The translations under genes and the position numbers were made by a program. The notes beneath the pieces are model-generated. The model was not told the origin of the DNA and searched no databases. It saw nothing but the letters and a program-made list of their open reading frames with translations. Positions 1 through 64,000 of a stretch of 64,000 nucleotides of DNA are shown in pieces. Location of the stretch: the NCBI GenBank assembly GCA_022548915.1, contig JAKZES010000018.1, positions 1-64,000 of the forward strand, in the 5' to 3' direction. This DNA is from Verrucomicrobiaceae bacterium E54. GTDB lineage: Bacteria > Verrucomicrobiota > Verrucomicrobiia > Verrucomicrobiales > Akkermansiaceae. Position 1 is the stretch's first letter; every line of letters begins with the position of its first letter.

Positions 1-171
1 GTGACCCGCCACTGGCTCCGGGTGATCCGACGCCGCAGCCAGAGAGGGAGGAGCCGCTGGACATGGGCGAGGATGCAGCGTCTCGGACGCAAGCACCTTC
101 CCCGGCCCCGCATCATCCATCCGTATCCTGAACAGAGATTCCGCGCCCGACTCAAGGCAGGAGCCGTATGA
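1..171 (+). CDS. Group II intron maturase, C-terminal fragment
   Basis: Frame 1 is open from the window edge to a TGA at 169-171. The 56 residues read like the end of a group II intron reverse transcriptase/maturase: an Arg-rich RRRSQRGRSRWTWARM stretch, then PRPRIIHPYPEQRFRARL, which matches the usual W..M..L...LP.PRI.HPYP..RF ending. Such proteins help the intron fold and copy it into new sites. The start and the reverse-transcriptase domain lie outside the window, so activity cannot be judged. The stop codon falls inside intron domain V, an arrangement seen in compact bacterial introns. The call rests on this C-terminal pattern together with the RNA structure immediately downstream. Confidence 0.8.
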   Translation: MTRHWLRVIRRRSQRGRSRWTWARMQRLGRKHLPRPRIIHPYPEQRFRARLKAGAV

Positions 172-233
172 GGTAGTTCCTCACGTACGGATCCGAGCGG
201 GGGGCCGCCGGCAACGGCGGTCCCTACCGCAAT
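161..233 (+). ncRNA. Group II intron domains V and VI (3' end)
   Basis: Domain V is at about 161-193: GAGCCGTA pairs with TACGGATC, the catalytic AGC triad is present, and TGAGG/CCTCA forms the distal stem. The distal loop reads TAGTT instead of the usual GAAA tetraloop that docks in tertiary contact. Domain VI at about 200-229 is a GC-rich stem with a GCAA loop and a TACC 3' strand carrying the expected branch-point A. The 3' splice site is probably near 230-233. The altered domain V loop may mean that this copy is impaired. Confidence 0.75.
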
Positions 234-600
234 CCCGTTTTTCAAGCACAAGCATTAAGCTCCGACGAAGGGTCTCGTCGCAAGAGGGTGCCTGAGCCAC
301 CAAGCCGGAAGTCTTTGGGGTCATGGGTTGCATTTTGACATTTCCTGCCTCCGGACCACCTCATCGTCAATCCTTCTCCCCCAAAGGCAGGCGCCCACCG
401 ACTTTGTCGGGGCCCGCGAGCCGGCAGGCATGCCACCGCCGCGCCGTCCCTGGCACCCCTCCGGGGTGCGGGTTGGCGGCGGGGGTGAACCGGGGGTGCT
501 CCCCGCTCTCGCGCAACTGTTCGACCCCCGGCTACTCTCCTGTGACGCCTCCGGCGTCGTTTGCCGGAGATGGCATCAGGCAGCTCCCGCTGCATAGGCA
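234..600. repeat. Hairpin-rich gene-free intergenic element
   Basis: No convincing gene is seen. The stretch holds short perfect palindromes: GCACCCC-TCC-GGGGTGC at 453-469, GACGCC-TCC-GGCGTC at 544-558, and CGACGA/TCGTCG near 265-282. Two of them share a TCC loop (GGA on the other strand). The stretch is open in several frames, but the translations are Arg/Pro-rich with no domain. It resembles a dispersed structured intergenic repeat; copy number cannot be judged from one window. Confidence 0.4.
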
Positions 601-635
601 GGCCCGCCCAGCCCGCAGGTTGGGCGGGTCCTTTT
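601..635 (+). terminator. Hairpin followed by a T tract
   Basis: Ten-base arms 601-610 and 621-630 pair with one G-U wobble around a 10-nt loop and are followed by CTTTT at 631-635. This fits a weak intrinsic terminator for rightward transcription leaving the intron. No gene immediately upstream needs it, so it could equally belong to the structured repeat beside it. Confidence 0.35.
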
Positions 636-859
636 CGCAGCCGTTTGGGAGGCTGCGGCAATGATGCCCCCGTGGTTGGATGACAGGTCCGGAGGTTCCG
701 CACCATGTTTTCGACACGCGGCACGACGCTTCCCCTTGGCCGTCGGACTCCTCCGCCGGGGGCCATCGATCACACTACCTCTCAGCGGTGTTCCTTGGTC
801 TTTCTCGAATGCGGGCCGGTTTCATCACCGGCGCTCCATTCCTGATCGCTCGGCCGGCC
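636..859. other. Gene-free stretch
   Basis: A second perfect hairpin (GCAGCC 637-642 with GGCTGC 651-656) is present. Nothing else is recognisable between it and the end of the leftward activase gene. Confidence 0.4.
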
Positions 860-2419
860 TTATGGCAGGCCGAGGTGGTCGATGTAGTGGTCTTCGAAGC
901 TGCTGCATTGATTCAGTTCGATGCACTCGCAATCGGCAAGGAGCGGGGCCAGGGGCCGGGAGCTGCCGTGCAGCAGCAGAAGCGATGCACCGCCCAGCGA
1001 GGTGTTGCCGAGGGTCTGCAGGCGGTCGGCCGGGACCGCGGGGATGAGGCCGGTGCTGGTGGCAGCCTCCTTGCCAAGGTGGAAGCCGAAGCCGCCGGCG
1101 ATGGTCAGGTGGTCGAGGGCGCCGGCGGTGATGCCGGCCCGCTCAAGCAGCGTCGCGACGCCGCCGGCAATGGCGGCCTTGGCCTGCAGCAACTCGGCGA
1201 TGTCCGCTTCGGTGACGAAGACTTCCGACCGGATCTCGACGACCCACTCCGGGGCGTCGTCGACAACCCGGGTGCTGGCCAGCGGATGGTCGCGTTGGAT
1301 TCGGCCGCTTTCGTTGAGCAGTCCGGCGTGGCGGGCGTGGTGGAGGAAGTCGATGTAGGCGGCACCGGCCAGGCCGACTGGTTCCGTGCGGGTTTTGTCG
1401 CAAAGCGTGATCCGCCACGTGTCGCCCTCCAGCGCCAGCGCCCCGATGACTCCCGGCCCGGCGGCGCGGCCGCAGTGGAGGCGTCCACCCTCGAAGGCGG
1501 GGCCGGCCGCAGTGGCGGTCCCGATGTAGCGGCCTGCGTGCTTGAGGAGGATTTCGCCATTGGTCCCGAAGTCGATCAGCAGCTCGCTGGTCTGGCGATC
1601 GAGCCAGCCGGCGGCCAGCGCCCCGACCGCGACGTCGGCGCCGACGAAGGCACCGAGTGAGGGCAGTAGAAGGGTGGGGAGGTCCTGGCCTTCCGGCAGC
1701 AGCGGGAGGGTGAGGTTCTGTTCCTCGAGAAACCCGGGCTCGAAGGGGTAGGCGGCAAAGCCTTCGAGGGAGACTCCGGCGAGCGTGTGCAGCATGACTG
1801 CGTTGCCGGCGGCGACCGCCTCCGTCACCGAGCCTGAATCCCTGCCGATGCTCTCCAACAAGTCACGGAGAAGTGGTCGGAGGCCGTCGTGGATCAGAGC
1901 CTGTTGGAGCCGGGTTGTCGCGTCGGGGGTGTCCACGGAGAACCCGACGCGGCTGGCGACGTTGTCGCCGAATCGGCGTTGCGGGTTGGCGCTGCTGCGA
2001 TGGGCGAGGCACTTTCCGGATTCGAGGTCCCAGATCGCCGCGCCGAGGGTGGTGGTGCCGATGTCGAGGGCGATGCCGAGACCGGGGCGGGGGCGATGGG
2101 CCGGAGGGGTGCCGAGGATCTCGAAGGCGGAGACACCGCTGAGGCTGTGGTCGCGCCAGGAACGCGCCGGAATCGTGAAGCGGGGGGCGATGGCGGCGGC
2201 TTCACCGACGGTGGATTGGCAGGCGCGGAAAGTTTGGGCCTTTCCGGAGTCGGACGGCGCTTCGAGCTGGCAACCACGGCAGCGTCCGGTGCTGCCGCAG
2301 CGGGTGTTGAGCGGGCAGAGATGGTCTTCGAGGAAGTCCGAGAGGCGACGCCCGAGATCGGCGGCGGTCACCTCGATCGTCCGTTCCGAACCATCGGGAA
2401 TCTGGAGGGTCAGCTGCAT
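860..2419 (-). CDS. Corrinoid-protein reductive activase (RACo-like, DUF4445)
   Basis: The product is about 519 residues. The N-terminus is a plant-type [2Fe-2S] ferredoxin domain with cysteines at 41, 47, 50 and 67. It is followed by an ASKHA-type nucleotide-binding fold beginning GIALDIGTTTLGAAI near residue 105, with later glycine-rich motifs such as IDFGTNGE and TIAGGFG. In known systems such proteins use ATP to return inactive Co(II) corrinoid proteins to Co(I). The ATG at 2419 was chosen because it overlaps the upstream stop (TGATG) and starts right before the ferredoxin domain; the open frame extending further upstream only shadows the neighbouring gene. It is the last gene of a three-gene leftward operon with two URO-D-fold proteins. 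The likely client is the corrinoid protein at 10629-11261. Confidence 0.88.
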   Translation of the reverse strand: MQLTLQIPDGSERTIEVTAADLGRRLSDFLEDHLCPLNTRCGSTGRCRGCQLEAPSDSGKAQTFRACQSTVGEAAAIAPRFTIPARSWRDHSLSGVSAFEILGTPPAHRPRPGLGIALDIGTTTLGAAIWDLESGKCLAHRSSANPQRRFGDNVASRVGFSVDTPDATTRLQQALIHDGLRPLLRDLLESIGRDSGSVTEAVAAGNAVMLHTLAGVSLEGFAAYPFEPGFLEEQNLTLPLLPEGQDLPTLLLPSLGAFVGADVAVGALAAGWLDRQTSELLIDFGTNGEILLKHAGRYIGTATAAGPAFEGGRLHCGRAAGPGVIGALALEGDTWRITLCDKTRTEPVGLAGAAYIDFLHHARHAGLLNESGRIQRDHPLASTRVVDDAPEWVVEIRSEVFVTEADIAELLQAKAAIAGGVATLLERAGITAGALDHLTIAGGFGFHLGKEAATSTGLIPAVPADRLQTLGNTSLGGASLLLLHGSSRPLAPLLADCECIELNQCSSFEDHYIDHLGLP

Positions 2420-3417
2420 CAGCCGCAGGGGAGCGGTTCGCAGAGAGCCTTGAGATTCGCGGGCGGGGTGCCGGAGGGAATCTCGCAGCCGGCGTTGACC
2501 ATGAAGCGTGCTCCGGCGGCTTGCCGGCACTGGAGCGTGAGGGTGCGGATGGATTCCGGGGTGCCGTGGAGGACGTCGGCCACCGGGTCGTGGTTGCCGG
2601 CCAGGATGACGTCGGGGAAGGCCTCGCGGGCGGCGGGCATGTCGATCATGTGATCGCAGTCGAGGATGTCGATGGGCAGCTGCGAAAGGCCGGGCCACAG
2701 GTGCTTGGTCTGACCGCAGATGTGCATCCGCACGGCGGCACCGGCGTTGTGGATCGCCTCGATCAGGCGCTTCTGGCGCGGCCAGATCAGGTCCTGATAG
2801 GTTTCACCCGACATCTGGCTGCAGATGGCGTCGCCGATGCCGATGGTGTCGGCGCCGGCTTCGATCTGGGCGAGGGCGAAGCGGATCGAGGTTTCGGTGC
2901 AAAGGTCGAGCAGCACCTCGCTGGCGTCCGGTTCCTCGATCAGGTCCATGAGGAAGTCCATGAGCCCGTGAACGTCGCCGGCGAGCGCGGCGGGTCCCTC
3001 GACCCAGCCGAGGATGCTGAAATGGTCGACCGACTGACGGCGGTAGAGCCGGATGGCATCCAGCCGGTCGCGCATCCGTGGTGACGAATCGGGATCGGGG
3101 ATCTCGACCTCTCCGACCTTCTCCAGGTCCGGCAGGGGTGGGGCGACGCATTCCGGCGTGGCGTTTTCGCGGAACCGGACATCGCCGCCGAGTCCGGCCG
3201 TTTCCCGGTAGGGATCGGAGATGCAGCTCACCTGGTCGAATCCGAAATCCTCGGCGCAGCGCAGGTTCGCCTCGACCAGCACGCGGTGGTCGCGTGCAAA
3301 GGCGCCGTAGTTGCTGCCGATGTACTCGGCGGCGAACTGCATGAGGATGGGGATGCGTGGAACGAAGTCGGGCGTCTCTCCGCTGAGCAGGGCCAGGTAG
3401 CGTTCTTTCGGAGTCAT
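2419..3417 (-). CDS. URO-D-fold methyltransferase (MtaA/CmuA-like)
   Basis: This is a 332-residue member of the uroporphyrinogen decarboxylase superfamily. It lacks the RQAGRY substrate-binding motif of true HemE. Instead it keeps MHICGQ and a later NAGCEIP, giving the His-x-Cys...Cys zinc set of MtaA/MtbA/CmuA-type corrinoid methyltransferases. It probably moves a methyl group between a corrinoid protein and a small acceptor or donor; the substrate cannot be read from the sequence. The ATG at 3417 overlaps the upstream stop by four bases (ATGA), and its own stop overlaps the activase start, so the three genes are translationally coupled. The start fits the family opening MTPKERYLALL. Confidence 0.82.
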   Translation of the reverse strand: MTPKERYLALLSGETPDFVPRIPILMQFAAEYIGSNYGAFARDHRVLVEANLRCAEDFGFDQVSCISDPYRETAGLGGDVRFRENATPECVAPPLPDLEKVGEVEIPDPDSSPRMRDRLDAIRLYRRQSVDHFSILGWVEGPAALAGDVHGLMDFLMDLIEEPDASEVLLDLCTETSIRFALAQIEAGADTIGIGDAICSQMSGETYQDLIWPRQKRLIEAIHNAGAAVRMHICGQTKHLWPGLSQLPIDILDCDHMIDMPAAREAFPDVILAGNHDPVADVLHGTPESIRTLTLQCRQAAGARFMVNAGCEIPSGTPPANLKALCEPLPCG

Positions 3418-4481
3418 GGCGACGGTGGAGTGGCTTCGATCGCAACGAGGGCTTCCACCTTCTTCAGGATCGTGTGCTCGCAGCCCGGCACGCAGAGCAC
3501 GTCGCACTCGGTGCCGAGGATGAAGGGATGACCGGTGGCCTCCATTTCACGCAGCAGCGCGCCGCCGGATTCGGTGATCTGGTCCACGGTGATCTCGGTG
3601 TCGGAATAAAACTTCTTCGACGGCAGATTACCCATGATGACGGTCCGTTGCGAGATCCATGGGGCGACCTCGGGCAGGTGACAGGGGCTGCCGAGGCTGA
3701 GGATGGCGGGGTCAAGGGTGTCGATGCCCCGCAGGATGGGCTCGTTCAGCTCGCCACAGTCGTGGAAGATCAGGTCGACATCGTTCTCGTCCATCAGTGC
3801 TTTCAGCCGGCGGTTGAAGTCGAGCACCAGGGTGTCGAGCAGCTCCGGTTGCTGTTCGAGCTGGCGGGGGGAAAGGTAGACGACGTTGCAGGCTGGCTCG
3901 CACAGGCAGATGGCGCGGGCCCCGGCGTCGATCTGGAGTTCGATCCAGCGGTGGATCGCGCGGGTGCCGATTTCGAGGACGTGCATGACCTGCTCGGCGT
4001 CCTCGTCTTCGGGGTCCAGTCCCACCTGATAGGCGGCGGTGATCGGGTCGTTGACGAGCTTGGTCATCAGGGAGAATGGACCGATGGCCATCCCGACCGG
4101 TACCGCCTCGGAGTGATCGCGGACGTGGCGCAGGGCTCCCAGCGAGGCCTCCATGCGCGCGGTCGGTTCGGCCTCGGAGATGGCCTCCAGCCGGGTGGTG
4201 TCCCCGGCCTTGATCTCGTCGGGAAAGTGGAAGGCATCGATGTCATCGGGGGCCACCCCGATCCGGGTCAGCAGCCATTCCTTTTCGGTGCGCAGGTCCA
4301 TCAGGGGAAATGCGAGGGGCATGCGGAAGCGTTCGGCGGTCTCAACGATCACCTTGCCCAGACATTCGCCCGAGAAGCGACAGGCCTGCGGATCCTCCTT
4401 TTCGTGCAGGAGCAGGTCGGCGGTGATCGGCAGGCGCACGTCGGACCGCCGGGCGAGATCGAGGTAGAAGGATCGGTCCAT
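3414..4481 (-). CDS. URO-D-fold protein, putative corrinoid methyltransferase
   Basis: The product has 355 residues and is another uroporphyrinogen-decarboxylase-fold protein. FHDCGE and the later GTECDVLC provide a His-x-Cys...Cys set like that of zinc-dependent methyltransferases. The usual HemE arginine motif is absent. It is the first gene of the leftward operon leading to a second URO-D protein and the corrinoid activase, overlapping the next gene by ATGA. Its N-terminus (MDRSFYLDLARRSDVRLPI) differs from the MTSRER-type opening of its neighbours, so it belongs to a different subfamily. Whether it is the substrate-side or acceptor-side methyltransferase is unknown. Confidence 0.8.
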   Translation of the reverse strand: MDRSFYLDLARRSDVRLPITADLLLHEKEDPQACRFSGECLGKVIVETAERFRMPLAFPLMDLRTEKEWLLTRIGVAPDDIDAFHFPDEIKAGDTTRLEAISEAEPTARMEASLGALRHVRDHSEAVPVGMAIGPFSLMTKLVNDPITAAYQVGLDPEDEDAEQVMHVLEIGTRAIHRWIELQIDAGARAICLCEPACNVVYLSPRQLEQQPELLDTLVLDFNRRLKALMDENDVDLIFHDCGELNEPILRGIDTLDPAILSLGSPCHLPEVAPWISQRTVIMGNLPSKKFYSDTEITVDQITESGGALLREMEATGHPFILGTECDVLCVPGCEHTILKKVEALVAIEATPPSP

Positions 4482-4705
4482 GAAATGAGCGGGTCCGGGA
4501 GGAGCCAGTTCAATCGACGGGGCGGTCGGGCGCCACCCCGTCCGTGGGATTTCCTCGGAGTATCTTGATCCCGGTCCGCGATCGGGAAGCCGGGTTCCGG
4601 GGCCTGCGCCAGCCGATTGAGCTCAGGCCCGTGCGAGATTGTCGCTCCGGGAAAAGTATGGGTTATCAGGGCCATTTCCCGCACCGAACTCCGTCCACCC
4701 GTCCC

Positions 4706-5956
4706 ATGACCTCGCGCGAACGCATTCTCGCCGCCATCGCCCACCGCGAACCCGACCGCGTGCCGGTGGATCTCGGCGCGACGCCTTCCTCCGGAATCTC
4801 CGCGATCGCCTATGGCCGGCTCAAGCAGCACCTCGGGATGAGTGGCGGCGGCACGCGGGTTTACGATGTGGTCCAGCAGCTGGCCCAGCCGGAGGAGGAC
4901 ATCCTCGACCGCTTCGGCATCGACGCGGTTGACCTCGGGCGGACCTTCAACACGCGTGACGAGGATTGGCATGAAGTGACCCTGTCCGACGGCAGCCCCG
5001 GTTTTTATCCAGCGTGGTTCCGTCCCGACCGCGGCACCGACGGCTCGTGGCGGGCGCATGCCGCAGATGGCACCGAGATCGCCGTTCAGCTCAAGGGAAT
5101 GGACTTCTTCGACCAGAGTTGCTTCCCGTGGCTCGACGACTACCCGGCGGACTTCTCCGGACTGCCGGAGGCGATGGGCAAGGTGCTGTGGGCGGCGCTG
5201 GTTCACAGCCCATGGGATCACGCCGGGGATCCGGAGTTCTGGGAAAGACTGCGGGAAAACACCCTGAAGCTGAGGCAGGAGACCGACCGCGCGATCATGG
5301 TGGTGGTCGGCTGCAACCTCTTCGAGTGGGGAACCTTCCTGCGGCGGATCGACAATTTCCTGATGGATCTCATCGCCGAGCCCGGAGAAGTCGAGCGACT
5401 CCTCGAGGCCCTCATGGAGATCCATCTGGCAACGCTTGAGAAGGTGTGTGCCGCGGTCGGCGATATCGCCGACCTGTGCCGCTTCGGTGACGACCTCGGG
5501 ATGGACACCGGCCCGTTCATGGCGCCGGACACCTACCGCAAGCTGTTCAAACCGCACCACACCCGGTTGTGCGCCTACGTACACCGTCATTCGTCGATGC
5601 ACACCTTCCTTCACTCGTGCGGATCGATCCACGCGCTGCTGCCGGATTTGATCGAGGCGGGCTTCGAAGTCATCAACCCGGTCCAGACCGCCTGCCTCGA
5701 CATGGAGCCGGATCGCCTGAAGCGGGAGTTCGGCCGTGACGTCACCTTCTGGGGGGGCGGGGTGGATACCCGCAAGGTGCTCAATCACGGCACCCCCGCC
5801 GAGGTGCGCGACGACGTCCTGAACCGCCTCAAGATCTTCACGCCCGGTGGCGGCTTTGTCTTCAACACCGTCCACAACATCCTGCCCGACGTGCCGCCGC
5901 AGAACATCGTCGCGATGTATGATGCGATCGATGAGTTCCACCGCGCCGGTGGCTGA
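4706..5956 (+). CDS. URO-D-fold protein
   Basis: The 416-residue product opens MTSRERILAAIAHREPDRVPVD, typical of the environmental URO-D family, and this fixes the ATG at 4706. The HSCGS motif is kept, but the second cysteine of the MtaA set is missing; the equivalent C-terminal region reads GGGFVFNTVHNI, so a histidine may replace it as ligand. It lacks the HemE arginine signature. It runs rightward, divergent from the activase operon across a 224-bp gap that shows no riboswitch-like fold to the eye. Methyltransferase or decarboxylase activity on an unidentified small molecule is possible. Confidence 0.78.
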   Translation: MTSRERILAAIAHREPDRVPVDLGATPSSGISAIAYGRLKQHLGMSGGGTRVYDVVQQLAQPEEDILDRFGIDAVDLGRTFNTRDEDWHEVTLSDGSPGFYPAWFRPDRGTDGSWRAHAADGTEIAVQLKGMDFFDQSCFPWLDDYPADFSGLPEAMGKVLWAALVHSPWDHAGDPEFWERLRENTLKLRQETDRAIMVVVGCNLFEWGTFLRRIDNFLMDLIAEPGEVERLLEALMEIHLATLEKVCAAVGDIADLCRFGDDLGMDTGPFMAPDTYRKLFKPHHTRLCAYVHRHSSMHTFLHSCGSIHALLPDLIEAGFEVINPVQTACLDMEPDRLKREFGRDVTFWGGGVDTRKVLNHGTPAEVRDDVLNRLKIFTPGGGFVFNTVHNILPDVPPQNIVAMYDAIDEFHRAGG

Positions 5957-5959
5957 CCC

Positions 5960-7081
5960 TCAGTAGACACACTCGCGGGCGGCTGCGACGTAGGCCTCGA
6001 GCTTCTCCACCGGGGTCTCGAAGAAGTGGTCGGAGAGCGAACAGACATAGCCGCCCTTCGAGCCCACCTTCTCGAACACCTCCCGAACCTTGATGCGGAT
6101 GAATTCGTCGTCCACCCCCTCGGCCACCGTGTTGTACTGGTCGATGCCGCCGATCAGCGCGAGACGACCGTCGATCTTCGCGGCAAACTCCCACGGCTCC
6201 TGGTTGCCGCCGATGCTCACCGGGGCCAGCGTCTCGGAAATGTCGCAGCCGTTGGCGACGATGTGCTCCTCGATGCCGACGGTGCCGCCGCAGGTGTGGT
6301 AGCTGACGAGGAAACCGTGCTCATGGAGCGCGTCGTGGATCTGCCGGTCGTAGGGGGTGCAGAACTCTTCGTGCAGGTCCGGCGAGATCACGGTCGACGA
6401 TGCCGCGCCTCCCCCGGTTTCGATCACGTCGAACTTCGCACCCTTCATCCCCTCGACGAAGCGGAGCTTCTTCTCAAGCAGAGCTTGAAGCAATGAGTGC
6501 ACCCACTCCGGCCGGTCGATGGCGGCGAAGATCAACTCGGTGATGTCCATCAGGCAGGCGGCATGCTGCCAGCACCCGGCCTGATCGCCCCACACGAAGC
6601 CGCGCATGATTCCACTGTCACCGAGCTCGTCGTAGAGTACCGAGAGCGGCCCGTGGTCGAGGGTGGGCACCGGCATGTACTTGCGGATCAACTCGACGTC
6701 CTCGTCGTGCTTGATGAGGTATTCGGTGATCCAGGTCGTCTTGCGGTCGCCCTCCGTCTTGTAGGTCAGTGTGCCCTCGGGCGTGTGGATGGTGTGATGG
6801 TTCACCCGGTGGTCGGGCTCCTTGCTGACCTCGGTCACCTCGTCGCGCCACTCCGAGGTCGAGGTCTTCGAATAGTCGGCATCCACCAGCCAGAACTGAC
6901 CCATGTCCGGGAAATACTGGACCTGCGCGTCCATGCCGAGTTTCCGGAAGGCCTCGAGGTCCGAAATGCCATTCAGATACTTGTCGAGATGGTATCCCTG
7001 CCACTGGTGGGCGGTCACCGGCAACCGGTCCGGGGTGCCCTTGTGCAGGGCGGTGAGGATGCGCTCCTTGCTCGTCATCAT
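5960..7081 (-). CDS. URO-D-fold protein
   Basis: The 373-residue URO-D superfamily member opens MMTSKERILTALHKGTPDRLPV; the second Met (7078) is an equally good start. YHTCGGT supplies the His-x-Cys motif, and a later YVCSLSDHFF offers Cys or His as an additional ligand. The HemE arginine motif is absent. It converges on the preceding rightward URO-D gene with a 3-bp gap and is divergent from the symporter at 7269. A 9-bp inverted repeat lies just upstream (7109-7150). Its substrate is unknown; the context is corrinoid methyl transfer. Confidence 0.78.
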   Translation of the reverse strand: MMTSKERILTALHKGTPDRLPVTAHQWQGYHLDKYLNGISDLEAFRKLGMDAQVQYFPDMGQFWLVDADYSKTSTSEWRDEVTEVSKEPDHRVNHHTIHTPEGTLTYKTEGDRKTTWITEYLIKHDEDVELIRKYMPVPTLDHGPLSVLYDELGDSGIMRGFVWGDQAGCWQHAACLMDITELIFAAIDRPEWVHSLLQALLEKKLRFVEGMKGAKFDVIETGGGAASSTVISPDLHEEFCTPYDRQIHDALHEHGFLVSYHTCGGTVGIEEHIVANGCDISETLAPVSIGGNQEPWEFAAKIDGRLALIGGIDQYNTVAEGVDDEFIRIKVREVFEKVGSKGGYVCSLSDHFFETPVEKLEAYVAAARECVY

Positions 7082-7108
7082 GATGGGTGGGCCGATCAAC
7101 CCGGTGAA

Positions 7109-7150
7109 CCGTCTTGCAAGGTACATGACCGGCCGAAAGGAGCAAGACGG
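7109..7150. promoter_or_regulatory. Inverted repeat between divergent genes
   Basis: CCGTCTTGC at 7109-7117 is perfectly repeated in inverse at 7142-7150, separated by 24 nt. It lies between a leftward URO-D gene and a rightward symporter. It may be a two-half-site operator or an RNA hairpin; the function is not known. Confidence 0.35.
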
Positions 7151-7268
7151 CAAGGTCGCATGATGACACAGAAGGGCCACCGGATCGCAACTCCCCTCTG
7201 GCTTCGGATTCACCGGCAGGGCATGATCCACGGCTGAGGATCGGTCCCGGATGGTGATCGACCGGAGC

Positions 7269-8894
7269 ATGAACAACGCGATCGATCTCGTCATCATCGC
7301 CACCTACCTCGCCCTCATCGTTTCGCTCGGTGTGTGGGTGGGCGTCCGGGGGCGTCGTGGCAGCCACGACTCGGCCAGGAACTACTTCCTCGCCAGCGGC
7401 AAGCTCCGCTGGCCGGTGATCGGTCTCGCGCTCTTCTCCACCAACATCTCGACCATCCACCTCGTGGCCTTCGCCCAGGAGGGATTTGTCAACGGCCTCG
7501 CCTACGGCAACTTCGAGTGGATGGCGGCCTTCACGCTGATCATCCTGTCTCTGTTCTTCGTCCCCTTCTACATCCGGGCGAAGGTCACCACGCTGCCGGA
7601 CTTCCTGGAGAAACGCTACAACGGGACGTGCCGCGACATGCTGGCCGTCATCTCGGTGTTCTCGGCCGTGTTCATCCACATCGGCTTCTCGCTCTACACC
7701 GGCGGCATCGTGTTGAACGGCATGTTCGGCATCCCGCTGCCGATCAGCATCATCGCGATCTGCGGGCTGGTCGGCCTCTACACCGTGCTGGGCGGGCTCT
7801 CGTCGGTGGTCATCACCGAGGCGATCGAAACCGTGGTCCTGCTGGTCGGCGCGGTGATCATCACGGTGATCTGCTTCGTCAAGCTCGGCGGCTGGCAGGA
7901 GCTCGTCGACCACGTCGAGCCGGTCAAGCTGACCATCATCCGTCCGCACGGCGACAGCTCGGGACTGCCTTGGTACGCCGTGCTCCTCGGCTATCCGGTG
8001 ATCGGGATCTGGTACTGGTGCGCGGACCAGACGATCGTCCAGCGGGTGCTCGGAGCGAAGGATGAGAACCACGCGCGGATCGGCCCGCTCTTCGCCGGCT
8101 TTGTGAAAATCCTGCCGGTCCTGCTCTTCGTGCTGCCGGGGCTGATGTGCTACGCGCTGGTCCAGAACGGGACACTCGACATCGCCGGCATGGCGGTCGG
8201 TGACGACGGGAAACCGGATACCCAGGACACCTACGCCTTCATGATCCGCGAGCTCCTGCCGACGGGCGTGAAGGGCGTGATCACCGCCGCCCTGCTGGCC
8301 GCGCTGATGGGCACCGTGGCCGGCGCCCTCAATTCGGTCTCCACTCTCGTCAGCTACGACCTGGTGAAGCGCTGGCGCCCGGCCACCGACGAACGCACCC
8401 TGGTCAGGGTGGGGCGCATGACCGCGCTCTTCACCGTGGTTCTCGCCGTCGTCTGGTCGCTGCAACTCGGACGCTACGAGAGCATCTTCCAGGGAGTGTC
8501 CGCATTGATCTGTTACGTCGCCCCGCCGATCACCGCGGTGTTTCTGTGGGGCGTGTTCTGGAAGCGAGCTTCGGGCACCGCGGCGGCCGTCACCCTCTCT
8601 CTCGGTTCGGCACTCGGCTTCACCGTCTTCCTGCTCGACTGGTTCAAGGAGTCCACCGGCTGGAACGTTCCCTTCCTGATGGCCGCCTTCTACCTGTTCG
8701 TGATCTGCTCGGTGATCCTGGCCGTCGTCTCACTGATCGTGCCGCACCGACACACTCAGGAGAGCGCGAAGCTGGTCTGGGCGAATCCGCTCGAAGCGGT
8801 CAGCACCCCGGGTTGGCCGGGCCTTGCCGACTACCGGGTGATCGCCGCCCTCCTGTTCGTCACCATGCTCGCGCTCTACTGGTTCTTCCGCTGA
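7269..8894 (+). CDS. Sodium/solute symporter (SSS family)
   Basis: The 541-residue polytopic membrane protein has about 13-14 hydrophobic segments. It carries SSS/SGLT hallmarks: an N-terminal YFLASGKLRWPVIGLALFST region, an early GNFEW segment, and internal GLYTVLGGLSSVVITEAIE. The family brings sugars, amino acids or vitamins in with sodium. The ATG at 7269 (MNNAIDLV) starts right before the first helix; an in-frame ATG at 7251 is the alternative. A mutarotase-like lipoprotein gene follows after 20 bp, suggesting a sugar-like substrate, while the surrounding URO-D genes suggest a methylated compound. Confidence 0.88.
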   Translation: MNNAIDLVIIATYLALIVSLGVWVGVRGRRGSHDSARNYFLASGKLRWPVIGLALFSTNISTIHLVAFAQEGFVNGLAYGNFEWMAAFTLIILSLFFVPFYIRAKVTTLPDFLEKRYNGTCRDMLAVISVFSAVFIHIGFSLYTGGIVLNGMFGIPLPISIIAICGLVGLYTVLGGLSSVVITEAIETVVLLVGAVIITVICFVKLGGWQELVDHVEPVKLTIIRPHGDSSGLPWYAVLLGYPVIGIWYWCADQTIVQRVLGAKDENHARIGPLFAGFVKILPVLLFVLPGLMCYALVQNGTLDIAGMAVGDDGKPDTQDTYAFMIRELLPTGVKGVITAALLAALMGTVAGALNSVSTLVSYDLVKRWRPATDERTLVRVGRMTALFTVVLAVVWSLQLGRYESIFQGVSALICYVAPPITAVFLWGVFWKRASGTAAAVTLSLGSALGFTVFLLDWFKESTGWNVPFLMAAFYLFVICSVILAVVSLIVPHRHTQESAKLVWANPLEAVSTPGWPGLADYRVIAALLFVTMLALYWFFR

Positions 8895-8914
8895 AACCAT
8901 CCCCTGTTGATCCC

Positions 8915-9313
8915 ATGAAAATGCTCCTGCTGCCGATGCTCATCGTGCTTTTCGCCTCGTGCGCCAGCCGGCCGGTCGAGCGCTACGCCATGGTCACCGG
9001 TCTGCGCCCGGAAAAGGAAACCCGCTACCGGGAGCTCCACGCCAAGCCGTGGCCTACGGTCATTGCCAGGTTGCGCGAATGCCGCATCCGCAACTACTCC
9101 ATTCACCGCACCGAGATCGGGGGACGACCGTATCTCTTCAGCTACTTCGAATATGTCGGCGATGACTTCGAGGCCGACATGGCGAAGATGGCGGCGGATC
9201 CCGAAACCCAGCGCTGGTGGAAGGAGACCGACCCCTGCCAACGGCCGCTGCCCGAAGCCCTGAAGAAGGGTGAGATCTGGACGATGGCCGAGGAGGTGTT
9301 CTGGACGCCGTGA
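8915..9313 (+). CDS. L-rhamnose mutarotase-like lipoprotein
   Basis: The 132-residue product has a lipoprotein signal (MKMLLLPMLIVLFASC, lipobox cysteine at about 16). The mature part resembles the L-rhamnose mutarotase family (RhaM/DUF718): LRPEKETRYRELHAKPWPTVIARLRECRIRNYSIHR, with the family's His, and a closing E.F. Known members interconvert sugar anomers in the cytoplasm; a lipid-anchored version would act at the envelope, close to the symporter encoded 20 bp upstream. The C-terminal WWKETDPCQRPL matches the family end. The substrate sugar is not identifiable. Confidence 0.75.
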   Translation: MKMLLLPMLIVLFASCASRPVERYAMVTGLRPEKETRYRELHAKPWPTVIARLRECRIRNYSIHRTEIGGRPYLFSYFEYVGDDFEADMAKMAADPETQRWWKETDPCQRPLPEALKKGEIWTMAEEVFWTP

Positions 9314-9328
9314 TGCGATCGTGTGAGG

Positions 9329-9730
9329 TCACCACGCCGCCGCATCGAAGTAGACGTATCCGTCTTGCCACCCGACGAGGACTCGCTGGTCGGGCCCGGA
9401 ACTGCAGTAGCGCGGCAGACCTTCCGGAGACCACCAGGAGGGCCCGTGCGACCACGAAATAATCTCTGCGGGATGATCCTCCGTGACGACCTTCTTTGCC
9501 CCAACCTTCAGTGCATACTCTCGAAGCTCCGATTCCGGGATCTTCGCCCGCACCAGCCGGACAAAGTCTCCATTCCAATGGTCCCGGTAGAACTCCTGAA
9601 TGTCCGCCGCCCCTGTGGGAAGAGTCCTCACCGCCTTCGAGGGCAAAAACCTGTCGGCAACAAGAATGCCGCACACGCCGAGACCCAGGAGAACCGCGAT
9701 CCAGAGAATCGTTCGCCTCTTCCCTCTCAT
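9329..9730 (-). CDS. Hypothetical membrane-anchored protein
   Basis: This is a 133-residue product with one N-terminal hydrophobic helix (about residues 8-26) after a basic start, and a soluble remainder probably facing the periplasm. No domain is recognised. It begins 6 bp after the homocysteine-methyltransferase-like gene, so it sits at the end of that leftward operon, although no functional link is visible. Confidence 0.6.
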   Translation of the reverse strand: MRGKRRTILWIAVLLGLGVCGILVADRFLPSKAVRTLPTGAADIQEFYRDHWNGDFVRLVRAKIPESELREYALKVGAKKVVTEDHPAEIISWSHGPSWWSPEGLPRYCSSGPDQRVLVGWQDGYVYFDAAAW

Positions 9731-9736
9731 AACAGA

Positions 9737-10615
9737 TCAAACCCGCGCCATCGCGGCGAGGTGGGCGGGCGAGGTGCCGCAGCAGCCGCCGATGATGTGG
9801 ATGCCCAGTTCGCGAAGCTTGCGGGCAAGCTCGGCCATGTCCTCCGGTGTGGCGTCGTAAACCACACCCCCGTCGGCGTTGCGCGGTGCTCCGGCGTTCG
9901 GCTGAAGGATGGTCGGAATGTCACCGGCAGCGGCAACGATCTGCTCGCCGAGCTTGAGGTAGTTTTCCAAGGAGAGGTCGGTGCCGCAGTTCGAGCCCAC
10001 GATCGAGGCTCCGGCATCGCATGCCGCCCGGATTGCATCGGCCACCGTGGTGCCCATCATGGTGCGGAACTCCCCACCACTATCCTGGAAGGCGTAGGTC
10101 GCCACGACGGGGAGATCGGTGACCTGCCTCGCCGTCTTCACTCCGACGGTCAACTCGGCGGGGTCGCTCATGGTCTCGACGAGAATGGCATCCGCCCCGC
10201 CCGCCGCCAGCGCCTCGATTTGCTCGCGGAAGATGGCTTCGAGTTCTTCGGTGGTGGTTTCACCCATCGGCTCGAGAAAATCGCCGAAGGGGCCGACGTC
10301 GCCCAGCACCCAGCCGTCGGGACCGGCGGCGTCTGCGGCGATCTTCGCGGCGAGGCGGTTCCATTCCGCTGTGTGACCGCCTTCCCCATGCCGTTCCAGC
10401 ATGCTGCGGGTGCCGCCGAAGCTGTTGGTGATGATCAGGCGGCAGCCGGCATCGCGATAGTCCTGGTGGACGGCGCGGATGTCGTCCGGGCGTTCGGCGT
10501 TCCAGCGCATCCCGCATTCGCCGGGGGACATCCCGCGCTGAATCAGCTGGGTGCCCATGGCCCCGTCGCAGGTGAGCGGCTCAGCGAGGCAGGCCTGGTC
10601 GAGTGGCGTCTTCAT
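9737..10615 (-). CDS. Homocysteine S-methyltransferase-like protein
   Basis: The 292-residue product matches the Zn-dependent homocysteine S-methyltransferase fold (N-terminal module of MetH, BHMT). It opens with LTCDGAMGTQLIQRG and keeps the three zinc cysteines in GSNCG and GGCCGT. It is only as long as the single domain, with no folate or B12 modules. The stand-alone corrinoid protein is encoded 13 bp upstream in the same operon, so the pair resembles a split MetH in which the carrier's methyl group could go to homocysteine or another thiol. Acceptor identity is inferred. Confidence 0.85.
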   Translation of the reverse strand: MKTPLDQACLAEPLTCDGAMGTQLIQRGMSPGECGMRWNAERPDDIRAVHQDYRDAGCRLIITNSFGGTRSMLERHGEGGHTAEWNRLAAKIAADAAGPDGWVLGDVGPFGDFLEPMGETTTEELEAIFREQIEALAAGGADAILVETMSDPAELTVGVKTARQVTDLPVVATYAFQDSGGEFRTMMGTTVADAIRAACDAGASIVGSNCGTDLSLENYLKLGEQIVAAAGDIPTILQPNAGAPRNADGGVVYDATPEDMAELARKLRELGIHIIGGCCGTSPAHLAAMARV

Positions 10616-10628
10616 GGGATCGGGAGGT

Positions 10629-11261
10629 TCAGGACTTGGCGAGTTCGAGCGCGAGATCCACCGCGCTGGCCGCGTCCTGGCTGTAGCCGTCGGCGCCGAT
10701 CTCCTCGCAGTAGGCCTGGGTCACCGGTGCGCCCCCGACCATCACACGGACCGCCGACACGTCGGAGCCGCGGATGGCTTCGACGGTGGTCTTCATCGCG
10801 GGCATGGTGGTGGTCAGCAGCGCCGACAGGCAGACGAGTTGGGCATTGTGCTCGCGGGCGGCTGCCACGAACTGATCCGGCGAGACATTCGTCCCGAGGT
10901 CGACGACCCCGAAGTTGGCGCCCTTGAGCATCATCGCGACCAGGTTCTTGCCGATGTCGTGCAGGTCGCCCTGAACCGTGCCGATGACCGCGGTGAATTC
11001 CGGTTTCACGCCGGCATCGGCGAGCAGCGGCTCGAGGATGCCCATGCACTCCTTCATCGCACGTGCGGCGATGAGCATCTCGGGAACGAAGACTTCGTTC
11101 TTTTTGAACTTCTCCCCGATGGCGCTCATCCCGGGGACGAGGCCCTGCTCGACAATGTCGAGGGGCGCGGTCCCTTCGGCCAGAAGGTCCTCGACGATCT
11201 GCTTGGCGTCCTTGCGCTTTCCGGATTCAACGGCTTTCGAGAGGTCGGCGAATGTGCTCAT
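10629..11261 (-). CDS. Corrinoid (B12-binding) methyl carrier protein
   Basis: The 210-residue protein is built like MtaC/MtbC/MttC and the B12 module of MetH. An N-terminal helical cap (about 1-85) is followed by a Rossmann-like domain with GDLHDIGKN, whose His101 is the lower cobalt ligand, and then by CLSALLTTT and MVGGAP motifs. It carries a methyl group on cobalt between two methyltransferases. It lies between a membrane protein gene and the homocysteine-methyltransferase-like gene. The URO-D-fold proteins and the activase at 860-7081 are the obvious partners. Confidence 0.92.
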   Translation of the reverse strand: MSTFADLSKAVESGKRKDAKQIVEDLLAEGTAPLDIVEQGLVPGMSAIGEKFKKNEVFVPEMLIAARAMKECMGILEPLLADAGVKPEFTAVIGTVQGDLHDIGKNLVAMMLKGANFGVVDLGTNVSPDQFVAAAREHNAQLVCLSALLTTTMPAMKTTVEAIRGSDVSAVRVMVGGAPVTQAYCEEIGADGYSQDAASAVDLALELAKS

Positions 11262-11276
11262 GATGAATGGGAGGGA

Positions 11277-11816
11277 TCAGGGTTGGGTCGAGGCGACGGC
11301 AGGCACCCGCGTGGGGCGGGTGGCGAGATGCAGGACCAGTGTGAAAAGGGCGACGAAGCCCCAGTCGCCGAGCACCGTGCCGCGCAGGAACGGCAGGCCG
11401 GCGGCGTAGCACTCGGCGAGTCCCGCGGGATTCTTTGCGTAGGGGACACCGGCCAGATTGAGGCCGGTCAGCCAGACTCCGAAGTTGCTCACCAGGTAGA
11501 AGAAGAAGGGGGTGGCGATGGTCAGCGCGAGCCTTGGCTTCCAGCTTCGCTCGCGGATGGCGAGGGCGCCGAGGCCGATCAGGAGAAAGGCGGTCCAGTC
11601 GATGAGCCGGGGCCAGTGGAAGGCGGCGTAGCCGTACCAGTGATTGAGCACGAGGTCGCTGACGAACAGCACGGCCAGGGGCACCCACAGCGCGTGACGC
11701 TTTCCGAGATGGAACCCGGCGATCAGGGCGAAGGCTCCGATCGGCGCGAAGTTTTCCGGATGGGGAAACAGCCGGAAGGCGACCATGGCGGCAACGAGGG
11801 CGAGGATCAGGGGCAT
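11277..11816 (-). CDS. Multi-spanning membrane protein (DUF6580-like)
   Basis: The product is about 179 residues with five or six hydrophobic segments, opening MPLILALVAAMVAFRLFPHPENFAPIGAFALIAG. It resembles the DUF6580 family, small membrane proteins of unknown function that look like substrate-binding subunits of vitamin uptake systems. An ATG at 11870 would add 18 residues that look non-helical; neither start has a clear ribosome-binding site. It ends 15 bp before the corrinoid protein gene, so a role in cobamide or precursor supply is attractive but unproven. Confidence 0.65.
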   Translation of the reverse strand: MPLILALVAAMVAFRLFPHPENFAPIGAFALIAGFHLGKRHALWVPLAVLFVSDLVLNHWYGYAAFHWPRLIDWTAFLLIGLGALAIRERSWKPRLALTIATPFFFYLVSNFGVWLTGLNLAGVPYAKNPAGLAECYAAGLPFLRGTVLGDWGFVALFTLVLHLATRPTRVPAVASTQP

Positions 11817-11923
11817 GGCGGGTCGGGGTTGTGAGCGGTCAGGATGGCAGAATCCGTGGAGTCGGGTCATGCGGAATCCGCCGATTTTCTGGTGATATTC
11901 TCTGCTGCGGGATCGGGTGGGAT

Positions 11924-12658
11924 TCATTTCTCCGAGGCCGGATCCGCGCGCATCACGGCTTCGTCGGGTGAATGACCGAGCAGTTCGCCCGGCCGGATGG
12001 TCTGGAAGCGTTCGTCGTCCCACGGGCCGTGCAGCAGGTCGCGGAGCAGGGCCGGGTCACCCTTGAGGTGCTCGAAGCGCCATCCCATCGATTCCGCACA
12101 GCGGCGGGTGTAGTCCGCCTCGCGGCCGGCATTCGGGGTTCCGAGGTCGATGAAGGTGGCGGTGTCGTAGGTCGCCCAGGTGGCCTCCTCGCTCTCGATC
12201 AGAAAATCGACGTCCTCGGCCTCGAACTGCTTCGAGAGTTCCTCGCGCATCATCGCCAGCCGGTCCGGTCCGGGCACCCGGCGGGCCCGGTTCCAGCCCG
12301 GGGTGTAGTGGTAGCATCCGGGACAGGCCCTCTGGCGCTCCGCGTAGCTTTCCTTGCTGCCGAGAAAGACGGTGATGCAGTCGTGCGCCCGCGGGATCAC
12401 CAGCGGGTGCCGCCCCGCTTGAAGGCCCGCGGTGCCGAGTCCGCACAGCCCGTAGGCGAGGATGATCGCGGCGATGTCGTCGCGCCCGTCCATGGCATCG
12501 ATCGCCTGCTGCAGGGTCACCCGCATCCGGTCGGGCTGATCGTGCAGGCCGATCTCCAGAAAGCGCGTCACCCGGAGGTGCCGGGCCTTCCCGGCCAGCA
12601 TGTCGATCTCGTCGCGGAACACCTCGCAGGCAATCAGCGCAGCGGGAGGGGCATCCAT
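11924..12658 (-). CDS. DUF1638 family protein
   Basis: The 244-residue product has the DUF1638 layout: an early ALIACEVFRDEI, a central AIILAYGLCGLGTAGLQ segment, IPRAHDCITVFLGSKE, and conserved Cys in RACPGCYHYT. The biochemical function of the family is not established; members often sit beside corrinoid methyltransferase genes, as here. The ATG at 12658 was chosen because upstream sequence in frame looks non-coding. It is the first gene of the leftward operon leading to the corrinoid protein. Its cysteines could bind metal. Confidence 0.75.
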   Translation of the reverse strand: MDAPPAALIACEVFRDEIDMLAGKARHLRVTRFLEIGLHDQPDRMRVTLQQAIDAMDGRDDIAAIILAYGLCGLGTAGLQAGRHPLVIPRAHDCITVFLGSKESYAERQRACPGCYHYTPGWNRARRVPGPDRLAMMREELSKQFEAEDVDFLIESEEATWATYDTATFIDLGTPNAGREADYTRRCAESMGWRFEHLKGDPALLRDLLHGPWDDERFQTIRPGELLGHSPDEAVMRADPASEK

Positions 12659-12787
12659 GGCACCCCTCACGACAACGGATGCAGCGCACGATGGCGAGGA
12701 AATTGATGCCCGCACGAGTCACTCGCCACCGCAGTCCAAATCCCAACCTGATGTGGAATTGCAGTCGCGTTCCGATTTGCGACCATC

Positions 12788-12973
12788 ATGAACATGATCC
12801 GAATCATCGAAGACAACCAAGCGACGCCGATCTGCCCCCATTGCGAGACGAAGATCCACGAAGTCGTGGCGAGGAAAATCGGCGGCAATCTCGGCGTCCG
12901 TTACATCTATTTTTGTCGGGACTGCCGCAAGGTGCTCGGCGTTTCACACCGCAAGGGATTCTGGATGGGCTGA
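12788..12973 (+). CDS. Small zinc-ribbon protein
   Basis: This 61-residue protein has two CxxC pairs, CPHC near residue 16 and CRDC near residue 43, the pattern of a single zinc ribbon. It is divergent from the DUF1638 gene. The function is unknown; it could bind nucleic acid or protein. A second in-frame ATG six bases downstream (MIRIIE) is an alternative start. Confidence 0.65.
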   Translation: MNMIRIIEDNQATPICPHCETKIHEVVARKIGGNLGVRYIYFCRDCRKVLGVSHRKGFWMG

Positions 12974-12983
12974 TCTGAAGGGT

Positions 12984-14390
12984 TCAGGCCCGGGGAGTCG
13001 CCGGTGGGCTGTCATGGGTCCACATGTTCTCAAGTTCCTCCAGCGTGCGGCCCTTGGTTTCCGGCACCAGCCGGATCATCACGATCACCAGCACCAGGCA
13101 GAAGCCGGCGTAGATGAAGAACGGGAAGCCCTGGTGGAAGCGTTCCACCAGCCACGGGTTCTCGTCCATCATCGGGAAGGTCTGGGAGACGATGAAGTTC
13201 GCGACCCACAGGCCGAAGGCGGCAATCGCCATGGCGCGCCCACGGATCCGGGTCGGGAAAATTTCCGAGAGGATCACCCAGGTGACCGGCCCGACCGAAA
13301 CCGCGAAGCACGCGATGTAGCCGAGCATGAAGACGAGCAGCCAGCTACCGATGGCCTGGGTGGTCGCCGCCAGTCCGATCGCCGCCAGGCACAGGCCCAT
13401 GCCCGCGGCGCCGACGATCATCAGCGGCCGCCGCCCGAGGCGGTCGACGGTCCAGATCGCGAGCACGGTGAAGGCGAGGTTGACCGCGCCGACGAGCACC
13501 GTCTGCAGCAGCGCGACATCCGTCTCCGCGCCGGCCACCGACTTGAGGATCTCGGGGGCGTAGTAGAGGAAGACATTGATTCCGGTGACCTGCTGGAGCA
13601 CCGCCAGCAGCACGCCGATGACGAGGACGCGGCGCATTCCCGGCCGCAGAAGTTGACGAAGCGAGGAACTCTCCTCGGCCAGCGTCGCACCGATGGCATC
13701 GGCCTCCCGCGCGGCGTGGGCGGCGCCGTGGACCCGGGCCAGCACCCGTCGGGCGGCGCTTTCCCGGCCCTGTTTGAGCAGGAAACGGGGGCTTTCGGGA
13801 ACGACCAGCATGAGGCCCAACAGCAGGACGGCCGGCACCGCCTCGGAGGCGAACATCCAGCGCCATCCGGTCTCGAGGTTCCAGCTTTCGTCGCCGCCAC
13901 GGGCGATGAAGTAGTTCACGAAGTAGACCACCAGCATGCCGGAGATGATGGCGAACTGGTTGAGCGAGACCATCCGCCCGCGGATGGCGGCCGGGCTGAT
14001 CTCGGCGATGTACATCGGGCTGGTCATCGAGGCGATCCCGACTCCGAGTCCTCCCAGCGAGCGGTAGAGGACGAATTCCTCGAAGGTCCGCGGCAGGGCC
14101 GTGCCGATCGCCGAGGCGAGGAAAAGCAGCGCCGCGATCAGCAGGGCGGTGCGCCGCCCGAGCCGGTCGTTGATTTCCCCGGCGAAGGCGACCCCGACGA
14201 AGCAGCCGACCAGCGCGCTCGACGCCGCCCAGCCCTTGGCGGTGGCATCGAGCTCGAAGTGCTGCTGCAGGAAGCCGATGGCGCCACTGATCACCGCGGT
14301 GTCGTAGCCGAAGAGCAGTCCGCCGAGCGTGGCCACCCCGCAGACAAGGACGAGGTAGGGCGTGGAGCCGCGGTCGTTGGACGCCTGCAC
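12984..14390 (-). CDS. MFS sugar porter
   Basis: The 468-residue, 12-helix transporter of the sugar porter family (XylE/GalP type) shows FGYDTAVISGAIG in helix 1, the loop motif DRLGRRT, PESPRFLLKQGR after helix 6, DRLGRRPLM in the second half, and the C-terminal PETKGRTLEELE. It most likely imports a monosaccharide by proton symport. It is the last gene of the leftward glycan operon, starting 7 bp after a URO-D-fold gene. The organism thus has both a sodium symporter (18558-20525) and this porter in one operon, perhaps for an oligosaccharide and its product sugar. Confidence 0.9.
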   Translation of the reverse strand: MQASNDRGSTPYLVLVCGVATLGGLLFGYDTAVISGAIGFLQQHFELDATAKGWAASSALVGCFVGVAFAGEINDRLGRRTALLIAALLFLASAIGTALPRTFEEFVLYRSLGGLGVGIASMTSPMYIAEISPAAIRGRMVSLNQFAIISGMLVVYFVNYFIARGGDESWNLETGWRWMFASEAVPAVLLLGLMLVVPESPRFLLKQGRESAARRVLARVHGAAHAAREADAIGATLAEESSSLRQLLRPGMRRVLVIGVLLAVLQQVTGINVFLYYAPEILKSVAGAETDVALLQTVLVGAVNLAFTVLAIWTVDRLGRRPLMIVGAAGMGLCLAAIGLAATTQAIGSWLLVFMLGYIACFAVSVGPVTWVILSEIFPTRIRGRAMAIAAFGLWVANFIVSQTFPMMDENPWLVERFHQGFPFFIYAGFCLVLVIVMIRLVPETKGRTLEELENMWTHDSPPATPRA

Positions 14391-14397
14391 GATCGGG

Positions 14398-15669
14398 TCA
14401 GGGAAGCGGCCCTCCTCCGTAGCTGTCCTTCACCGCCCGGTACATCGCGAGCATGTTCTCGGTCGGGGTCGGGGCTTGAATGTTGTGGATGTTGTTGAAG
14501 ACGAAGCCGCCGCCCTGGTTGAAGATGCGGATGCGTTCGCTGACTTCCTGATAGACCTCCTCCGGGGTGCCGAAGGGCAGGGTTTGCTGGGTATCGACCC
14601 CGCCGCCCCAGACCGTCAGGCGGTCGCCGTACTTCCGCTTGAAGGCCTCCGCCTCCATGCCCGCCGCCGAGCACTGCACCGGGTTGAGAATGTCGACGCC
14701 GATCTCTATCAGGTCCTCGACGATGGCCCCGACCGCCCCGTCGGTGTGGAAGAAGGTCTTCCACGAGGTGTTCTCGTGCACCCATTTGTTCATCTGCCGG
14801 TAAAAAGGTTTCCACAGGGTGCGGAACAGTTCGGGGGAGACCAGCAGCCCCTCCTGGCCACCGAAGTCGGTGCCGCTGATGATGATCGCGTCGAGCTTGT
14901 CGCCGACGGCCTGCCGCAGCAGCTCCATATTGCGGAGCGCGGCCTTGGTCTGGAGTTCGTAGATGCCCCGGATGTAGTCGGGCTCGAGCAGCAGGTATTC
15001 GTACCAGAGGTTCGGGTCGCGCAGGCCCTTGGGTTCGATGAGATTCTCGCCCGGGACGAAGGCGACGTCGCCGAGTCCGCCCTGGCCGAAGTTCATCACC
15101 AGTCCGTATTCGGTCTCGTCGTGGATGCGGGTGGCCTCGCGCTCGAAGTGCGCGAGGTCCTCCTCGTCGAACTCGCCGAAGGACTCCGCCCAATCGTTCG
15201 GATCGAGGGTGTCATCGTCGATCGGCTGCTGGCGGACGATCGCATCGAAGTAGTAACCGCCCTTCGGCAGCCGGCCCGACGGCTTCGCGCTGCGGTCGCC
15301 CTTCGGATAGACGAGGATGTCGCCGTTGGTGTCCTCGGTGTACTCGAACTGCTTCGAGATCCGCACCTCGGTGCCGTCCTGCAGCCGCCACGGCTTCCAG
15401 CCCTCGTTCTTGAAACCGAAGATCGTCGACCGGCCCCACAGTCCGACGACATCGACGCCCAGCGCCCGGCGCACGTCCTCATCGACGAAACCGAGCAGCT
15501 GATAGGGTTCGTGGACCTTCGGCGGCTCGGCGGGCAGTCCCAGACCCTCGCGCAGCCGCGTGTAGGCGGTGGCCGAAATGCCGGTGACCCAGGTCGCTCC
15601 CAAATCCATGCAGACCCGGTCGGGTTGCCGGTGGTCCAGAGTCGCTGCCAGCCGTTCGCGAGAGGTCAT
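14398..15669 (-). CDS. URO-D-fold protein in the glycan operon
   Basis: The 423-residue URO-D superfamily member begins MTSRERLAATLDHRQPDRVCMDLG. The His-x-Cys zinc motif of methyltransferase relatives is changed to FFHTDGA (Asp for Cys), and the C-terminal site reads GGGFVFNNIHNIQ. The metal site may therefore be altered, and the chemistry may differ from the paralogues at 2419-7081. The HemE arginine motif is absent. It sits between a sulfatase and a sugar porter inside a leftward operon controlled by a LacI-like operator, suggesting action on a modified sugar. The gap of 130 bp to the sulfatase stop is larger than the others in the operon. Confidence 0.78.
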   Translation of the reverse strand: MTSRERLAATLDHRQPDRVCMDLGATWVTGISATAYTRLREGLGLPAEPPKVHEPYQLLGFVDEDVRRALGVDVVGLWGRSTIFGFKNEGWKPWRLQDGTEVRISKQFEYTEDTNGDILVYPKGDRSAKPSGRLPKGGYYFDAIVRQQPIDDDTLDPNDWAESFGEFDEEDLAHFEREATRIHDETEYGLVMNFGQGGLGDVAFVPGENLIEPKGLRDPNLWYEYLLLEPDYIRGIYELQTKAALRNMELLRQAVGDKLDAIIISGTDFGGQEGLLVSPELFRTLWKPFYRQMNKWVHENTSWKTFFHTDGAVGAIVEDLIEIGVDILNPVQCSAAGMEAEAFKRKYGDRLTVWGGGVDTQQTLPFGTPEEVYQEVSERIRIFNQGGGFVFNNIHNIQAPTPTENMLAMYRAVKDSYGGGPLP

Positions 15670-15799
15670 GAGACGAGGCCCGACTCCATTCAACACGGGA
15701 TGGGCGGCGACCACAAGGAAACGGAGACATTCTTTGCCGGATCCATCCGAGCGCGCGCTCTTCGGAGGAGGAGTGGACGGGCCGCTGGCCTTTGGTCTC

Positions 15800-17227
15800 T
15801 TACTTCTGCGGGCCGGCGGGTAGAACGGCATCGAGCAGTTCCTTCAGCTTGGCGCGGGTGGCGGCATGTTTCTCCGCGGTGGCCAGATTGTAGTACTCGC
15901 CGGGATCTTCGGGATGGCGGTAGAGCTCGATGCCATGGGCGCCCGACGGACCCCACTCGGTGTAGCGCCAGTGGTCGGTGCGCACGCTGCGACCGACCTT
16001 CTTGCCGCGGTTGACCTGGGTGTAGGCCGCCTGCTTTCCGGGGTGTGCCGGATTCTCCAGAATCGGGCGCAGACTGGTGCCTGAGAGAGGGTGGGGTGCC
16101 TGGAGCGAGGCGAGTTCCATGAGCGTCGGGTAGAGGTCGATGAACTCGACGATGGCCGAAGTCTCCTTGCCCATGGCGCCGGAACCGGGAGCCCAAATGA
16201 TCATCGGGGCTCGGGCGCCGAGTTCGAAGACCGTGACCTTGTTCCACCAGTCGTGCTCTCCGAGGTGGTAGCCGTGGTCGCCGACGAGCACGACAATGGT
16301 GTCTTCCCAGAGCTCGAGCCGGTCCATCGCCTCGAGGATGCGACCGACTTGGGCATCGGCAAAGCTCACGCAGGCCTGGTAGGCGCGCTTGAACTCGCGG
16401 CGCTCCGTGTCGGTGAAATGGGCGAAGTCACGGTCGTTGGGAATGGCGAGCGGCTCGCGGGGTGAGCGGTCCGCCGGTGGGTCGGCCAGCCTGGTGCTCC
16501 CCTCGGGATAGCGCTCGAAGTATTCCTTCGGGGCGATGAAGGGGTCGTGGGGTTTGTGCAGGCCGAGGGCGATGAAAAAGGGCTTGTCGGCATGATCCTC
16601 CAACACGCGCAGGGCCTCGGTGGTGTTGAGCCAGTCGGGCTGGGCCGGGTCGCCGCCCTCGGCGGCGCGCCACTCGCACCATTTCAGGCGTCCGTCCGTG
16701 AGGTTCCGGCCTTCGCCGGTGCGACCGATGCGGGGAGCGCCGTTGAGCTTGTCGAAGAAGTGATCCCACGAGGCGGGATCCTGGAAAAGTGCCGGCCGAC
16801 CCTTTGGATCCATGCCGAGGTGGAAGATCTTGCCGATGCCGGCGGTGTACCAGCCGTTCCGGCGGAAGGCCTGCGGTAGGGTGACGAGGTCGGGGAGCTC
16901 CTTGCGGAAGGGGACGGTGTTGCTGACGATGCCGGTCTCGTTCGGACGCAGTCCGGAGAGAAAGGAGGAGCGGCTGGGGTTGCAGACTGGATACTGGACG
17001 TAGGCGCGGCGGAAGAGCATGCCCTTGCCGGCCAGGCGGTCGATGTGGGGCGACGAGACTTCCTCGACGCCGTAGCAGCCGAGTTCGGTGCGCAGGTCGT
17101 CGATCGCGATGAAGAGGACATTCGGTCCGGACGGTGGGGGTGGTCCGGGTTCGGCATGCGCGAACACGGGAAGGACGCAGACCGGGACCAATTTCAGGAG
17201 TCGGTGGAGGAAAGGCGGGCGGTTCAT
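15800..17227 (-). CDS. Secreted S1 family sulfatase
   Basis: The 475-residue formylglycine sulfatase has a signal peptide (about 1-25) and the activation motif CNPSR (Cys82) that becomes formylglycine. Metal-site residues appear in AIDDLR and GDHGYHLGEHDWWNK. The sequence and order of motifs look like the iduronate-2-sulfatase-type subfamily. It would cleave sulfate esters from a glycan outside the cytoplasm. It starts 6 bp after the GH99-like lipoprotein stop, so the two are co-transcribed. No maturase gene (FGE or anSME) is seen in this window. Confidence 0.9.
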   Translation of the reverse strand: MNRPPFLHRLLKLVPVCVLPVFAHAEPGPPPPSGPNVLFIAIDDLRTELGCYGVEEVSSPHIDRLAGKGMLFRRAYVQYPVCNPSRSSFLSGLRPNETGIVSNTVPFRKELPDLVTLPQAFRRNGWYTAGIGKIFHLGMDPKGRPALFQDPASWDHFFDKLNGAPRIGRTGEGRNLTDGRLKWCEWRAAEGGDPAQPDWLNTTEALRVLEDHADKPFFIALGLHKPHDPFIAPKEYFERYPEGSTRLADPPADRSPREPLAIPNDRDFAHFTDTERREFKRAYQACVSFADAQVGRILEAMDRLELWEDTIVVLVGDHGYHLGEHDWWNKVTVFELGARAPMIIWAPGSGAMGKETSAIVEFIDLYPTLMELASLQAPHPLSGTSLRPILENPAHPGKQAAYTQVNRGKKVGRSVRTDHWRYTEWGPSGAHGIELYRHPEDPGEYYNLATAEKHAATRAKLKELLDAVLPAGPQK

Positions 17228-17233
17228 GGGGTT

Positions 17234-18568
17234 CTAGTCGCGTGGGGTTGCGTGGCGGTCGGGAAGCTCCGGTGTGGAGGCGGCCTCGCCGCGGAGCCGG
17301 CGGGTCGCCTCGCCGACCAGCCACAGGTAGTGGTCGGAAGGCAGACCGTCGTTGTCGAGGAAGCGGCTTTCACCGACCGGCGGGTTGTTGCTGGTCTTGA
17401 AAATCTGGGTGGCCTCGTCGAGTTCGTCGAACATCGCCTGGTAGATCATCGAGACGCCGGTCTCTCGGATGAGGGCGTCGTACTGGGTCCAGAGAAAGCG
17501 ACCGCCATCGCGGTCGATGTAGGCGTCGGGATTGTGATCGGTGCCCTTCTTCAGGTTCGACCAGCTGAAGCCCGGGAAGACGACGGGCATGAAGTCCTTG
17601 CCTCGGTCCTCGCACCACTGCAGGTCCCCGGCCGCCCTGCCACGGGCATATTTCCGGGCTCCTTCGCGATCCCGGAAGCGCCCGACCATCCAGGGCGAAA
17701 TGATGCCGGCAAGGGCGTAGACCCGCTCCCATTCGGCGAAGGGCGAGGCATCCCGCTCGCCGTTGCGCCATCCGGTCGAGGTGCCGAGCATGACGGTCAG
17801 CCCGCCGCATTCGGGGTCCTCCTTGAGGAAACGGATCAGTTCGCCGACCTCGTCGGGGCCATACTCGCGATCCTTGAAGCCGACGCCCCAGATCGCCACG
17901 ACGGGCCTGCCTGCGTGATGCTGGTAGGCAGCGTCCTTGAGGATGCCCTTTCCGGCGACCAGATGGCGCCAGTCCTCGCGCAGGCCGGCGAGGGCTTCGG
18001 GCTTCATGCCGCTGAGGTCATACATTACGGCATAGGTGCGACCGTGTGCCCCGGCGCCGGCGCGGCAGTTGTCGAGCACGGTGTCGAGCGAGCGGGACAT
18101 CGGGTGATCGGCGCGGCGGCTGCCGCGGGTGACCTCGGTGCCGAAGCGCTGGACGAAAACGCCGTCGATGCCGTAATCCTCCATCCACTGGAAGTGCCGT
18201 ACCACGGTCTCGCGAACCGCCGAGCTGAAGACCTGGGCGGTGCTGCCGTCGGCATGGCGGAAGGGCGTGTCGAAGCGTTCGTTTTCCCCCAGCTCCGACA
18301 TGTCGGGCCAGACCTCGATGCCGGCGTGGCCGGGTTCGAACTTGCCGGTGGAGGGATTGGTGTAGTGGCGCCAGCCGATCTCCGTGCCGTCGCCCGGCGC
18401 GCGGAACCAACCCTGGTAGCCGCACATCACCTTGCCGGTGAGGCTGGCCGCGGGACCTTTGGCGGCGTCCGGGGTTTCCTTTTCCTGTCCGCAGCCGACC
18501 AGCACCAGCAGGCCGAGCGATGCCCCGATCGTGCGGGTCGGGGAGGAGGGTGGTCGGTCAGTCGTCAT
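17234..18568 (-). CDS. GH99-like glycosidase lipoprotein
   Basis: The 444-residue lipoprotein has a lipobox (LVLVGC) near residue 24. The catalytic barrel begins GKVMCGYQGWF and keeps PGFSWSNLKKG and MFDELDEATQI. The latter aligns with the NEWHEGTQIE segment of GH99/GH71 enzymes, whose two glutamates spaced three apart are catalytic. GH99 enzymes cut alpha-mannosides within the chain. This GH99-like branch is often annotated vaguely (xylosidase/arabinosidase), so specificity is inferred. Its start overlaps the symporter stop by 11 bp. A second, larger protein with the same domain is encoded at 28430-31519. Confidence 0.8.
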   Translation of the reverse strand: MTTDRPPSSPTRTIGASLGLLVLVGCGQEKETPDAAKGPAASLTGKVMCGYQGWFRAPGDGTEIGWRHYTNPSTGKFEPGHAGIEVWPDMSELGENERFDTPFRHADGSTAQVFSSAVRETVVRHFQWMEDYGIDGVFVQRFGTEVTRGSRRADHPMSRSLDTVLDNCRAGAGAHGRTYAVMYDLSGMKPEALAGLREDWRHLVAGKGILKDAAYQHHAGRPVVAIWGVGFKDREYGPDEVGELIRFLKEDPECGGLTVMLGTSTGWRNGERDASPFAEWERVYALAGIISPWMVGRFRDREGARKYARGRAAGDLQWCEDRGKDFMPVVFPGFSWSNLKKGTDHNPDAYIDRDGGRFLWTQYDALIRETGVSMIYQAMFDELDEATQIFKTSNNPPVGESRFLDNDGLPSDHYLWLVGEATRRLRGEAASTPELPDRHATPRD

Positions 18569-20525
18569 AGAAGTTCCGTTCGGGAAGGTTGCGGTACCAG
18601 AACCAATAGAGCCCGGCGGCACTCACCAGCCAGAGCAGCGACGAAACGGCGAGACCCTTCCAGTGGTGGATGACCAGCAGCATGGGAACGAGGAACATCG
18701 TCACCTGCCACACCAGGGCGAAGGGCACCGAAATCAGGTCGTTGAAGTGCTCGCGGCTGACCTTGCGGCGCTCTCCCTCGGGGAGCTGTCTCTTGAGGTG
18801 GCCCCAGAAGCCGAAGGGGCGGGTCTTCAGGTAGAAGCGGCGCAGCACTTCGGGATCGGTCGGCTTGTCGCAGAAGGTTGCGATGATGCCGCCGATGAGT
18901 CCGGCACTGAGCGAGTATGTGAGAAGTAGTACTTCGCCGAGGTCTGGCAGCAGCCAGCGTTGGAGCAGAGCGGCGGTCATGCCGACGAGTGAGCCGACGG
19001 CCGTTCCGGTGCCATTGAAGCGCCACCAGTAGAGCCGCAGCAGATTGGGGACGAAGAAGGCTCCGGCGAGGCTCAGCATCAGCCAGCCCCAGATGTCCTC
19101 GATGCTGTCGACGTTGTTCGCCATCAGGATGCCGCAGCCGACGAGCACCAGCACCGTGGCCCAACTCGCATGGATCAGTTCCCGGGTTCTGGCGTTCGGG
19201 CGCAGGTACTTGCGGTAAAAGTCGTTGACCACCATTCCGGTCGCCATGTTGACGGTGGTGTCGAAGGTCGACATGGAGGCCGCGATCAGGGCCAGCAGCA
19301 GAATGCCCCTCAAGCCCTCGCCGACCGAGGTCAGCAGCACGGTCGGCAGGATCTTCTCGGGATTCACGGTTCCCTCGAAGCTGAGCAACCCGAGCTTCTG
19401 GGCGAAGTCCTCCTCGCCCACGAGCGCCTTCAGTTGGGAGATCAATTGCGGCGGATGCGCCTCCGGTTGGTTGACCAGACCGGAGATCAACCTGCCCCAT
19501 TCCGGCTTGGTGACTTCGGGAAACTGCTGGTGAATCAGCGCTCCCGCCTGCTCGAGTACCGCCTGATCCGGAAACAGGTCCCGGACCACGAACAGCCCGA
19601 GCACCGCGATGCCCATCATCATCGGCCAGCGCACGGTCATCACAATCGTCCACAAGGCGGTCAACTTCCCGCATTCGCGGTCGGTCTTGGCGCCGAAATA
19701 CTTCGGGTCCCCGATCTTGCTCGCCCCGTCGAGGACGTTCTTGAAAAGGTAGAGGATCATCAGCGGCACCAGCGCTTGATAGGCCTCGTAGCCCTTCGGC
19801 ATGGACGCGCTCCACCGCGGGGTGCTGCTCATCCAGTCGGGGTTCCGCGTCACCTCGAGCGCGAGTTCCGCGATCTCGTCACCGCCCGACACCGCGAGGA
19901 AGGCCTTGACCGAAATGTAGATTACCGCCGTGACGATGATCGCGCTCTGGAACAGGTCGGTGAAGATGACGCCGTAGAAGCCCGAGATCATCGTGTAGAC
20001 GGCGGCCAGCGCGATCAGCCCGTAGGCGCACATCTCCGGCGAGAAGGGCAGGAAGGTCGAGAGGAACAGGCCGACCCCCTTGGTCAAGTAGGCCAGCATG
20101 CCGATCGTCGTCAGGCAGATGGCGAAGACGCTCATCAACTGCGCAAAGCGGCCGCCCCAGCAGTCGCCGAAGCGGAAGATGTTCCATTCGGCACCGGTGA
20201 GGCAGCCGGAGCGACGCTGCCATTTGCCGATCCACAGCATCATGAAGACCAGGATCAGCACCGCCCCGCCGCGGAACTCGATGAACAGGCCCTGCGGTCC
20301 GAGCATGAAGAGGAAGGACACGATCAGGGCCGTGCCGGTCAGGTCGAGGAACTGCGCCATGCCCGAGATGCCCATCGCCCACCATGGGACCTTCTTCCCG
20401 CCCATGATGTAGTCCTCGAGGCTTTCAGAGGCCCGGCCTTTCAGGTAGATGCCCAGGCCCACCAGAATCAGGGCGTAAAGACCCATGAAGAGGTAGTCGA
20501 GGGTGCCGAAGTAGTGCGTGGGCAT
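18558..20525 (-). CDS. Sodium/solute symporter (SSS family)
   Basis: The 655-residue transporter has about 14 membrane spans. The N-terminal GLGIYLKGRASESLEDYIMGGKK and WWAMGISGMAQFLDLTGTA segments are typical of SSS carriers in polysaccharide loci. A cytoplasmic loop near residues 580-615 is charged. It heads the leftward operon of GH99-like enzyme, sulfatase, URO-D protein and MFS porter. A candidate LacI operator lies 82 bp upstream of its start (20607-20620). It probably imports a sugar or oligosaccharide released by the co-encoded enzymes. Confidence 0.88.
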   Translation of the reverse strand: MPTHYFGTLDYLFMGLYALILVGLGIYLKGRASESLEDYIMGGKKVPWWAMGISGMAQFLDLTGTALIVSFLFMLGPQGLFIEFRGGAVLILVFMMLWIGKWQRRSGCLTGAEWNIFRFGDCWGGRFAQLMSVFAICLTTIGMLAYLTKGVGLFLSTFLPFSPEMCAYGLIALAAVYTMISGFYGVIFTDLFQSAIIVTAVIYISVKAFLAVSGGDEIAELALEVTRNPDWMSSTPRWSASMPKGYEAYQALVPLMILYLFKNVLDGASKIGDPKYFGAKTDRECGKLTALWTIVMTVRWPMMMGIAVLGLFVVRDLFPDQAVLEQAGALIHQQFPEVTKPEWGRLISGLVNQPEAHPPQLISQLKALVGEEDFAQKLGLLSFEGTVNPEKILPTVLLTSVGEGLRGILLLALIAASMSTFDTTVNMATGMVVNDFYRKYLRPNARTRELIHASWATVLVLVGCGILMANNVDSIEDIWGWLMLSLAGAFFVPNLLRLYWWRFNGTGTAVGSLVGMTAALLQRWLLPDLGEVLLLTYSLSAGLIGGIIATFCDKPTDPEVLRRFYLKTRPFGFWGHLKRQLPEGERRKVSREHFNDLISVPFALVWQVTMFLVPMLLVIHHWKGLAVSSLLWLVSAAGLYWFWYRNLPERNFYDD

Positions 20526-20606
20526 GGGATGAGCCAGTTGCCTTGCCGATCGAGCCTAGCGACGAGCGCATCCTGCCGCACTCCCCATTCTGGCAAGCGG
20601 CGTTGA

Positions 20607-20620
20607 ATTAAACGTTTTAT
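20607..20620. promoter_or_regulatory. Candidate LacI-family operator
   Basis: ATTAAACGTTTTAT is a near-perfect palindrome centred on CG, the geometry of LacI/GalR operators. It lies between the leftward symporter operon and the rightward PEP-CTERM gene. Similar sites are at 25806-25819 and 32297-32309. The regulator is probably the LacI protein encoded at 21757-22779. Confidence 0.6.
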
Positions 20621-20792
20621 CCAATCTTTCAAGAGATAAATGGCGATGAAAGAGCTGGGTTGCCGCGCTCAAATCCTGATTTGTGAGATTCGGGATTGAC
20701 GCATCATGGCGAATAATGATTAAAGGATTCATCTCCTTCGGTTTCTGGCTTTCAGGGTGAGGTCAGCGATGGGGTGCCAAACCTTCGAACCC

Positions 20793-21693
20793 ATGAAGCA
20801 TTCACACGCTCTTTTGCTTGTCTCCTTGGTAGCCGGTGGTTTTCAGGCGGCGGATGCCGCCGTTTACCGCTATCGCCAGAGCGGCGACTGGTCCCAGATC
20901 ACCGATGGATCCAACCCGGGCTGGGGCGTGAATCCGAACAACGACGGCAGCCCCGGAGCCGGAGTGCCGGCTGCGGGTGACGACGCCCGCATCAACTGGG
21001 GAGGGAATACGGTCACAGTATCCACGGCGGTGCCGACCGTCGGCCGGGTTCAGATCGGAGTGGATGAAAGCGGCACCGTGGTGGTGGCCAACGGCGGGGT
21101 GCTGACGACCAGTGGCGATCTCCTCGCCGGCAACAACAACGCGAATGCCACCGGCAACCTGATCGTGCAGTCCGGCGGGCAGGTCGACGTGGGGAGCATC
21201 CTGTGGGCGGCGAACAACGATGCCGACGGAAGCATCGACGTCCAATCCGGGGGCACGATCACGGCGGGTGATCACGGTGACCGGCACGGCGACGGTGACC
21301 ATTTCCGGGGTGATCGACCAAACCTCGGGCATCCTGGGCCTGGGCACCAGCAATGCGGCGACTGCCTCCGGCGGAGTGGCGACGGTCAGCATTGCCAATG
21401 GCGGAGAACTGAACCTCAACAACATCAGTGGAAATCCAGGCACACCGTCGATTCAGGCCGGATCCCAGATCCTGATCAGCGAAGGAGGATTGCTCAGCGT
21501 GAAGGGCGACCAGGTGGGAAACTTGGGTGATTACATCAGTGCTGGCGAGATTGTCGGCGTCGGCGGCAGCCTGCAGGTCTCCTTCGATTCGGACTCGAAC
21601 CTGACTTCGGTGACGGTGATCCCCGAGCCTTCGGTGGTCGCCCTCTTGACCGTCTTGAGCCTCGGTCTGTGCGTGAGTCGGCGCCGCTCCTGA
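20793..21693 (+). pseudogene. PEP-CTERM surface protein with frameshift
   Basis: Two overlapping frames together make one protein. A signal peptide (MKHSHALLLVSLVAGGFQAADA) and a Thr/Gly/Val-rich beta-helix-like body read in one frame to about 21260. The same style of sequence (VITVTGTATVTISG) continues in the +1 frame to 21693. The end has the PEP-CTERM sorting signal: VIPEPS, a hydrophobic helix and an RRR tail. One extra base near 21250-21285, perhaps in the GGCGGG run, would explain the break. It may be a true mutation, a sequencing error or, less likely, programmed frameshifting. No exosortase gene is in the window. The body resembles the PATR protein at 22860-25706. Confidence 0.7.
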
Positions 21694-21756
21694 CGGGGTC
21701 CGCGCCCCGGCGCTGTGTCGACCACGCCCCACCCCGGGGGTCGCCCGCGGTCCGGA

Positions 21757-22779
21757 TCACAGCGGCACGGCGACGGATTCGCGGACGATGAGGTTGGTGG
21801 GTTGCACCTGATGAACCGGGGGGCCTCCGGGGCGTGAGAGCCGATCAAGGACGAGCTTCGCACTGAGCGAACCAAACACCCGCTTGTCGACTCCGACGGT
21901 GGTCAGGGGCGGGCTGGAGCGGGCCGCGAGCGGGTCGTTGTCGAAGCCGACCATCGACACATCGTCCGGTGTCTTGATGCCCTTCCCGGCAAGGGCGTTG
22001 AGCAGGTGATCGGCAAGCGTGTCATTGACGGCGAAGATGCCGGTAGGCGGCTGGTCCTGGTCGAGGCGGGCGAGCACCTGGCTTGCTGCGTCCTCATCGT
22101 CGCTTACCCGCAGGATCACCTCTTTCTCCTCGGCCTGCACCCCGCCGGCACGGAGTCCCGAAAGGAAGCCGGCGATGCGCTGCTCGATGTTGTAGAGTGG
22201 CGTCTTGTAGGCCACCATCATGATTCGACGGTGGCCCCGTTCGATGAAGTGTTCGGCGACCTTCAGGCCTCCCCCGTAGCCGTCGGTGGTCAGGCTGTCG
22301 GCCTGCATCGAGCCGACGTGCCCGTCGACGATGCACATCGGCACGCGGCAGCGGCGGAGTTTGGCGAAGTCCTCCTGCTGGAAGACGCCCGCGAGGACCA
22401 CGAGGGCGTCGACCTTGCCTTGGCTGACGATGGTGGGCAGGCCGTCGGCGTCGGTGCGGTTGCCGAGGATCAGGTCGAGGCCGGCCTCGCCGAAGGACTC
22501 CGCCAGACCCTCCATGATGCGGGCGTAGAAGACGTTGCCGAAGAGCTCGGCAAAGGAGGGTGCGTAGATCACGCCGACGGCATCGGCACGGCGCAGGCGC
22601 AGGCTGCGACCGGCCGAGTTGGGAACGAAATGCAGTTCGGCACAGCGGGCGAGGATTTCCTCGCGCACCTTGGCGCTCATGCGGCCGCGGCCGTTGATGG
22701 CATTGGAGACCGTGGCCTGCGAACAACCCACCAGCTCGGCGATATCCTTGAGCGTCACTTCCTTTTCACCTCCAGGCAT
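21757..22779 (-). CDS. LacI/GalR-family transcriptional regulator
   Basis: The 340-residue protein has an N-terminal helix-turn-helix (VTLKDIAELVGCSQATVSNAI, hinge near residue 55) and a periplasmic-binding-like sensor domain (about 65-335), with VGFDNDPLAARSSPPLTTVGVD near the end as in the family. It normally represses until a sugar binds. It sits between two palindromes of the form TAAACGTTT (20607 and 25806), upstream of the symporter operon and the PATR gene respectively, which makes it their likely regulator. No clear operator lies right at its own start. Confidence 0.92.
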   Translation of the reverse strand: MPGGEKEVTLKDIAELVGCSQATVSNAINGRGRMSAKVREEILARCAELHFVPNSAGRSLRLRRADAVGVIYAPSFAELFGNVFYARIMEGLAESFGEAGLDLILGNRTDADGLPTIVSQGKVDALVVLAGVFQQEDFAKLRRCRVPMCIVDGHVGSMQADSLTTDGYGGGLKVAEHFIERGHRRIMMVAYKTPLYNIEQRIAGFLSGLRAGGVQAEEKEVILRVSDDEDAASQVLARLDQDQPPTGIFAVNDTLADHLLNALAGKGIKTPDDVSMVGFDNDPLAARSSPPLTTVGVDKRVFGSLSAKLVLDRLSRPGGPPVHQVQPTNLIVRESVAVPL

Positions 22780-22859
22780 GGGCGCATCCTATGGGGAAAT
22801 CGCGGCACCGGACAATCGCTTCCATCGGCCCCGGTGACGATCACCGGAGCCGGGTGGCG

Positions 22860-25706
22860 TCAGGGGGCATCCTCGACGATGTAGAACTTCCTGGTGCCGG
22901 TCGCATCGACGGTGAAGGTCGCGTTGCCGCTTCCGTCCGTGGTCTCGGTACCCTCGGTGGTTCCGAAGCCGCTGAGATCCGTCGAGCTCTTGCAGACATA
23001 ATCGGTGTTCGGGGCGCCCTTGATCACGATTGTGGCCGTCGTGCCCGTGCGGGAGAACGATTCGATTGTCAGCGGGTCCGGCGTGCCTCCGATGGTCGAG
23101 GTCAGCGAGCCCGTGCCGGTGATCAGGGCGCTCGCTGAATCATAGACGCCCGCCGGCTGCGGAACGCCGTCGATGTAGAGCGTGCCGATGGTGCTGGTGC
23201 CGGCGTAGTCGAGATCAAGGACGGCTCCGGTGGTCAGATAGAGATCCGAGCCGGCATCGAGATAGGGCTCGGCCAGGCACAGCGTGCCCGCCTGCACGGT
23301 CGTGTCGCCGGTATACTGCTGCACGCCATTGACGATCAGCTTGCCCGGACCGATTTTTGTCAGGCCACCGACCCCGGTCATGATGCCCGAGGTGGTGGTC
23401 GTCCACGCGCCGTCCGGCACGTCGAAGGTGATGCCTCCGGCGAGAAGGTTGGCCGGAAGGTTGCCGTCGATGTTCACCGAGGCATCGGCTGCCGAGCGGA
23501 TCGTGCCGCCGTTCAGATTCAGTGTCTGCGAGCTGCCCGGGGCGTTCCCGCTCTTGATCTGGGTGGTCTCGACCACGCCGCCGCTGAGGTTGACGGTGCC
23601 GGTGGCCAGGGAGAATTCACCGAGCACCACCGAAGATGCCTGGACGAGGCCGGTGCCGCTGACGTCGAGCTGGCCGCTGGTGTTGTCCTGGAAGCCGACG
23701 AGAATCCGCTGGTCTCCGCCGGTGAGCGACAGGGTCCCGCCGGAGATCGAGTAGCGGTTGGTGGCCGTGTCGGCGTCCCCGAAGTCGAGGCGGTTCTTGA
23801 GGTCCACCGTGCCACCGGTCTGATTGAAGAGGTTGACCACGGCCCCGGAGCCGGCCCCGAGGCGGAGGCGGCCGATGACGTTGAGGTTGCCTCCGTCCAT
23901 GTTGTAGGTGGCGTCGGCCTGGTTGTTGAGTCCGATGATGGCGTCGCCACTCACGTTGAAAGTGCTGGTCGAATCCATCTGGTTCGCAATTCCTTTCCGG
24001 ACCTGCAGGCTGCTGGCGGAAAGCAGCCCGGTGCCACTGAGGTTGAGTGTTCCCTGTCCCAGCGCGTCGCCTCCCACCTTGTCCTGGCCAAGGATCAAGG
24101 TGTTTCCGGAAAGGGAGCCACTTGAGACATCGACCACTCCGGTGGTCGATGCACGACCCACCTCGATGTTGCCGCCGATGGTGGCGACCCCGGTGCCGCT
24201 CACGCTGAGGGTCGCCCCGCCGGCGGTGAAGGCGCCGACCAGAGCATTACCGGTGGTGTCGAGCGTGCCGGCAGAAATCTGATAGACGTTGCTGGCGCCG
24301 GCATTGTCGGCGATGTCGAGTCTTCCGGTGATGTTGACGTCGCCACCCGTCTGATTGAAGAGGGTGGCACCACCCGGTGTGACGCCGACCCGGATCCGGT
24401 CGCCACTGTTGATGATTCCCGATGACAGGTTGTAGGTCGAGTCGCCGGTCGAATCGACACCAAGAAGGAAGCCGCCGCCGCCGCCGAGGAGATTGAGTTC
24501 CGAGTCACCGCTTTGGCTGAAGCTGCCGTTCCGGATTCGCAGGTTGTCGGTCTGGAGGTAGGCGAATTCGCCAAGATTGAACTCGGCGGTTGAGGTTGCG
24601 GCAGAGTTGGGGCCGACGGTGATTTCCCCGGCAACCGTGGTAGTTGAGACACCGATCAGATTCACGGTTCCGGTGGTTTCGGCTCCATTGGAGACGATGA
24701 TGTTCTCGGGATTGAACTGTGCGTTTCCGGAGGCGTTCAGAATCCCGGTCGCGGTGCCTGCATATCCAACGTTGACCGATTGAGTCGTCGCGAGGGTGCC
24801 ACCCGAGATCGAGACGGTATTCACCACGTCTGCCGGAGTATTTCCCCCGATGTCAATCCGGCCGTTGACGGTGAGACTGCCGCCCGTCTGGTTCAGCGTG
24901 GCGGTCCGCGTCCCGCTGGCAGGGGTCGTTCCCGCCACCCCCACACGGATGCGGTCGTTGGTCACCACGGTGCCGTTCTCGACGGTGAGCAGACCGTTGC
25001 TGTTCGCGTCCCAGGCGATGCTGGTTTCACCGTTGAGGGTCAGGTCGGTCGAGCCGCCCGAGATCGTGACGTTGCCCGTGCCGGATCCGGCATAGCCGAC
25101 CTTCATGGTGTTGATGACCGCCGTACCGCCGGACAGATTGTAGGCCCCGACGGCATCGAAGGCGCCGACCCGGAACTCATTGGTGGTGGTGGTGAGACTG
25201 CCGCCGGTCTGGTTGAACGCGGTGCCACTGCCCCCGCCCTCGCGCCCGATGGCCACGGGCCGGTCGGTGGTGATGATGCCCGAGGGGCCCAAAGCGAGGG
25301 TGCCGACCTTGTTGAGACCGATCCAGAAACGTCCCCCTGTGCTGACGTCGAGGTTGCCGCCCGAATTGACATTGAGAGTGCCATCCAGAACGTAAAGACC
25401 GGTCGCGGGGCTGTCCGTGCCGTCGATACCGATCGTGGAGTCCACCGCCAGCGTCGAAGTGCCATCGATGAGAATCTGGGAGAGGTCATCGGCGGCCGGA
25501 GCGGCAACCGTCACGGTGTCTCCGTTGAGAATGCCTGCGAGACTGCCCGTGGTGGGAACACCCGAAGACCAGGTCGAATCCGCCCAGTTTCCAGCGGCTC
25601 CGGCATTCCACTCGGTGGTGCTGGCTTCCTGGGCGTGGAGGACGGTGACAAGGCACGAGGCCACGAGGGAGAAGGGCAGCAAGTGCCCGATGTTCATGGG
25701 TTTCAT
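22860..25706 (-). CDS. Large secreted PATR beta-helix protein
   Basis: This 948-residue protein has a signal peptide (about 1-25) and many repeats of the autotransporter-associated beta-strand type: recurring Gly-rich units such as FNQTGGSLT, YNLSSGIINSGDRIRVG and LTKIGPGKLIVNG. These predict a long right-handed beta-helix. The C-terminal about 90 residues (FSRTGTTATIVIKGAPNTDYVCKSSTDL and onward to FYIVEDAP) form a separate small beta domain common at the ends of verrucomicrobial secreted proteins. There is no barrel and no PEP-CTERM motif. It may bind or present glycan at the cell surface. A LacI-like palindrome lies about 100 bp upstream of the start. Confidence 0.8.
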   Translation of the reverse strand: MKPMNIGHLLPFSLVASCLVTVLHAQEASTTEWNAGAAGNWADSTWSSGVPTTGSLAGILNGDTVTVAAPAADDLSQILIDGTSTLAVDSTIGIDGTDSPATGLYVLDGTLNVNSGGNLDVSTGGRFWIGLNKVGTLALGPSGIITTDRPVAIGREGGGSGTAFNQTGGSLTTTTNEFRVGAFDAVGAYNLSGGTAVINTMKVGYAGSGTGNVTISGGSTDLTLNGETSIAWDANSNGLLTVENGTVVTNDRIRVGVAGTTPASGTRTATLNQTGGSLTVNGRIDIGGNTPADVVNTVSISGGTLATTQSVNVGYAGTATGILNASGNAQFNPENIIVSNGAETTGTVNLIGVSTTTVAGEITVGPNSAATSTAEFNLGEFAYLQTDNLRIRNGSFSQSGDSELNLLGGGGGFLLGVDSTGDSTYNLSSGIINSGDRIRVGVTPGGATLFNQTGGDVNITGRLDIADNAGASNVYQISAGTLDTTGNALVGAFTAGGATLSVSGTGVATIGGNIEVGRASTTGVVDVSSGSLSGNTLILGQDKVGGDALGQGTLNLSGTGLLSASSLQVRKGIANQMDSTSTFNVSGDAIIGLNNQADATYNMDGGNLNVIGRLRLGAGSGAVVNLFNQTGGTVDLKNRLDFGDADTATNRYSISGGTLSLTGGDQRILVGFQDNTSGQLDVSGTGLVQASSVVLGEFSLATGTVNLSGGVVETTQIKSGNAPGSSQTLNLNGGTIRSAADASVNIDGNLPANLLAGGITFDVPDGAWTTTTSGIMTGVGGLTKIGPGKLIVNGVQQYTGDTTVQAGTLCLAEPYLDAGSDLYLTTGAVLDLDYAGTSTIGTLYIDGVPQPAGVYDSASALITGTGSLTSTIGGTPDPLTIESFSRTGTTATIVIKGAPNTDYVCKSSTDLSGFGTTEGTETTDGSGNATFTVDATGTRKFYIVEDAP

Positions 25707-26091
25707 GGGTCTGGATGGGATGGCGTCTGGAGGTTTGAATACGGTCGGGTTTGAGGAGGCAGCGTGGCGCGGAAGAGGCCGATCCGACCTCCCTCACACC
25801 ATGCGAATAAACGTTTAATCTAATGGTGCTCGGGGCTTCAAGCATTTTCTCTGGGTCTCCTTCCACAGGGTTGCTGGGTCTTGGAATCGGTCGTCGAGCC
25901 ACGATGGCGTGGTTCTGTGGAAGTGAAGGACCCCGGAATTGTGGAGGCATCGGTGCTTCGATTCTGGTGAGATGACATTCGGAGATTCGATTTATCGTTT
26001 ACGCAAGTGCTTTTGAGGGTTATTCCTTGCCGGTCGAGCGGAGGTCGTCGGGTCGGCCGATGCCTCGATGTTCCTCCACGGCCTTCCGAGC
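25707..26091. other. Divergent intergenic region
   Basis: This 385-bp gap separates the leftward PATR gene from the rightward GH38 gene. It holds the LacI-like palindrome at 25806-25819 and a CGTTTAC half-site at 25996-26002 nearer to the mannosidase. No small gene is convincing. Confidence 0.5.
25806..25819. promoter_or_regulatory. Candidate LacI-family operator
   Basis: AATAAACGTTTAAT contains the perfect 10-bp palindrome TAAACGTTTA. It is placed about 100 bp upstream of the PATR gene and 270 bp upstream of the GH38 gene. It closely matches the site at 20607-20620. Confidence 0.65.
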
Positions 26092-28377
26092 ATGAGCAAA
26101 ACCGTCGTCCACCTGATCGCCAACGCGCATCTGGATCCCACTTGGCTGTGGAACTGGCAGGCCGGCGTGGACGAAGCGCTGGCGACCTTCCGCTCGGCGG
26201 TCGATCGCTGCCATGAATATCCCGAGTTTCGCTACACCCGTGGGGAGGCCTGGCTCTATGAGTGGGTCGAGGAACTCGATCCGGGTCTTTTCGCCGCCGC
26301 GAGGGAGCTGATCGAGGCGGGGCGGTGGAGCATCGTCGGCGGCCAGTGGACCCAGCCCGATGCGAATCTTCCGACGGCGGCGGGTTGGCGCAAGCAGTTC
26401 GCGCTCGGCCAAAAGTACTTTCACGATCGTTTCGGGATTTCGCCGACGGTGGCTTACAATGTCGACAGCTTCGGTCATCCGGCCACCCTGCCGGATCTGC
26501 TCCACGAACAGGGCTACCGTGGCTACGTGTTTCACCGCCCGAACGAGAGTCAGGTCGAACTGCCGGCGCAGACCTTCCGCTGGCGGGGACCGGGGGGCGC
26601 GCAGGTCATCGGCTTCCGCATTGCGTCGGCCTACGTGACCCGGAGCGACGACCTGCACGGACAGGTCGATCTCGCGCTCAATGCCGCCCATCCCGGCCCG
26701 GGCCACACGATGTTGTTCTACGGCCTCGGCAATCACGGCGGGGGCCCGACCAAGGCCTCGATCGAATGGTTGCTCGAACACCGGGAGGCGTTCGATGACG
26801 TGGAACTCCGCTTCAGCACGGTGGACGACTTCTACACGGCCGTCGAGGAGGTGGTTGACGAGCTGCCGGTGGTCGAGCAGGAGTTGCAGCGGACCTTCCC
26901 CGGTTGCTACAGCGTGGTGCACGAGACCAAGCAGTTCCAGCATCGTGGCGAGCGGCTGCTGGAACAGGCCGAGGAGCTCGTTCGGGCCTTTGGCGGCGAC
27001 GACCGCTTCGCCGAGGACTCGCTCGGGCGAATCGACGAGGCTTGGCGCGATCTCGCCTTCACCCAGTTCCACGACATTCTTGCCGGGACCAGCGTGCCTT
27101 CCTCATACGTGTCGACCCGCCACATGCAGGGGCGGGCGGGCATCGTCGGCGAGGAGGAGATCGTGCGGGTCACGCGACGGCATGCACGGGGCACCCTGGA
27201 AGATGAGAACGTCCAGCGGTTGGTGCTGATGAACGGATCGGTGCATGCCTTCGACGGTCATGTCGAGTGTGAGCCCTTCATTGATTTCGACGACTGGGGT
27301 GAGCGTTGGTTCGCCGACGAGGAGGGGCGCGCGGTGCCCTTCCAGTTGGTCACCTCGGAGCCCAACGCCGGGGCCATGGTCCACCGTGCGGTGCTTCCGG
27401 TCACCATTCCGGCGACCGGCTCTCGGGTGCTTCGCCTGCTGGATGGAGCGGAGTCTCCGGTCCCGGACCCGGTCGGGGCGGTTCATGCCGGGGGAACAGT
27501 GCTCGCCAACGACCGGGTCGAGGTGGAACTGGGCCCGCAGGGGATTGCGGCGCTGCGTCGCGACGGCCAGGATTTGCTCGGGCCGGACGGTCTCGGACTG
27601 CATTTGCGGGAAGATCACGGCGACACCTGGGTGTTCCACGCAGCCGGTTTCGATGAACCGGTCCGGCAGCGGATGAATGCGCTGGAGTGGACCATCGAGG
27701 ATGCCGGTCCGGTGCGGGCCAGAGCTTTCGCCGAGACGACCCTCGGCCGTTCGCAGCTGCGGTTGGCCGTCACGGTCTACTCCGGAGTGCCGGAGGTTCA
27801 CTTTCATCTCGAGGTCGTCTTTGCCGAGCGTTACCACCTGCTGCAGATGCCGCTGCAGCTGAGGTCCTCCCCCTCCGCCTGGACCAGCGGTCTCGCCGGG
27901 GGACATGTCGAGCGGATGCCGGGCCCCGATGAAATGCCCTTTGGTGGATGGGATGCCGTGGTGGTGGGAGAGCATCGCCTCGGTCTGCACACGCCGGATG
28001 CCTACAGCTCCAGCGTCCGCGACGATGTCTGGCAGTTCACGTTGCTCCGGTCGCCGTTGATGGCGTGGACCGGTGACAGCGAGTTGTCGCCGGCCTTTTC
28101 GAGGAGGCACTCCGACCAGGGCTGGCACGGCTTCCACTTCATCCTTCGCGCGGATGCCGGCGACCATGCCGCGACCTCCGAGCGGATTGCCGACCATCAG
28201 GCCAAGCCACCGGTGATCTTCGACCACTACGTCGGCATGAACCGTCCGGCATGGGGCAACGCACCACCCCGTCGGCTGTGGACTCCGGACATCCCGCACG
28301 CCCGCAATCTCGGACACATGCGCCACCTCGATGACATGGCCGGGCAGGGGCGGAACTGGGAGGAGTTGCCGCAGTGA
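26092..28377 (+). CDS. GH38 alpha-mannosidase
   Basis: The 761-residue protein has the GH38 layout: HLDPTW at residues 13-18 (zinc ligands His13 and Asp15), the nucleophile in NVDSFGH (Asp125), then the helical bundle and C-terminal beta domains. No signal peptide is seen, so it probably acts in the cytoplasm on imported oligosaccharides. The ATG at 26092 (MSKTVVHLIANAH) is preferred over an upstream in-frame ATG because it starts right before the conserved strand. It is followed 52 bp later by the large GH99-like protein, so a joint attack on alpha-mannosides is likely. Confidence 0.9.
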   Translation: MSKTVVHLIANAHLDPTWLWNWQAGVDEALATFRSAVDRCHEYPEFRYTRGEAWLYEWVEELDPGLFAAARELIEAGRWSIVGGQWTQPDANLPTAAGWRKQFALGQKYFHDRFGISPTVAYNVDSFGHPATLPDLLHEQGYRGYVFHRPNESQVELPAQTFRWRGPGGAQVIGFRIASAYVTRSDDLHGQVDLALNAAHPGPGHTMLFYGLGNHGGGPTKASIEWLLEHREAFDDVELRFSTVDDFYTAVEEVVDELPVVEQELQRTFPGCYSVVHETKQFQHRGERLLEQAEELVRAFGGDDRFAEDSLGRIDEAWRDLAFTQFHDILAGTSVPSSYVSTRHMQGRAGIVGEEEIVRVTRRHARGTLEDENVQRLVLMNGSVHAFDGHVECEPFIDFDDWGERWFADEEGRAVPFQLVTSEPNAGAMVHRAVLPVTIPATGSRVLRLLDGAESPVPDPVGAVHAGGTVLANDRVEVELGPQGIAALRRDGQDLLGPDGLGLHLREDHGDTWVFHAAGFDEPVRQRMNALEWTIEDAGPVRARAFAETTLGRSQLRLAVTVYSGVPEVHFHLEVVFAERYHLLQMPLQLRSSPSAWTSGLAGGHVERMPGPDEMPFGGWDAVVVGEHRLGLHTPDAYSSSVRDDVWQFTLLRSPLMAWTGDSELSPAFSRRHSDQGWHGFHFILRADAGDHAATSERIADHQAKPPVIFDHYVGMNRPAWGNAPPRRLWTPDIPHARNLGHMRHLDDMAGQGRNWEELPQ

Positions 28378-28429
28378 GACGAGCTCCCAGGAACGGGATG
28401 GCGATCGGGTTTTCCATCCATGCGCCCTG

Positions 28430-31400
28430 ATGAAGACTCTACTCCTCGTCATCCTTGCCCTGGCCGGTCCCGCATGGGTCCGTGCCACGACAACGACGGT
28501 GTGGAATCCGGCAGCGGCTGGGATCTTTCCACCCACCCGGGGGTCGTGGTCGGACCCGGCGAACTGGACCGGCGGCGTGGTGCCGGATGGCGATTTCAAG
28601 GCGGTCCTGAACGTGGCGGGTGCCGCCGAATGCGTGCTCGATACGGCGGTGACGGTCACGCACCTGGTCACCGGGGACAACGGGCCCGGAGGCACGCTGC
28701 GTCTTGCCGCAGGCGCGGAGCTGACCTGCACCGACTGGGCCGGGCCCTACAACCGCAGCTCGGAGATCATCATCGAGGCGGGGGCGACCGCGGATTTCCA
28801 GTCGAGGCTGCTGATCGGTCAGTTCGCGGATCCGGGGGATCACGAGATGGTTTTCCGGATGACCGGCGGCGAGGTCAACGTCGGCACCTTTGTTCGAATC
28901 GGGGAATCCTTCGGTGATGCGACGAACGTGGTGCCCCACATCCAGATCAACGGCGGGGTGCTCACCGCGGACCGTCTCGAGATCGGCCGTGGCACCACCG
29001 ATATCACAGCGGGAATGTTCCTGTTGCGGACCGATCAGTCCGGCGAGATCGCGGACTTCATCGATGCCGGCAAGCTTACGGCCTACGGTGGAACCGGGAC
29101 GATCCTCTACGACTGGGACAACCGCCATTCCGGTCGCCTGACCATCACGGCCCTGCCCCCCGACGCCCCGGGTCCGGAGAATCCGCTGCTTCCCGTGCCG
29201 ACACCTTTTCCGAGCGGCGGCGAAGGCTACTTCACTTCGGGGAGCGTCGGGGGGAAGACCGTGTGGACGGCGGCGAACATGCTCTACTTCGACGTTCCGA
29301 ATGGCACCTTTCCACCCGGCTTCCCGGTCTACCTGCGCATCGAGTATCTGGATGAAGGCCGGGGACGGCTGGAGGTGAAGTATGACTCCGACGAGGGTGC
29401 CGACCTCGCCGACAAGTTCCGGCCATCCGAGGTCCACACGCGCTCCGACCGGGTGAATGGCGGCGGCTTCGTGGATTCGTATCACGAACTCTCCAACCCG
29501 CTCTTCGCCAACCGCCAGAATGGGGGGAATGACTTCCGGATTGAGTTTGCCACGGATGACGGCACTCCCTTCTCGGTCGCATCGGTGGCGCTCAGCATCG
29601 AACCTTTTCCCGATCCCGACTTTGCGTTCTCGATTTCGCGTCCATGGCTCGGAGCCTACGCCGGACCGACTCACGACTTCGTGGATCCCACGACCACCCG
29701 CGGCAAGGTCATGACCGGCTACCAGGGTTGGTTCGCCGCGCCGAATGATCCTGACGATCTTGGTTGGCGCCATTGGAGTCGAGGCCGGTCGTCCGTGCCC
29801 TCGCCCGAGACCATCACCGTCGACATGTGGCCGTGGCTCGAGCATCATGATCCTGCGGAGCTCTACCGGTCGGGTGATATGCAGCTGGCCGACGGCCGGC
29901 CCGCCTATGTCTTCTCGTCCCGGGATCCCGGCACCGTGCAGCGGCATTTCCGCTGGATGTGGCAGCACGACATCGATGGAGCCTACCTTCAGCGCTTCGT
30001 GAGCCGTGGCTCCAGCGGGGCCTACGGGGCGCCGGAGTTCGTGCTGCACAACGTCCGGCGCGCGGCCAACCTGGAAGGACGCGTCTGGGCGATCGAGTAT
30101 GACGTGAGCTCGATGTCCGACGATCCCGACCCCTTCGAGGTCATCACCCGCGACTGGAACTGGCTGGTTGAGCAAGCGCGCATCCTCGAGGACCCTCGCT
30201 ACCTGCATCACGACGGCAAGCCTGTGCTGTTCATCTGGGGTTTCTCCGTGCCGGGTCGCGAAGGTCTGGATCTCGGTGAAGCCAACGCCATCATCGACTG
30301 GTTCAAGGCGCAGGGCCTTCACCTGATTGCCGGGGTCCACTCGGGGTGGCTCGGGCAAACGGGATGGCACGGGCACTACCAGAAATACGATGCCCTGCTG
30401 GGCTGGATGGAAAACGATGCCGGGGATCTGGCGGCCCAGAAAGCCCAGCTCGATGCCTGGAACATGGACATCCTTCCCCATGCCTGGCCCGGGTTCTCGT
30501 GGCACAACCTCAAGAAGCTCGTGCCCTTTGATGAGTACACCCCCCGCAACGGTGGGGCCTTTTACTGGCAGACGCTGCACCAAGCGGTCGCCGTCGGCGC
30601 GGACCAGATCTTCCTCGGGATGTTCGACGAGTACGACGAGGGCACGGCGATCATGCCGATGTCGGACAATCCGCCCCAGCCCCACGGGGCCTGGGGGCAT
30701 TACCTCACCAATGAAGGCGACGACCCGTTTCGCTACCTGAGACTGAGTGCGGCGGCACGCGAGATGTTGAACGGCTTCCGACCGGTCACTTCCCAGGTTC
30801 CGGCAACGGCAGACACGCCGGAACCGGCCCGTGGTGGGCAGGATGCCAGCGTGTGGCTGGGCGACCCGGACCAGGAGGAGGGCCTCACCCATCCGCAGCC
30901 GGGTGATGGGGTCACGGTGCCTGCCGTGGCCGGTGGCTTGTCCTGTCGGACGCTGTCGGCCGGGTCGTATCTCTACTTCGGCATCGATGATGCGGTGCTT
31001 CATCAAGCCGCCGCGGGCGCTGAGGTGACGATCGAGGTCGAGGTTTTCGATGATCAGCCGGATCTGCAACTACGACTCCAGTACGACGGACTCGAGGGAG
31101 CCTACATCGTTCATCCGGAGGTCCATGTCATGCCTGGCTCCGGTGGTTGGCGAAACCTCCGCTGGGTCGTCCCGGACGGGTATTTCGGCAATCGTCAGAA
31201 CTCCAACGCCGACTTCCGCATCGCCCGTGTCGCACCCGGACCCCTGTCGGTTCGGCGTGCGAGCGTGTTCTTGCCGAGCGAGGGTGGCCTGAGCCGGACC
31301 GCCCCGGCCTCGGGTCTTCGCTGGAACGAGAATGGTGAGCTTGTCTGGTCGGCGCGGGATGATGCCACCGGATGGCGGCTTTTCGAGTCGGGGTCCCTCG

Positions 31401-31519
31401 AGCAGGGATCGTGGTCCGAAGTGGGTTCGCTCATCTTTCAGGACGAGGCCGTCCGGCATGCGCCGACCGGAGCTGACGAAAGACGTTTCTTCCGGCTGCA
31501 GCGGGAGCCCGGCCCTTGA
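28430..31519 (+). CDS. Multidomain secreted GH99-like protein
   Basis: The product has 1029 residues. After a signal peptide (about 1-20), residues about 25-250 are PATR-like beta-helix; about 270-395 form a beta module ending FANRQNGGNDFRIEF; about 424-780 are a GH99-like barrel opening GKVMTGYQGWFAAPND, with PGFSWHNLKKL and MFDEYDEGTAI holding the paired glutamates; about 824-953 form a second beta module ending FGNRQNSNADFRI. A short C-terminal domain closes with FFRLQ. The two flanking modules look like a duplicated carbohydrate-binding domain. The barrel is a paralogue of the lipoprotein at 17234-18568. It probably cleaves and holds a mannose-rich polymer outside the cell. Confidence 0.8.
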   Translation: MKTLLLVILALAGPAWVRATTTTVWNPAAAGIFPPTRGSWSDPANWTGGVVPDGDFKAVLNVAGAAECVLDTAVTVTHLVTGDNGPGGTLRLAAGAELTCTDWAGPYNRSSEIIIEAGATADFQSRLLIGQFADPGDHEMVFRMTGGEVNVGTFVRIGESFGDATNVVPHIQINGGVLTADRLEIGRGTTDITAGMFLLRTDQSGEIADFIDAGKLTAYGGTGTILYDWDNRHSGRLTITALPPDAPGPENPLLPVPTPFPSGGEGYFTSGSVGGKTVWTAANMLYFDVPNGTFPPGFPVYLRIEYLDEGRGRLEVKYDSDEGADLADKFRPSEVHTRSDRVNGGGFVDSYHELSNPLFANRQNGGNDFRIEFATDDGTPFSVASVALSIEPFPDPDFAFSISRPWLGAYAGPTHDFVDPTTTRGKVMTGYQGWFAAPNDPDDLGWRHWSRGRSSVPSPETITVDMWPWLEHHDPAELYRSGDMQLADGRPAYVFSSRDPGTVQRHFRWMWQHDIDGAYLQRFVSRGSSGAYGAPEFVLHNVRRAANLEGRVWAIEYDVSSMSDDPDPFEVITRDWNWLVEQARILEDPRYLHHDGKPVLFIWGFSVPGREGLDLGEANAIIDWFKAQGLHLIAGVHSGWLGQTGWHGHYQKYDALLGWMENDAGDLAAQKAQLDAWNMDILPHAWPGFSWHNLKKLVPFDEYTPRNGGAFYWQTLHQAVAVGADQIFLGMFDEYDEGTAIMPMSDNPPQPHGAWGHYLTNEGDDPFRYLRLSAAAREMLNGFRPVTSQVPATADTPEPARGGQDASVWLGDPDQEEGLTHPQPGDGVTVPAVAGGLSCRTLSAGSYLYFGIDDAVLHQAAAGAEVTIEVEVFDDQPDLQLRLQYDGLEGAYIVHPEVHVMPGSGGWRNLRWVVPDGYFGNRQNSNADFRIARVAPGPLSVRRASVFLPSEGGLSRTAPASGLRWNENGELVWSARDDATGWRLFESGSLEQGSWSEVGSLIFQDEAVRHAPTGADERRFFRLQREPGP

Positions 31520-31534
31520 CCGGGCTGGCCGCGT

Positions 31535-32275
31535 TCAACGGACCACGTTCCGGGTCAGCTCGCGCGACTCGATTTCGGCGAGGCTCAACACGCTCACACT
31601 TCCATCGGCCAGGCAGACATTGACCCTGTCGCGGTGCCGGGGAGCCGGGCCATGACCGCTCCAGCGGTCGGGTTGGGACCAGATGGCATACCAACCCTTG
31701 TTCAGTTCATTCGCATTGCGAGTGGCATCTCCGATCAGCCAGGTGCGCTCGGGGCGGGCGATCAGGTTCAGGCGGAGGGAGCCGGGTTGATTGACCCCGA
31801 CCGGACGGTTCTCGGCGTAAACAAAGATCGTGTCCTCGACCACGCCGTAACCCCCGTAAGTGTGGCTCATGAAGTCGCAATCCGGGCAGGTCCAGACACC
31901 TTTTCCGCATGGCAGTTCACCATTGCCATCCCACAGGTACCCGTCCCGCGCGAGCTGCACCGTCCAGATCGGAGGACGCTTGCCGGTGTCGGGATCGACC
32001 GCAGGCTGCAGGTCGACCAGCTTCCCATTGTTGTCCATCGCGTGGGAGAGAATCGCTCCGCCGAGCTGTCGGAGGTTCGAGACGCACTCCGTGGCGCGGG
32101 CCGCACTCTTCACGCGCCCCATGATGGGGAAGCTGATGGCGGCGAGAACCACGATGATCACGATCACCACCATCAGTTCGACGAGCGTGAACCCGGCCAC
32201 ATGGTTTGGCTTGGCAGAGCGGGTGGAAGAATCGCGACACCGTTGAGAGGGGACCGGGATGATGATGGCTTTCAC
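31535..32275 (-). CDS. Pseudopilin-like protein with prepilin cleavage motif
   Basis: The 246-residue product has the type IV prepilin/pseudopilin N-terminus: a basic leader, then GFTLVELMVVIVIIVVLAAI, cut before Phe by a prepilin peptidase, and one helix. The body has four cysteines (TCPDCDF and others) and a C-terminal VCLADGSVSVL resembling the DG motif seen in many planctomycete and verrucomicrobial pseudopilins. These stand-alone proteins often sit next to glycan loci, and their function is not settled. It converges on the GH99-like gene. A LacI-like palindrome lies just upstream of its start at 32297. Confidence 0.82.
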   Translation of the reverse strand: MKAIIIPVPSQRCRDSSTRSAKPNHVAGFTLVELMVVIVIIVVLAAISFPIMGRVKSAARATECVSNLRQLGGAILSHAMDNNGKLVDLQPAVDPDTGKRPPIWTVQLARDGYLWDGNGELPCGKGVWTCPDCDFMSHTYGGYGVVEDTIFVYAENRPVGVNQPGSLRLNLIARPERTWLIGDATRNANELNKGWYAIWSQPDRWSGHGPAPRHRDRVNVCLADGSVSVLSLAEIESRELTRNVVR

Positions 32276-32296
32276 GGGGATGGATTTTGGAGTTGA

Positions 32297-32309
32297 TGAA
32301 ACCTTTAAT
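32297..32309. promoter_or_regulatory. Candidate LacI-family operator (degenerate)
   Basis: TGAAACCTTTAAT matches 10 of 13 positions of the site at 25806-25819. It lies about 20 bp upstream of the pseudopilin start, where a repressor would block initiation. Confidence 0.4.
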
Positions 32310-32374
32310 CAAAGATATAACGTGAGGATAGAAGGGTGTCAAGCTCCCGGACTCGGAATTGTCGACCATCGTGA

Positions 32375-33058
32375 TCATTCGCATGGATCGACGAGGGAGG
32401 AGAGGACTTGGTTGAGCAGCTCGTTGGCGGCTCCGCAGGCTTCGGGGCTGAGGATTTCGTCCGCTGTCTGGACACGAGGGGCATCCACGAGTTCGTCCGC
32501 GCAGTTGGCGACGAGCGCCGCGGCGGACTCCGGCGTGGTCTCGAGGTGGAACTGCAGTCCGATCACTCGGTCGCCGAGGCGGAAGGCCTGGTTTTCGCAG
32601 GCCTCGGTGCGGGCGAGAGGGATGGCGCCCTTGGGGAGGTCGAAGGTTTCGCCGTGCCAGTGGAAGGCGGTGAAGCTCGTGGGAAAGTGGAAGCCGTCGG
32701 TGGAGGAGACACCCTCGAGCGGGAACCATCCGATCTCGGGTTCGGAATTTGGATAGACCCTCGCACCGAGGGCGCTGGCGATCAGCTGCGCGCCGAGGCA
32801 GATGCCGAGCACCGGTTTGCCGGTGTCGAGAAAGGTCCGGATGAATGCCTTCTCCCCAACGAGCCATGGGTGGGTGGCCTCGTCGTTCACACTCATCGGA
32901 CCGCCCATGATGATGAGGAAATCGATGCCTTCGGGGGCGGGGGGCGACTCGCCCTCGAAGAAAGCGGTGCGGGTGATGCCGAAGCCGTGCTCACGCAGCC
33001 ACGGCTCGATCGCTCCGAGGCCTTCGAAGGGGACGTGCTGGAAGTAGTGGGCGTGCAT
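32375..33058 (-). CDS. Class I glutamine amidotransferase-like protein
   Basis: The 227-residue protein has the GATase1 fold: MGGPMSVND near residue 51, the nucleophile elbow GICLGAQ (Cys87), and LQFHLETTPE with the catalytic His and Glu. It is a stand-alone member like those often annotated as GMP-synthase-related amidotransferase, with no attached synthetase domain. Related free-standing enzymes act on gamma-glutamyl compounds. The ATG at 33058 starts MHAHYFQHVPFEGLG, typical of the family. No operon partner is evident. Confidence 0.82.
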   Translation of the reverse strand: MHAHYFQHVPFEGLGAIEPWLREHGFGITRTAFFEGESPPAPEGIDFLIIMGGPMSVNDEATHPWLVGEKAFIRTFLDTGKPVLGICLGAQLIASALGARVYPNSEPEIGWFPLEGVSSTDGFHFPTSFTAFHWHGETFDLPKGAIPLARTEACENQAFRLGDRVIGLQFHLETTPESAAALVANCADELVDAPRVQTADEILSPEACGAANELLNQVLSSLVDPCE

Positions 33059-33068
33059 GGTGGGCGAT

Positions 33069-33113
33069 GGCAAGCGGGACGCTTGCCATGCTTTCGCAAA
33101 GCGGAGCTTTGCG
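33069..33113. repeat. Tandem hairpins with GGA loops
   Basis: GGCAAGCG-GGA-CGCTTGCC at 33069-33087 is followed by CGCAAAGC-GGA-GCTTTGCG at 33095-33113. Both have perfect 8-bp stems and the same three-base loop. They fill the gap between two leftward genes. They may be a terminator without a T tract or members of a dispersed repeat family. Confidence 0.5.
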
Positions 33114-33120
33114 CCACCCT

Positions 33121-34488
33121 TCAGTGGACGTGGCCGTCGCAGCCGGTGCCGATGTTCAGGACGAACTGCAGCCAGACGGAGTGCTCGTTGCCGTAGCCGC
33201 CGAGGTCGTCGTAGCTGTACTGGAGCCGGGTGTGGAGGTCGGCGTTGGGTGCCAGATTGCTGAGATGGGTGACGGCGGTCGAGGCGCGCCAGCGGCGTTC
33301 GGCACCGGCGGCGCGGTCGCCCGAGGCCCATTCGAGACGGGCGGCACAGGTCCACGAGGGGTGGAAGCGGATCCCGGTCGCGGCGTAGATGCCGCATTCG
33401 TCGAAGCTGCCGGGGTTGCCGTTGTTGTCGATCGCATCGACGTAGCGGTAGAACGCTTCGGTCCGCCACCAGGCCGGGCGATCGGCGACCGTGAAGGTGC
33501 CGAAGGCGTCGGCGCCGACGACCCAGGTGGTCCGTTCGAAGCCGTTCTGTCCGGCGGCGATCGAGGCACCGATGAGGTTGAACCCGTAATCGCCCGCAAC
33601 GTCGGATTCGAGTCGGGCGAAGAAGTAGCCGTCGTCGAGGTAGGCGTCCTCCATATCGAAGATGCCCCCGTTTCCGGCGAAGCCGTGGGAGTGGCCTCCG
33701 TGATCGTGATCGTCGTGGTCATGATCATCGTGGTCCTCGTCCCCATGATCGTCGTGGTCGTCATGATCCTCGTCGTGATCGTCATGGTCCTCGCCGGCGT
33801 GCTCGAGCGCTTCCTCGTAGAATTCGCGGCGTTGTTCCCGGGTCATGCCGTGGGAGTGAGGCCGGGTCTGGCCGTAGCCGAAGCGGAAGACGGTCTTCTC
33901 GCCGATGCCGGGAATGATGAACCCGATGTCGCCACCCTGCGTGATGAGGCCCTCTTCGCCCAGAAGCCGGATGACCGAGATGGGCGGTTCGACAAACTCG
34001 CGGTCGTGAAGGTGCGTCTGGTTCTCGTGGCCGAAGGGGACGAAGAACTGGCCGGCGCGCACCGACACACCGGCCGGCAGCGAAACCGTGGCGTAGAGTT
34101 CCTCCAACTCACCATCCCAGCCGTCGTATTTGTCCCAAAAGGTGTTGTAGACGCCCATCATCGAGAGATAGGGCCCGAGCTCCATCAGGGCTCCGACCTC
34201 GATGCCCTGGAGGTTGAACCCGTCGTCGATCGGGGCGTGGCCACCCTGGATCAGCCCGTAGTTCTTTTCGGAGGTCGAACCGCCGAAGGCGACCGCCGCG
34301 GAGAGGAAGGGGTGGAAGTGGAACCAGGCGTCGTCGTGGGATGGCAGCTTGAGGTCGGGATGGTGAGGGCTGACCGGCGCGTGAGCCGGAGTGACCGGAT
34401 CGTGGTCGTGATCACAGTGCTCGTGCTGGGCGGCCGCCGGGACCACGAGGGCAAGGGCCGCCAAGGCGACTCGTTTCATCAGGCTCAT
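33121..34488 (-). CDS. His/Asp-rich outer-membrane beta-barrel protein
   Basis: The 455-residue protein has a signal peptide (about 1-20, MSLMKRVALAALALVVPAAA). The mature start is His-rich (QHEHCDHDHD and PHHPDLKLPSHDD), and a 40-residue segment near residues 229-266 is made almost only of His, Asp, Glu and Gly. The rest has porin-like alternating strands ending in a terminal His. The His/Asp runs should bind zinc or a similar metal, perhaps as a surface loop of the barrel. It is divergent from an ABC pair and a second His-rich protein, so metal uptake or export across the outer membrane is likely. The ATG at 34488 gives the best signal peptide. Confidence 0.72.
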   Translation of the reverse strand: MSLMKRVALAALALVVPAAAQHEHCDHDHDPVTPAHAPVSPHHPDLKLPSHDDAWFHFHPFLSAAVAFGGSTSEKNYGLIQGGHAPIDDGFNLQGIEVGALMELGPYLSMMGVYNTFWDKYDGWDGELEELYATVSLPAGVSVRAGQFFVPFGHENQTHLHDREFVEPPISVIRLLGEEGLITQGGDIGFIIPGIGEKTVFRFGYGQTRPHSHGMTREQRREFYEEALEHAGEDHDDHDEDHDDHDDHGDEDHDDHDHDDHDHGGHSHGFAGNGGIFDMEDAYLDDGYFFARLESDVAGDYGFNLIGASIAAGQNGFERTTWVVGADAFGTFTVADRPAWWRTEAFYRYVDAIDNNGNPGSFDECGIYAATGIRFHPSWTCAARLEWASGDRAAGAERRWRASTAVTHLSNLAPNADLHTRLQYSYDDLGGYGNEHSVWLQFVLNIGTGCDGHVH

Positions 34489-34525
34489 GGAGAACGCCTT
34501 ACGAAAGTGAAACACTTCCGACAAA

Positions 34526-34537
34526 CGTTAATTAACG
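34526..34537. promoter_or_regulatory. Perfect 12-bp palindrome in divergent promoter
   Basis: CGTTAATTAACG is a perfect palindrome 38 bp upstream of the barrel gene and about 20 bp upstream of the candidate -35 of the ABC operon. It is well placed for a shared operator. The regulator is unknown. Confidence 0.4.
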
Positions 34538-34558
34538 CAAATAGATTACAAAAACATA

Positions 34559-34586
34559 TTGACTGTGATCCTGTAATACCCATATC
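34559..34586 (+). promoter_or_regulatory. Candidate sigma-70 promoter of the ABC operon
   Basis: TTGACT at 34559-34564 and CATATC at 34581-34586 are separated by 16 bp, which would start transcription near 34593. This favours the ATG at 34620 over the one at 34596 as the ATPase start. Confidence 0.4.
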
Positions 34587-34619
34587 GTCGTGGTCATGGT
34601 GAGCGTGTCATCGGGTTCC

Positions 34620-35258
34620 ATGTCCGCGGTCCGGATTCCGAAAGGCTTCGGGATCGGCTACGAGAGCACTCTGGCCACCTGCGACGAGGAGGTGGATCTC
34701 GGGCCGGGGACCCATTTCCTGCTGGCGCGCAACGGCCGGGGCAAGACGACCCTTCTGAAAACGCTTTCGGGTCTGCTGAAACCGACGGAGGGGGCTTTCG
34801 TGCTGGAAGGCAATCGTCAGTTCATCAGTGATGAACTGACCTACGATCGGGAACTCGCCGCGTCGCACGTGTTCGCCGCCTTCCTCTCGGGGTCGATCCG
34901 CAAGGAGGCGCACGCTTTCGCGGAGGAACTCGAACTCGATGTCGCGAAGCCCTTCGGCAAGCTCTCCTTCGGCAACCGCAAGAAGGTCGGACTGGTGGTG
35001 GCGGAGTTTTCGCTGATCGGAGACGGCACGGACGTGATGTTCTACGACGAACCCTTCACGGGTCTCGACACGCCGGCGCGCGAGGCCTTGCTGAAGCGCT
35101 GGCGGGAGAGCGAGGAGCGGGTGCTGCGGGTGATCTCCTGCCACCCCGACCTCGACGAAATGTCGATGCCGAGCGCGATGCTGATCAGCGACGGCCGCAT
35201 CGGCCGCCCCGGGGCCGGCGCGACGACCTGGTCGGAACTCAAGAAACTCCTCAACTGA
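34620..35258 (+). CDS. Atypical ABC transporter ATP-binding protein
   Basis: The 212-residue ATPase has a Walker A at 36-43 (ARNGRGKT, with Ala for the usual first Gly), a weak signature LSFGNRKK near 114 in place of LSGGQ, and a Walker B VMFYDEP with the catalytic Glu near 143. The Q-loop region is not obvious. The changed signature and Walker A suggest a divergent branch, although the key Lys and Glu are kept. A permease gene follows after 8 bp and a His-rich protein after that, so the three form a small export or lipoprotein-release-like unit. The substrate is unknown. Confidence 0.8.
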   Translation: MSAVRIPKGFGIGYESTLATCDEEVDLGPGTHFLLARNGRGKTTLLKTLSGLLKPTEGAFVLEGNRQFISDELTYDRELAASHVFAAFLSGSIRKEAHAFAEELELDVAKPFGKLSFGNRKKVGLVVAEFSLIGDGTDVMFYDEPFTGLDTPAREALLKRWRESEERVLRVISCHPDLDEMSMPSAMLISDGRIGRPGAGATTWSELKKLLN

Positions 35259-35266
35259 ATCCCGCG

Positions 35267-36037
35267 ATGCATCTCTTCCGGCTCAGCCTTCTGACTCTCT
35301 GGGTGCGCAAGACCTGGGTGATCATCCTGCTGCTGACCTGCGGCTTGCCCTTCGTGATGCCCCACATGGCGCCGGTGGAGACCGTGCCCAAGCTGATGCC
35401 GCCCGCGAGGGCGCACGCGGCCTGGCTGGTGGTCTGGGGCGTGGGCATCCTGTGGGGCCTGTCGCAGGCGGCCCGCCTCGGTGATGGAAACTCCCGGACC
35501 GGGGTCGGAAACTACCTCCGCGCTCGCGGCGAAGGTTCGCTGAAACAGATGGTCTCGATGTGGTCGGCGCTGATGATTTTCCTGCTGCCGGTCGTGCTGA
35601 TCGCGGTGGTCATCTGCCTGGTCGCGGCGATGCCCGGCGATCCCGAGGAGAAGGGGCTGTGGGTGGCGACCAACCTTCAGGCCGCGTTTCTGTTCCTCGT
35701 CGCCATCGGCCCCCTCGCCCTGCTCGGCATCGGTCTCTCGAGCCGCTTCGGATCGATGGTGGGATTCGTCGTTCCGGCGGGCCTGTGCCTTTACGGCCTC
35801 TACGGGGTGGGGCATCTGGCGGAGACCATCAAGATGGGAGGGAACCCCATCCTCGAGTGGCTTTACATCGTTTCGCCCCAGTACCATCTGGCCGACCTCA
35901 CGCCTCGCCTGATCTTCAAGATGGGCCAGGTCGAGTGGAGCTCCTTCGCCGGGTTCCTCGGTTACTTCGCCCTGCTGGGAGGCATGCTGGGAGGCCTGTC
36001 GCTGCTGCTTTTCCGAACCGAACCCCTGCGCTCCTGA
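35267..36037 (+). CDS. ABC transporter permease
   Basis: This 256-residue protein has six or so membrane helices: about 18-36, 50-66, 100-125, 135-160, 165-185 and 220-250. It has no recognisable substrate domain and is sized like an ABC-2-type or CcmB-like permease. It lies 8 bp after the ATPase gene and 3 bp before the His-rich protein gene. It is probably the membrane partner of the preceding ATPase. Confidence 0.75.
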   Translation: MHLFRLSLLTLWVRKTWVIILLLTCGLPFVMPHMAPVETVPKLMPPARAHAAWLVVWGVGILWGLSQAARLGDGNSRTGVGNYLRARGEGSLKQMVSMWSALMIFLLPVVLIAVVICLVAAMPGDPEEKGLWVATNLQAAFLFLVAIGPLALLGIGLSSRFGSMVGFVVPAGLCLYGLYGVGHLAETIKMGGNPILEWLYIVSPQYHLADLTPRLIFKMGQVEWSSFAGFLGYFALLGGMLGGLSLLLFRTEPLRS

Positions 36038-36040
36038 GTC

Positions 36041-37036
36041 ATGGATCGTCCAGCAGTCAGGCGGCCGGCCATCATCGCTGCAGTCGCGCTCCTCGCGGTG
36101 GCGTGGGTGGGTGTCTCGGTGTCGATGACACGTGGCGGCCACTTCGAGCACGAGCCGAATTTCATGTCGCTCAAAGGCAGCGCCTACGGCAGGACGATCG
36201 CCTTCGCGATGCGCGGGCCGGCCGACCTTTACTGGCACCGGGGAAGCCGGGAGGATCTGCACGAGGATCATCATCACGATGAAGACGAGGAGGGCGGTGA
36301 TGTCCTGCCCGCCGGGGACGTGGTGAATCCGGCGGCGCGGATGGCGGCGATCGCGGGGGAGATCAAGCGGGAGTTCGAGGAGCACGAGGCCGAAGAGGCC
36401 GCCGGGCCCGCGCCCCGGGTGCCGGCGAAGTCGACGCGCGAGTGGCTGCTGCGCTCGCTCAAGGACATGAAGATCGCGCGCTACGAGCGGACCAATCACC
36501 GCGGCGACACCGATGCGATGCATGCCTTCATGAAGGGCGAGGCCGAGAAGCGGCTGAAGCTTAGCTACGAGATGGATCCGACCAACCTCCTCTGCTACGG
36601 CTCGTATTTCTTTTTCCTGAGTGAATCGATCGTGCGGCTCAAGGGGGCGGACGACGAGGGGGCGGTGATTGCCGAAGGCGAGCGGCGGGCGCTCGACCTG
36701 GCACGCCGCACGGCCAATTACTGCCTGCAGTATCCGGACGAACCGACGGCCGCCATCACCGGCGCCTCCGCCTGCCACGACGCCCTCACCGTGATGTTGA
36801 GGAACAAGGTGGGGACCGAGCAGGAGCTGCGCGGTTTCCTCGAGATCGGGGCCCGCTCGCTGCAACGCTTCGACCAGCTCAAGGAAGAGATGATCGCCGA
36901 CGGCCGCTGGGAGGATTTCTCCGAGCACCGGCGGCTTGAAATGGACGAGGCCCGGACCCTGGTCGGGGTCGCCCTGCTGGGCGATCGCCAGCTCATCGAG
37001 GCGCAACTCAAGCCCCGGCCCGGGGAAGCGCGCTGA
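36041..37036 (+). CDS. His-rich membrane-anchored protein, unknown family
   Basis: The 331-residue protein has one N-terminal helix (about 10-27). It is followed by HFEHEPN and a metal-binding-like stretch HEDHHHDEDEE near residue 74, then a helical region (about 110-320) suggestive of TPR-like repeats. No known family is recognised. It is the third gene of the ABC operon. Together with the His/Asp-rich barrel encoded divergently, it points to zinc or another transition metal as the ligand. It probably faces the periplasm. Confidence 0.6.
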   Translation: MDRPAVRRPAIIAAVALLAVAWVGVSVSMTRGGHFEHEPNFMSLKGSAYGRTIAFAMRGPADLYWHRGSREDLHEDHHHDEDEEGGDVLPAGDVVNPAARMAAIAGEIKREFEEHEAEEAAGPAPRVPAKSTREWLLRSLKDMKIARYERTNHRGDTDAMHAFMKGEAEKRLKLSYEMDPTNLLCYGSYFFFLSESIVRLKGADDEGAVIAEGERRALDLARRTANYCLQYPDEPTAAITGASACHDALTVMLRNKVGTEQELRGFLEIGARSLQRFDQLKEEMIADGRWEDFSEHRRLEMDEARTLVGVALLGDRQLIEAQLKPRPGEAR

Positions 37037-37186
37037 ATCACCACCACAGAGGCGGTGGCGGTTTCAGGCTCCGCCCACGCTGCATTTCTCATGAACGCCC
37101 GGGCAACCCGGTGAACTCCTGAAAGCAGTCTGATGCCCGAGGGAAACCGAGGGACGGCGTTGCCGGACCGGTTTTGACTTCACCAG

Positions 37187-38353
37187 TCAGAATTCGTCGC
37201 CGGCCGTGACGTCGACGCGACCGAATCCGCGGGTGGCTCCGGGGGGGGCGGGACGGCGGGAAGTGACGAGTTCCCACTCCGCATTGAGGCCGTCCAGCGG
37301 AGGATCGAAGTCGGCGGCAGTCGTCGCCACACCGGTGTCGTTCCAGCCTGCCGACAGGTCGCTGGAGAACTCCGGCTGATAGACATCCGGCATCAGGCGG
37401 TCGCCGGCCCGCCGACGCGGGTAGGTGAGGGTCTCGTAGAGGGTGCCACCATCGTCGACGAGGGAGAAGGTCGGGAAGCCCAGACCTTCCTCCACCGGAA
37501 CCGGACCACCGACGCGGGGATTCGTGCCGAAGGCGTATTCGAGCAGGTTGACCAGACCGTCGAGATCGGGGTCGGCGTCCATTCCGGAAATCGCCGGATC
37601 ATCGAGCTCGTCGGCATCGAACCAGGTGGCCTGCCAGCGTCCGACCGTGCCAACCGTGAAGGTCAGGGTGAAGGGGTCACCGGCACCCGTCGGATTGGTC
37701 TCCCCGGGGCCGAGAAATGCCGACGACTCGAAGGTTACCCGGTGGACCCCGAGTTCGGTGAAACCCCACCAGACGTGGAGGTGGCTGCCCGCCGCGTAAT
37801 AGAAGCTGTCTTCGTTGGAGGTATCGGAGGTCGACATCCAGACCGTGGGGGGCTGGCCGGACGAGGCGTTCCACAAGGAGAAATGCGAAGTCTTTCCCGG
37901 AGGAGGGGAATAGTCCACCAGCGAAATCTTGATCCAAGGCCGGGCCAGTCCCTGCGAGACGCGGGCATCCGCGGGGATGTAAGAACCGAAGGTGTCGGTG
38001 GGCTGGTCGTTGTCGAAGCCGGGCCACACTTCGTTGATGCCCGGGGTGCCTTGGACAGCGGTCCAGATCGGATCGCCTGGAGAGGCTCCCGTGAAGCTGA
38101 AGGTGCTCGACGTGGGTTGGGTCTGCCTCGACCCCGAGATGGCGGGATTTCCGGCCACGACCGGCTTGTCGGAAAGCGGGAGAAAGACGAGCGCCGGGTC
38201 CCAGGGCTCCGGGTGGCTGTCAACCCTCAGGACGTTCGACCACTCTCCGCCCTCATAGTGCGAGCGCACGTCGAGGTGTTCGCCGAGGGGCGACAGTCCG
38301 GCTGCGAGGGGAGTGGCGCTCAGCAGGGAAAGAAAGGAAGCGGAAGACTTCAT
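37187..38353 (-). CDS. Choice-of-anchor-M-type secreted protein
   Basis: The 388-residue protein has a signal peptide (MKSSASFLSLLSATPLAAG). The central part is typical of the surface-anchored/ABC-transporter-associated repeat family: DVRSHYEGGEW at the start, then HLHVWWGFTELGVHRVTFESS. The C-terminal third carries DADPDLDGLVNLLEYAFGTNP, a calcium-binding-like thrombospondin type 3 motif common in the phylum. There is no PEP-CTERM tail. In Actinobacteria this repeat family is associated with metal ABC transporters, which fits the neighbouring His-rich locus. Its start overlaps the stop of the upstream pseudopilin (TGATG). Confidence 0.72.
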   Translation of the reverse strand: MKSSASFLSLLSATPLAAGLSPLGEHLDVRSHYEGGEWSNVLRVDSHPEPWDPALVFLPLSDKPVVAGNPAISGSRQTQPTSSTFSFTGASPGDPIWTAVQGTPGINEVWPGFDNDQPTDTFGSYIPADARVSQGLARPWIKISLVDYSPPPGKTSHFSLWNASSGQPPTVWMSTSDTSNEDSFYYAAGSHLHVWWGFTELGVHRVTFESSAFLGPGETNPTGAGDPFTLTFTVGTVGRWQATWFDADELDDPAISGMDADPDLDGLVNLLEYAFGTNPRVGGPVPVEEGLGFPTFSLVDDGGTLYETLTYPRRRAGDRLMPDVYQPEFSSDLSAGWNDTGVATTAADFDPPLDGLNAEWELVTSRRPAPPGATRGFGRVDVTAGDEF

Positions 38354-39075
38354 CACAGGCCGGGCGGTTGGGCGATGTTGATTCCCGAGTCGGTCTTCTG
38401 CTTCAGCGTCGCGGCGCGGATCGACTCCACGCGACCATCGGCGTAGAGGTAGTTGGAACGCCCGTCCGCCGCGAGGCGGTCGTCGCTGCCGCCGAAGCGG
38501 CTGGGGGCGATGTCCGAGCAGACGCCGCTCCAGCTGCCCCAAAGATTCGAGTGCGTGTGGTCGTTTCCGGGGCCGGCGCCGATCCGGTCGGAGCAGACGA
38601 AGGCGAGCAGGGTCCGGGACGCGTCCGGAATGGCGGCCGGCCGGTTCAGTGCCGGTCCCACGGTTTCTCCCCATGCATTGACCTCGGGGACGAAAATGAA
38701 GCTGTTGAGGATGTAGCTGGTGCCTCCGGCTTCGAGCCGCTCGTTGGCGCGGGGGTCGGCCGGGCAAATCCGGATTTCGTCGTAGTCGCCGAGGTAGGGT
38801 CTCAGGGACTCGATCCATGCCCGGTCGAGACTGACCGTGTGCGAAGTCTCCGGGAAGCGCCCGCCATGATCCTGGGCATGGAGATGGAGGGCGACCCCGA
38901 TGTTCCGCAGATTGCTGAGGCAGCGGGCCTCCTGGGCGCGGACCTTCACGGAGTTGGCAACGACAGCTCCCAAGGTTGCGAGCACGGCAACGATGACCAC
39001 CGAGACCATCAATTCGACCAGCGTGAAGCCGGTCGGTGCCGGGCGATGATGCGGATGACGGGGGCGGTAATTCAT
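38353..39075 (-). CDS. Pseudopilin-like protein with prepilin cleavage motif
   Basis: The 240-residue protein has a 16-residue basic leader, then GFTLVELMVSVVIVAVLATLG, the prepilin signal and single helix. The body contains LSNLRNIGVALHLHAQDHGGRFPE and a C-terminal YLYADGRVESI resembling the DG motif of this pseudopilin class. It is translationally coupled to the anchor-M protein gene that follows. It starts about 100 bp from a Fur-box-like inverted repeat. The ATG at 39075 gives the shortest sensible leader. Confidence 0.82.
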   Translation of the reverse strand: MNYRPRHPHHRPAPTGFTLVELMVSVVIVAVLATLGAVVANSVKVRAQEARCLSNLRNIGVALHLHAQDHGGRFPETSHTVSLDRAWIESLRPYLGDYDEIRICPADPRANERLEAGGTSYILNSFIFVPEVNAWGETVGPALNRPAAIPDASRTLLAFVCSDRIGAGPGNDHTHSNLWGSWSGVCSDIAPSRFGGSDDRLAADGRSNYLYADGRVESIRAATLKQKTDSGINIAQPPGL

Positions 39076-39174
39076 GGGCGTGGCGTGGGAAGTGCTTTCG
39101 GAATCGTGATGGAATGGACCGGAATCGTCCGGCGGACCGGGTCGGGATGCAGCTGACTGCGGCAAGATGTGCAG

Positions 39175-39191
39175 TTGCATAAAAAATGCAA
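39175..39191. promoter_or_regulatory. Fur-family-like inverted repeat
   Basis: TTGCAT-AAAAA-ATGCAA is a perfect 6-5-6 inverted repeat. A second, weaker copy (TTGCATAAGAGTTGCGA) begins 18 bp downstream of its end, near 39210. It lies between the leftward pseudopilin/anchor-M pair and the rightward anchor-M/PEP-CTERM gene. It looks like a Fur/Zur-type operator, fitting a metal-responsive locus. Confidence 0.5.
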
Positions 39192-39264
39192 ATCAAAATA
39201 GATTTCTCTTGCATAAGAGTTGCGATAAGGAATTTTGACGCCGCTTCCCACGATCCAACCAATC

Positions 39265-39969
39265 ATGAAAACGAATCTTCTCTTTGCGGCGTCACTTTCA
39301 ATTTTGGGCCTTCCGACTCTCGGCCACGCGGCACTCCTCGTGACGGGAGGGCACATCGATGCCCCGGCCTTCGGCTACGACACCATCGGAGGCTTCGAAC
39401 CGCACATTCACAACGAAGGGGGCCCGGATGGGGCGATCATCGGCGGTGTGGTCCAGACTACGGGATCCGAATACGAGCCGGACGAGCTCGTGTTCCAGCT
39501 CAAGTCAACCGTCACGACCAGCGTCAGCGGAACGGACTACTTCTGGCTGCCCGAAGGCGAGTTGGACGCGGCGGCCAACGGCCTTCCTTTCCTGGGAGTG
39601 GGCCTGGAGGAACTGGCTCAGGGCGACTGGGACGGGGGCGTTGGAACGGTGACGATCACCGCGTCGAAAGTCAGTGGGCCCGGAGAGTTCCGCCTCTGGC
39701 AGGACGATGGTTTCGGCGGGGTCGTCGACTTCATCAACACGGCGACGGCGACGGACAGCTTCACGCTGATCGCCGGGACCCATACCCATTACAACTGGGG
39801 CTTCACGGAACTCGGCGTCTATGAAATCGAATTTGGAATTTCGGGCAACCACGTCACGGATGGAGCCCAGTCCGGCTCCGCGGTTTACACCTTCGCCGTC
39901 CCGGAGCCTTCAACAGCTTTGCTGGGTGTGTTGGGGGGTCTGTTGCTGCTGCGCCGTCGGCGGGGCTGA
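39265..39969 (+). CDS. Choice-of-anchor-M protein with PEP-CTERM
   Basis: The 234-residue protein has a signal peptide (about 1-22), then LLVTGGHIDAPAFGYD and THTHYNWGFTELGVYEIEFGISG. These mark it as a relative of the protein at 37187-38353. The end is a PEP-CTERM tail (VPEPSTALL, hydrophobic stretch, LRRRRG). It is probably sorted to the surface by an exosortase encoded elsewhere. Its two His-rich spots (HIDAP and HTHYN) may bind metal. It is divergent from the pseudopilin gene and shares the Fur-like inverted repeat. Confidence 0.8.
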   Translation: MKTNLLFAASLSILGLPTLGHAALLVTGGHIDAPAFGYDTIGGFEPHIHNEGGPDGAIIGGVVQTTGSEYEPDELVFQLKSTVTTSVSGTDYFWLPEGELDAAANGLPFLGVGLEELAQGDWDGGVGTVTITASKVSGPGEFRLWQDDGFGGVVDFINTATATDSFTLIAGTHTHYNWGFTELGVYEIEFGISGNHVTDGAQSGSAVYTFAVPEPSTALLGVLGGLLLLRRRRG

Positions 39970-40142
39970 CCTCTTTCCAGGAACGGTCGAGTTGAAGCGG
40001 GTGGGGTGCTCAGGCACTCCGCCCGCACTGCGTTTCGCCCCCGGCATGGACCCCGCGCCAGGCTGCCGACTCCGGGGAACTCGATTGCTTGTGGCACCGC
40101 TTTTCCATCGCCATGCCGGGGCTGGCAACTAGCCTGACGACG

Positions 40143-41867
40143 ATGACTTTGCCTCTGCTGGCTGCTGGAGAGTCGCCGATCACGTCCTTTTTCGGACTGT
40201 TGGCGATGGTGCTGGTGATGTCCGTGCTGATGGCGCTGATCCTGACCAAGGCGAAGCAAAGCCTGCTGGTGGGATATTTCGTGGTCGGTGTGGTGATCGC
40301 CAACAGCGGCCTGCTGTGGTTCGTGGGCGCGGACAAGGACGACCCGGTGATCGGCCATCTGGCCGAGCTGGGGGTGATCCTCTTGATGTTCACCCTCGGG
40401 ATCGAGTTCTCGCTGAGCGAGCTCAAGCACCTGTGGCGGATCGCCCTTTTCGGCGGCGGACTGCAGGTCGCGCTCACCGGCCTCCTGGCGGGCTTGGGCG
40501 CCAAATGGGCGGGTCTGCCCGGCCCCGAGTGCGCGGTGATTGCGGTGGGAGTGGCGCTGAGCTCGACCGCCGTGGCGATGAAGTCGTTCCAGGAACTCGG
40601 TCAACCGCACAACCCGGGAGCCCGCGCGGCGCTGGGAGTGGCTCTTTTTCAGGACATCTTCGTCATCCTCTTCATCCTGATATTACCGGCGATCTACGGA
40701 CTCGGGGAAGGGACGTTGGCCGGTGGCATCGGCATCGCGCTGGGCAAGGGCATACTTTTCCTCGGCGCCGTGATGCTGTTCGGAAAATATGTCAACGAAC
40801 CGCTGCTCCATCTGGTCGCGCGGACGCGCAGCCGGGAGCTTTTCACACTGACGGTGATCGCGCTGTGCTCGGCGGTGGCCCTGGCCGGCCAGATGCTCGA
40901 CCTCTCCCTTTCGCTGGGGGCCTTCGCCGCCGGTCTGGTGGTCAGCGAGTCGATCTACTCCCACCGGATTCTCTCGGACATCCTGCCCTTCAAGGACCTG
41001 TTTCTGACGATCTTCTTCGTCTCCGTCGGCCTGATGATCGACGTCGGGGCCCTGCTCGAGGACTGGGTCTTCGTGCTGGTGGGGACGCTGGTGATCCTGG
41101 TGGTGAAAGGCTCGATCGTGCTCGGGGCGGTGAGGCTGATGAAACTGCCGCTGCGACCGGCCCTGCTGGCGGCGGCGAGCCTCGCCAGCACGGGGGAATT
41201 CTCGCTGGTGCTTCTGGCGCAGGCGGGGGCCTACCGGGCCTTCGATCCTGCCGTGATGCAGCTGCTGCTGGCCTGCACGGCAGTCTCGATGGGTCTGGTG
41301 CCGAGCCTGATGCGGGGCGCCACCCCTTTCGGCAAGTGGCTTGAAGCCCGGGTGGGCCACAAGCTGCCGACGGGGGAGGGCCTGGAACACGGTCTCTCGA
41401 CCAGGCAGATGCAGGACCATGCGGTGATCTGCGGTTTCGGACCGGTGGGCCGCGCGCTGAACGAGTCGCTGCGCCGCTGCGGCGTCGACACGCTGGTGCT
41501 CGAAATGAATGCCGACACGGTCGCCGAGTTGAAGCGGGGCAAGCAGGCGGTGCTGTTCGCCGATGCGACCCATCCGGAGGCGCTGGACCTGGCGGGCATC
41601 GAGCGGGCGCGGATGGTCGCCTTCACCTTCCCGGCGGTCGAATCGACGCTGGCGGCGCTGCCGCTGGTGCGGGAGCGGAATGCCGAGGTCTGTGTGTTCG
41701 GGCGTGCGAAGTTCCAGAACGAGGTGGAGCAACTCAAGGCGAAGGGCGTGAACGTGATCCACGACGAGTGCGAGAGCGCCGGTGCCATGATCCGGTCGGC
41801 CATGGGCGTCTATCAGCGGGCCGATCTCGATGACAAGGAGATCGACGAGATCGCGCATCCGGCGTGA
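40143..41867 (+). CDS. CPA2 cation:proton antiporter with TrkA-N domain
   Basis: The 574-residue protein has about 12 membrane helices (1-385) of the CPA2/KefB type, with GVALSSTAVAMKSFQELG and LSLGAFAAGLVVSES. A cytoplasmic RCK/TrkA-N domain (about 405-520) opens HAVICGFGPVGRALNESL and binds NAD(H)-like nucleotide. It should exchange potassium or sodium for protons under nucleotide control. The ATG at 40143 is preferred because the upstream alternatives lack hydrophobic continuity. No operon partner is evident. Confidence 0.9.
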   Translation: MTLPLLAAGESPITSFFGLLAMVLVMSVLMALILTKAKQSLLVGYFVVGVVIANSGLLWFVGADKDDPVIGHLAELGVILLMFTLGIEFSLSELKHLWRIALFGGGLQVALTGLLAGLGAKWAGLPGPECAVIAVGVALSSTAVAMKSFQELGQPHNPGARAALGVALFQDIFVILFILILPAIYGLGEGTLAGGIGIALGKGILFLGAVMLFGKYVNEPLLHLVARTRSRELFTLTVIALCSAVALAGQMLDLSLSLGAFAAGLVVSESIYSHRILSDILPFKDLFLTIFFVSVGLMIDVGALLEDWVFVLVGTLVILVVKGSIVLGAVRLMKLPLRPALLAAASLASTGEFSLVLLAQAGAYRAFDPAVMQLLLACTAVSMGLVPSLMRGATPFGKWLEARVGHKLPTGEGLEHGLSTRQMQDHAVICGFGPVGRALNESLRRCGVDTLVLEMNADTVAELKRGKQAVLFADATHPEALDLAGIERARMVAFTFPAVESTLAALPLVRERNAEVCVFGRAKFQNEVEQLKAKGVNVIHDECESAGAMIRSAMGVYQRADLDDKEIDEIAHPA

Positions 41868-41948
41868 GGGCGGGGCGGCGGAAGCCACGGGCCGAGGACT
41901 TGCATGACCGGGATCAATTCTTACGACTCGAACTCGGGGAATGGGGCA

Positions 41949-43112
41949 TCAACCGGCCACCGAGTAGCAGACCACGGTCGACCGGTGCTTGAAGATCAGG
42001 TAGCCCTCGCCGAAGGCGCCGCTCGGCCATTCCTTGTCGATGGTTTCGAGCTCATGGAGCACGGTGCCCTTCAGATCCAGCAGCCGGATCACGCGGTCGA
42101 AGACGATCAGGCGGTCATCGCCGGTGACGATCACGCTCGATGCCCGTGGAAAGGTCCAGAGCGGTTCGCCGGTCTCGAGGTCAAGGCAGCGGCCGACCTC
42201 CGGCAGGTACACCTGGCCGGCCCCGGGGTGGATGACCGGGCTGGTGGTCTTGCAGTGATATTTCGAACGCCAGATCTCCTTTCCGTCGCGGTAGCACACC
42301 GTCCGCCGGAGGTTGTAGGCGGCGGATGCCACCACCAGGTTCCCGCTCACCGCCGGGGTTGAAATGTTGCACGCATACTGGGTCGGCCACGGGATCTCCC
42401 GGCCCTCGATCCACAGCTTGTCGATGCCGAAGAAGACCCTCGCATCCGGGGCGGTCGGCCCGCCGCTGTGCCCGACCTGGCCCTCGCCCCAGGCGGCGGT
42501 CTCACGGCCCGTTTCACGGTCGAACGCCATCACCGCGCCCCGGGTGCCCCCGACCTCGACCCACACGTTCGGGCCGTGCAGCAGCGGGGATCCGGTGTAG
42601 CCGTAGTCGCGGATGTGCTTGCGCGGCCCCATCCGGTAATTCTCGTAGAGGTTGAGGCTCCACTTCTTTCTCCCCGTTGCCACATCCCAGCACCAGAGGT
42701 CGCCGTCCACCGAAAGGGTGAAGAGTCGCGAGCCATCGCAGGCCGGTGTCGATAGCGGCCCGACGTAGAAGCCCTTGTCGCCCGTGGAATGCCTGCCGTA
42801 GCGACCGCCCGGCGAGTGCCCCTGCCAGACGACCTCGCCCGTCGCGGCCTCCACGCAGGTCACCTTGGTCCGCTCGCCGTCCAGCGTCGTCAGGTAGATC
42901 TTTCCGTTCACCACGATCGGCGAGCCGTCGGACTCGCCGAAGGACCGCTGCCACAGCTTGCGCGGCGGCCATTGCCCGCTCGGCTCGGCGGTGTGCCCGG
43001 TGCGCATCGGTCCAAGCCATTGAGCCCACCCCTTCAACGCCTCCTCGGCGGGAAGCGGGGTCGTGAGGACGTGACCAGCCAAGGCCAGCAGCATTCCCGG
43101 AAACAAACGCAT
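41949..43112 (-). CDS. Secreted PQQ-like beta-propeller protein
   Basis: The 387-residue protein has a signal peptide (about 1-22) and repeated WD-like/PQQ-like blades (AATGEVVWQG, DVATGRKKWSLN, DLETGEPLWTF). It looks like the BamB/PQQ-binding-like eight-blade family, but without a dehydrogenase active site. A role as scaffold or small-molecule-binding protein in the periplasm is likely. Of the two close ATGs (43121 and 43112), the inner one has a GAGG at a better spacing. It shares its direction with the next leftward gene at 43173. Confidence 0.82.
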   Translation of the reverse strand: MRLFPGMLLALAGHVLTTPLPAEEALKGWAQWLGPMRTGHTAEPSGQWPPRKLWQRSFGESDGSPIVVNGKIYLTTLDGERTKVTCVEAATGEVVWQGHSPGGRYGRHSTGDKGFYVGPLSTPACDGSRLFTLSVDGDLWCWDVATGRKKWSLNLYENYRMGPRKHIRDYGYTGSPLLHGPNVWVEVGGTRGAVMAFDRETGRETAAWGEGQVGHSGGPTAPDARVFFGIDKLWIEGREIPWPTQYACNISTPAVSGNLVVASAAYNLRRTVCYRDGKEIWRSKYHCKTTSPVIHPGAGQVYLPEVGRCLDLETGEPLWTFPRASSVIVTGDDRLIVFDRVIRLLDLKGTVLHELETIDKEWPSGAFGEGYLIFKHRSTVVCYSVAG

Positions 43113-43172
43113 GCGCCCCATACCTCACGACGCGGGCCCTCCCTTTCATCGGGCGGGACCGGGCGGGCTTGG

Positions 43173-43880
43173 TCAATCGAACGGACCGAACTCGGAGATG
43201 GTGACCACGCGCACCACCATGTGCGGATCGTGAATCATGAGCACGTAGCCCCGGGCGTTCGCGTCCGCCGGCACGAACCGGTCGTGGCAGATCACCTCGT
43301 TTCCGTCGTGGTCGTGACTCACCAGCAATTGGAACATTCCGTTGCCGTCGGCCGCCGGTTCGACCACCTGGGTCTTGCCGGGCGGGGTCTTCGTTTCCTT
43401 GTCGCCCGTCTTCACGTCGCAGGTCACCTCGCTTGCGTTGACCAGCAGGAGTTTCCCCTTTCCGAACTTGGTTTTCTTGCCGTCGATCACGTGGGCGTCG
43501 AAGCGTCCCTCATCCTGGCTGGCCGAGAGAACGACGAGTGCCCGCTCCATGTTCCGGGGCACGGTGAAAGTTGCGGCCGGCTGCAGCTTCCCATCCTCCC
43601 GGATGCAGAATCCGATCTCTTCGCGGGGCAGTTGGATCCAGTCGGATACGAAGGATGGCCGCACGTCGAGCTCCTCCCGCCCCCGCCACTCACCCTTGTC
43701 GTCCCTGGTTGCCAGCACGCATTCCGCCTGAGCCCTGGGGGCGGTTGGAAGCACGATCCGGATCTGGACTTCGTCTTCCGCGGCCTCCACCGGTTGGATC
43801 ATCGTTGGGAAAAGGAACGGGGCGAGGATGAAGGAAAGGAGTTCCGGGAGGTGGGAGAACCGGGGGATGGAACGGATCAT
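43173..43880 (-). CDS. Hypothetical secreted protein
   Basis: The 235-residue product has an N-terminal hydrophobic signal (about 10-34) and a soluble body with no domain recognised. The sequence is rich in charged residues and holds two Cys (ECVL, FCIR) and an HDHDGNEVICHDRF segment that could bind metal. It sits 60 bp upstream of the propeller gene on the same strand, so the two may be co-transcribed. Confidence 0.6.
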   Translation of the reverse strand: MIRSIPRFSHLPELLSFILAPFLFPTMIQPVEAAEDEVQIRIVLPTAPRAQAECVLATRDDKGEWRGREELDVRPSFVSDWIQLPREEIGFCIREDGKLQPAATFTVPRNMERALVVLSASQDEGRFDAHVIDGKKTKFGKGKLLLVNASEVTCDVKTGDKETKTPPGKTQVVEPAADGNGMFQLLVSHDHDGNEVICHDRFVPADANARGYVLMIHDPHMVVRVVTISEFGPFD

Positions 43881-44155
43881 GGTAGATGACGTGAAACGAA
43901 TTGCAGGCAGTCTGAGAGCGTCCGCTCCGCAAGTCGAGGATTCACTCGGCGGCGCAAGATCATCATAGAAAGATCGTTGGCCTCGTGGCGGCATGCACGA
44001 CCGGGCCGTCTGGGGCTGGCCCAAGGATCGTGGGATGGGCGATCCTTCAGGAGTCCGGGAAGGCAGCGCGGGTCACATCCGGACGGGGTGGGTGGCGAGG
44101 GTGGGGAAGGAATCCGTCGCTTGCGGTTTGGCGACGGGCGGCGGAACCTCCCGCC

Positions 44156-45754
44156 GTGCAGCCGAAGGAATACGAGACGAACAAAGGAACGGTGTGGGTT
44201 CGAAATCCGGGGATCGAGGACATCCCCGCGATGATCAAGCTGCACCGCCTGTGCTTTCCCCAGATGGTGGCCGCCGACGGCGCGTGGGAAGAAGGGGAGC
44301 TGAAGTCCCACCTCGATGTCTTCGAGGAGGGGCAGTTCGTGGCGGTGGTCGACGGCAAGATCGTCGGCGTGGCGTCGTCGCTGATCGTCTCGATGGGCCG
44401 CGACCCGCTGCGCAAGCACACCTACTACGGGATCACCGACGACGGCTATTTCTACAACCACGATCCGCAGGGCGACACGCTCTACGGGGCCGAGGTGTAC
44501 GTCGATCCGGAGTGCCGGGGCCTGGGCATTGGAAAGGTTCTCTACGAGGCTCGGCGCGACCTGTGCCGACGCCTGAACCTGCGACGCATCCTGGCCGGGG
44601 GGCGCCTCTCGAACTACGCCAGCCATGCCGAGCGGTTGACGCCCGAGGAATACGTCTGGCAGGTGCAGGAGGGGAAGATCGGCGATCCGGTGCTGGGTTT
44701 CCAGATCTCGCAGGGCTTCGCGGTGCGCGGGGTGATGCCGAACTACATCCGGGATCCTCTTTCCAAGGATTTCGCGAGCCTCATCGAGTGGCTGAACCCG
44801 GACTACCAACCGCAGGACAGCGACGACCCGAAGGTGCGCGTGGCCTGCGTGCAGTACAAGATGCGCAAGGTCGCGGACTTCGATGAATTCGCTGCGCAGG
44901 TCCGGTATTTCGTGGAAACCGCGGGCGAGGACTACGGGGCGGAGTTCGTGCTGTTCCCCGAGTTCCTGAGCGTGCAGCTCCTCAGTGGCCTGCCGCCGAT
45001 GGGATCGCGCGAGGGAATCCGCAAGTTGTCGGAGTTCACGGCACAGTATGTCGACCTGATGGCCACGCTGGCTCGCGAGCAGGGCCTCTACCTGATCGCC
45101 GGCTCGCACCCGGTCGAGCAGGAGGACGGCCGCCTGCACAATTCGGCGATGATCTTCAAACCCGACGGCAGCCACGTCGAGCAGCCGAAGTTGCACATCA
45201 CTCCGAGTGAAAAGACCTGGTGGGGCATCTCCGGCGGGGATTCCCTGATGGTGATCCAAACGCCCAAGGCGCGGATCGGGGTGCTGATCTGCTACGACGT
45301 GGAATTTCCCGAAGCGGCGCGCTACCTCGCGGACCGCGGGGTGGAGATCCTCTTCGTGCCCTACTGCACCGACAACCGTCAGGGCTACCTGCGGGTGAGC
45401 ACCTGTGCCGCGGCGCGGGCGATCGAGAACCAGATCTACGTGGCGACGGCCGGGGTGGTGGGCAACCTGCCGGATGTCCCGGCGATGGACATCCACTACG
45501 GCCGCGCGGCGGTGTTCACGCCGAGCGACTTCGAGTTTTCCAGGGACGGAATCCAGGGCCAGGCCGATCCGAACGTCGAGACGATGCTGGTGACCGACCT
45601 CGACATCTCCGATCTCTACCGCTCGCGCGAGAGCGGGGCGGTGACGCCGATGAGCGACCGCCGCAAGGATCTCTTCGAATTCCGGCCCAAACTCTCGAAC
45701 GAGATCATCGCCCGTGGCGTGGAGGAGGGGACGATCGAAGGCGAGGAGGGCTGA
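44156..45754 (+). CDS. GNAT acetyltransferase-nitrilase fusion
   Basis: The product is about 532 residues with two enzymes in one chain. Residues about 15-190 are a GNAT fold with acetyl-CoA-binding VYVDPECRGLGIGKVLYEAR. Residues about 215-510 are a carbon-nitrogen hydrolase with the Glu-Lys-Cys triad: Glu in FPEFLS (about 267), Lys in PKLHITPSEK (about 343) and Cys in LICYDVEFPE (about 378). This fusion is known in other bacteria; its substrate is unclear. No ATG fits the start, so a GTG at 44156 (VQPKEYETNKG) is proposed with low certainty. An ATG at 43985 would add a low-complexity Arg/Gly stretch. Confidence 0.85.
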   Translation: MQPKEYETNKGTVWVRNPGIEDIPAMIKLHRLCFPQMVAADGAWEEGELKSHLDVFEEGQFVAVVDGKIVGVASSLIVSMGRDPLRKHTYYGITDDGYFYNHDPQGDTLYGAEVYVDPECRGLGIGKVLYEARRDLCRRLNLRRILAGGRLSNYASHAERLTPEEYVWQVQEGKIGDPVLGFQISQGFAVRGVMPNYIRDPLSKDFASLIEWLNPDYQPQDSDDPKVRVACVQYKMRKVADFDEFAAQVRYFVETAGEDYGAEFVLFPEFLSVQLLSGLPPMGSREGIRKLSEFTAQYVDLMATLAREQGLYLIAGSHPVEQEDGRLHNSAMIFKPDGSHVEQPKLHITPSEKTWWGISGGDSLMVIQTPKARIGVLICYDVEFPEAARYLADRGVEILFVPYCTDNRQGYLRVSTCAAARAIENQIYVATAGVVGNLPDVPAMDIHYGRAAVFTPSDFEFSRDGIQGQADPNVETMLVTDLDISDLYRSRESGAVTPMSDRRKDLFEFRPKLSNEIIARGVEEGTIEGEEG

Positions 45755-45880
45755 ATCTTCCTGGTTGGGGAGGCCATGCCGGGGTTCGGGGGATGAAACT
45801 GATCCGTTGGACCAAGAAATTTGGTAATTGCGACTCTCGCTCGCGATTGGTAGTCAAGAACCCCAAACCTTCAGGTTTCC

Positions 45881-46078
45881 ATGACTCCCCACCGCCCCCA
45901 ACAACTCCGGCAGGCCTACACGGCGGGCCGGGATGCCTCATTGCAGCAGGGGCTGGTACCTGGACGGCTTGAGAGCCCGGCGGTCGAAGCCAAACTCGAC
46001 AAGCTCTTCGCCTTGTCGGTGGGGATGTTCGTCGCCGCCGTGGCGGCCGTGACCGCGGTGGGGATCTGGCTGTTCTGA
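45881..46078 (+). CDS. Small single-span membrane protein
   Basis: The 65-residue protein has a charged N-terminal half and one C-terminal helix (LFALSVGMFVAAVAAVTAVGIWLF). It resembles a tail-anchored protein facing the cytoplasm. No function is recognised. A 7-7-7 imperfect inverted repeat lies 34 bp upstream of the start (45827-45847). A large hairpin follows the stop by 2 bp. Confidence 0.55.
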   Translation: MTPHRPQQLRQAYTAGRDASLQQGLVPGRLESPAVEAKLDKLFALSVGMFVAAVAAVTAVGIWLF

Positions 46079-46080
46079 GG

Positions 46081-46158
46081 ACCGCCGATTATGAAATCGG
46101 CATCTCATCGGTTCAGCGAGGCTTCTCGATCGAAGATGCCGATTTCATAATCGGCGGT
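46081..46158. terminator. 25-bp inverted repeat, bidirectional terminator or repeat
   Basis: Bases 46081-46105 are perfectly repeated in inverse at 46134-46158 around a 28-nt spacer. Each arm is itself a palindrome (GCCGATT-ATGA-AATCGGC). It lies between two convergent small genes and overlaps the 3' end of the leftward one, whose last residues it encodes. It should form a strong hairpin on both strands. Confidence 0.6.
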
Positions 46159-46292
46159 TCTTCCGAAGACTCCTCGAACTCACCCGCACAGCACGAGGCG
46201 AGGGCGGTGTAGCAGTCCTCGCAGATGGGGCGGTCGCCGAAATGGAGTTCGGTCGGGGCGCCGCAGCGGGAGCAGGGGGTGGAGTCCGGCAT
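46113..46292 (-). CDS. Small zinc-ribbon protein
   Basis: The 59-residue protein has CSRCG and CEDCY pairs, consistent with a zinc ribbon, and an acidic tail (EFEESSEEPP). The ATG at 46292 (MPDSTPCSRCG) is chosen. The last about 15 residues are encoded by the large inverted repeat. It ends convergent with the small membrane protein gene. The function is unknown. Confidence 0.6.
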   Translation of the reverse strand: MPDSTPCSRCGAPTELHFGDRPICEDCYTALASCCAGEFEESSEEPPIMKSASSIEKPR

Positions 46293-46352
46293 GATGGAGA
46301 CGCGGCTGGAAGCCACGGGGACGGCCTGCGGCAGGATGCCGCAGCGACCGGA

Positions 46353-47666
46353 TCAGTTGTCCACCAGCGCGAACTTGAGGTCCGCCTCGGAGGCGATCTC
46401 ACCGTTGACCAGGCAGCGGCAGGAGGTCTGGCCGATCGAACCGCGGGCCTTGGTCATCTCGGCCTGGATGTAGAGCGTGTCGCCGGGCAGCACCGGGCGC
46501 CGCCACTTGACGTTGTTGGAGCTCATGAAGTAGCCGATCTTGCCGGCGTTTTCCGGTTTGCGGAGCATCAGGATGGACGACACCTGGGCCATCGCCTCGA
46601 GCTGCAGGACGCCGGGCATGATCGGGTGGCCGGGGAAGTGGCCGGGGAAGAAGGGTTCGTTGATGGTAACGTTCTTGACGCCGGTGCACTTGTTGTCTCC
46701 CTCGAAGTCGACGATGCGGTCGACCATCAGGAACGGGTAGCGGTGCGGCAGGAGCTTCATGACATCGTTGATGTCGAGCACGGCCTCGCCACGCGGAATT
46801 TCGAAGGGTGCGGCGAGGGCGCGCATCTGCGAGTACTGCTCCTTGAGTTTGGCCGCCATCTTCGTGTTGGGGCCGTGGCCGGGCTTGACGCAGATCACGT
46901 GGCCGAGCAGGCGCTTGCCGCAGAGCATGAGGTCGCCGATGACGTCGAGTGCCTTGTGGCGGGCGAATTCGTTGTCGAAGCGCACCGCCTCCTTGCTCAT
47001 CACCTGATCGCCGCGGACGACCACCGCGTTTTCCAGCGAGCCTCCCTTGATGAGCCCCTTGTCGAGCAGCGGCTTGACGTCCTCGTAGTAAACGAAGGTG
47101 CGGGCCCGCGCGATCTCGTTCTCGTAGGTCTCGGGGTTGACCTCGGTGGAAAAATACTGGGCGAAGCGGCCGCCGGGGCCGACGTTGGTAACGGAGACCC
47201 GGAATTTCCGGTCGGGCACGATGGTGATCAGCGATCCGTCGCCGGTTTCCATGTGCAGCGGCTCGCGGATCTCCCAGGTTTTGCGGGGTGCTTCCTGGGT
47301 GGCGATTCCGGCCTTCTTGATCAGCTCGACGAAGGGGCCCGCGGAGCCGTCGCCGATCGGCGGCTCGTTGGCGTTCATCTCGATGATGGCGTTGTCGACG
47401 CCCATGCCGACGAGGGCGGAGAGGACGTGCTCGACGGTGTGAACCTTGACCGAGCCTTCGGCGAGGGTGGTGGCGCGCTCGACGGTCTGGACCTTCGAGA
47501 CGTCGGCATCGATGAACGGCTGGTCGGCGATGTCGACCCGGCGGAACTTGAAGCCGTGGTTTTCCGGGGCGGGTTGGAGGGTGAGGGTGACCTTCTCACC
47601 GGTGTGCAGCGAGGTGCCTTCGAGGGTGGCGGGTCCGGCAAGGGTCTGTTGCGCGTCAGCGGGCAT
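46353..47666 (-). CDS. Bifunctional LpxC-FabZ
   Basis: The 437-residue fusion of two lipid enzymes has residues about 1-290 as LpxC (UDP-3-O-acyl-N-acetylglucosamine deacetylase), with zinc ligands in HTVEH (76-80) and in [10 protein letters not shown]. Residues about 295-437 are FabZ (3-hydroxyacyl-ACP dehydratase), with [11 protein letters not shown] carrying the catalytic His and a later Glu. It links lipid A synthesis to fatty-acid elongation and shows that the cell makes lipid A. The fusion is typical of Bacteroidota and the PVC group. A 26-bp inverted repeat lies just upstream. Confidence 0.95.
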
Positions 47667-47686
47667 GCGCGGAGCCTACGGCTCGA

Positions 47687-47771
47687 AAGTTCCAAGTGAG
47701 AAGTTCCAAGTTCCAAGGTCCAATTCTCGTGAAGCATCATTTTGGCACTTGGAACTTTTCACTTGGAACTT
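47687..47771. repeat. Inverted repeat of AAGTTCCAAGT units
   Basis: The arm 47687-47712 pairs with 47746-47771 at 24 of 26 positions. Each arm holds two copies of AAGTTCCAAG. It fills the divergent gap between lpxC-fabZ and the RluA-type gene. It resembles a dispersed repeat and would form a long hairpin in either transcript. Confidence 0.6.
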
Positions 47772-47777
47772 CGGACT

Positions 47778-48584
47778 GTGCGCGTGAGGGCCGAGTGCGA
47801 TTTCCGGGTGGTCGATGAGACCGGCGACTGGATCGTGGTCGAGAAGCCGGCGCCGCTGGCGGTGCATCCGGCGAACGGCCGCACCGACGAGCCGACCCTG
47901 CTCGGTGGATTGCAGGCGCTGCTGGCCTGCGACCTGGCCGATGGCGGCGGGCTCTCCATTTTGACGCGACTGGATCGCGAAACCAGCGGGTTGGTGCTGG
48001 TGGCGAAAACCAGGGAGGCCGCCCGGCATTTCTCGGGCCTGCTCGAGCGGCGGGAAGTGGGGAAGGAATATCTGGCGGTGGTGCACGGCTGGCCGCATTC
48101 GGACGATTGGATGGAGGAGGGTCCGATTCTGCGGGCCGGCGAGGTGGGGGAGTCTCCGATCTGGCTGCGACAGCGGGTGCATGCCGGGGGCAAACCCTGT
48201 GCCACCCGGTTCCGGGTCGAGCAGCGTTTCGAGAGAAGCGGGGGGCGGTTCTCGGTGCTGCGATGCTTTCCCGAAACGGGACGGATGCACCAGATCCGCG
48301 TTCATTTGGAGGTGGCTGGGCATCCGCTGGTCGGCGACAAGATCTACGGCTCCGATGGATCCCCGTATCTGGAGCAGATTTCCGGCGGGCTGTCGGAGGA
48401 ATCCCGCCGCCGCCTGATGCTTCCGCGTCATGCCCTGCACGCCTGCCGGTTGGCGGGGGAATGGGAGGGGCGGATGCGGGTGTGGGAGTCGCCCTTGCCG
48501 CGGGATTTGGCTCGGTTTGTGGACGGCAGGGCGCTAGACGACGGGCATGGCGAAGCTTTCGGAAATCAGGGCCTTTCTGGATGA
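47778..48584 (+). CDS. RluA-family pseudouridine synthase
   Basis: The 268-residue protein keeps the catalytic aspartate motif LTRLDRETSGLVLVAK and later TGRMHQIRVHL, both hallmarks of the RluA family. It isomerises uridine in rRNA or tRNA. It lacks an S4 domain, as in RluA/TruC-like members. No ATG fits; a GTG at 47778 or 47784 immediately after the inverted repeat is proposed. It overlaps the NIF3 gene by 38 bp. Confidence 0.88.
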   Translation: MRVRAECDFRVVDETGDWIVVEKPAPLAVHPANGRTDEPTLLGGLQALLACDLADGGGLSILTRLDRETSGLVLVAKTREAARHFSGLLERREVGKEYLAVVHGWPHSDDWMEEGPILRAGEVGESPIWLRQRVHAGGKPCATRFRVEQRFERSGGRFSVLRCFPETGRMHQIRVHLEVAGHPLVGDKIYGSDGSPYLEQISGGLSEESRRRLMLPRHALHACRLAGEWEGRMRVWESPLPRDLARFVDGRALDDGHGEAFGNQGLSG

Positions 48585-49302
48585 CCAGCTGAAGATTGCC
48601 GAGATCCCCGACTACCCGGGAGCGGTGAACGGTCTGCAACTCGCGGGAAACGAGGAGGTCGCGAAAGTGATCGCGGCGGTCGATGCCTCGGCCCCGGTCA
48701 TCGAGAAGGCGGTGGCGGCCGGCGGGGACCTCCTGCTGGTTCATCACGGGATGTTCTGGCGTGGCGCGCAGCCGTTGACCGGAGCGTTCTACCGGAAAAT
48801 CAAGGCGGCGATGGACGCCGGAATGGCGATATACTCCGCCCACCTCCCGCTCGACGTGCATCCGGAGTGGGGGAACAATGCCCGACTGGCTGTGGAGATC
48901 GGGATGGAAGTGGACGGCGGTTTTCTCGACTACAAGGGGATGCCGGTCGGCTTGCTCGGCCAGTGGCGGGGGGCGCTCGCCGATCTGGTGGATCGGGTGG
49001 GGCGGGCAATTGGCGGTGCTCCTCACATTTGCCCGGCCGGCCCCGGGCAGATCGGTCGGATCGGCCTCTGCACCGGGGGTGCCGGCTCACAGGTGGCGGA
49101 GGCGGCGGAGGCGGGGATCGATGCCTTCATCACCGGCGAGGGACCACACCACACCTACGGACTGGCCGAGGAACTGGGAATCAATCTCATCTACGCCGGG
49201 CACTACGCGACCGAGACTTTCGGGGTGAAGGCGCTGGCAGGCGCGCTTTCAGAGCGATTCGGAGTGGCTGGCCAGTTCATCGATCACCCGACCGGGCTCT
49301 GA
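48547..49302 (+). CDS. NIF3-like dinuclear metal-centre protein
   Basis: The 251-residue member of the NIF3/YbgI family has metal ligands visible in LLVHHGMFW (His66, His67), HLPLDVHPEW, and the C-terminal GHYATETFGV. The family is widespread; its enzyme activity is not firmly settled (annotated GTP cyclohydrolase I type 2-like). Its stop overlaps the start of the AAG gene (TGATG). Confidence 0.9.
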   Translation: MAKLSEIRAFLDDQLKIAEIPDYPGAVNGLQLAGNEEVAKVIAAVDASAPVIEKAVAAGGDLLLVHHGMFWRGAQPLTGAFYRKIKAAMDAGMAIYSAHLPLDVHPEWGNNARLAVEIGMEVDGGFLDYKGMPVGLLGQWRGALADLVDRVGRAIGGAPHICPAGPGQIGRIGLCTGGAGSQVAEAAEAGIDAFITGEGPHHTYGLAEELGINLIYAGHYATETFGVKALAGALSERFGVAGQFIDHPTGL

Positions 49303-49871
49303 TGAATCCGGACGATCTGGACTCATCCTTCTTCAAGGCTCATCCTGTGGAGTGCGCCCGGCGCTTGATCGGGGCCGAGTTTCGCTGGGACGGCTGCGCC
49401 GGGAGAATAGTCGAGACCGAGGCCTACGCGGCCGAAGACGATCCGGCCTGCCACACGTTTTTCCGGCCGAGCGCCCGGTCTTTTGTCGAAGAGAAGCCAC
49501 CCGGAGCGGCTTACGTCTACCTGAACTACGGCGTTCACTGGCTGTTCAACGTGCTGGTCAAGGGAGGTGAAGTCAGTGGTTTCGTCCTCTTCCGCGCGCT
49601 GGAGCCGATCGAGGGACTTTCGATGATGCAGACTAGAAGATCCCGGGTGAAAGAGGATGAATTGTGTTCGGGGCCCGGGAGGCTGACCCAGGCCCTCGGA
49701 ATCTCGGGAGAGGCCCATGGGGCGGAGTTTCTGAGCCACGAGGCTCGTGGGATCAGGCTCGGGCAGCCCATGGAAGTCCTGAGCGGCCCCCGGATCGGGA
49801 TTTCCCGAGGAACCGGGCTCCAATGGCGTTTCGGGGCACCGCGATGCCTCCACCTGAGCCGCCGGTTCTAA
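49302..49871 (+). CDS. DNA-3-methyladenine glycosylase (AAG/MPG family)
   Basis: The 189-residue AAG-type glycosylase removes alkylated purines from DNA in base-excision repair. It opens NPDDLDSSFFKAHPVECARRLIGAEF. The catalytic Glu lies in IVETEAYAAEDDPACHTFF, followed by GAAYVYLNYGVHWLFNVL and the end motif GPGRLTQALGI. The length is normal for the bacterial family. It is the last gene of a short run of RluA-type, NIF3 and AAG genes, each overlapping the next. Confidence 0.92.
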   Translation: MNPDDLDSSFFKAHPVECARRLIGAEFRWDGCAGRIVETEAYAAEDDPACHTFFRPSARSFVEEKPPGAAYVYLNYGVHWLFNVLVKGGEVSGFVLFRALEPIEGLSMMQTRRSRVKEDELCSGPGRLTQALGISGEAHGAEFLSHEARGIRLGQPMEVLSGPRIGISRGTGLQWRFGAPRCLHLSRRF

Positions 49872-49888
49872 CCCTTGGCAAGGGAGGC

Positions 49889-49962
49889 TGGTACGGGCGA
49901 CGGGAATCGAACCCGTATCTCAAGCTTGGGAAGCTCGCATTCTACCATTGAACTACGCCCGC
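49889..49962 (-). tRNA. tRNA-Gly (CCC)
   Basis: A 74-nt cloverleaf reads leftward with a 7-bp acceptor stem (one G-U), anticodon loop TTCCCAA, T-arm GGTTCGATTCC and an encoded CCA. The anticodon CCC decodes GGG. Confidence 0.93.
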
Positions 49963-50102
49963 CTTGCACGAGGGCGATAGCGAGCGGCTCCGCCTCAAGC
50001 AACCGAAAAATGGGTCGGGATCGTTTCGTGCGCCCCTCCCAAAAAACCGAATTTATCCTTGCCGCTGCGAGCTTTGCGCTGTTTTCTTGTCGAAGTCCGA
50101 GC

Positions 50103-50176
50103 GCGGGTATAGCTTAGTGGTAAAGCTCCAGCCTTCCAAGCTGATTACGCGGGTTCGATTCCCGCTACCCGCTCCA
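50103..50176 (+). tRNA. tRNA-Gly (TCC)
   Basis: A 74-nt cloverleaf with acceptor stem GCGGGTA/TACCCGC, anticodon loop CTTCCAA, T-arm GGTTCGATTCC and an encoded CCA. The anticodon TCC decodes GGA and GGG. It is divergent from the CCC isoacceptor 140 bp away. Confidence 0.93.
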
Positions 50177-50208
50177 ACGTCCCACGAAACCCCTCAGAAA
50201 TTTCCGCA

Positions 50209-50814
50209 ATGAAGTTCCTACTCTCCATCGCCGCCGTTCTGCTGGCCACCAATTCGTATGGCAATGATGCTGCCGTGGACGACTGCTTGGAGCTGTCGGT
50301 CAAGGTTCGTCATCAGGTCAGCGCCAAGCCGTCACTCGTGCTCGAGATCGTGGAAAAGCAAATCGCAGCTTCGCCCGGATGCGCCTGCGAAATCGTCAAG
50401 GCAGCGATCGAGGAAGTCTCCGCCGAAGCCGAGCTTGTCGGAGCCATTGTCGAGACCGCGGCGATGACCGCTCCCGAGCAAATGCGCCTGATTGCCCAGT
50501 GCGCCCTTGCGGTGGCTCCTGACGCGCTGTCCGAAATTCAGGCGGTGATGATTCGCCTTGAGCCGTCCAGCGGTGAGGCGGGTCTCAGTGCCAAGAGCGC
50601 GAAGGGTCCCAAGCAACCGCTGCCGGACGTCAAACCCGCTTGGAACCCGCTGGACTTTCCGGGTCAGGGCATTGGCCCGAGCCCGGGAACCTGGTTTTTC
50701 AATCCCATCGACCCGGTGACTCCCATTCCTCCGGTCATCAATCCCCCGGTGGTCGAGCCCCCGGTCGGCACCCCGACCGACCCTGGCTCCCAGACAGAGA
50801 TTCGTCCCCGTTGA
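50209..50814 (+). CDS. Hypothetical secreted protein in the EPS cluster
   Basis: The 201-residue product has a signal peptide (about 1-18), a helical region (about 20-115) with repeated ...IVE.... motifs and several Cys, then a Pro-rich C-terminal tail (VTPIPPVINPPVVEPPVG). No family is recognised. It precedes an outer-membrane barrel gene by 52 bp and shares its direction with the polysaccharide export genes, so an envelope role is likely. Confidence 0.65.
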   Translation: MKFLLSIAAVLLATNSYGNDAAVDDCLELSVKVRHQVSAKPSLVLEIVEKQIAASPGCACEIVKAAIEEVSAEAELVGAIVETAAMTAPEQMRLIAQCALAVAPDALSEIQAVMIRLEPSSGEAGLSAKSAKGPKQPLPDVKPAWNPLDFPGQGIGPSPGTWFFNPIDPVTPIPPVINPPVVEPPVGTPTDPGSQTEIRPR

Positions 50815-50866
50815 CCCTTAGCCCCACCCTGAAGACCTTCGCTGTTCCCCACCCCACCCCACTCTC

Positions 50867-52129
50867 ATGAAACGCTACCTTGCAACCGCCCTCCTTTCCG
50901 CGATCGGGGCGATTTCCGCCCAGGCCCAGGAGGGTCTCTATTACATCGGATCGGAGGCCCAGGAGCCACTCCCGCTCGAGTGGTCGCTTGGAATCAACTT
51001 CACCTGGGATGACAACGTTACCCCGACGGCGATCGGCCTGGGGGCCAACGAGTCCGCCTTCAGCGTCAACCCGTACGTCGGTCTGTCGTTTGTGAACATC
51101 ACGCCGCGCTCGACCTTGGATCTCTATGCCCGAGTCGGTGCCATCTACTATTTGGACGCTCCTTCCGCGATCGGAGCCGATGACCTGAATCCGCAATTCC
51201 GAATGGGCCTGAACTGGACGCATCGTTTCACCGAGCGTCTCCGGTTCACCAGCCGCAACTTCGCCGCCTACGAGTTGGAGCCGGACTACGCCTATGGTTT
51301 TGCGACCTCCCGGCAGAACGATGCCTATTTCCATTGGGGTACCACCAACGCGGTCGGCTTCCGCTGGACCGAGCGCTTGGCGACCTACACCGGGTTCGGA
51401 ATCCGCGGGCTGGACTACGACAGCGCGGTGAACAACCAGGATCGCCTGATTTACGAGTTGTTCCACCAGTTCCGCTACCAGCTGACGCCGCAGACGGTGG
51501 CGACCTTTGATTATCGCTACTCACAAACCGAGGCGGATGGATTCGCCTCGGATTCATCCTCCCACTTCGTTCTTCTCGGGGTCGAGCATCGCTTCAGCCC
51601 GAACACGATCATCGTGGCCAAGGCGGGTGCCCAATTCCGCGAGTCCGACGCCCGCGCCGGCTCCAACGCGACCTCGCCCTTTGTCGAGCTTGCGCTCCGC
51701 TCGAATATCAACGACCAGTTTTCGATTCGCTCGTTCGTCCGTTACGGAATCGAGGACTACGACACCACCCGCATCATCGCGAATGGGGGAGCGGTCGGTC
51801 TCTACGACTTTGATGACCGGCGGACCCTTCGCGTTGGTATCCGCGGGAATTACGAATTCTCGCCCCGTTTGAGTGCTTTCACCGGAATCGACTACATCCC
51901 TGCTGACTTTGGTGATGGCCGTCTGGTCGCGGTTCAGGCTGGTCTGCCCGCCTTGACCGCGAACGGAATCCGTGAGGACCTGTTCAACATTTACGCCGGC
52001 GTCAATGTGCGGTTTACGGATCGAATCTACGGTTCGCTGTCCTACAACTTCACCACCGCCGATTCGGATTTTGTCGGACAGAGTTACGACCGGAACCGCG
52101 TCACGGTTGGTGTGCATGCCCAGTTCTGA
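50867..52129 (+). CDS. Outer-membrane beta-barrel protein
   Basis: The 420-residue protein has a signal peptide (about 1-20) and many alternating amphipathic strands ending in an aromatic residue (VGVHAQF), the outer-membrane barrel signature. The sequence resembles the Bbp2-like barrel family frequently found next to EPS genes. It could form the outer-membrane pore for the exported polymer or a structural porin. A tyrosine-kinase co-polymerase gene follows. Confidence 0.8.
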   Translation: MKRYLATALLSAIGAISAQAQEGLYYIGSEAQEPLPLEWSLGINFTWDDNVTPTAIGLGANESAFSVNPYVGLSFVNITPRSTLDLYARVGAIYYLDAPSAIGADDLNPQFRMGLNWTHRFTERLRFTSRNFAAYELEPDYAYGFATSRQNDAYFHWGTTNAVGFRWTERLATYTGFGIRGLDYDSAVNNQDRLIYELFHQFRYQLTPQTVATFDYRYSQTEADGFASDSSSHFVLLGVEHRFSPNTIIVAKAGAQFRESDARAGSNATSPFVELALRSNINDQFSIRSFVRYGIEDYDTTRIIANGGAVGLYDFDDRRTLRVGIRGNYEFSPRLSAFTGIDYIPADFGDGRLVAVQAGLPALTANGIREDLFNIYAGVNVRFTDRIYGSLSYNFTTADSDFVGQSYDRNRVTVGVHAQF

Positions 52130-52274
52130 TTGCAGGCCTGATCGGCTCTGGCAGTTTTCTCCCTCGGTTTTTCAATCATAGATCCCTTTTCAACCTCCCG
52201 CAGTGGTATTCTCCATTGCGGGAGGTTTTCGTTTGAACCCCCTTCTTTCCAAGTCGATAAATCCCCGTCATCTC

Positions 52275-54431
52275 ATGAATTCCGAACAGAGCAACTCATC
52301 GGAGGTCGCCCTCCACGCGATTGACTACTGGCAAGTCATCAAGAACCGCTACGGCATCATTCTCCTGACCTTCCTGCTCGTCTTCATGACCGCCCTCGTC
52401 ATCACCTATGTGATGCCGAAACGGTACGAGTCTTCGGCGACCATTCAGGTCCGCCCGAATCTTCCCTCGGTCCAGGTTCTCCCCGGCTACGTCTCCCATG
52501 ATCCGACCGCCGGCAGCGCGACCTTCTTCCCGACCGAGTTCGAGGTGATCAAGTCACAGAAAACCCTCGATATCGTCGTCGACAAACTCGATCTCATCAA
52601 TCACTGGAGTGCGGATCGTGAGACGTGCCGGGCGCGACTCCAAGGCATCATTGGTGCGCAGAATATTCGTGGCACCGACCTCATCGAAATCAAGGTTCGG
52701 ACCTCGAACCCGGCCGATGCCAGGATGATCGCGGAAACGGTGTCGGATGCTTACCGAGAGCGGCGAAAAGTTCTTGAGAATAAACGGTCGGATCGGGCAA
52801 TGGCCGAACTACGGGAGGCGGTGCGCTCGCAGGAGGATCTGGTGGAGGAGAAACGCAAGGTTCTCACTCAGTTGATCCGGAACGAAGGAGTGATCTACAG
52901 TCGAGGATCAGGGGACGAGGGGGGCTACACTGAAGAGCGGCAGGCTCTCAGTGCCGCGCAACGATACGCCGAGCTCGAATCCGAAAAGATCAAGCTGGAG
53001 AGCCAGATCGACACCTTGCTTCGCTACGATGGTGAACAATTGATCACCTACGCGGCCGGGCTGAATTTGCCCGAGAATATCATCAAGACTTTGCATCCGC
53101 GCTGGCTCGAGGCGAGAAGGGAAATTGCAGCCGCCAAGCTCGGAGGACTCGGAGAGAACCACCCGACCGTCAAGCAGCAGAGCAAGATGATCGAGGGCTT
53201 GAACCGGGACCTCGAGGAGGGCGTGGTGGCCCTTCGGGAAACCCTGAGGGCTCAGCTTGAACTGGTGTCCGAGCAGGCCGAGCGGCTCCGGATCAAGAAG
53301 GACAAGGAGGAAGCGGAGGCGGTCACGCACGGCATCGCGCGCTACAGCTTCGATGACGCGAAAGCCGATTTCGAGACCGCCCAGGAATTGCTCGAGAAAC
53401 TCAAGGTGAAGTTGATCAGCGAGGAAATGCAGCGCCGGATCTCCGAGGACCCGGTTGTGGTCCACGCCGATCCTGTCGAATCGCAGAGCCCGGTGAGTCC
53501 GAATGTGAAGCTCAACCTCGCGCTCGGAGCGGTGGTGGGCCTCGTGTTTGGCATCGGCATCGCCTTCTTCCTCGAATACCTCGACACCTCGGTGAAGACG
53601 CTCGAGGACGTCGAGAAATACCTTCAGGTTCCCGTGCTCGCCGTGATTCCGAAGGAGGTCGGGATTCTCTACAAGCAGAGCGGGATGAGTCCGGATGCGG
53701 AAGCCTACCGAATACTTCGAACCAACATCGAGTTCAACCGGAAGAACCCCGAGGACAACTCGATCACCGTCGTTTCGGGTGGAGCCGGTGAGGGCAAGTC
53801 GACCACCCTGGTCAACCTCGCCTACATCTGTGCGCAGGGGGGGTACACCACGTTGATGATCGACGCCGACCTTCGCCGCCCCCGTCTCCACACCTTCTTC
53901 GACATCAACAACTCGGTTGGCCTCACCAACTACCTGACGACCGACCTGATGCTTGAGGACGTCATTCTCCAGACGCCGGTCGACAACCTCTACTTCATGC
54001 CGTCGGGGATCCTGCCGGCCGACGCGGCGGGCATCCTGAACTCCCGCCGGATGTCCGAGCTGATCCAGGATGTGAAGCAACGCTTCGACCTCGTCCTCAT
54101 CGACTCCCCGCCGATCCTCGGCGTAAGCGATGCGTCCGTGCTCGCGAGCGAAGTCGACCTCACCATGGTCGTCATTCAGCACCGCAAGCTTCCCCGCAAC
54201 ATGCTCCTGCGGGTCAAGTCGGCGGTCGAGAATGTCGGAGGCCACGTCATCGGCGTCGTGCTGAACAACGTGGATGTCCGCAGCGACAGCCAGTATCAGT
54301 ACTACACGAGCTACTACACCTACTACGCCCCGAGCGACGCGCCGGCACCGGCGGCCAAACCCGCGAAGAAGTCGGCGGAGTCGGCGGCGGTCGCGGAGAA
54401 GCCGGTGTCGACGCAGGACGACCTCTATTGA
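52275..54431 (+). CDS. Wzc-like polysaccharide tyrosine autokinase
   Basis: The 718-residue inner-membrane protein has a Wzz-type chain-length domain between two helices (about 27-47 and 413-438) with coiled-coil regions. A BY-kinase follows, with Walker A GGAGEGKSTT (about 502), A' LMIDADLRRP and B LVLIDSPP. The C-terminus carries a tyrosine cluster (YQYYTSYYTYYAP) for autophosphorylation. It controls assembly and export length of an exopolysaccharide together with the Wza-like protein encoded 32 bp downstream. The ATG at 52275 gives the usual cytoplasmic N-terminus. Confidence 0.93.
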   Translation: MNSEQSNSSEVALHAIDYWQVIKNRYGIILLTFLLVFMTALVITYVMPKRYESSATIQVRPNLPSVQVLPGYVSHDPTAGSATFFPTEFEVIKSQKTLDIVVDKLDLINHWSADRETCRARLQGIIGAQNIRGTDLIEIKVRTSNPADARMIAETVSDAYRERRKVLENKRSDRAMAELREAVRSQEDLVEEKRKVLTQLIRNEGVIYSRGSGDEGGYTEERQALSAAQRYAELESEKIKLESQIDTLLRYDGEQLITYAAGLNLPENIIKTLHPRWLEARREIAAAKLGGLGENHPTVKQQSKMIEGLNRDLEEGVVALRETLRAQLELVSEQAERLRIKKDKEEAEAVTHGIARYSFDDAKADFETAQELLEKLKVKLISEEMQRRISEDPVVVHADPVESQSPVSPNVKLNLALGAVVGLVFGIGIAFFLEYLDTSVKTLEDVEKYLQVPVLAVIPKEVGILYKQSGMSPDAEAYRILRTNIEFNRKNPEDNSITVVSGGAGEGKSTTLVNLAYICAQGGYTTLMIDADLRRPRLHTFFDINNSVGLTNYLTTDLMLEDVILQTPVDNLYFMPSGILPADAAGILNSRRMSELIQDVKQRFDLVLIDSPPILGVSDASVLASEVDLTMVVIQHRKLPRNMLLRVKSAVENVGGHVIGVVLNNVDVRSDSQYQYYTSYYTYYAPSDAPAPAAKPAKKSAESAAVAEKPVSTQDDLY

Positions 54432-54463
54432 CAGCCCGGGCATCACAAGTGACCTTCGGAACC

Positions 54464-55027
54464 ATGAAGACGATTCATTTGATCCTGTTGGGACTCCTCT
54501 CCCTGATCGGCTATGCCGCAGGCCAGACGACCATCGAGGCGGGTCGGGCGATCGAAATCCGGATTCAGGGAGTCCCGAGCGAAGAAATGAGCCGGGTGAA
54601 CAACACCTATCCGGTCTCCGAAGGGGGTTACATCCGGATGCCCTTCATCGGCAACGTGCGGGCGGCGGGGATGAGTCCGAATGCCCTGGCGAACAGCATC
54701 GAGTCCCGATACCGGGCGGCGAAGATCTACACGGATCCGACGGTTCAGGTCTTTGCGTCCAGCGACGAAACCGTCGCGGAATACACGGTCACGGTGGGAG
54801 GTTACGTCCGGAGTCCCGGGCAAAAGCGTTACACCCGCGGGTTGAACCTCTACGATGCGATCCAGGCGGCGGGCGGGGCCAATGAGTTTGGAAGCTTGTA
54901 TCGGGTGAAGCTCATCCGGGACGGGAACCTCCGGCAATACAACGTCAAGGAAACCGAAGCGAAGGGGGTTCTTCTCAAGCCGAACGACACCATCGAGGTT
55001 CCCCAGAAGAATCTTTTCGGGCGCTGA
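54464..55027 (+). CDS. Wza-like polysaccharide export protein
   Basis: The 187-residue protein has a signal peptide (about 1-22), a poly-export domain (AGRAIEIRIQGVPSEEMSRV and onward) and one SLBB-like domain (YTVTVGGYVRSPGQKRY). It is shorter than E. coli Wza and lacks the lipobox cysteine and the C-terminal barrel helix, so it probably needs a partner such as the barrel protein at 50867. It belongs to the EPS operon. Confidence 0.85.
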   Translation: MKTIHLILLGLLSLIGYAAGQTTIEAGRAIEIRIQGVPSEEMSRVNNTYPVSEGGYIRMPFIGNVRAAGMSPNALANSIESRYRAAKIYTDPTVQVFASSDETVAEYTVTVGGYVRSPGQKRYTRGLNLYDAIQAAGGANEFGSLYRVKLIRDGNLRQYNVKETEAKGVLLKPNDTIEVPQKNLFGR

Positions 55028-55036
55028 TACCCGGGT

Positions 55037-55774
55037 GTGATGAGCGTTCCAGGGTTGAGGACATGGCTGGTCTTGCTGGCGCTCGTCGTCGCGGTGCTGC
55101 CGTCCAGGGCGGTCGAACCACCGGAGGAGCTTCTCAAGGAGCTGTCATCCGAGCATTACCCGCAGCGCATCAAGGCACAGCGTGCTTTGGAGGACTGGGC
55201 GGCGGAAGCGGGCGACGAAGGGCTGGGTTGGCTTCTTGAAACGAGCAGCGCCCACGACGAACCCGAAGTGCGGAACCGGGTGTTCGAAGTCCTGAGAAGC
55301 CAGGTGATGTCGCAGCTCGACCGCGAACGTCCGGGTTTCATCGGAATCACCATGGTCGGCTTCCAGGTTGATCTGGAGGGGGAAAAGGTGCCTGCGGTTG
55401 CCATCACTTCGGTCCAGAAGGGCTCTCCGGCTGACCGGACCGGGTTGCGGGAGGGTGACCGGATTCTCGGCATCGATGGAGAGCGCTGGACCGAGGGAGA
55501 CACGCCGGATCAGTTGGCCCGGAAGGTGGGTGGAATGAAGCCGGGAGAGGAGATCGAGTTGGAGGTCGCCAGGGAGGACGAGGTGAAAACCTTTGCCCTG
55601 AAGCTTGCGCCGCGTCCCTGGGCTGCGGGCGAATGGGGCGAACTTCGCCAGATGCGTGCCGTCCCGTTCGCGGGCAGGTTTTCTCTCGAAAACGTGGAGA
55701 AGGAAGAGCGGGACAAGGCTTTCAGGGAATGGTTGCAGAAGCGGACGCCCGGACCGGGTGCCGGTGCCCGGTGA
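55037..55774 (+). CDS. Secreted PDZ-domain protein
   Basis: The 245-residue protein has a signal peptide (about 1-25), a short helical HEAT-like region (about 30-95) and one PDZ domain (about 100-195: GFIGITMVGF..., GSPADRTGLREGDRILGIDG). There is no protease domain. It lies 9 bp after the Wza-like gene and before a Prc-type protease, so it may present substrates in the periplasm. Confidence 0.8.
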   Translation: MMSVPGLRTWLVLLALVVAVLPSRAVEPPEELLKELSSEHYPQRIKAQRALEDWAAEAGDEGLGWLLETSSAHDEPEVRNRVFEVLRSQVMSQLDRERPGFIGITMVGFQVDLEGEKVPAVAITSVQKGSPADRTGLREGDRILGIDGERWTEGDTPDQLARKVGGMKPGEEIELEVAREDEVKTFALKLAPRPWAAGEWGELRQMRAVPFAGRFSLENVEKEERDKAFREWLQKRTPGPGAGAR

Positions 55775-55835
55775 TCGTCGAGGATTTGCGTTCGACTTTC
55801 GGCTGCCGTGTGCGAGGCTCCCGGTCTTTCAACGC

Positions 55836-58115
55836 GTGAATATCCGATCCATTCTCCAATCCTGGAGGCGCTCGAGAGTCGGCGTCGCCAGTCTCGTTGT
55901 GCTCGCCTCGGCGCAGGTTGCCTGCGCGCAGAAGACCGACTTCGACCAAGTCGGCTGCCAGATGGCGATCATGCTCCAGAACAGTCACTTCGACCGTTCC
56001 CGGCAGCCGTTCCGGGCGCTGAGCGACGATTTTCTGGCGACCTACCTCAAGGACCTTGATTTCGGGCGGGTCTACTTCACGAAGGCGGACATCGATCGTT
56101 TCGAGGAGGAGTATGGCGAGACCCTTTCGCAAATGCTTCTCGAGCGGGACAGCATGCGGGCGGCGGAGGACATCTATGAGACTTTCGTGGAGCGGGTTGA
56201 GGCGCGGGTCGCCGAGGCCAAGCGACTGCTGAAGGAAGGGGAGTTCGATTTCGACGCGGAGGAGACGGTGAAGCGGAGCCGCGAGGAGGCACCGTGGCCG
56301 GAGGACGAAAAGGAGGCGATGGAGATCTGGCGGAAGCAGATCAAGGAGGCGCTGCTTTCGGAAACCCTGCGCCGGGAGATGGTGATCAAGCTCGCCAAGG
56401 AGCAGGGGAAGGAGGAGCTGTTCGCCGATGAACGATCGCCGGAAGAAAAGATCCTGCTCCGCTACGAACGCTTTCTGCGGAGCGTTCAGGACGTCGACAG
56501 TGATGACATCGCCGCGTATTTCCTCAGCGCCGTCGCGAAGACCTTCGATCCCCACACCGACTACCTGAGCTTCAAGCAGATGGAGCGGTTTCGTGACGGG
56601 ATGCGCAACCAGTTGGTCGGCATCGGGGCGCTGCTCCAGGCCGAGGAGGACGGCGCGACCAAGATCATGGGCATCGTGCTCAACGGTCCGGCGGATCGCC
56701 AGGGGGACCTGGAGCTGAACGACCGCGTGGTGGCCGTCGACCCGCTGAACTCGGGAAAGCCCGAGGACATGGTCGACATCATGTTCATGAAGATCGACAA
56801 GGTGGTCGATCTGATCCGTGGCAAGGAAGGGACGGAAGTGAGCCTCAAGGTGGAGCCGGCCGGGGGGGTGCCCGGCGAAACGAAGATCGTCGTGATCGAG
56901 CGAGGCAAGGTCGAACTCAAGGACGAGCAGGCCTCCGCCGAGATCATTGAAACGACCGGCAATGACGGAGAACCGCAGCGACTGGGAGTGATCAGGCTTC
57001 CCTCCTTCTATGCGGATTTCGATGGTGGCAGCACCCGTTGTTCGGTGGACGTGGAGCGCCTGCTGGAGCGCCTGATGCTCGAGAAGATCGATGGATTGAT
57101 GCTCGACCTGAGGGGCAACGGTGGCGGCGCCTTGGAGGAGGTCCGTCGCATGACCGGCTTCTTCACCAAGCGGCAGCCGGTCGTGCAGGTGAAAAACACC
57201 CTCGGGCAGGTGCAGGTGAAGGAGTCCGAGCACCGCCGCCCCTTGTATGACGGCCCGATGGTGGTGCTTACGGACAAGAGCAGCGCCTCGGCCAGTGAGA
57301 TTCTTGCCGGCGCCCTTCAGGACCAGAACCGGGCGGTTGTGGTCGGAGAATCCTCGACCTTCGGGAAGGGCACGGTCCAGCAGCCGATGGATATCGGTCG
57401 GCAGATGCCGTTTTTCGCCAACCGCAACCGGGCCGGTACCCTCAAGGTGACCATTCAGAAGTTCTATCGTCCTTCCGGTTCCTCGACCCAGAACCGGGGT
57501 GTGGTTCCGGATATCATTCTCCCCAGCCTCAGCGATGCGCTGGAAATCGGAGAGGGGTATCTCGATCACGCCCTCGATCACGACATCATCCGGCCTGCTC
57601 CCGACTTCGAACCGTTGGACAAGAAGCATCTCTTCATTCCGCGGCTGAAGGAGGAGAGCAGCGAACGCGTCAAGGAGTGCAAGGATTTTGCCTACATCAT
57701 GGAGGATGTGATGAAGGAGAGAAACCGCCGTCGTGAGAACAGCGTGTCCCTCAACATCGGCACCCGCCGCGAGGAACTGGCCGAGGCCGATGAACGCCAG
57801 CACGAGCGTAACGCCGAGCGCCGCAAGCGCTTTGCCGAGGTCGCCGAAGCGGACAAGAAGGCGAAGAAGTTCTTCCGCCTGAGCCTCGATCAGGTCGAGA
57901 AGGAGGAGCCTCTCAAGGAGGTCGATCCTTCGCAGGACGCCCAGGACTACATGCGCCGGGCCGAGAACAAGACCGAGCAACTCGACGACACGCCGGAATG
58001 GCCGAGTAATCTCGATCCTTTCGAGCGCGAAGGGCTCGCAATCCTGGGTGACCTTGTGGAGATCACCCGCGATGCCCGCATGGCCGGGATGCTGAAGCCC
58101 TCGGGAGCCCGCTGA
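55836..58115 (+). CDS. Carboxy-terminal processing protease (Prc/Tsp type)
   Basis: The 759-residue protein has a signal peptide, an N-terminal helical domain, a PDZ domain (about 240-330) and an S41 protease domain with DKSSASASEILAGALQDQ (catalytic Ser near 483) and FGKGTVQQP (Lys near 511). Like E. coli Prc it has an extra C-terminal domain, here highly charged. It degrades or trims periplasmic proteins. No ATG precedes the signal sequence, so a GTG at 55836 (VNIRSILQSWRR) is proposed. Its stop overlaps the next start (TGATG). Confidence 0.92.
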   Translation: MNIRSILQSWRRSRVGVASLVVLASAQVACAQKTDFDQVGCQMAIMLQNSHFDRSRQPFRALSDDFLATYLKDLDFGRVYFTKADIDRFEEEYGETLSQMLLERDSMRAAEDIYETFVERVEARVAEAKRLLKEGEFDFDAEETVKRSREEAPWPEDEKEAMEIWRKQIKEALLSETLRREMVIKLAKEQGKEELFADERSPEEKILLRYERFLRSVQDVDSDDIAAYFLSAVAKTFDPHTDYLSFKQMERFRDGMRNQLVGIGALLQAEEDGATKIMGIVLNGPADRQGDLELNDRVVAVDPLNSGKPEDMVDIMFMKIDKVVDLIRGKEGTEVSLKVEPAGGVPGETKIVVIERGKVELKDEQASAEIIETTGNDGEPQRLGVIRLPSFYADFDGGSTRCSVDVERLLERLMLEKIDGLMLDLRGNGGGALEEVRRMTGFFTKRQPVVQVKNTLGQVQVKESEHRRPLYDGPMVVLTDKSSASASEILAGALQDQNRAVVVGESSTFGKGTVQQPMDIGRQMPFFANRNRAGTLKVTIQKFYRPSGSSTQNRGVVPDIILPSLSDALEIGEGYLDHALDHDIIRPAPDFEPLDKKHLFIPRLKEESSERVKECKDFAYIMEDVMKERNRRRENSVSLNIGTRREELAEADERQHERNAERRKRFAEVAEADKKAKKFFRLSLDQVEKEEPLKEVDPSQDAQDYMRRAENKTEQLDDTPEWPSNLDPFEREGLAILGDLVEITRDARMAGMLKPSGAR

Positions 58116-58792
58116 TGCCGGAAATCGCTGCTCGTCTGGCGGAGATCCGCCGCCGCATGGACGCGGCTTGTCGAAGAGCTTCGCGGTCGGTGGAGGAGGT
58201 CACGCTTCTGGCGGTCTCCAAGACCTTTCCAGCCGCTGTGGTGGCCGAGGCGAGCGAGGCCGGACAGCGGCATTTTGGAGAAAGCCGCCAGCAGGAAGGC
58301 TGCGCCAAAGTCGAGGAGTTGCCGGCGTCCCTGAACTGGCACTTCATCGGTCGCCTCCAGCGGAACAAGGTGCGGAAGGTCCTGCCGGCCTTCCCGGTTC
58401 TCCACAGCATCGACTCGCTTCGGCTGGCTGCGCATGTGGACCGGATTGCCGGCGAGTTGGGATTGAAGCCGTCGGTTTACCTTGAGGTGGATCTTGCCGG
58501 TGAAGACAGCAAAGGCGGCTTTTCGGAGGCGGAACTGGAAGCCGCGATCCATGAAGTGGGGTGCCTGTCGAACCTGTCGATCGTCGGCTTGATGGCCATC
58601 CCTCCGGCCGTCGATGATCCAGAGGATTCAAGGCCCTGGTTCGCGAGAGCCCGGGAGTTGAGGGATGCCCTGCTGCCCGATGGTGGGCTGAGCATGGGGA
58701 TGAGTGGAGATTTCGAAGTCGCGATCGAGGAGGGATCGACGATCGTCCGGGTGGGCTCCTCAATCTTCGGAAGGAGGGAAGCCGCCCAATGA
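58115..58792 (+). CDS. PLP homeostasis protein (YggS family)
   Basis: The 225-residue TIM-barrel protein binds pyridoxal phosphate through Lys36 in LLAVSKTFPA. HFGESRQQEG, NWHFIGRLQRNK and the C-terminal VGSSIFGRR are family motifs. It has no known enzyme activity but balances free PLP. It overlaps the DUF971 gene by four bases. Confidence 0.92.
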   Translation: MPEIAARLAEIRRRMDAACRRASRSVEEVTLLAVSKTFPAAVVAEASEAGQRHFGESRQQEGCAKVEELPASLNWHFIGRLQRNKVRKVLPAFPVLHSIDSLRLAAHVDRIAGELGLKPSVYLEVDLAGEDSKGGFSEAELEAAIHEVGCLSNLSIVGLMAIPPAVDDPEDSRPWFARARELRDALLPDGGLSMGMSGDFEVAIEEGSTIVRVGSSIFGRREAAQ

Positions 58793-59097
58793 GCCGCCTG
58801 ATCCAGCACGCGGTGGTCGGTGAGCAACTGGCCCTGGCGTTCGACGACGGGGTGGAGTGCTTTCTTCCTCTCACTCTTCTGCGAAGAGCCTGCCCCTGCG
58901 CCGCTTGCCAGGGCGAACCGGATGCGCTGGGTCGGGTGGTTCGTCCCGTCCCATCGATCGGTGACGACGGTTTCGGCCTGCGGAAGATCGAGGCGGTGGG
59001 TGGCTACGCCCTGCAACTGTTCTGGAGGGACGGCCACTCGACCGGCATCTACACCTTCGACTATCTCAGGCGGCTCGATGCCGCTCAGTCCTCGTAG
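58789..59097 (+). CDS. DUF971 family protein
   Basis: The 102-residue protein has the DUF971 pattern: LALAFDDGVECFLPLTLLRRACPCAAC, GYALQLFWRDGHSTGIYTFDYLRRL. CPCAAC and the final His give a possible metal site like that of the N-terminal domain of gamma-butyrobetaine hydroxylase. Relatives take part in iron-sulfur or unknown metabolism. Its 3' end overlaps the convergent next gene by 13 bp. Confidence 0.85.
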   Translation: MSRLIQHAVVGEQLALAFDDGVECFLPLTLLRRACPCAACQGEPDALGRVVRPVPSIGDDGFGLRKIEAVGGYALQLFWRDGHSTGIYTFDYLRRLDAAQSS

Positions 59098-61043
59098 TCC
59101 TCGTCCACGCCGGCCGAGCGGCGATCACGATCGGCAGGATCCTCCCCTCCCGGCAGGATGTCTTCGACCAGGCGGTCGATTCCTTCCTGCGCCATGTCGC
59201 TGTTGGGATAAATCGAGCGGGCCTTGAGATACCACGAAAGCGCTGAGCCGATCTGGCGGTCCCTGCGCTCCTCGAGGGTGCGGGCGCGATTGAGCGCCTT
59301 GGTGAAATCCGCGACGTCCGGTGCCAGTTGCTCCAACTCGCGGCCGAGCAGCGGATCGTCCGGGAACTCCTCGCGCAATTCCGCCAGTTGCTCCCACGCG
59401 GCGTAGGACTGGCCCATCTTGCCGAATTCGCTGGCTTTCGCCAGGGCACCGTCGATGCGGTAGATGTTGGTGATGATCTGCTTGAAGGCATCCTCCCGGC
59501 GGGCATCACCCTGGACGGCGGGCGCGATCTCGTACTGCCGCTTGAAGATCTCCCGGTAGTTGTTCTCGCTCAGCAGGCGATCGAAGTCGTTGAGAGCCTG
59601 AACCAGGGCGCCTCCCTGGTTCACGAGTTGGTCGAACTCCGTGAGCTTGGGGTTCTGCGGCCAGACCTCCATGGCCTTTTGGATCTCCGAGGCGGCCTTT
59701 TCGTTGTCACCTCCCGCGGCGGCCAGCTTGGCGGAGTCGATGTGCATGTTGCTGACCCGGGTGAAGGTCGCGATGGCGGCCTCCGCCTTGGTCGCATCGA
59801 AATCCTTCGCGGTTTCCTTGAGCTTCTCCACCAGCTCCTTGGCGGTCGTGTAGTCCTTGGCATCGAGCGCGGCGACCAGCTTGTAGGATTCGCGGACGAA
59901 GAGGAGGACGCGCCGCTTTTCTTCGCGCGGGAGCGTCTGGATCGAGGGCATGAATTCCCCGACCATGTAGGCCTCGCTGAGGCGTTTGGCGGCGCTCTCC
60001 AGTTCCTCCCGCTCGGACAGGAACTTGAAGGCCTCGACCCCCTTGTCGACGTCGCGGATGGCCTCGCTGGCGAGCGAGTCCAGCGCGGCAACCGTCGGGC
60101 TCGTGCCGAAGGTCTCGCTGATCATTTTCGAGACGTCCGAGTTTTTGTTGAGCCGCAGGCGGTTGTCCCCATCCGTGAAAATCTGATGGTAGAAGCGGGC
60201 GGCCATCATCACGTGCTGGAACCGCCGCTGGACGAAAAACTGAACCATCAGCGCCTGGTACTGAATCTTGGCCTGGACCAACTGCACTTCGTTCTTGGCG
60301 GTGTTGGTCTTCTTGAGCGCCTCGATCTCGGCGATGCGACGCAGGGCTTCCTTGTATTCGAGGGACTCGGTGCCCCGGCCGGGAGTGCGGGCGGTGGCCT
60401 GGTTTCCGCCCTGGCGACCATTGGCACCGCCGCCGCTTCCGGCGGGCGTGGTTTCACCGAGGGACGCGTCGCGCGCCTGGGAGGTTTTCCAGTCGGTGTC
60501 GTCGATCAGTCGCTGCTTCTCGTTCTCCATGCCTTCGTTGAGCGCACGGGTTTTCGAAACGTCCTTCTTCGCGAGAACGGCGGCGTAGATGGCCTGGGAG
60601 AGTGAGTCGCAGAGCTTGGCATCGCCCGGAAAGTTCGAGGCCCGGGGGAGCAATTTCACGGCTGAACCGAAATCCGGCCCGCCCGGATGGTGGGGTGAGA
60701 CGTAGTCGAGGATCTGCCCGATCGTCTCGCGATAGGCTTGGGCCGCTTCCGAGTCGTCGGGCGGCTCGTTCAGATAGCGCTCGAATCGCGCGGCAAGCAG
60801 CCGGTTGTCGGTGGCCGACCAGGTATGGCCGTTCCACGAAATCAGCTCGCTCGATGGATCGAGGAAGGGAAGTTCATTGCCGAGGAACGAGTCGTTGTTT
60901 TTCTCCTGTGGTTCGCGGCGGATCACCGTGTCTCCGCCACTGCCGCCACCGGAAGGTGGAGGACTGCTTCCTCCCGGCGGCGGCGTGTAGACCTGACCGA
61001 AAGCGGTCGCAGTGACCAGCAGCGGGGTGAGCAGAGCTTTCAT
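59085..61043 (-). CDS. Large secreted helical (TPR-like) protein
   Basis: The 652-residue protein has a signal peptide (about 1-16) and a Pro/Gly/Ser-rich linker, then mostly alpha-helical sequence with TPR-like repeats in the C-terminal third (AAWEQLAELREEFPDDPLLG). A second Gly/Thr-rich linker lies near residues 195-225. No catalytic motif is seen. It likely belongs to a verrucomicrobial conserved family with a scaffolding role in the periplasm. The gene upstream (61065) follows the same direction with a 21-bp gap. Confidence 0.65.
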   Translation of the reverse strand: MKALLTPLLVTATAFGQVYTPPPGGSSPPPSGGGSGGDTVIRREPQEKNNDSFLGNELPFLDPSSELISWNGHTWSATDNRLLAARFERYLNEPPDDSEAAQAYRETIGQILDYVSPHHPGGPDFGSAVKLLPRASNFPGDAKLCDSLSQAIYAAVLAKKDVSKTRALNEGMENEKQRLIDDTDWKTSQARDASLGETTPAGSGGGANGRQGGNQATARTPGRGTESLEYKEALRRIAEIEALKKTNTAKNEVQLVQAKIQYQALMVQFFVQRRFQHVMMAARFYHQIFTDGDNRLRLNKNSDVSKMISETFGTSPTVAALDSLASEAIRDVDKGVEAFKFLSEREELESAAKRLSEAYMVGEFMPSIQTLPREEKRRVLLFVRESYKLVAALDAKDYTTAKELVEKLKETAKDFDATKAEAAIATFTRVSNMHIDSAKLAAAGGDNEKAASEIQKAMEVWPQNPKLTEFDQLVNQGGALVQALNDFDRLLSENNYREIFKRQYEIAPAVQGDARREDAFKQIITNIYRIDGALAKASEFGKMGQSYAAWEQLAELREEFPDDPLLGRELEQLAPDVADFTKALNRARTLEERRDRQIGSALSWYLKARSIYPNSDMAQEGIDRLVEDILPGGEDPADRDRRSAGVDEDYED

Positions 61044-61064
61044 GGATTGCGCGATGGTTTGGGC

Positions 61065-61469
61065 TCAGAGGCGGCTGATTTCCTCGGCGACCGCGATGCC
61101 TCCCTCGCGGAAGCGCACGCGGAACGCGTAGTCCTGTTCCCGTTCAATGTTGATGTTCGAGAGGCTCGGCGGGATTTCAATCGCGAGGAACTCCCCGGAG
61201 TCGCCGTTTTCCACCCGCAGTGAAATCACCTGGCCGTGGTCGGGGTCCCACCGGAGCTGGTCGTCGATGCGGCCCTGAACGACGTATTCGTTGCCCCTGA
61301 GGGAGTTGGCATTCTCCACGGCGGACGGCATGTCCAGCCGGGTTCCATCGAGCGTTTTTCCGGGCTTCTGGCTGAATACCATCTTCCCGGCAAACGCCGC
61401 GGCTGCGACCACCGCGATGATGCCGAGGATGACGCCCACGTTGGGACCGGAACTTGCTCGTCTGGGCAT
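61065..61469 (-). CDS. Hypothetical membrane-anchored protein
   Basis: The 134-residue protein has one N-terminal helix (about 10-30) and a periplasmic beta-rich domain (about 45-134), starting with ENANSLRGNEYVVQGRIDDQ. This is reminiscent of an OB-like fold. The function is unknown. It is co-directional with, and 21 bp upstream of, the large helical protein gene. Confidence 0.6.
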   Translation of the reverse strand: MPRRASSGPNVGVILGIIAVVAAAAFAGKMVFSQKPGKTLDGTRLDMPSAVENANSLRGNEYVVQGRIDDQLRWDPDHGQVISLRVENGDSGEFLAIEIPPSLSNINIEREQDYAFRVRFREGGIAVAEEISRL

Positions 61470-61514
61470 AGGGTTACTTTCTCAGAGGATCGGGCAGAAT
61501 CAAGCGTTCAGGAA

Positions 61515-63290
61515 TCAGTCCCACTGGTGCCTTCGACTGCCGATCCAGGCGGCCAGAAGTCCCGCCCCGACATGCAGGAGCAGCGTGTAAAGGCAGGCAT
61601 CGTGGGCACTCGGGCGGGTGCTGATGACCGAGTCGACCGCAAAGGCGGCCTTCGACTCAAGCGCCTCGATGCTCCCCGACCACGACCAGTAGGCCGAAAT
61701 GAAGGGGCGGGTGAACTGCTCGATGTGGTCGGGGAGGGCCAGCACCGCGCCGGAAAGCGGGAGCTGGAAGCCCACCAGGTAGATCGACAGCAGCGACGCC
61801 TGTTCGGCTGTTCGCATCAGCGCCGAGATGCCCAGGCAGATGGCCGTCATCGCGCCATTGATCAGCAGGAGGAACATCAGGTGCTGGCTGAACTCGCCCC
61901 GGAAGGGACCGAAGAAGTTGACGAATACGCCCATCCAGACCGACTGGGCCGCCACCAGGCAACTCAGGAAGACGACCTTGCTCGACAGGTAGGCCATGGG
62001 CCGGAGTCCACCGAACTTCTCCTTCTCGAAGATCTGGCGTTCGCCGGCGATCTCGCGGGCCGAGTTGTTCGATCCCATCAGGGAAAGCAGGATGACCTGG
62101 AACATGACCACTCCGCTGATGGCGGACCCGACCTTGGCCCAGGCGGCGTAGACGTCGTTGGCCTCCTTGAGTTCCACGAGGATGTTTTCCTGGCGAGAAT
62201 CCGAGAGGCTGGGGATCGGAGCATTGGCCTTGTCGGAAAAAAGAATCACCAGCAGCGGAAAGCAGAGCAGGATGGCGAGTTGGAGGAAGACCTGGCCCCG
62301 GTCGCGGAAGAAGATCCGCCAGCGCCGGGAGAGGAGGGTGGAAAGCTGGGCGATGAAACCTGGGGTGCGGACCGTGGCGGCTTCCTCCGGGTCCTCCTCG
62401 TCATGGGTCTCGGGAACGTGCAGCGCGCCCGCTTCGATGGCCCGCTTGCGGCTGCGTTCCAGCTTCTCGTAGTAGGCCTCCTGGTGCTTCATCCAGGATT
62501 CCCGCCACCGCTCGCTGGGTTGGGTGGCCAGCTTGGGGTAGATTTCCTCGGAGTCCTCGACCGAAAAGTAGTGGGTCACGAGTTCCGGCGGTCCGTGGTA
62601 GGCCACGCGCCCCTCGTGGAGGACGAGGATGGAATCGTAGAGCTCGAGGTGGGCGAGCGAGTGGGTGACCGAAAGGACGATGCGCCCGTCGCGCCGCGAG
62701 AGATCGTGAAGGAGTCGGACAATCTCCCGCTCAGAGCGCGGGTCGAGACCACTGGTGACCTCGTCGCACAGCAGCAGCTTGGGATCCGAAACCAACTCCA
62801 TGGCGAGACCCAGACGCCGCTTCTGGCCGCCGGAGAGCACCTTGACCGCCCGGTCGGCGATCGCAGTCATTCCGGTTTCTTCGAGCACATGGTCGATGCG
62901 GTGATCGAGGTCTTCCGCGTCTCGGGTCTTCACCCGCAGGCGGGTGGCGGCTTCGATCGACTCGTCGACCGTGAGCGGGTCGTAGGCGATCGAGAACTGG
63001 GGCACGTAGCCGATCTCCGAAGGCTCGAAATCACCCTCTTCCGAAAGGTTCCGGCCATCCCAGAAGAGAGCCCCGGCCGACTCGGGATTGAGGCCTGCAA
63101 TGGTCTTGAGAAGGGTGGTCTTGCCGCAGCCGGACGGGCCGACGATGGCCATGAAGTGGCCGCGTGGGATCTTGAGGTTGGCGCGATCCACAAGATTCAC
63201 ATCCTCGCCTTCCTTCTGGATCGTGAAGCAAACGTCTTTGAGCTCGAGCACGGCGGAAGCCTGCCCATCAAAATCCAAAAGGTCGATCAT
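61515..63290 (-). CDS. ABCG-type ABC transporter (fused ATPase-permease)
   Basis: The 591-residue half-transporter places the ATPase first: Walker A GPSGCGKTT (51-59), signature LSGGQKRR (about 152), Walker B LLLCDEVTSG. An ABC-2-type membrane domain of about six helices (315-591) follows. This order is that of the ABCG/White family. It probably exports a lipid or hydrophobic molecule as a dimer. The ATG at 63290 gives the usual short N-terminus. It is divergent from the sigma factor gene. Confidence 0.9.
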   Translation of the reverse strand: MIDLLDFDGQASAVLELKDVCFTIQKEGEDVNLVDRANLKIPRGHFMAIVGPSGCGKTTLLKTIAGLNPESAGALFWDGRNLSEEGDFEPSEIGYVPQFSIAYDPLTVDESIEAATRLRVKTRDAEDLDHRIDHVLEETGMTAIADRAVKVLSGGQKRRLGLAMELVSDPKLLLCDEVTSGLDPRSEREIVRLLHDLSRRDGRIVLSVTHSLAHLELYDSILVLHEGRVAYHGPPELVTHYFSVEDSEEIYPKLATQPSERWRESWMKHQEAYYEKLERSRKRAIEAGALHVPETHDEEDPEEAATVRTPGFIAQLSTLLSRRWRIFFRDRGQVFLQLAILLCFPLLVILFSDKANAPIPSLSDSRQENILVELKEANDVYAAWAKVGSAISGVVMFQVILLSLMGSNNSAREIAGERQIFEKEKFGGLRPMAYLSSKVVFLSCLVAAQSVWMGVFVNFFGPFRGEFSQHLMFLLLINGAMTAICLGISALMRTAEQASLLSIYLVGFQLPLSGAVLALPDHIEQFTRPFISAYWSWSGSIEALESKAAFAVDSVISTRPSAHDACLYTLLLHVGAGLLAAWIGSRRHQWD

Positions 63291-63648
63291 TCTGAAGGAA
63301 GATCGGGATGCTGGATTCTGGATCCAACATGGGCGGATTCGCCCGGTTTGGGGTGCGACAAGGTGTCCCAGACCGACGTTGTGACCCGATCGTCTGGTCC
63401 CGAAAGGGCTGTCCGGAATTATTGCAAGGCACTGGGAATCAAAACGTCGTGCCATGCCGGGTGAGTCGGCACGGCAGTTGCTCCCCACTTCCCCAGAAAG
63501 ATCTTGAAGTGCGGCCGCTAAAAGTGCTTACTATGTAGTTACAAAAGATTTGATTTCGAAATCGGGAACAAAAACCGGCTGCATGTCGTTTAACCCATAG
63601 AAACACTCAGTTTCCGCAACAATAACCCGCCCGAAAGGGCTTCCTACC
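63291..63648. other. Divergent region upstream of the sigma factor gene
   Basis: This 358-bp gap has a possible promoter for the sigma factor (TTGAAG 63504-63509, TACTAT 63529-63534, 19-bp spacer) and a small GCCC-GAAA-GGGC hairpin just before the start codon. No gene is convincing. Confidence 0.4.
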
Positions 63649-64000
63649 ATGGCAATTGAATACGATTCCAACCTGAAGGTCTACCTGCGGGAGATCTCAA
63701 AGACTCCCCTGCTCACTCCGGAAGAGGAAGTGAAGCTCGCGCGGAAGATCAAGCGTGGCGACAAGGCCGCCCGCACCCAGATGATCAACGCCAACCTTCG
63801 GCTGGTGGTGAAGATCGCCCAGGACTACTCCGGCTACGGCCTCCCGCTGGCCGACCTCATTTCCGAGGGCAACATCGGTCTGATGAAGGCGGTCGAACGC
63901 TTCGACCCGAAGAAGGGGGGCAAGCTCTCGACCTACGCCGCCTGGTGGATCAAGCAGTCGATCAAGCGTGCCCTGGCCAACCAGAGCAAGACGATCCGGC
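63649..64000 (+). CDS. RpoD/SigA-family sigma factor (N-terminal part)
   Basis: The first 117 residues are open to the window edge. They hold sigma region 1.2 ([20 protein letters not shown]) and region 2 ([35 protein letters not shown], and [15 protein letters not shown]). There is no long N-terminal region 1.1, so it looks like the short RpoD/SigA-type factor common in the phylum, which directs RNA polymerase to promoters. The gene continues beyond the window. Confidence 0.95.

Follow-up and report, generated by a model that had tools for sequence, protein, structure and literature searches.

The genes at positions 33121–39969 of the window (the whole 64-kb stretch of DNA analysed here) probably form a locus with which a diderm bacterium, presumably of the Verrucomicrobiota, responds to zinc starvation. 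This locus would combine Zur-type control with an outer-membrane barrel, two surface proteins of the choice-of-anchor-M type (anchor-M 1 and 2), and a dedicated pseudopilin; a three-gene ABC unit within the block, further referred to as the trio, would not move zinc. It would be a diderm form of zinc capture at the cell surface, with an apparent coupling to a pseudopilin. The outcome is a candidate regulon with a defined predicted operator. Also, a barrel family that accompanies znuABC in relatives is now named, an uncharacterised NCBI domain is tied to zinc-binding proteins of Corynebacterium, and a pseudopilin family is tied to the choice-of-anchor-M domain.

All genes named in a preliminary description of this DNA were found in place. 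Its suggestion of a metal locus agrees well with the znu linkage of barrel relatives, a box of the znuA type, and the HxD/HxH motifs of the anchor-M proteins. Of the two directions it offered, zinc scavenging is the most likely one; zinc export was rejected because the genes associate with znu genes and with the box of znuA promoters.

The proposed mechanism is as follows. At low zinc, a Zur-type repressor would leave boxes resembling CGCAA-N5-TTGCG. Derepression would yield a histidine-bearing channel through which zinc crosses the outer membrane to reach the periplasm, together with two secreted proteins of the ZnuE/F/G type that capture zinc at the cell surface by their HxD/HxH motifs. Anchor-M 2 would be held by its PEP-CTERM signal, and anchor-M 1 would be co-translated with the pseudopilin, its probable carrier, exporter, or displayer. 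Import across the inner membrane would be completed by ZnuA and ZnuCB, whose genes lie in other parts of the genome and have the same box. Should the trio have any part in the zinc response, it would assist the pseudopilin or the envelope without moving zinc. Computed gene linkage, boxes, motifs, and predicted folds are the observations from which we infer Zur binding, zinc binding, channel activity, surface location, and contact between pilin and anchor-M.

Outer-membrane barrel and Zur-type boxes

The barrel gene (33121–34488, minus strand) encodes a porin-like outer-membrane beta-barrel of 455 amino acids with a signal-peptide-like start and a His/Asp-rich loop; the His/Asp run was placed by eye at approximately residues 226–270. 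Five histidines (H84, H159, H161, H211, and H213) are invariant among 13 aligned barrels. The protein scored below the cut-offs of PF07396 (Phosphate-selective porin O/P; 17 bits, cut-off 20.9) and PF07642 (BBP2; 15.7 bits, cut-off 26.2).

The family appears to be zinc-linked. Outside the genus, znuA was located in the same cluster as a barrel relative at 16 of 25 loci, and 11 of these 16 clusters also contained znuB and znuC, these names reflecting likeness of the genes to each other and to PF01297, with zinc as their presumed metal. The 25 loci represent 24 of the 28 outside-genus genomes with a barrel match (G022, G033, G045, and G048 were left out). Within the genus, neither znuA nor znuB was found near the barrel at any of 12 loci. 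The genome studied here has two PF01297 genes, located on contigs C211 and C225. Genes of the relatives were called by a simple codon-usage caller, and names given without a family search were assigned by eye.

A predicted Zur-type box, CGCAA-N5-TTACA (34536–34550; 13.0 bits), is located between the barrel and the ABC genes. It is the top site of the window when scored with a matrix built from six znuA promoters only, and its score was reached by none of 5000 Markov-sampled sequences of intergenic composition. With the six training znuA sites, L057 (the same place as L166), L203, and L209 left out, and with one ABC site (L050, 13.9 bits) counted at a wrongly called start, the true start of L050 having no site, sites of at least 12 bits were detected upstream of 14 of 30 barrel genes, including that of the window (Fisher 1e-12); 8 of 19 held-out znuA genes (Fisher 7e-8); and 3 of 7 pilin and 3 of 13 anchor-M genes (Fisher 2e-5 for pilin plus anchor-M). 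Other genes had such a site in 12 of 489 cases, 11 of which were divergent from a znuA or barrel gene. The site was absent from the remaining upstreams (16 barrel, 11 held-out znuA, 4 pilin, and 10 anchor-M) as well as from 3 of 4 TonB receptor and all 3 CobW upstreams. Of 30 pilin loci, 20 lacked a box of at least 10 bits within 330 bp.

An exact-pattern search of the host genome gave 16 sites versus 6 for the reversed pattern. These include the znuA site used in training and one upstream of znuC-znuB, which was not in the training set. The window box was missed by this pattern, as it has TTACA in place of TTGCR. By matrix score, the predicted operator between the barrel and ABC genes is shared with znuA, as is characteristic of a Zur regulon. 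A weak box, TGCAT-N5-TTGCG (39210–39224; 8.2 bits), lies between the pilin and anchor-M 2 genes. It ranks sixth in the window, its score was reached by 399 of 5000 Markov-sampled sequences, and taken by itself it is not significant.

Choice-of-anchor-M proteins and the pseudopilin

Anchor-M 1 (37187–38353, minus strand) and anchor-M 2 (39265–39969, plus strand) match NF038134 with 63.4 and 75.1 bits, respectively (cut-off 55); anchor-M 2 also matches TIGR03769 (42.4 bits, cut-off 30.9). Both display an HxD and an HxH motif about 150 residues apart, the spacing of ZnuE/F/G-type proteins: HLD and HLH in anchor-M 1, and H30-x-D32 and H173-x-H175 in anchor-M 2. Among 44 aligned sequences (43 chosen members and the window protein), D32 is invariant and H173 and H175 are conserved in at least 90%, while H30 is not in the conserved list. 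Neither protein has a sortase signal or a C-terminal membrane tail; none was seen by eye in anchor-M 1, and anchor-M 2 ends instead in a PEP-CTERM signal according to TIGR02595 (16.5 bits, cut-off 16), the Pfam PEP-CTERM model giving 16.5 bits, under its cut-off of 20.7.

The predicted model of anchor-M 2 has a pLDDT of 92.2. With VIA-align, several beta-sandwich structures tied as matches (best Z 6.1, rmsd 3.9, 131 aligned), and none of them was accepted as a relative. A profile search against solved structures yielded weak matches, the best being filamin (E 0.1), and Foldseek found no match in the PDB at E 0.001 or better for either anchor-M 2 or the pilin model.

Of 14 anchor-M clusters in relatives, 9 had zinc markers, versus none of 16 control loci, the latter being trio- and Fur-centred and not random. 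Such markers were absent from the other 5 clusters and from 41 of 65 loci of a wider scan, in which many loci end at contig ends. CobW-type GTPases and MerC genes occur beside anchor-M genes at part of the loci. In Actinobacteria, znuA was found at 11 of 13 loci of anchor-M relatives, in line with the earlier view that the window proteins are diderm counterparts of the actinobacterial ones.

The pseudopilin gene (38353–39075, minus strand; TIGR02532 26.8 bits, cut-off 16.3) did not appear among the genes of the preliminary description. One base is shared between its stop and the start of anchor-M 1. The protein has the prepilin motif, N-terminal helix, and C-terminal sheet of type IV pilins and pseudopilins, and a conserved DHTH motif (alignment of 36 chosen members and the window protein). 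Its model (pLDDT 93.9) includes a long helix at residues 19–69. Profile matches to solved pilins cover the N-terminal part only, and the VIA-align comparison with PilA4 (6xxd) gave a middling Z of 5.8 (rmsd 3.3, 117 aligned). Prepilins are numerous in this bacterial group.

An anchor-M gene was located beside all six strong pilin-family matches in 57 genomes. It was also found beside the pilin at 30 of 30 examined loci, which were drawn from 36 matches in the family by a scan scoring at most 10 candidates per genome, with four anchor-M queries, the weakest being L298 (54.7 bits). The pairing extends to records of Planctomycetota and Armatimonadota, and cultivated relatives with this cassette include a Cerasicoccus strain (loci L228, L230, L266). 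A wider reading would be a pseudopilus induced by zinc starvation in diderms of more than one phylum, namely the Verrucomicrobiota and, as the cassette is common to them, Planctomycetota and Armatimonadota. In it, a pseudopilin with a DHxH metal site of its own would display the HxD/HxH proteins and deliver zinc to the histidine-bearing channel, helped in this lineage by a PilGHI-like trio recruited to zinc control. We regard it as rather improbable, slightly more so because a zinc marker is missing nearby at all 14 loci with Planctomycetota-type or Fimbriimonadaceae titles. If pseudopilins do take part in metal capture, this would be a new use of their machinery.

The ABC trio and alternative readings of the block

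The ATPase of the trio (34620–35258, plus strand; PF00005 37.2 bits, cut-off 25) has, as judged by eye, Walker A (ARNGRGKT) and signature (LSFGN) motifs that are degenerate. The sole family match of the permease (35267–36037, plus strand) was ABC2-type and sub-threshold. The third gene (36041–37036, plus strand) encodes a protein with one N-terminal hydrophobic segment as an anchor and a His-rich linker, and had no Pfam or NCBIfam match. Neighbourhoods were obtained for 20 of 37 trio matches. All 16 trios of the other lineage (L005–L020) precede a gene for a PilT-like ATPase and are the leading genes of a type IV pilus-like operon; in the clade of the window's own trio (L001–L004), the PilT-like gene comes next in none of four. 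By these comparisons, the trio looks like a copy, since diverged, of the ABC genes found at the front of such operons in relatives. Assignment to the anchored-repeat ABC system (TIGR03770–03773) was rejected, as the ATPase scored 45 bits against a cut-off of 268.8 for TIGR03771; no gene of the block encodes a TIGR03772 binding protein, the anchor-M proteins reaching 16–17 bits (cut-off 350.45). Nor does the trio fit a ZnuABC-type importer: no ZnuA-like binding protein is encoded beside the ABC pair in the block.

The preliminary description had placed the ABC pair and the His-rich third protein within a possible zinc pathway across both membranes. The whole block would then be one zinc pathway, the trio pumping zinc in or out and the anchored His-rich protein being its binding partner. 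We consider this very unlikely. The linker speaks for it, as does a box at -81 from the ABC gene, scoring 13.0 bits here and 9.4 bits in G014, although the divergent neighbour in G014 is another gene. However, linkers of the same kind occur in several pilus-linked copies of the third protein and therefore do not point to metal handling by the window copy. The box is absent (best 4.9 bits) at the trios of G001, genus g16 (15 loci), and G132; a substrate-binding protein is missing beside the ABC pair; other-lineage trios are placed ahead of PilT-like ATPase genes; and all five pilin-bearing genomes of genus g10 lack a permease match at E 1e-20. The ABC pair is probably not a zinc pump, and what stands of the earlier pathway is its outer-membrane reach but not an inner-membrane step through the local pair. 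In two species, the trio may have come under zinc control. It could have joined the zinc regulon as a PilGHI-like helper of pseudopilin assembly or export, making the pseudopilus zinc-induced, a possibility that we hold only tentatively. The box position common to two species fits this idea, and so do trio copies of the window's clade in G000, G001, and 8 of 9 pilin-bearing g16 genomes. Yet G014 has the trio without any pilin-family or anchor-M match, the g10 genomes have the pilin without any trio, and pilin genomes of genus g13 contain trios of the other lineage only, or none. Barrel and trio are adjacent only in the host genome and G014, that is, in 2 of the 11 genomes of the genus having both.

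Two further alternatives concern the locus as a whole. A chance neighbourhood of a boxed zinc barrel, an unrelated pilus-type ABC copy, and unrelated PEP-CTERM and pilin surface proteins would agree with the presence of the full gene set in the host genome only, among the genomes compared, and with the abundance of prepilins in the group. This is unlikely, since the barrel, pilin, and anchor-M genes are again grouped in two other genomes: in G001, with two anchor-M genes, and in G051, with one such gene and znuABC within about 10 kb. The zinc markers of the anchor-M clusters and the constant pilin/anchor-M pairing argue in the same direction. The conservation proposed earlier as a check on the block holds for these three components in G001 and G051 and not for the whole grouping. 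Alternatively, the box could belong to another Fur-family regulator of the Mur/Fur type, and the metal could be manganese or iron. The pattern TGCAA-N5-TTGCA resembles manganese/iron boxes of Fur-family regulators in alphaproteobacteria, and four Fur-family genes are present in the host genome; the one on contig C155 was rejected as a candidate for Zur, with Suf-type genes adjoining it by eye. We find this reading hardly probable given the boxes at znuA and znuC-znuB (named by sequence likeness), the CobW-type GTPase and MerC genes that accompany anchor-M at part of the loci, and the zinc control of actinobacterial anchor-M relatives.

Comparison with known systems

A literature survey on Verrucomicrobia Zur/zinc, Akkermansia znuA, and pseudopilin zinc uptake gave no paper on extracellular zinc capture in this group. 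By title, no 'choice-of-anchor M' paper concerned the group; by title and abstract start, no paper on the Verrucomicrobia Zur/zinc regulon or Akkermansia znuA concerned the locus; and nothing was found on pseudopilins and zinc uptake in Planctomycet literature. A pilin–zinc link was likewise unreported among the Zur/zinc/prepilin matches listed (title and abstract start), with preprints and most subscription papers outside the coverage.

The closest parallel to the preferred zinc-starvation locus is found in Corynebacterium diphtheriae, whose secreted proteins ZnuE, ZnuF, ZnuG, CmrA, and CmrA2 are described as having HxD and HxH motifs separated by about 150 residues (PMC12445094, PMC6711530). 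According to the same reports, the anchor-M-type proteins of that organism are Zur-regulated and zinc-responsive; zinc shifts in vitro persist in the His-to-Ala mutants, and ZnuF also lacks a sortase signal (PMC12445094). The anchored-repeat znu cluster has zinc-uptake genes as neighbours and includes a channel-type protein, as do loci related to the one described here. Zinc-starvation control was demonstrated in the C. diphtheriae cluster, whereas here it is predicted. The window block differs by its diderm host, the outer-membrane barrel, and the absence of ZnuABC genes; its anchor-M proteins have a PEP-CTERM signal or a pseudopilin partner in place of the sortase signal or membrane tail reported for C. 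diphtheriae.

Zur-regulated outer-membrane zinc receptors and porins include TonB receptors and oprD, the latter listed in a review (PMC6103462). The barrel resembles these as an outer-membrane entry under zinc-starvation control, here predicted. Unlike them, it fits no curated porin model, is no TonB receptor by family search, and is linked to znuA in related genomes. The trio may be comparable to PilG/PilH/PilI of Myxococcus type IV pili (PMC6060248), which are ABC-type proteins associated with pilus genes, but the window copy lies outside a pilus operon. Finally, streptococcal polyhistidine triad (Pht) proteins are presented in PMC12445094 as surface proteins proposed to pass zinc to an importer; they share this putative role with the anchor-M proteins and differ in their motif and their Gram-positive host.

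Composition of the locus and its predicted zinc operator

All genes named in the preliminary description are present in the window. They are arranged in the following order: the His/Asp-rich outer-membrane barrel (33121–34488, minus strand), a predicted Zur-type operator (box), an ABC ATPase (34620–35258), a permease (35267–36037) and an anchored His-rich protein (36041–37036), these three on the plus strand; anchor-M 1 (37187–38353, minus), a pseudopilin (38353–39075, minus), anchor-M 2 (39265–39969, plus, PEP-CTERM) and a Kef-type antiporter, the latter named by eye. The pseudopilin was absent from the preliminary description. Its stop codon and the start of anchor-M 1 share one base, suggesting that the two genes form one operon. 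The locus is real and interpretable, with a predicted function in zinc starvation and surface capture. The metal role and outer-membrane involvement proposed earlier are supported by the zinc-linked barrel, the znuA-type box and the relatedness of the anchor-M proteins to zinc proteins.

Matches to the barrel were found in 40 of the 57 related genomes. Among 25 loci fetched outside the genus (from 24 of 28 genomes), znuA occurred within the barrel's cluster in 16, 11 of which also contained znuB and znuC; neither znuA nor znuB was located near any of the 12 barrel loci inside the genus. Five histidines, including the HxH pairs H159/H161 and H211/H213, are invariant across 13 aligned barrels, three of which share only 27–31% identity with that of the window. 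The long His/Asp run highlighted in the preliminary description lies outside these five positions. By gene context and conservation, the barrel is thus assigned to a putatively zinc-linked family.

The pattern CGCAA-N5-TTGCR was identified in znuA promoters of six genus genomes. A matrix built from these six sites alone was used to scan 1.10 Mb of loci, and enrichment by gene class was assessed with the Fisher test. Boxes of at least 12 bits were located upstream of 14/30 barrel, 8/19 held-out znuA, 3/7 pilin and 3/13 anchor-M genes, one of four TonB receptors and none of three CobW genes. The corresponding number for other genes was 12 of 489, and a znuA or barrel gene is the divergent neighbor of 11 of these 12. 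The best box in all 64 kb (position 34536; 13.0 bits) lies between the barrel and the ABC genes and was matched by none of 5000 Markov-sampled sequences; that between the pseudopilin and anchor-M 2 (8.2 bits) is not significant alone. Many genes of the zinc-linked classes in the 1.10 Mb scanned have no box of this kind, which counts against a shared operator.

The 5.9-Mb genome of strain E54 (255 contigs) contains 16 exact sites versus 6 for the reversed control. One of these is at znuA and another, outside the training set, is upstream of znuC-znuB. This genome has a split znu system. The znuC-znuB pair with its box is located on contig C55 (locus L212), and a lone znuA with its own box on contig C225 (L224). 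The ZnuC N-terminus is His-rich.

Anchor-M proteins and their proposed pseudopilin partner

Both anchor-M 1 and anchor-M 2 pass the family model NF038134, and aligned relatives retain an HxD close to the N-terminus and an HxH close to the C-terminus. Across 44 sequences, D32 does not vary, and H49, H173 and H175 are conserved in at least 90%. The same HxD/HxH motif, with about 150 residues in between, marks the zinc-controlled proteins ZnuE, ZnuF, ZnuG, CmrA and CmrA2 of Corynebacterium diphtheriae (PMC12445094). Histidines of ZnuE and ZnuG count in growth assays, and zinc addition shifts ZnuE, ZnuF and probably ZnuG, although the shift persists in His-to-Ala mutants (PMC12445094). Zinc and Zur control of this C. 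diphtheriae cluster, annotated there as an anchored-repeat ABC transporter, is shown in PMC6711530. The AlphaFold model of anchor-M 2 is confident (pLDDT 92.2) and mostly beta.

The pseudopilin model is also confident (pLDDT 93.9), and no NCBIfam model reaches past the N-terminal part of this protein. Six matches of at least 189 bits were found in the 57 genomes, well separated from the remainder (the next scores 72.6 bits). Each of the six adjoins anchor-M, and the seventh adjoins a sub-threshold anchor-M. At the scale of the taxonomic family, 36 matches were detected in 34 of 260 genomes, and anchor-M was present at all 30 pseudopilin loci fetched. A wider scan revealed prepilin matches in 42 of 65 anchor-M loci (above 90 bits in 38), including 11 of 14 planctomycete-type or Fimbriimonadaceae loci. 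The four weaker matches (L239, L243, L247, L267) may be other prepilins or cut pieces, because prepilins are common in this group. DHxH is retained in 35 of the 38 extracted homologs above 90 bits; in 37 aligned pseudopilins, D172 and H173 never vary, and at least 90% have H175. A second prepilin-type protein in the window (31535–32275) scores only 45.5 bits to the pseudopilin and has no DHTH motif.

A zinc marker (barrel, znuA/B, CobW or MerC gene) was identified within the fetched stretch for 9 of 14 anchor-M clusters from 12 related genomes, but for none of the 16 controls, which were fetched around trio or Fur genes. Among the 65 loci from named genomes, 24 contained a marker, and znuA was present in 11 of 13 with actinobacterial titles. 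The 14 loci with planctomycete-type or Fimbriimonadaceae titles had no marker in searches with verrucomicrobial queries, which distant markers could escape. On motif and neighbourhood, the anchor-M proteins are interpreted as diderm counterparts of established zinc proteins, partnered by a new pseudopilin. The broader proposal, a zinc-starvation-induced pseudopilus displaying zinc-capture proteins in diderms of several phyla, seems improbable; the lack of zinc markers outside Verrucomicrobiota and Actinobacteria lowers its odds.

Origin of the ABC trio

The role in metal transport initially assigned to the ABC pair is probably wrong; related trios outside its clade sit in pilus-like operons. 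The permease occurs in 34 of the 57 genomes. The genome of strain E54 has two trio copies. The other one (contig C176) heads an operon that also encodes a T2SSE-type ATPase and a secretin; a pseudopilin and a PilO-like protein were identified there by eye. Among the best 20 of 37 matches, a PilT-like gene was next to the trio in 16/16 outside the window's clade and in 0/4 inside (strain E54, G014, G001, G032). In the permease tree, the window copy groups with copies from genus g16 except G230 (support 0.989, 17 tips). In the basal members G230 and G132, a PilT-like match adjoins the trio. The window copy is therefore probably derived from a pilus-linked module and has since moved. At the G014 trio (82–88% identical), position −81 is likewise occupied by a box, of lower score (9.4 bits), though the neighbor differs. 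No box was found at the trio in G001, 15 g16 loci, G132 or 13 pilus-linked loci (best, 4.9 bits). Recruitment of the trio to zinc control is thus possible, on a two-species observation. In some pilus-linked trios (L041, 7716–8738; L047, 5863–6879), the third protein carries a long Cys/His-rich linker that exceeds the window copy's in length.

Other zinc-type gene neighborhoods

A second architecture, comprising a TonB receptor, two anchor-M genes, a 191-residue protein and CobW, is complete in G003, G006 and G011 and partial in G012 and G027. The 191-residue family has no Pfam match. In this conserved block (L057/L166, 7935–14364; L154–L157), the TonB receptor is divergent from the two anchor-M genes. 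A further gene set was noted at loci L164 (5395–8916) and L159. In G051, an FAD oxidoreductase, the 191-residue protein and a Gate-domain GTPase resembling FeoB lie between the barrel and the pilin–anchor-M pair; similar genes were seen by eye in G037. This set possibly includes a further zinc-response membrane protein. Finally, anchor-M or barrel genes are repeatedly accompanied by a gene for a MerC-family membrane protein (L042, 13027–13749; L226, L228, L230, L232, L163), which suggests that some MerC proteins are part of zinc regulation.
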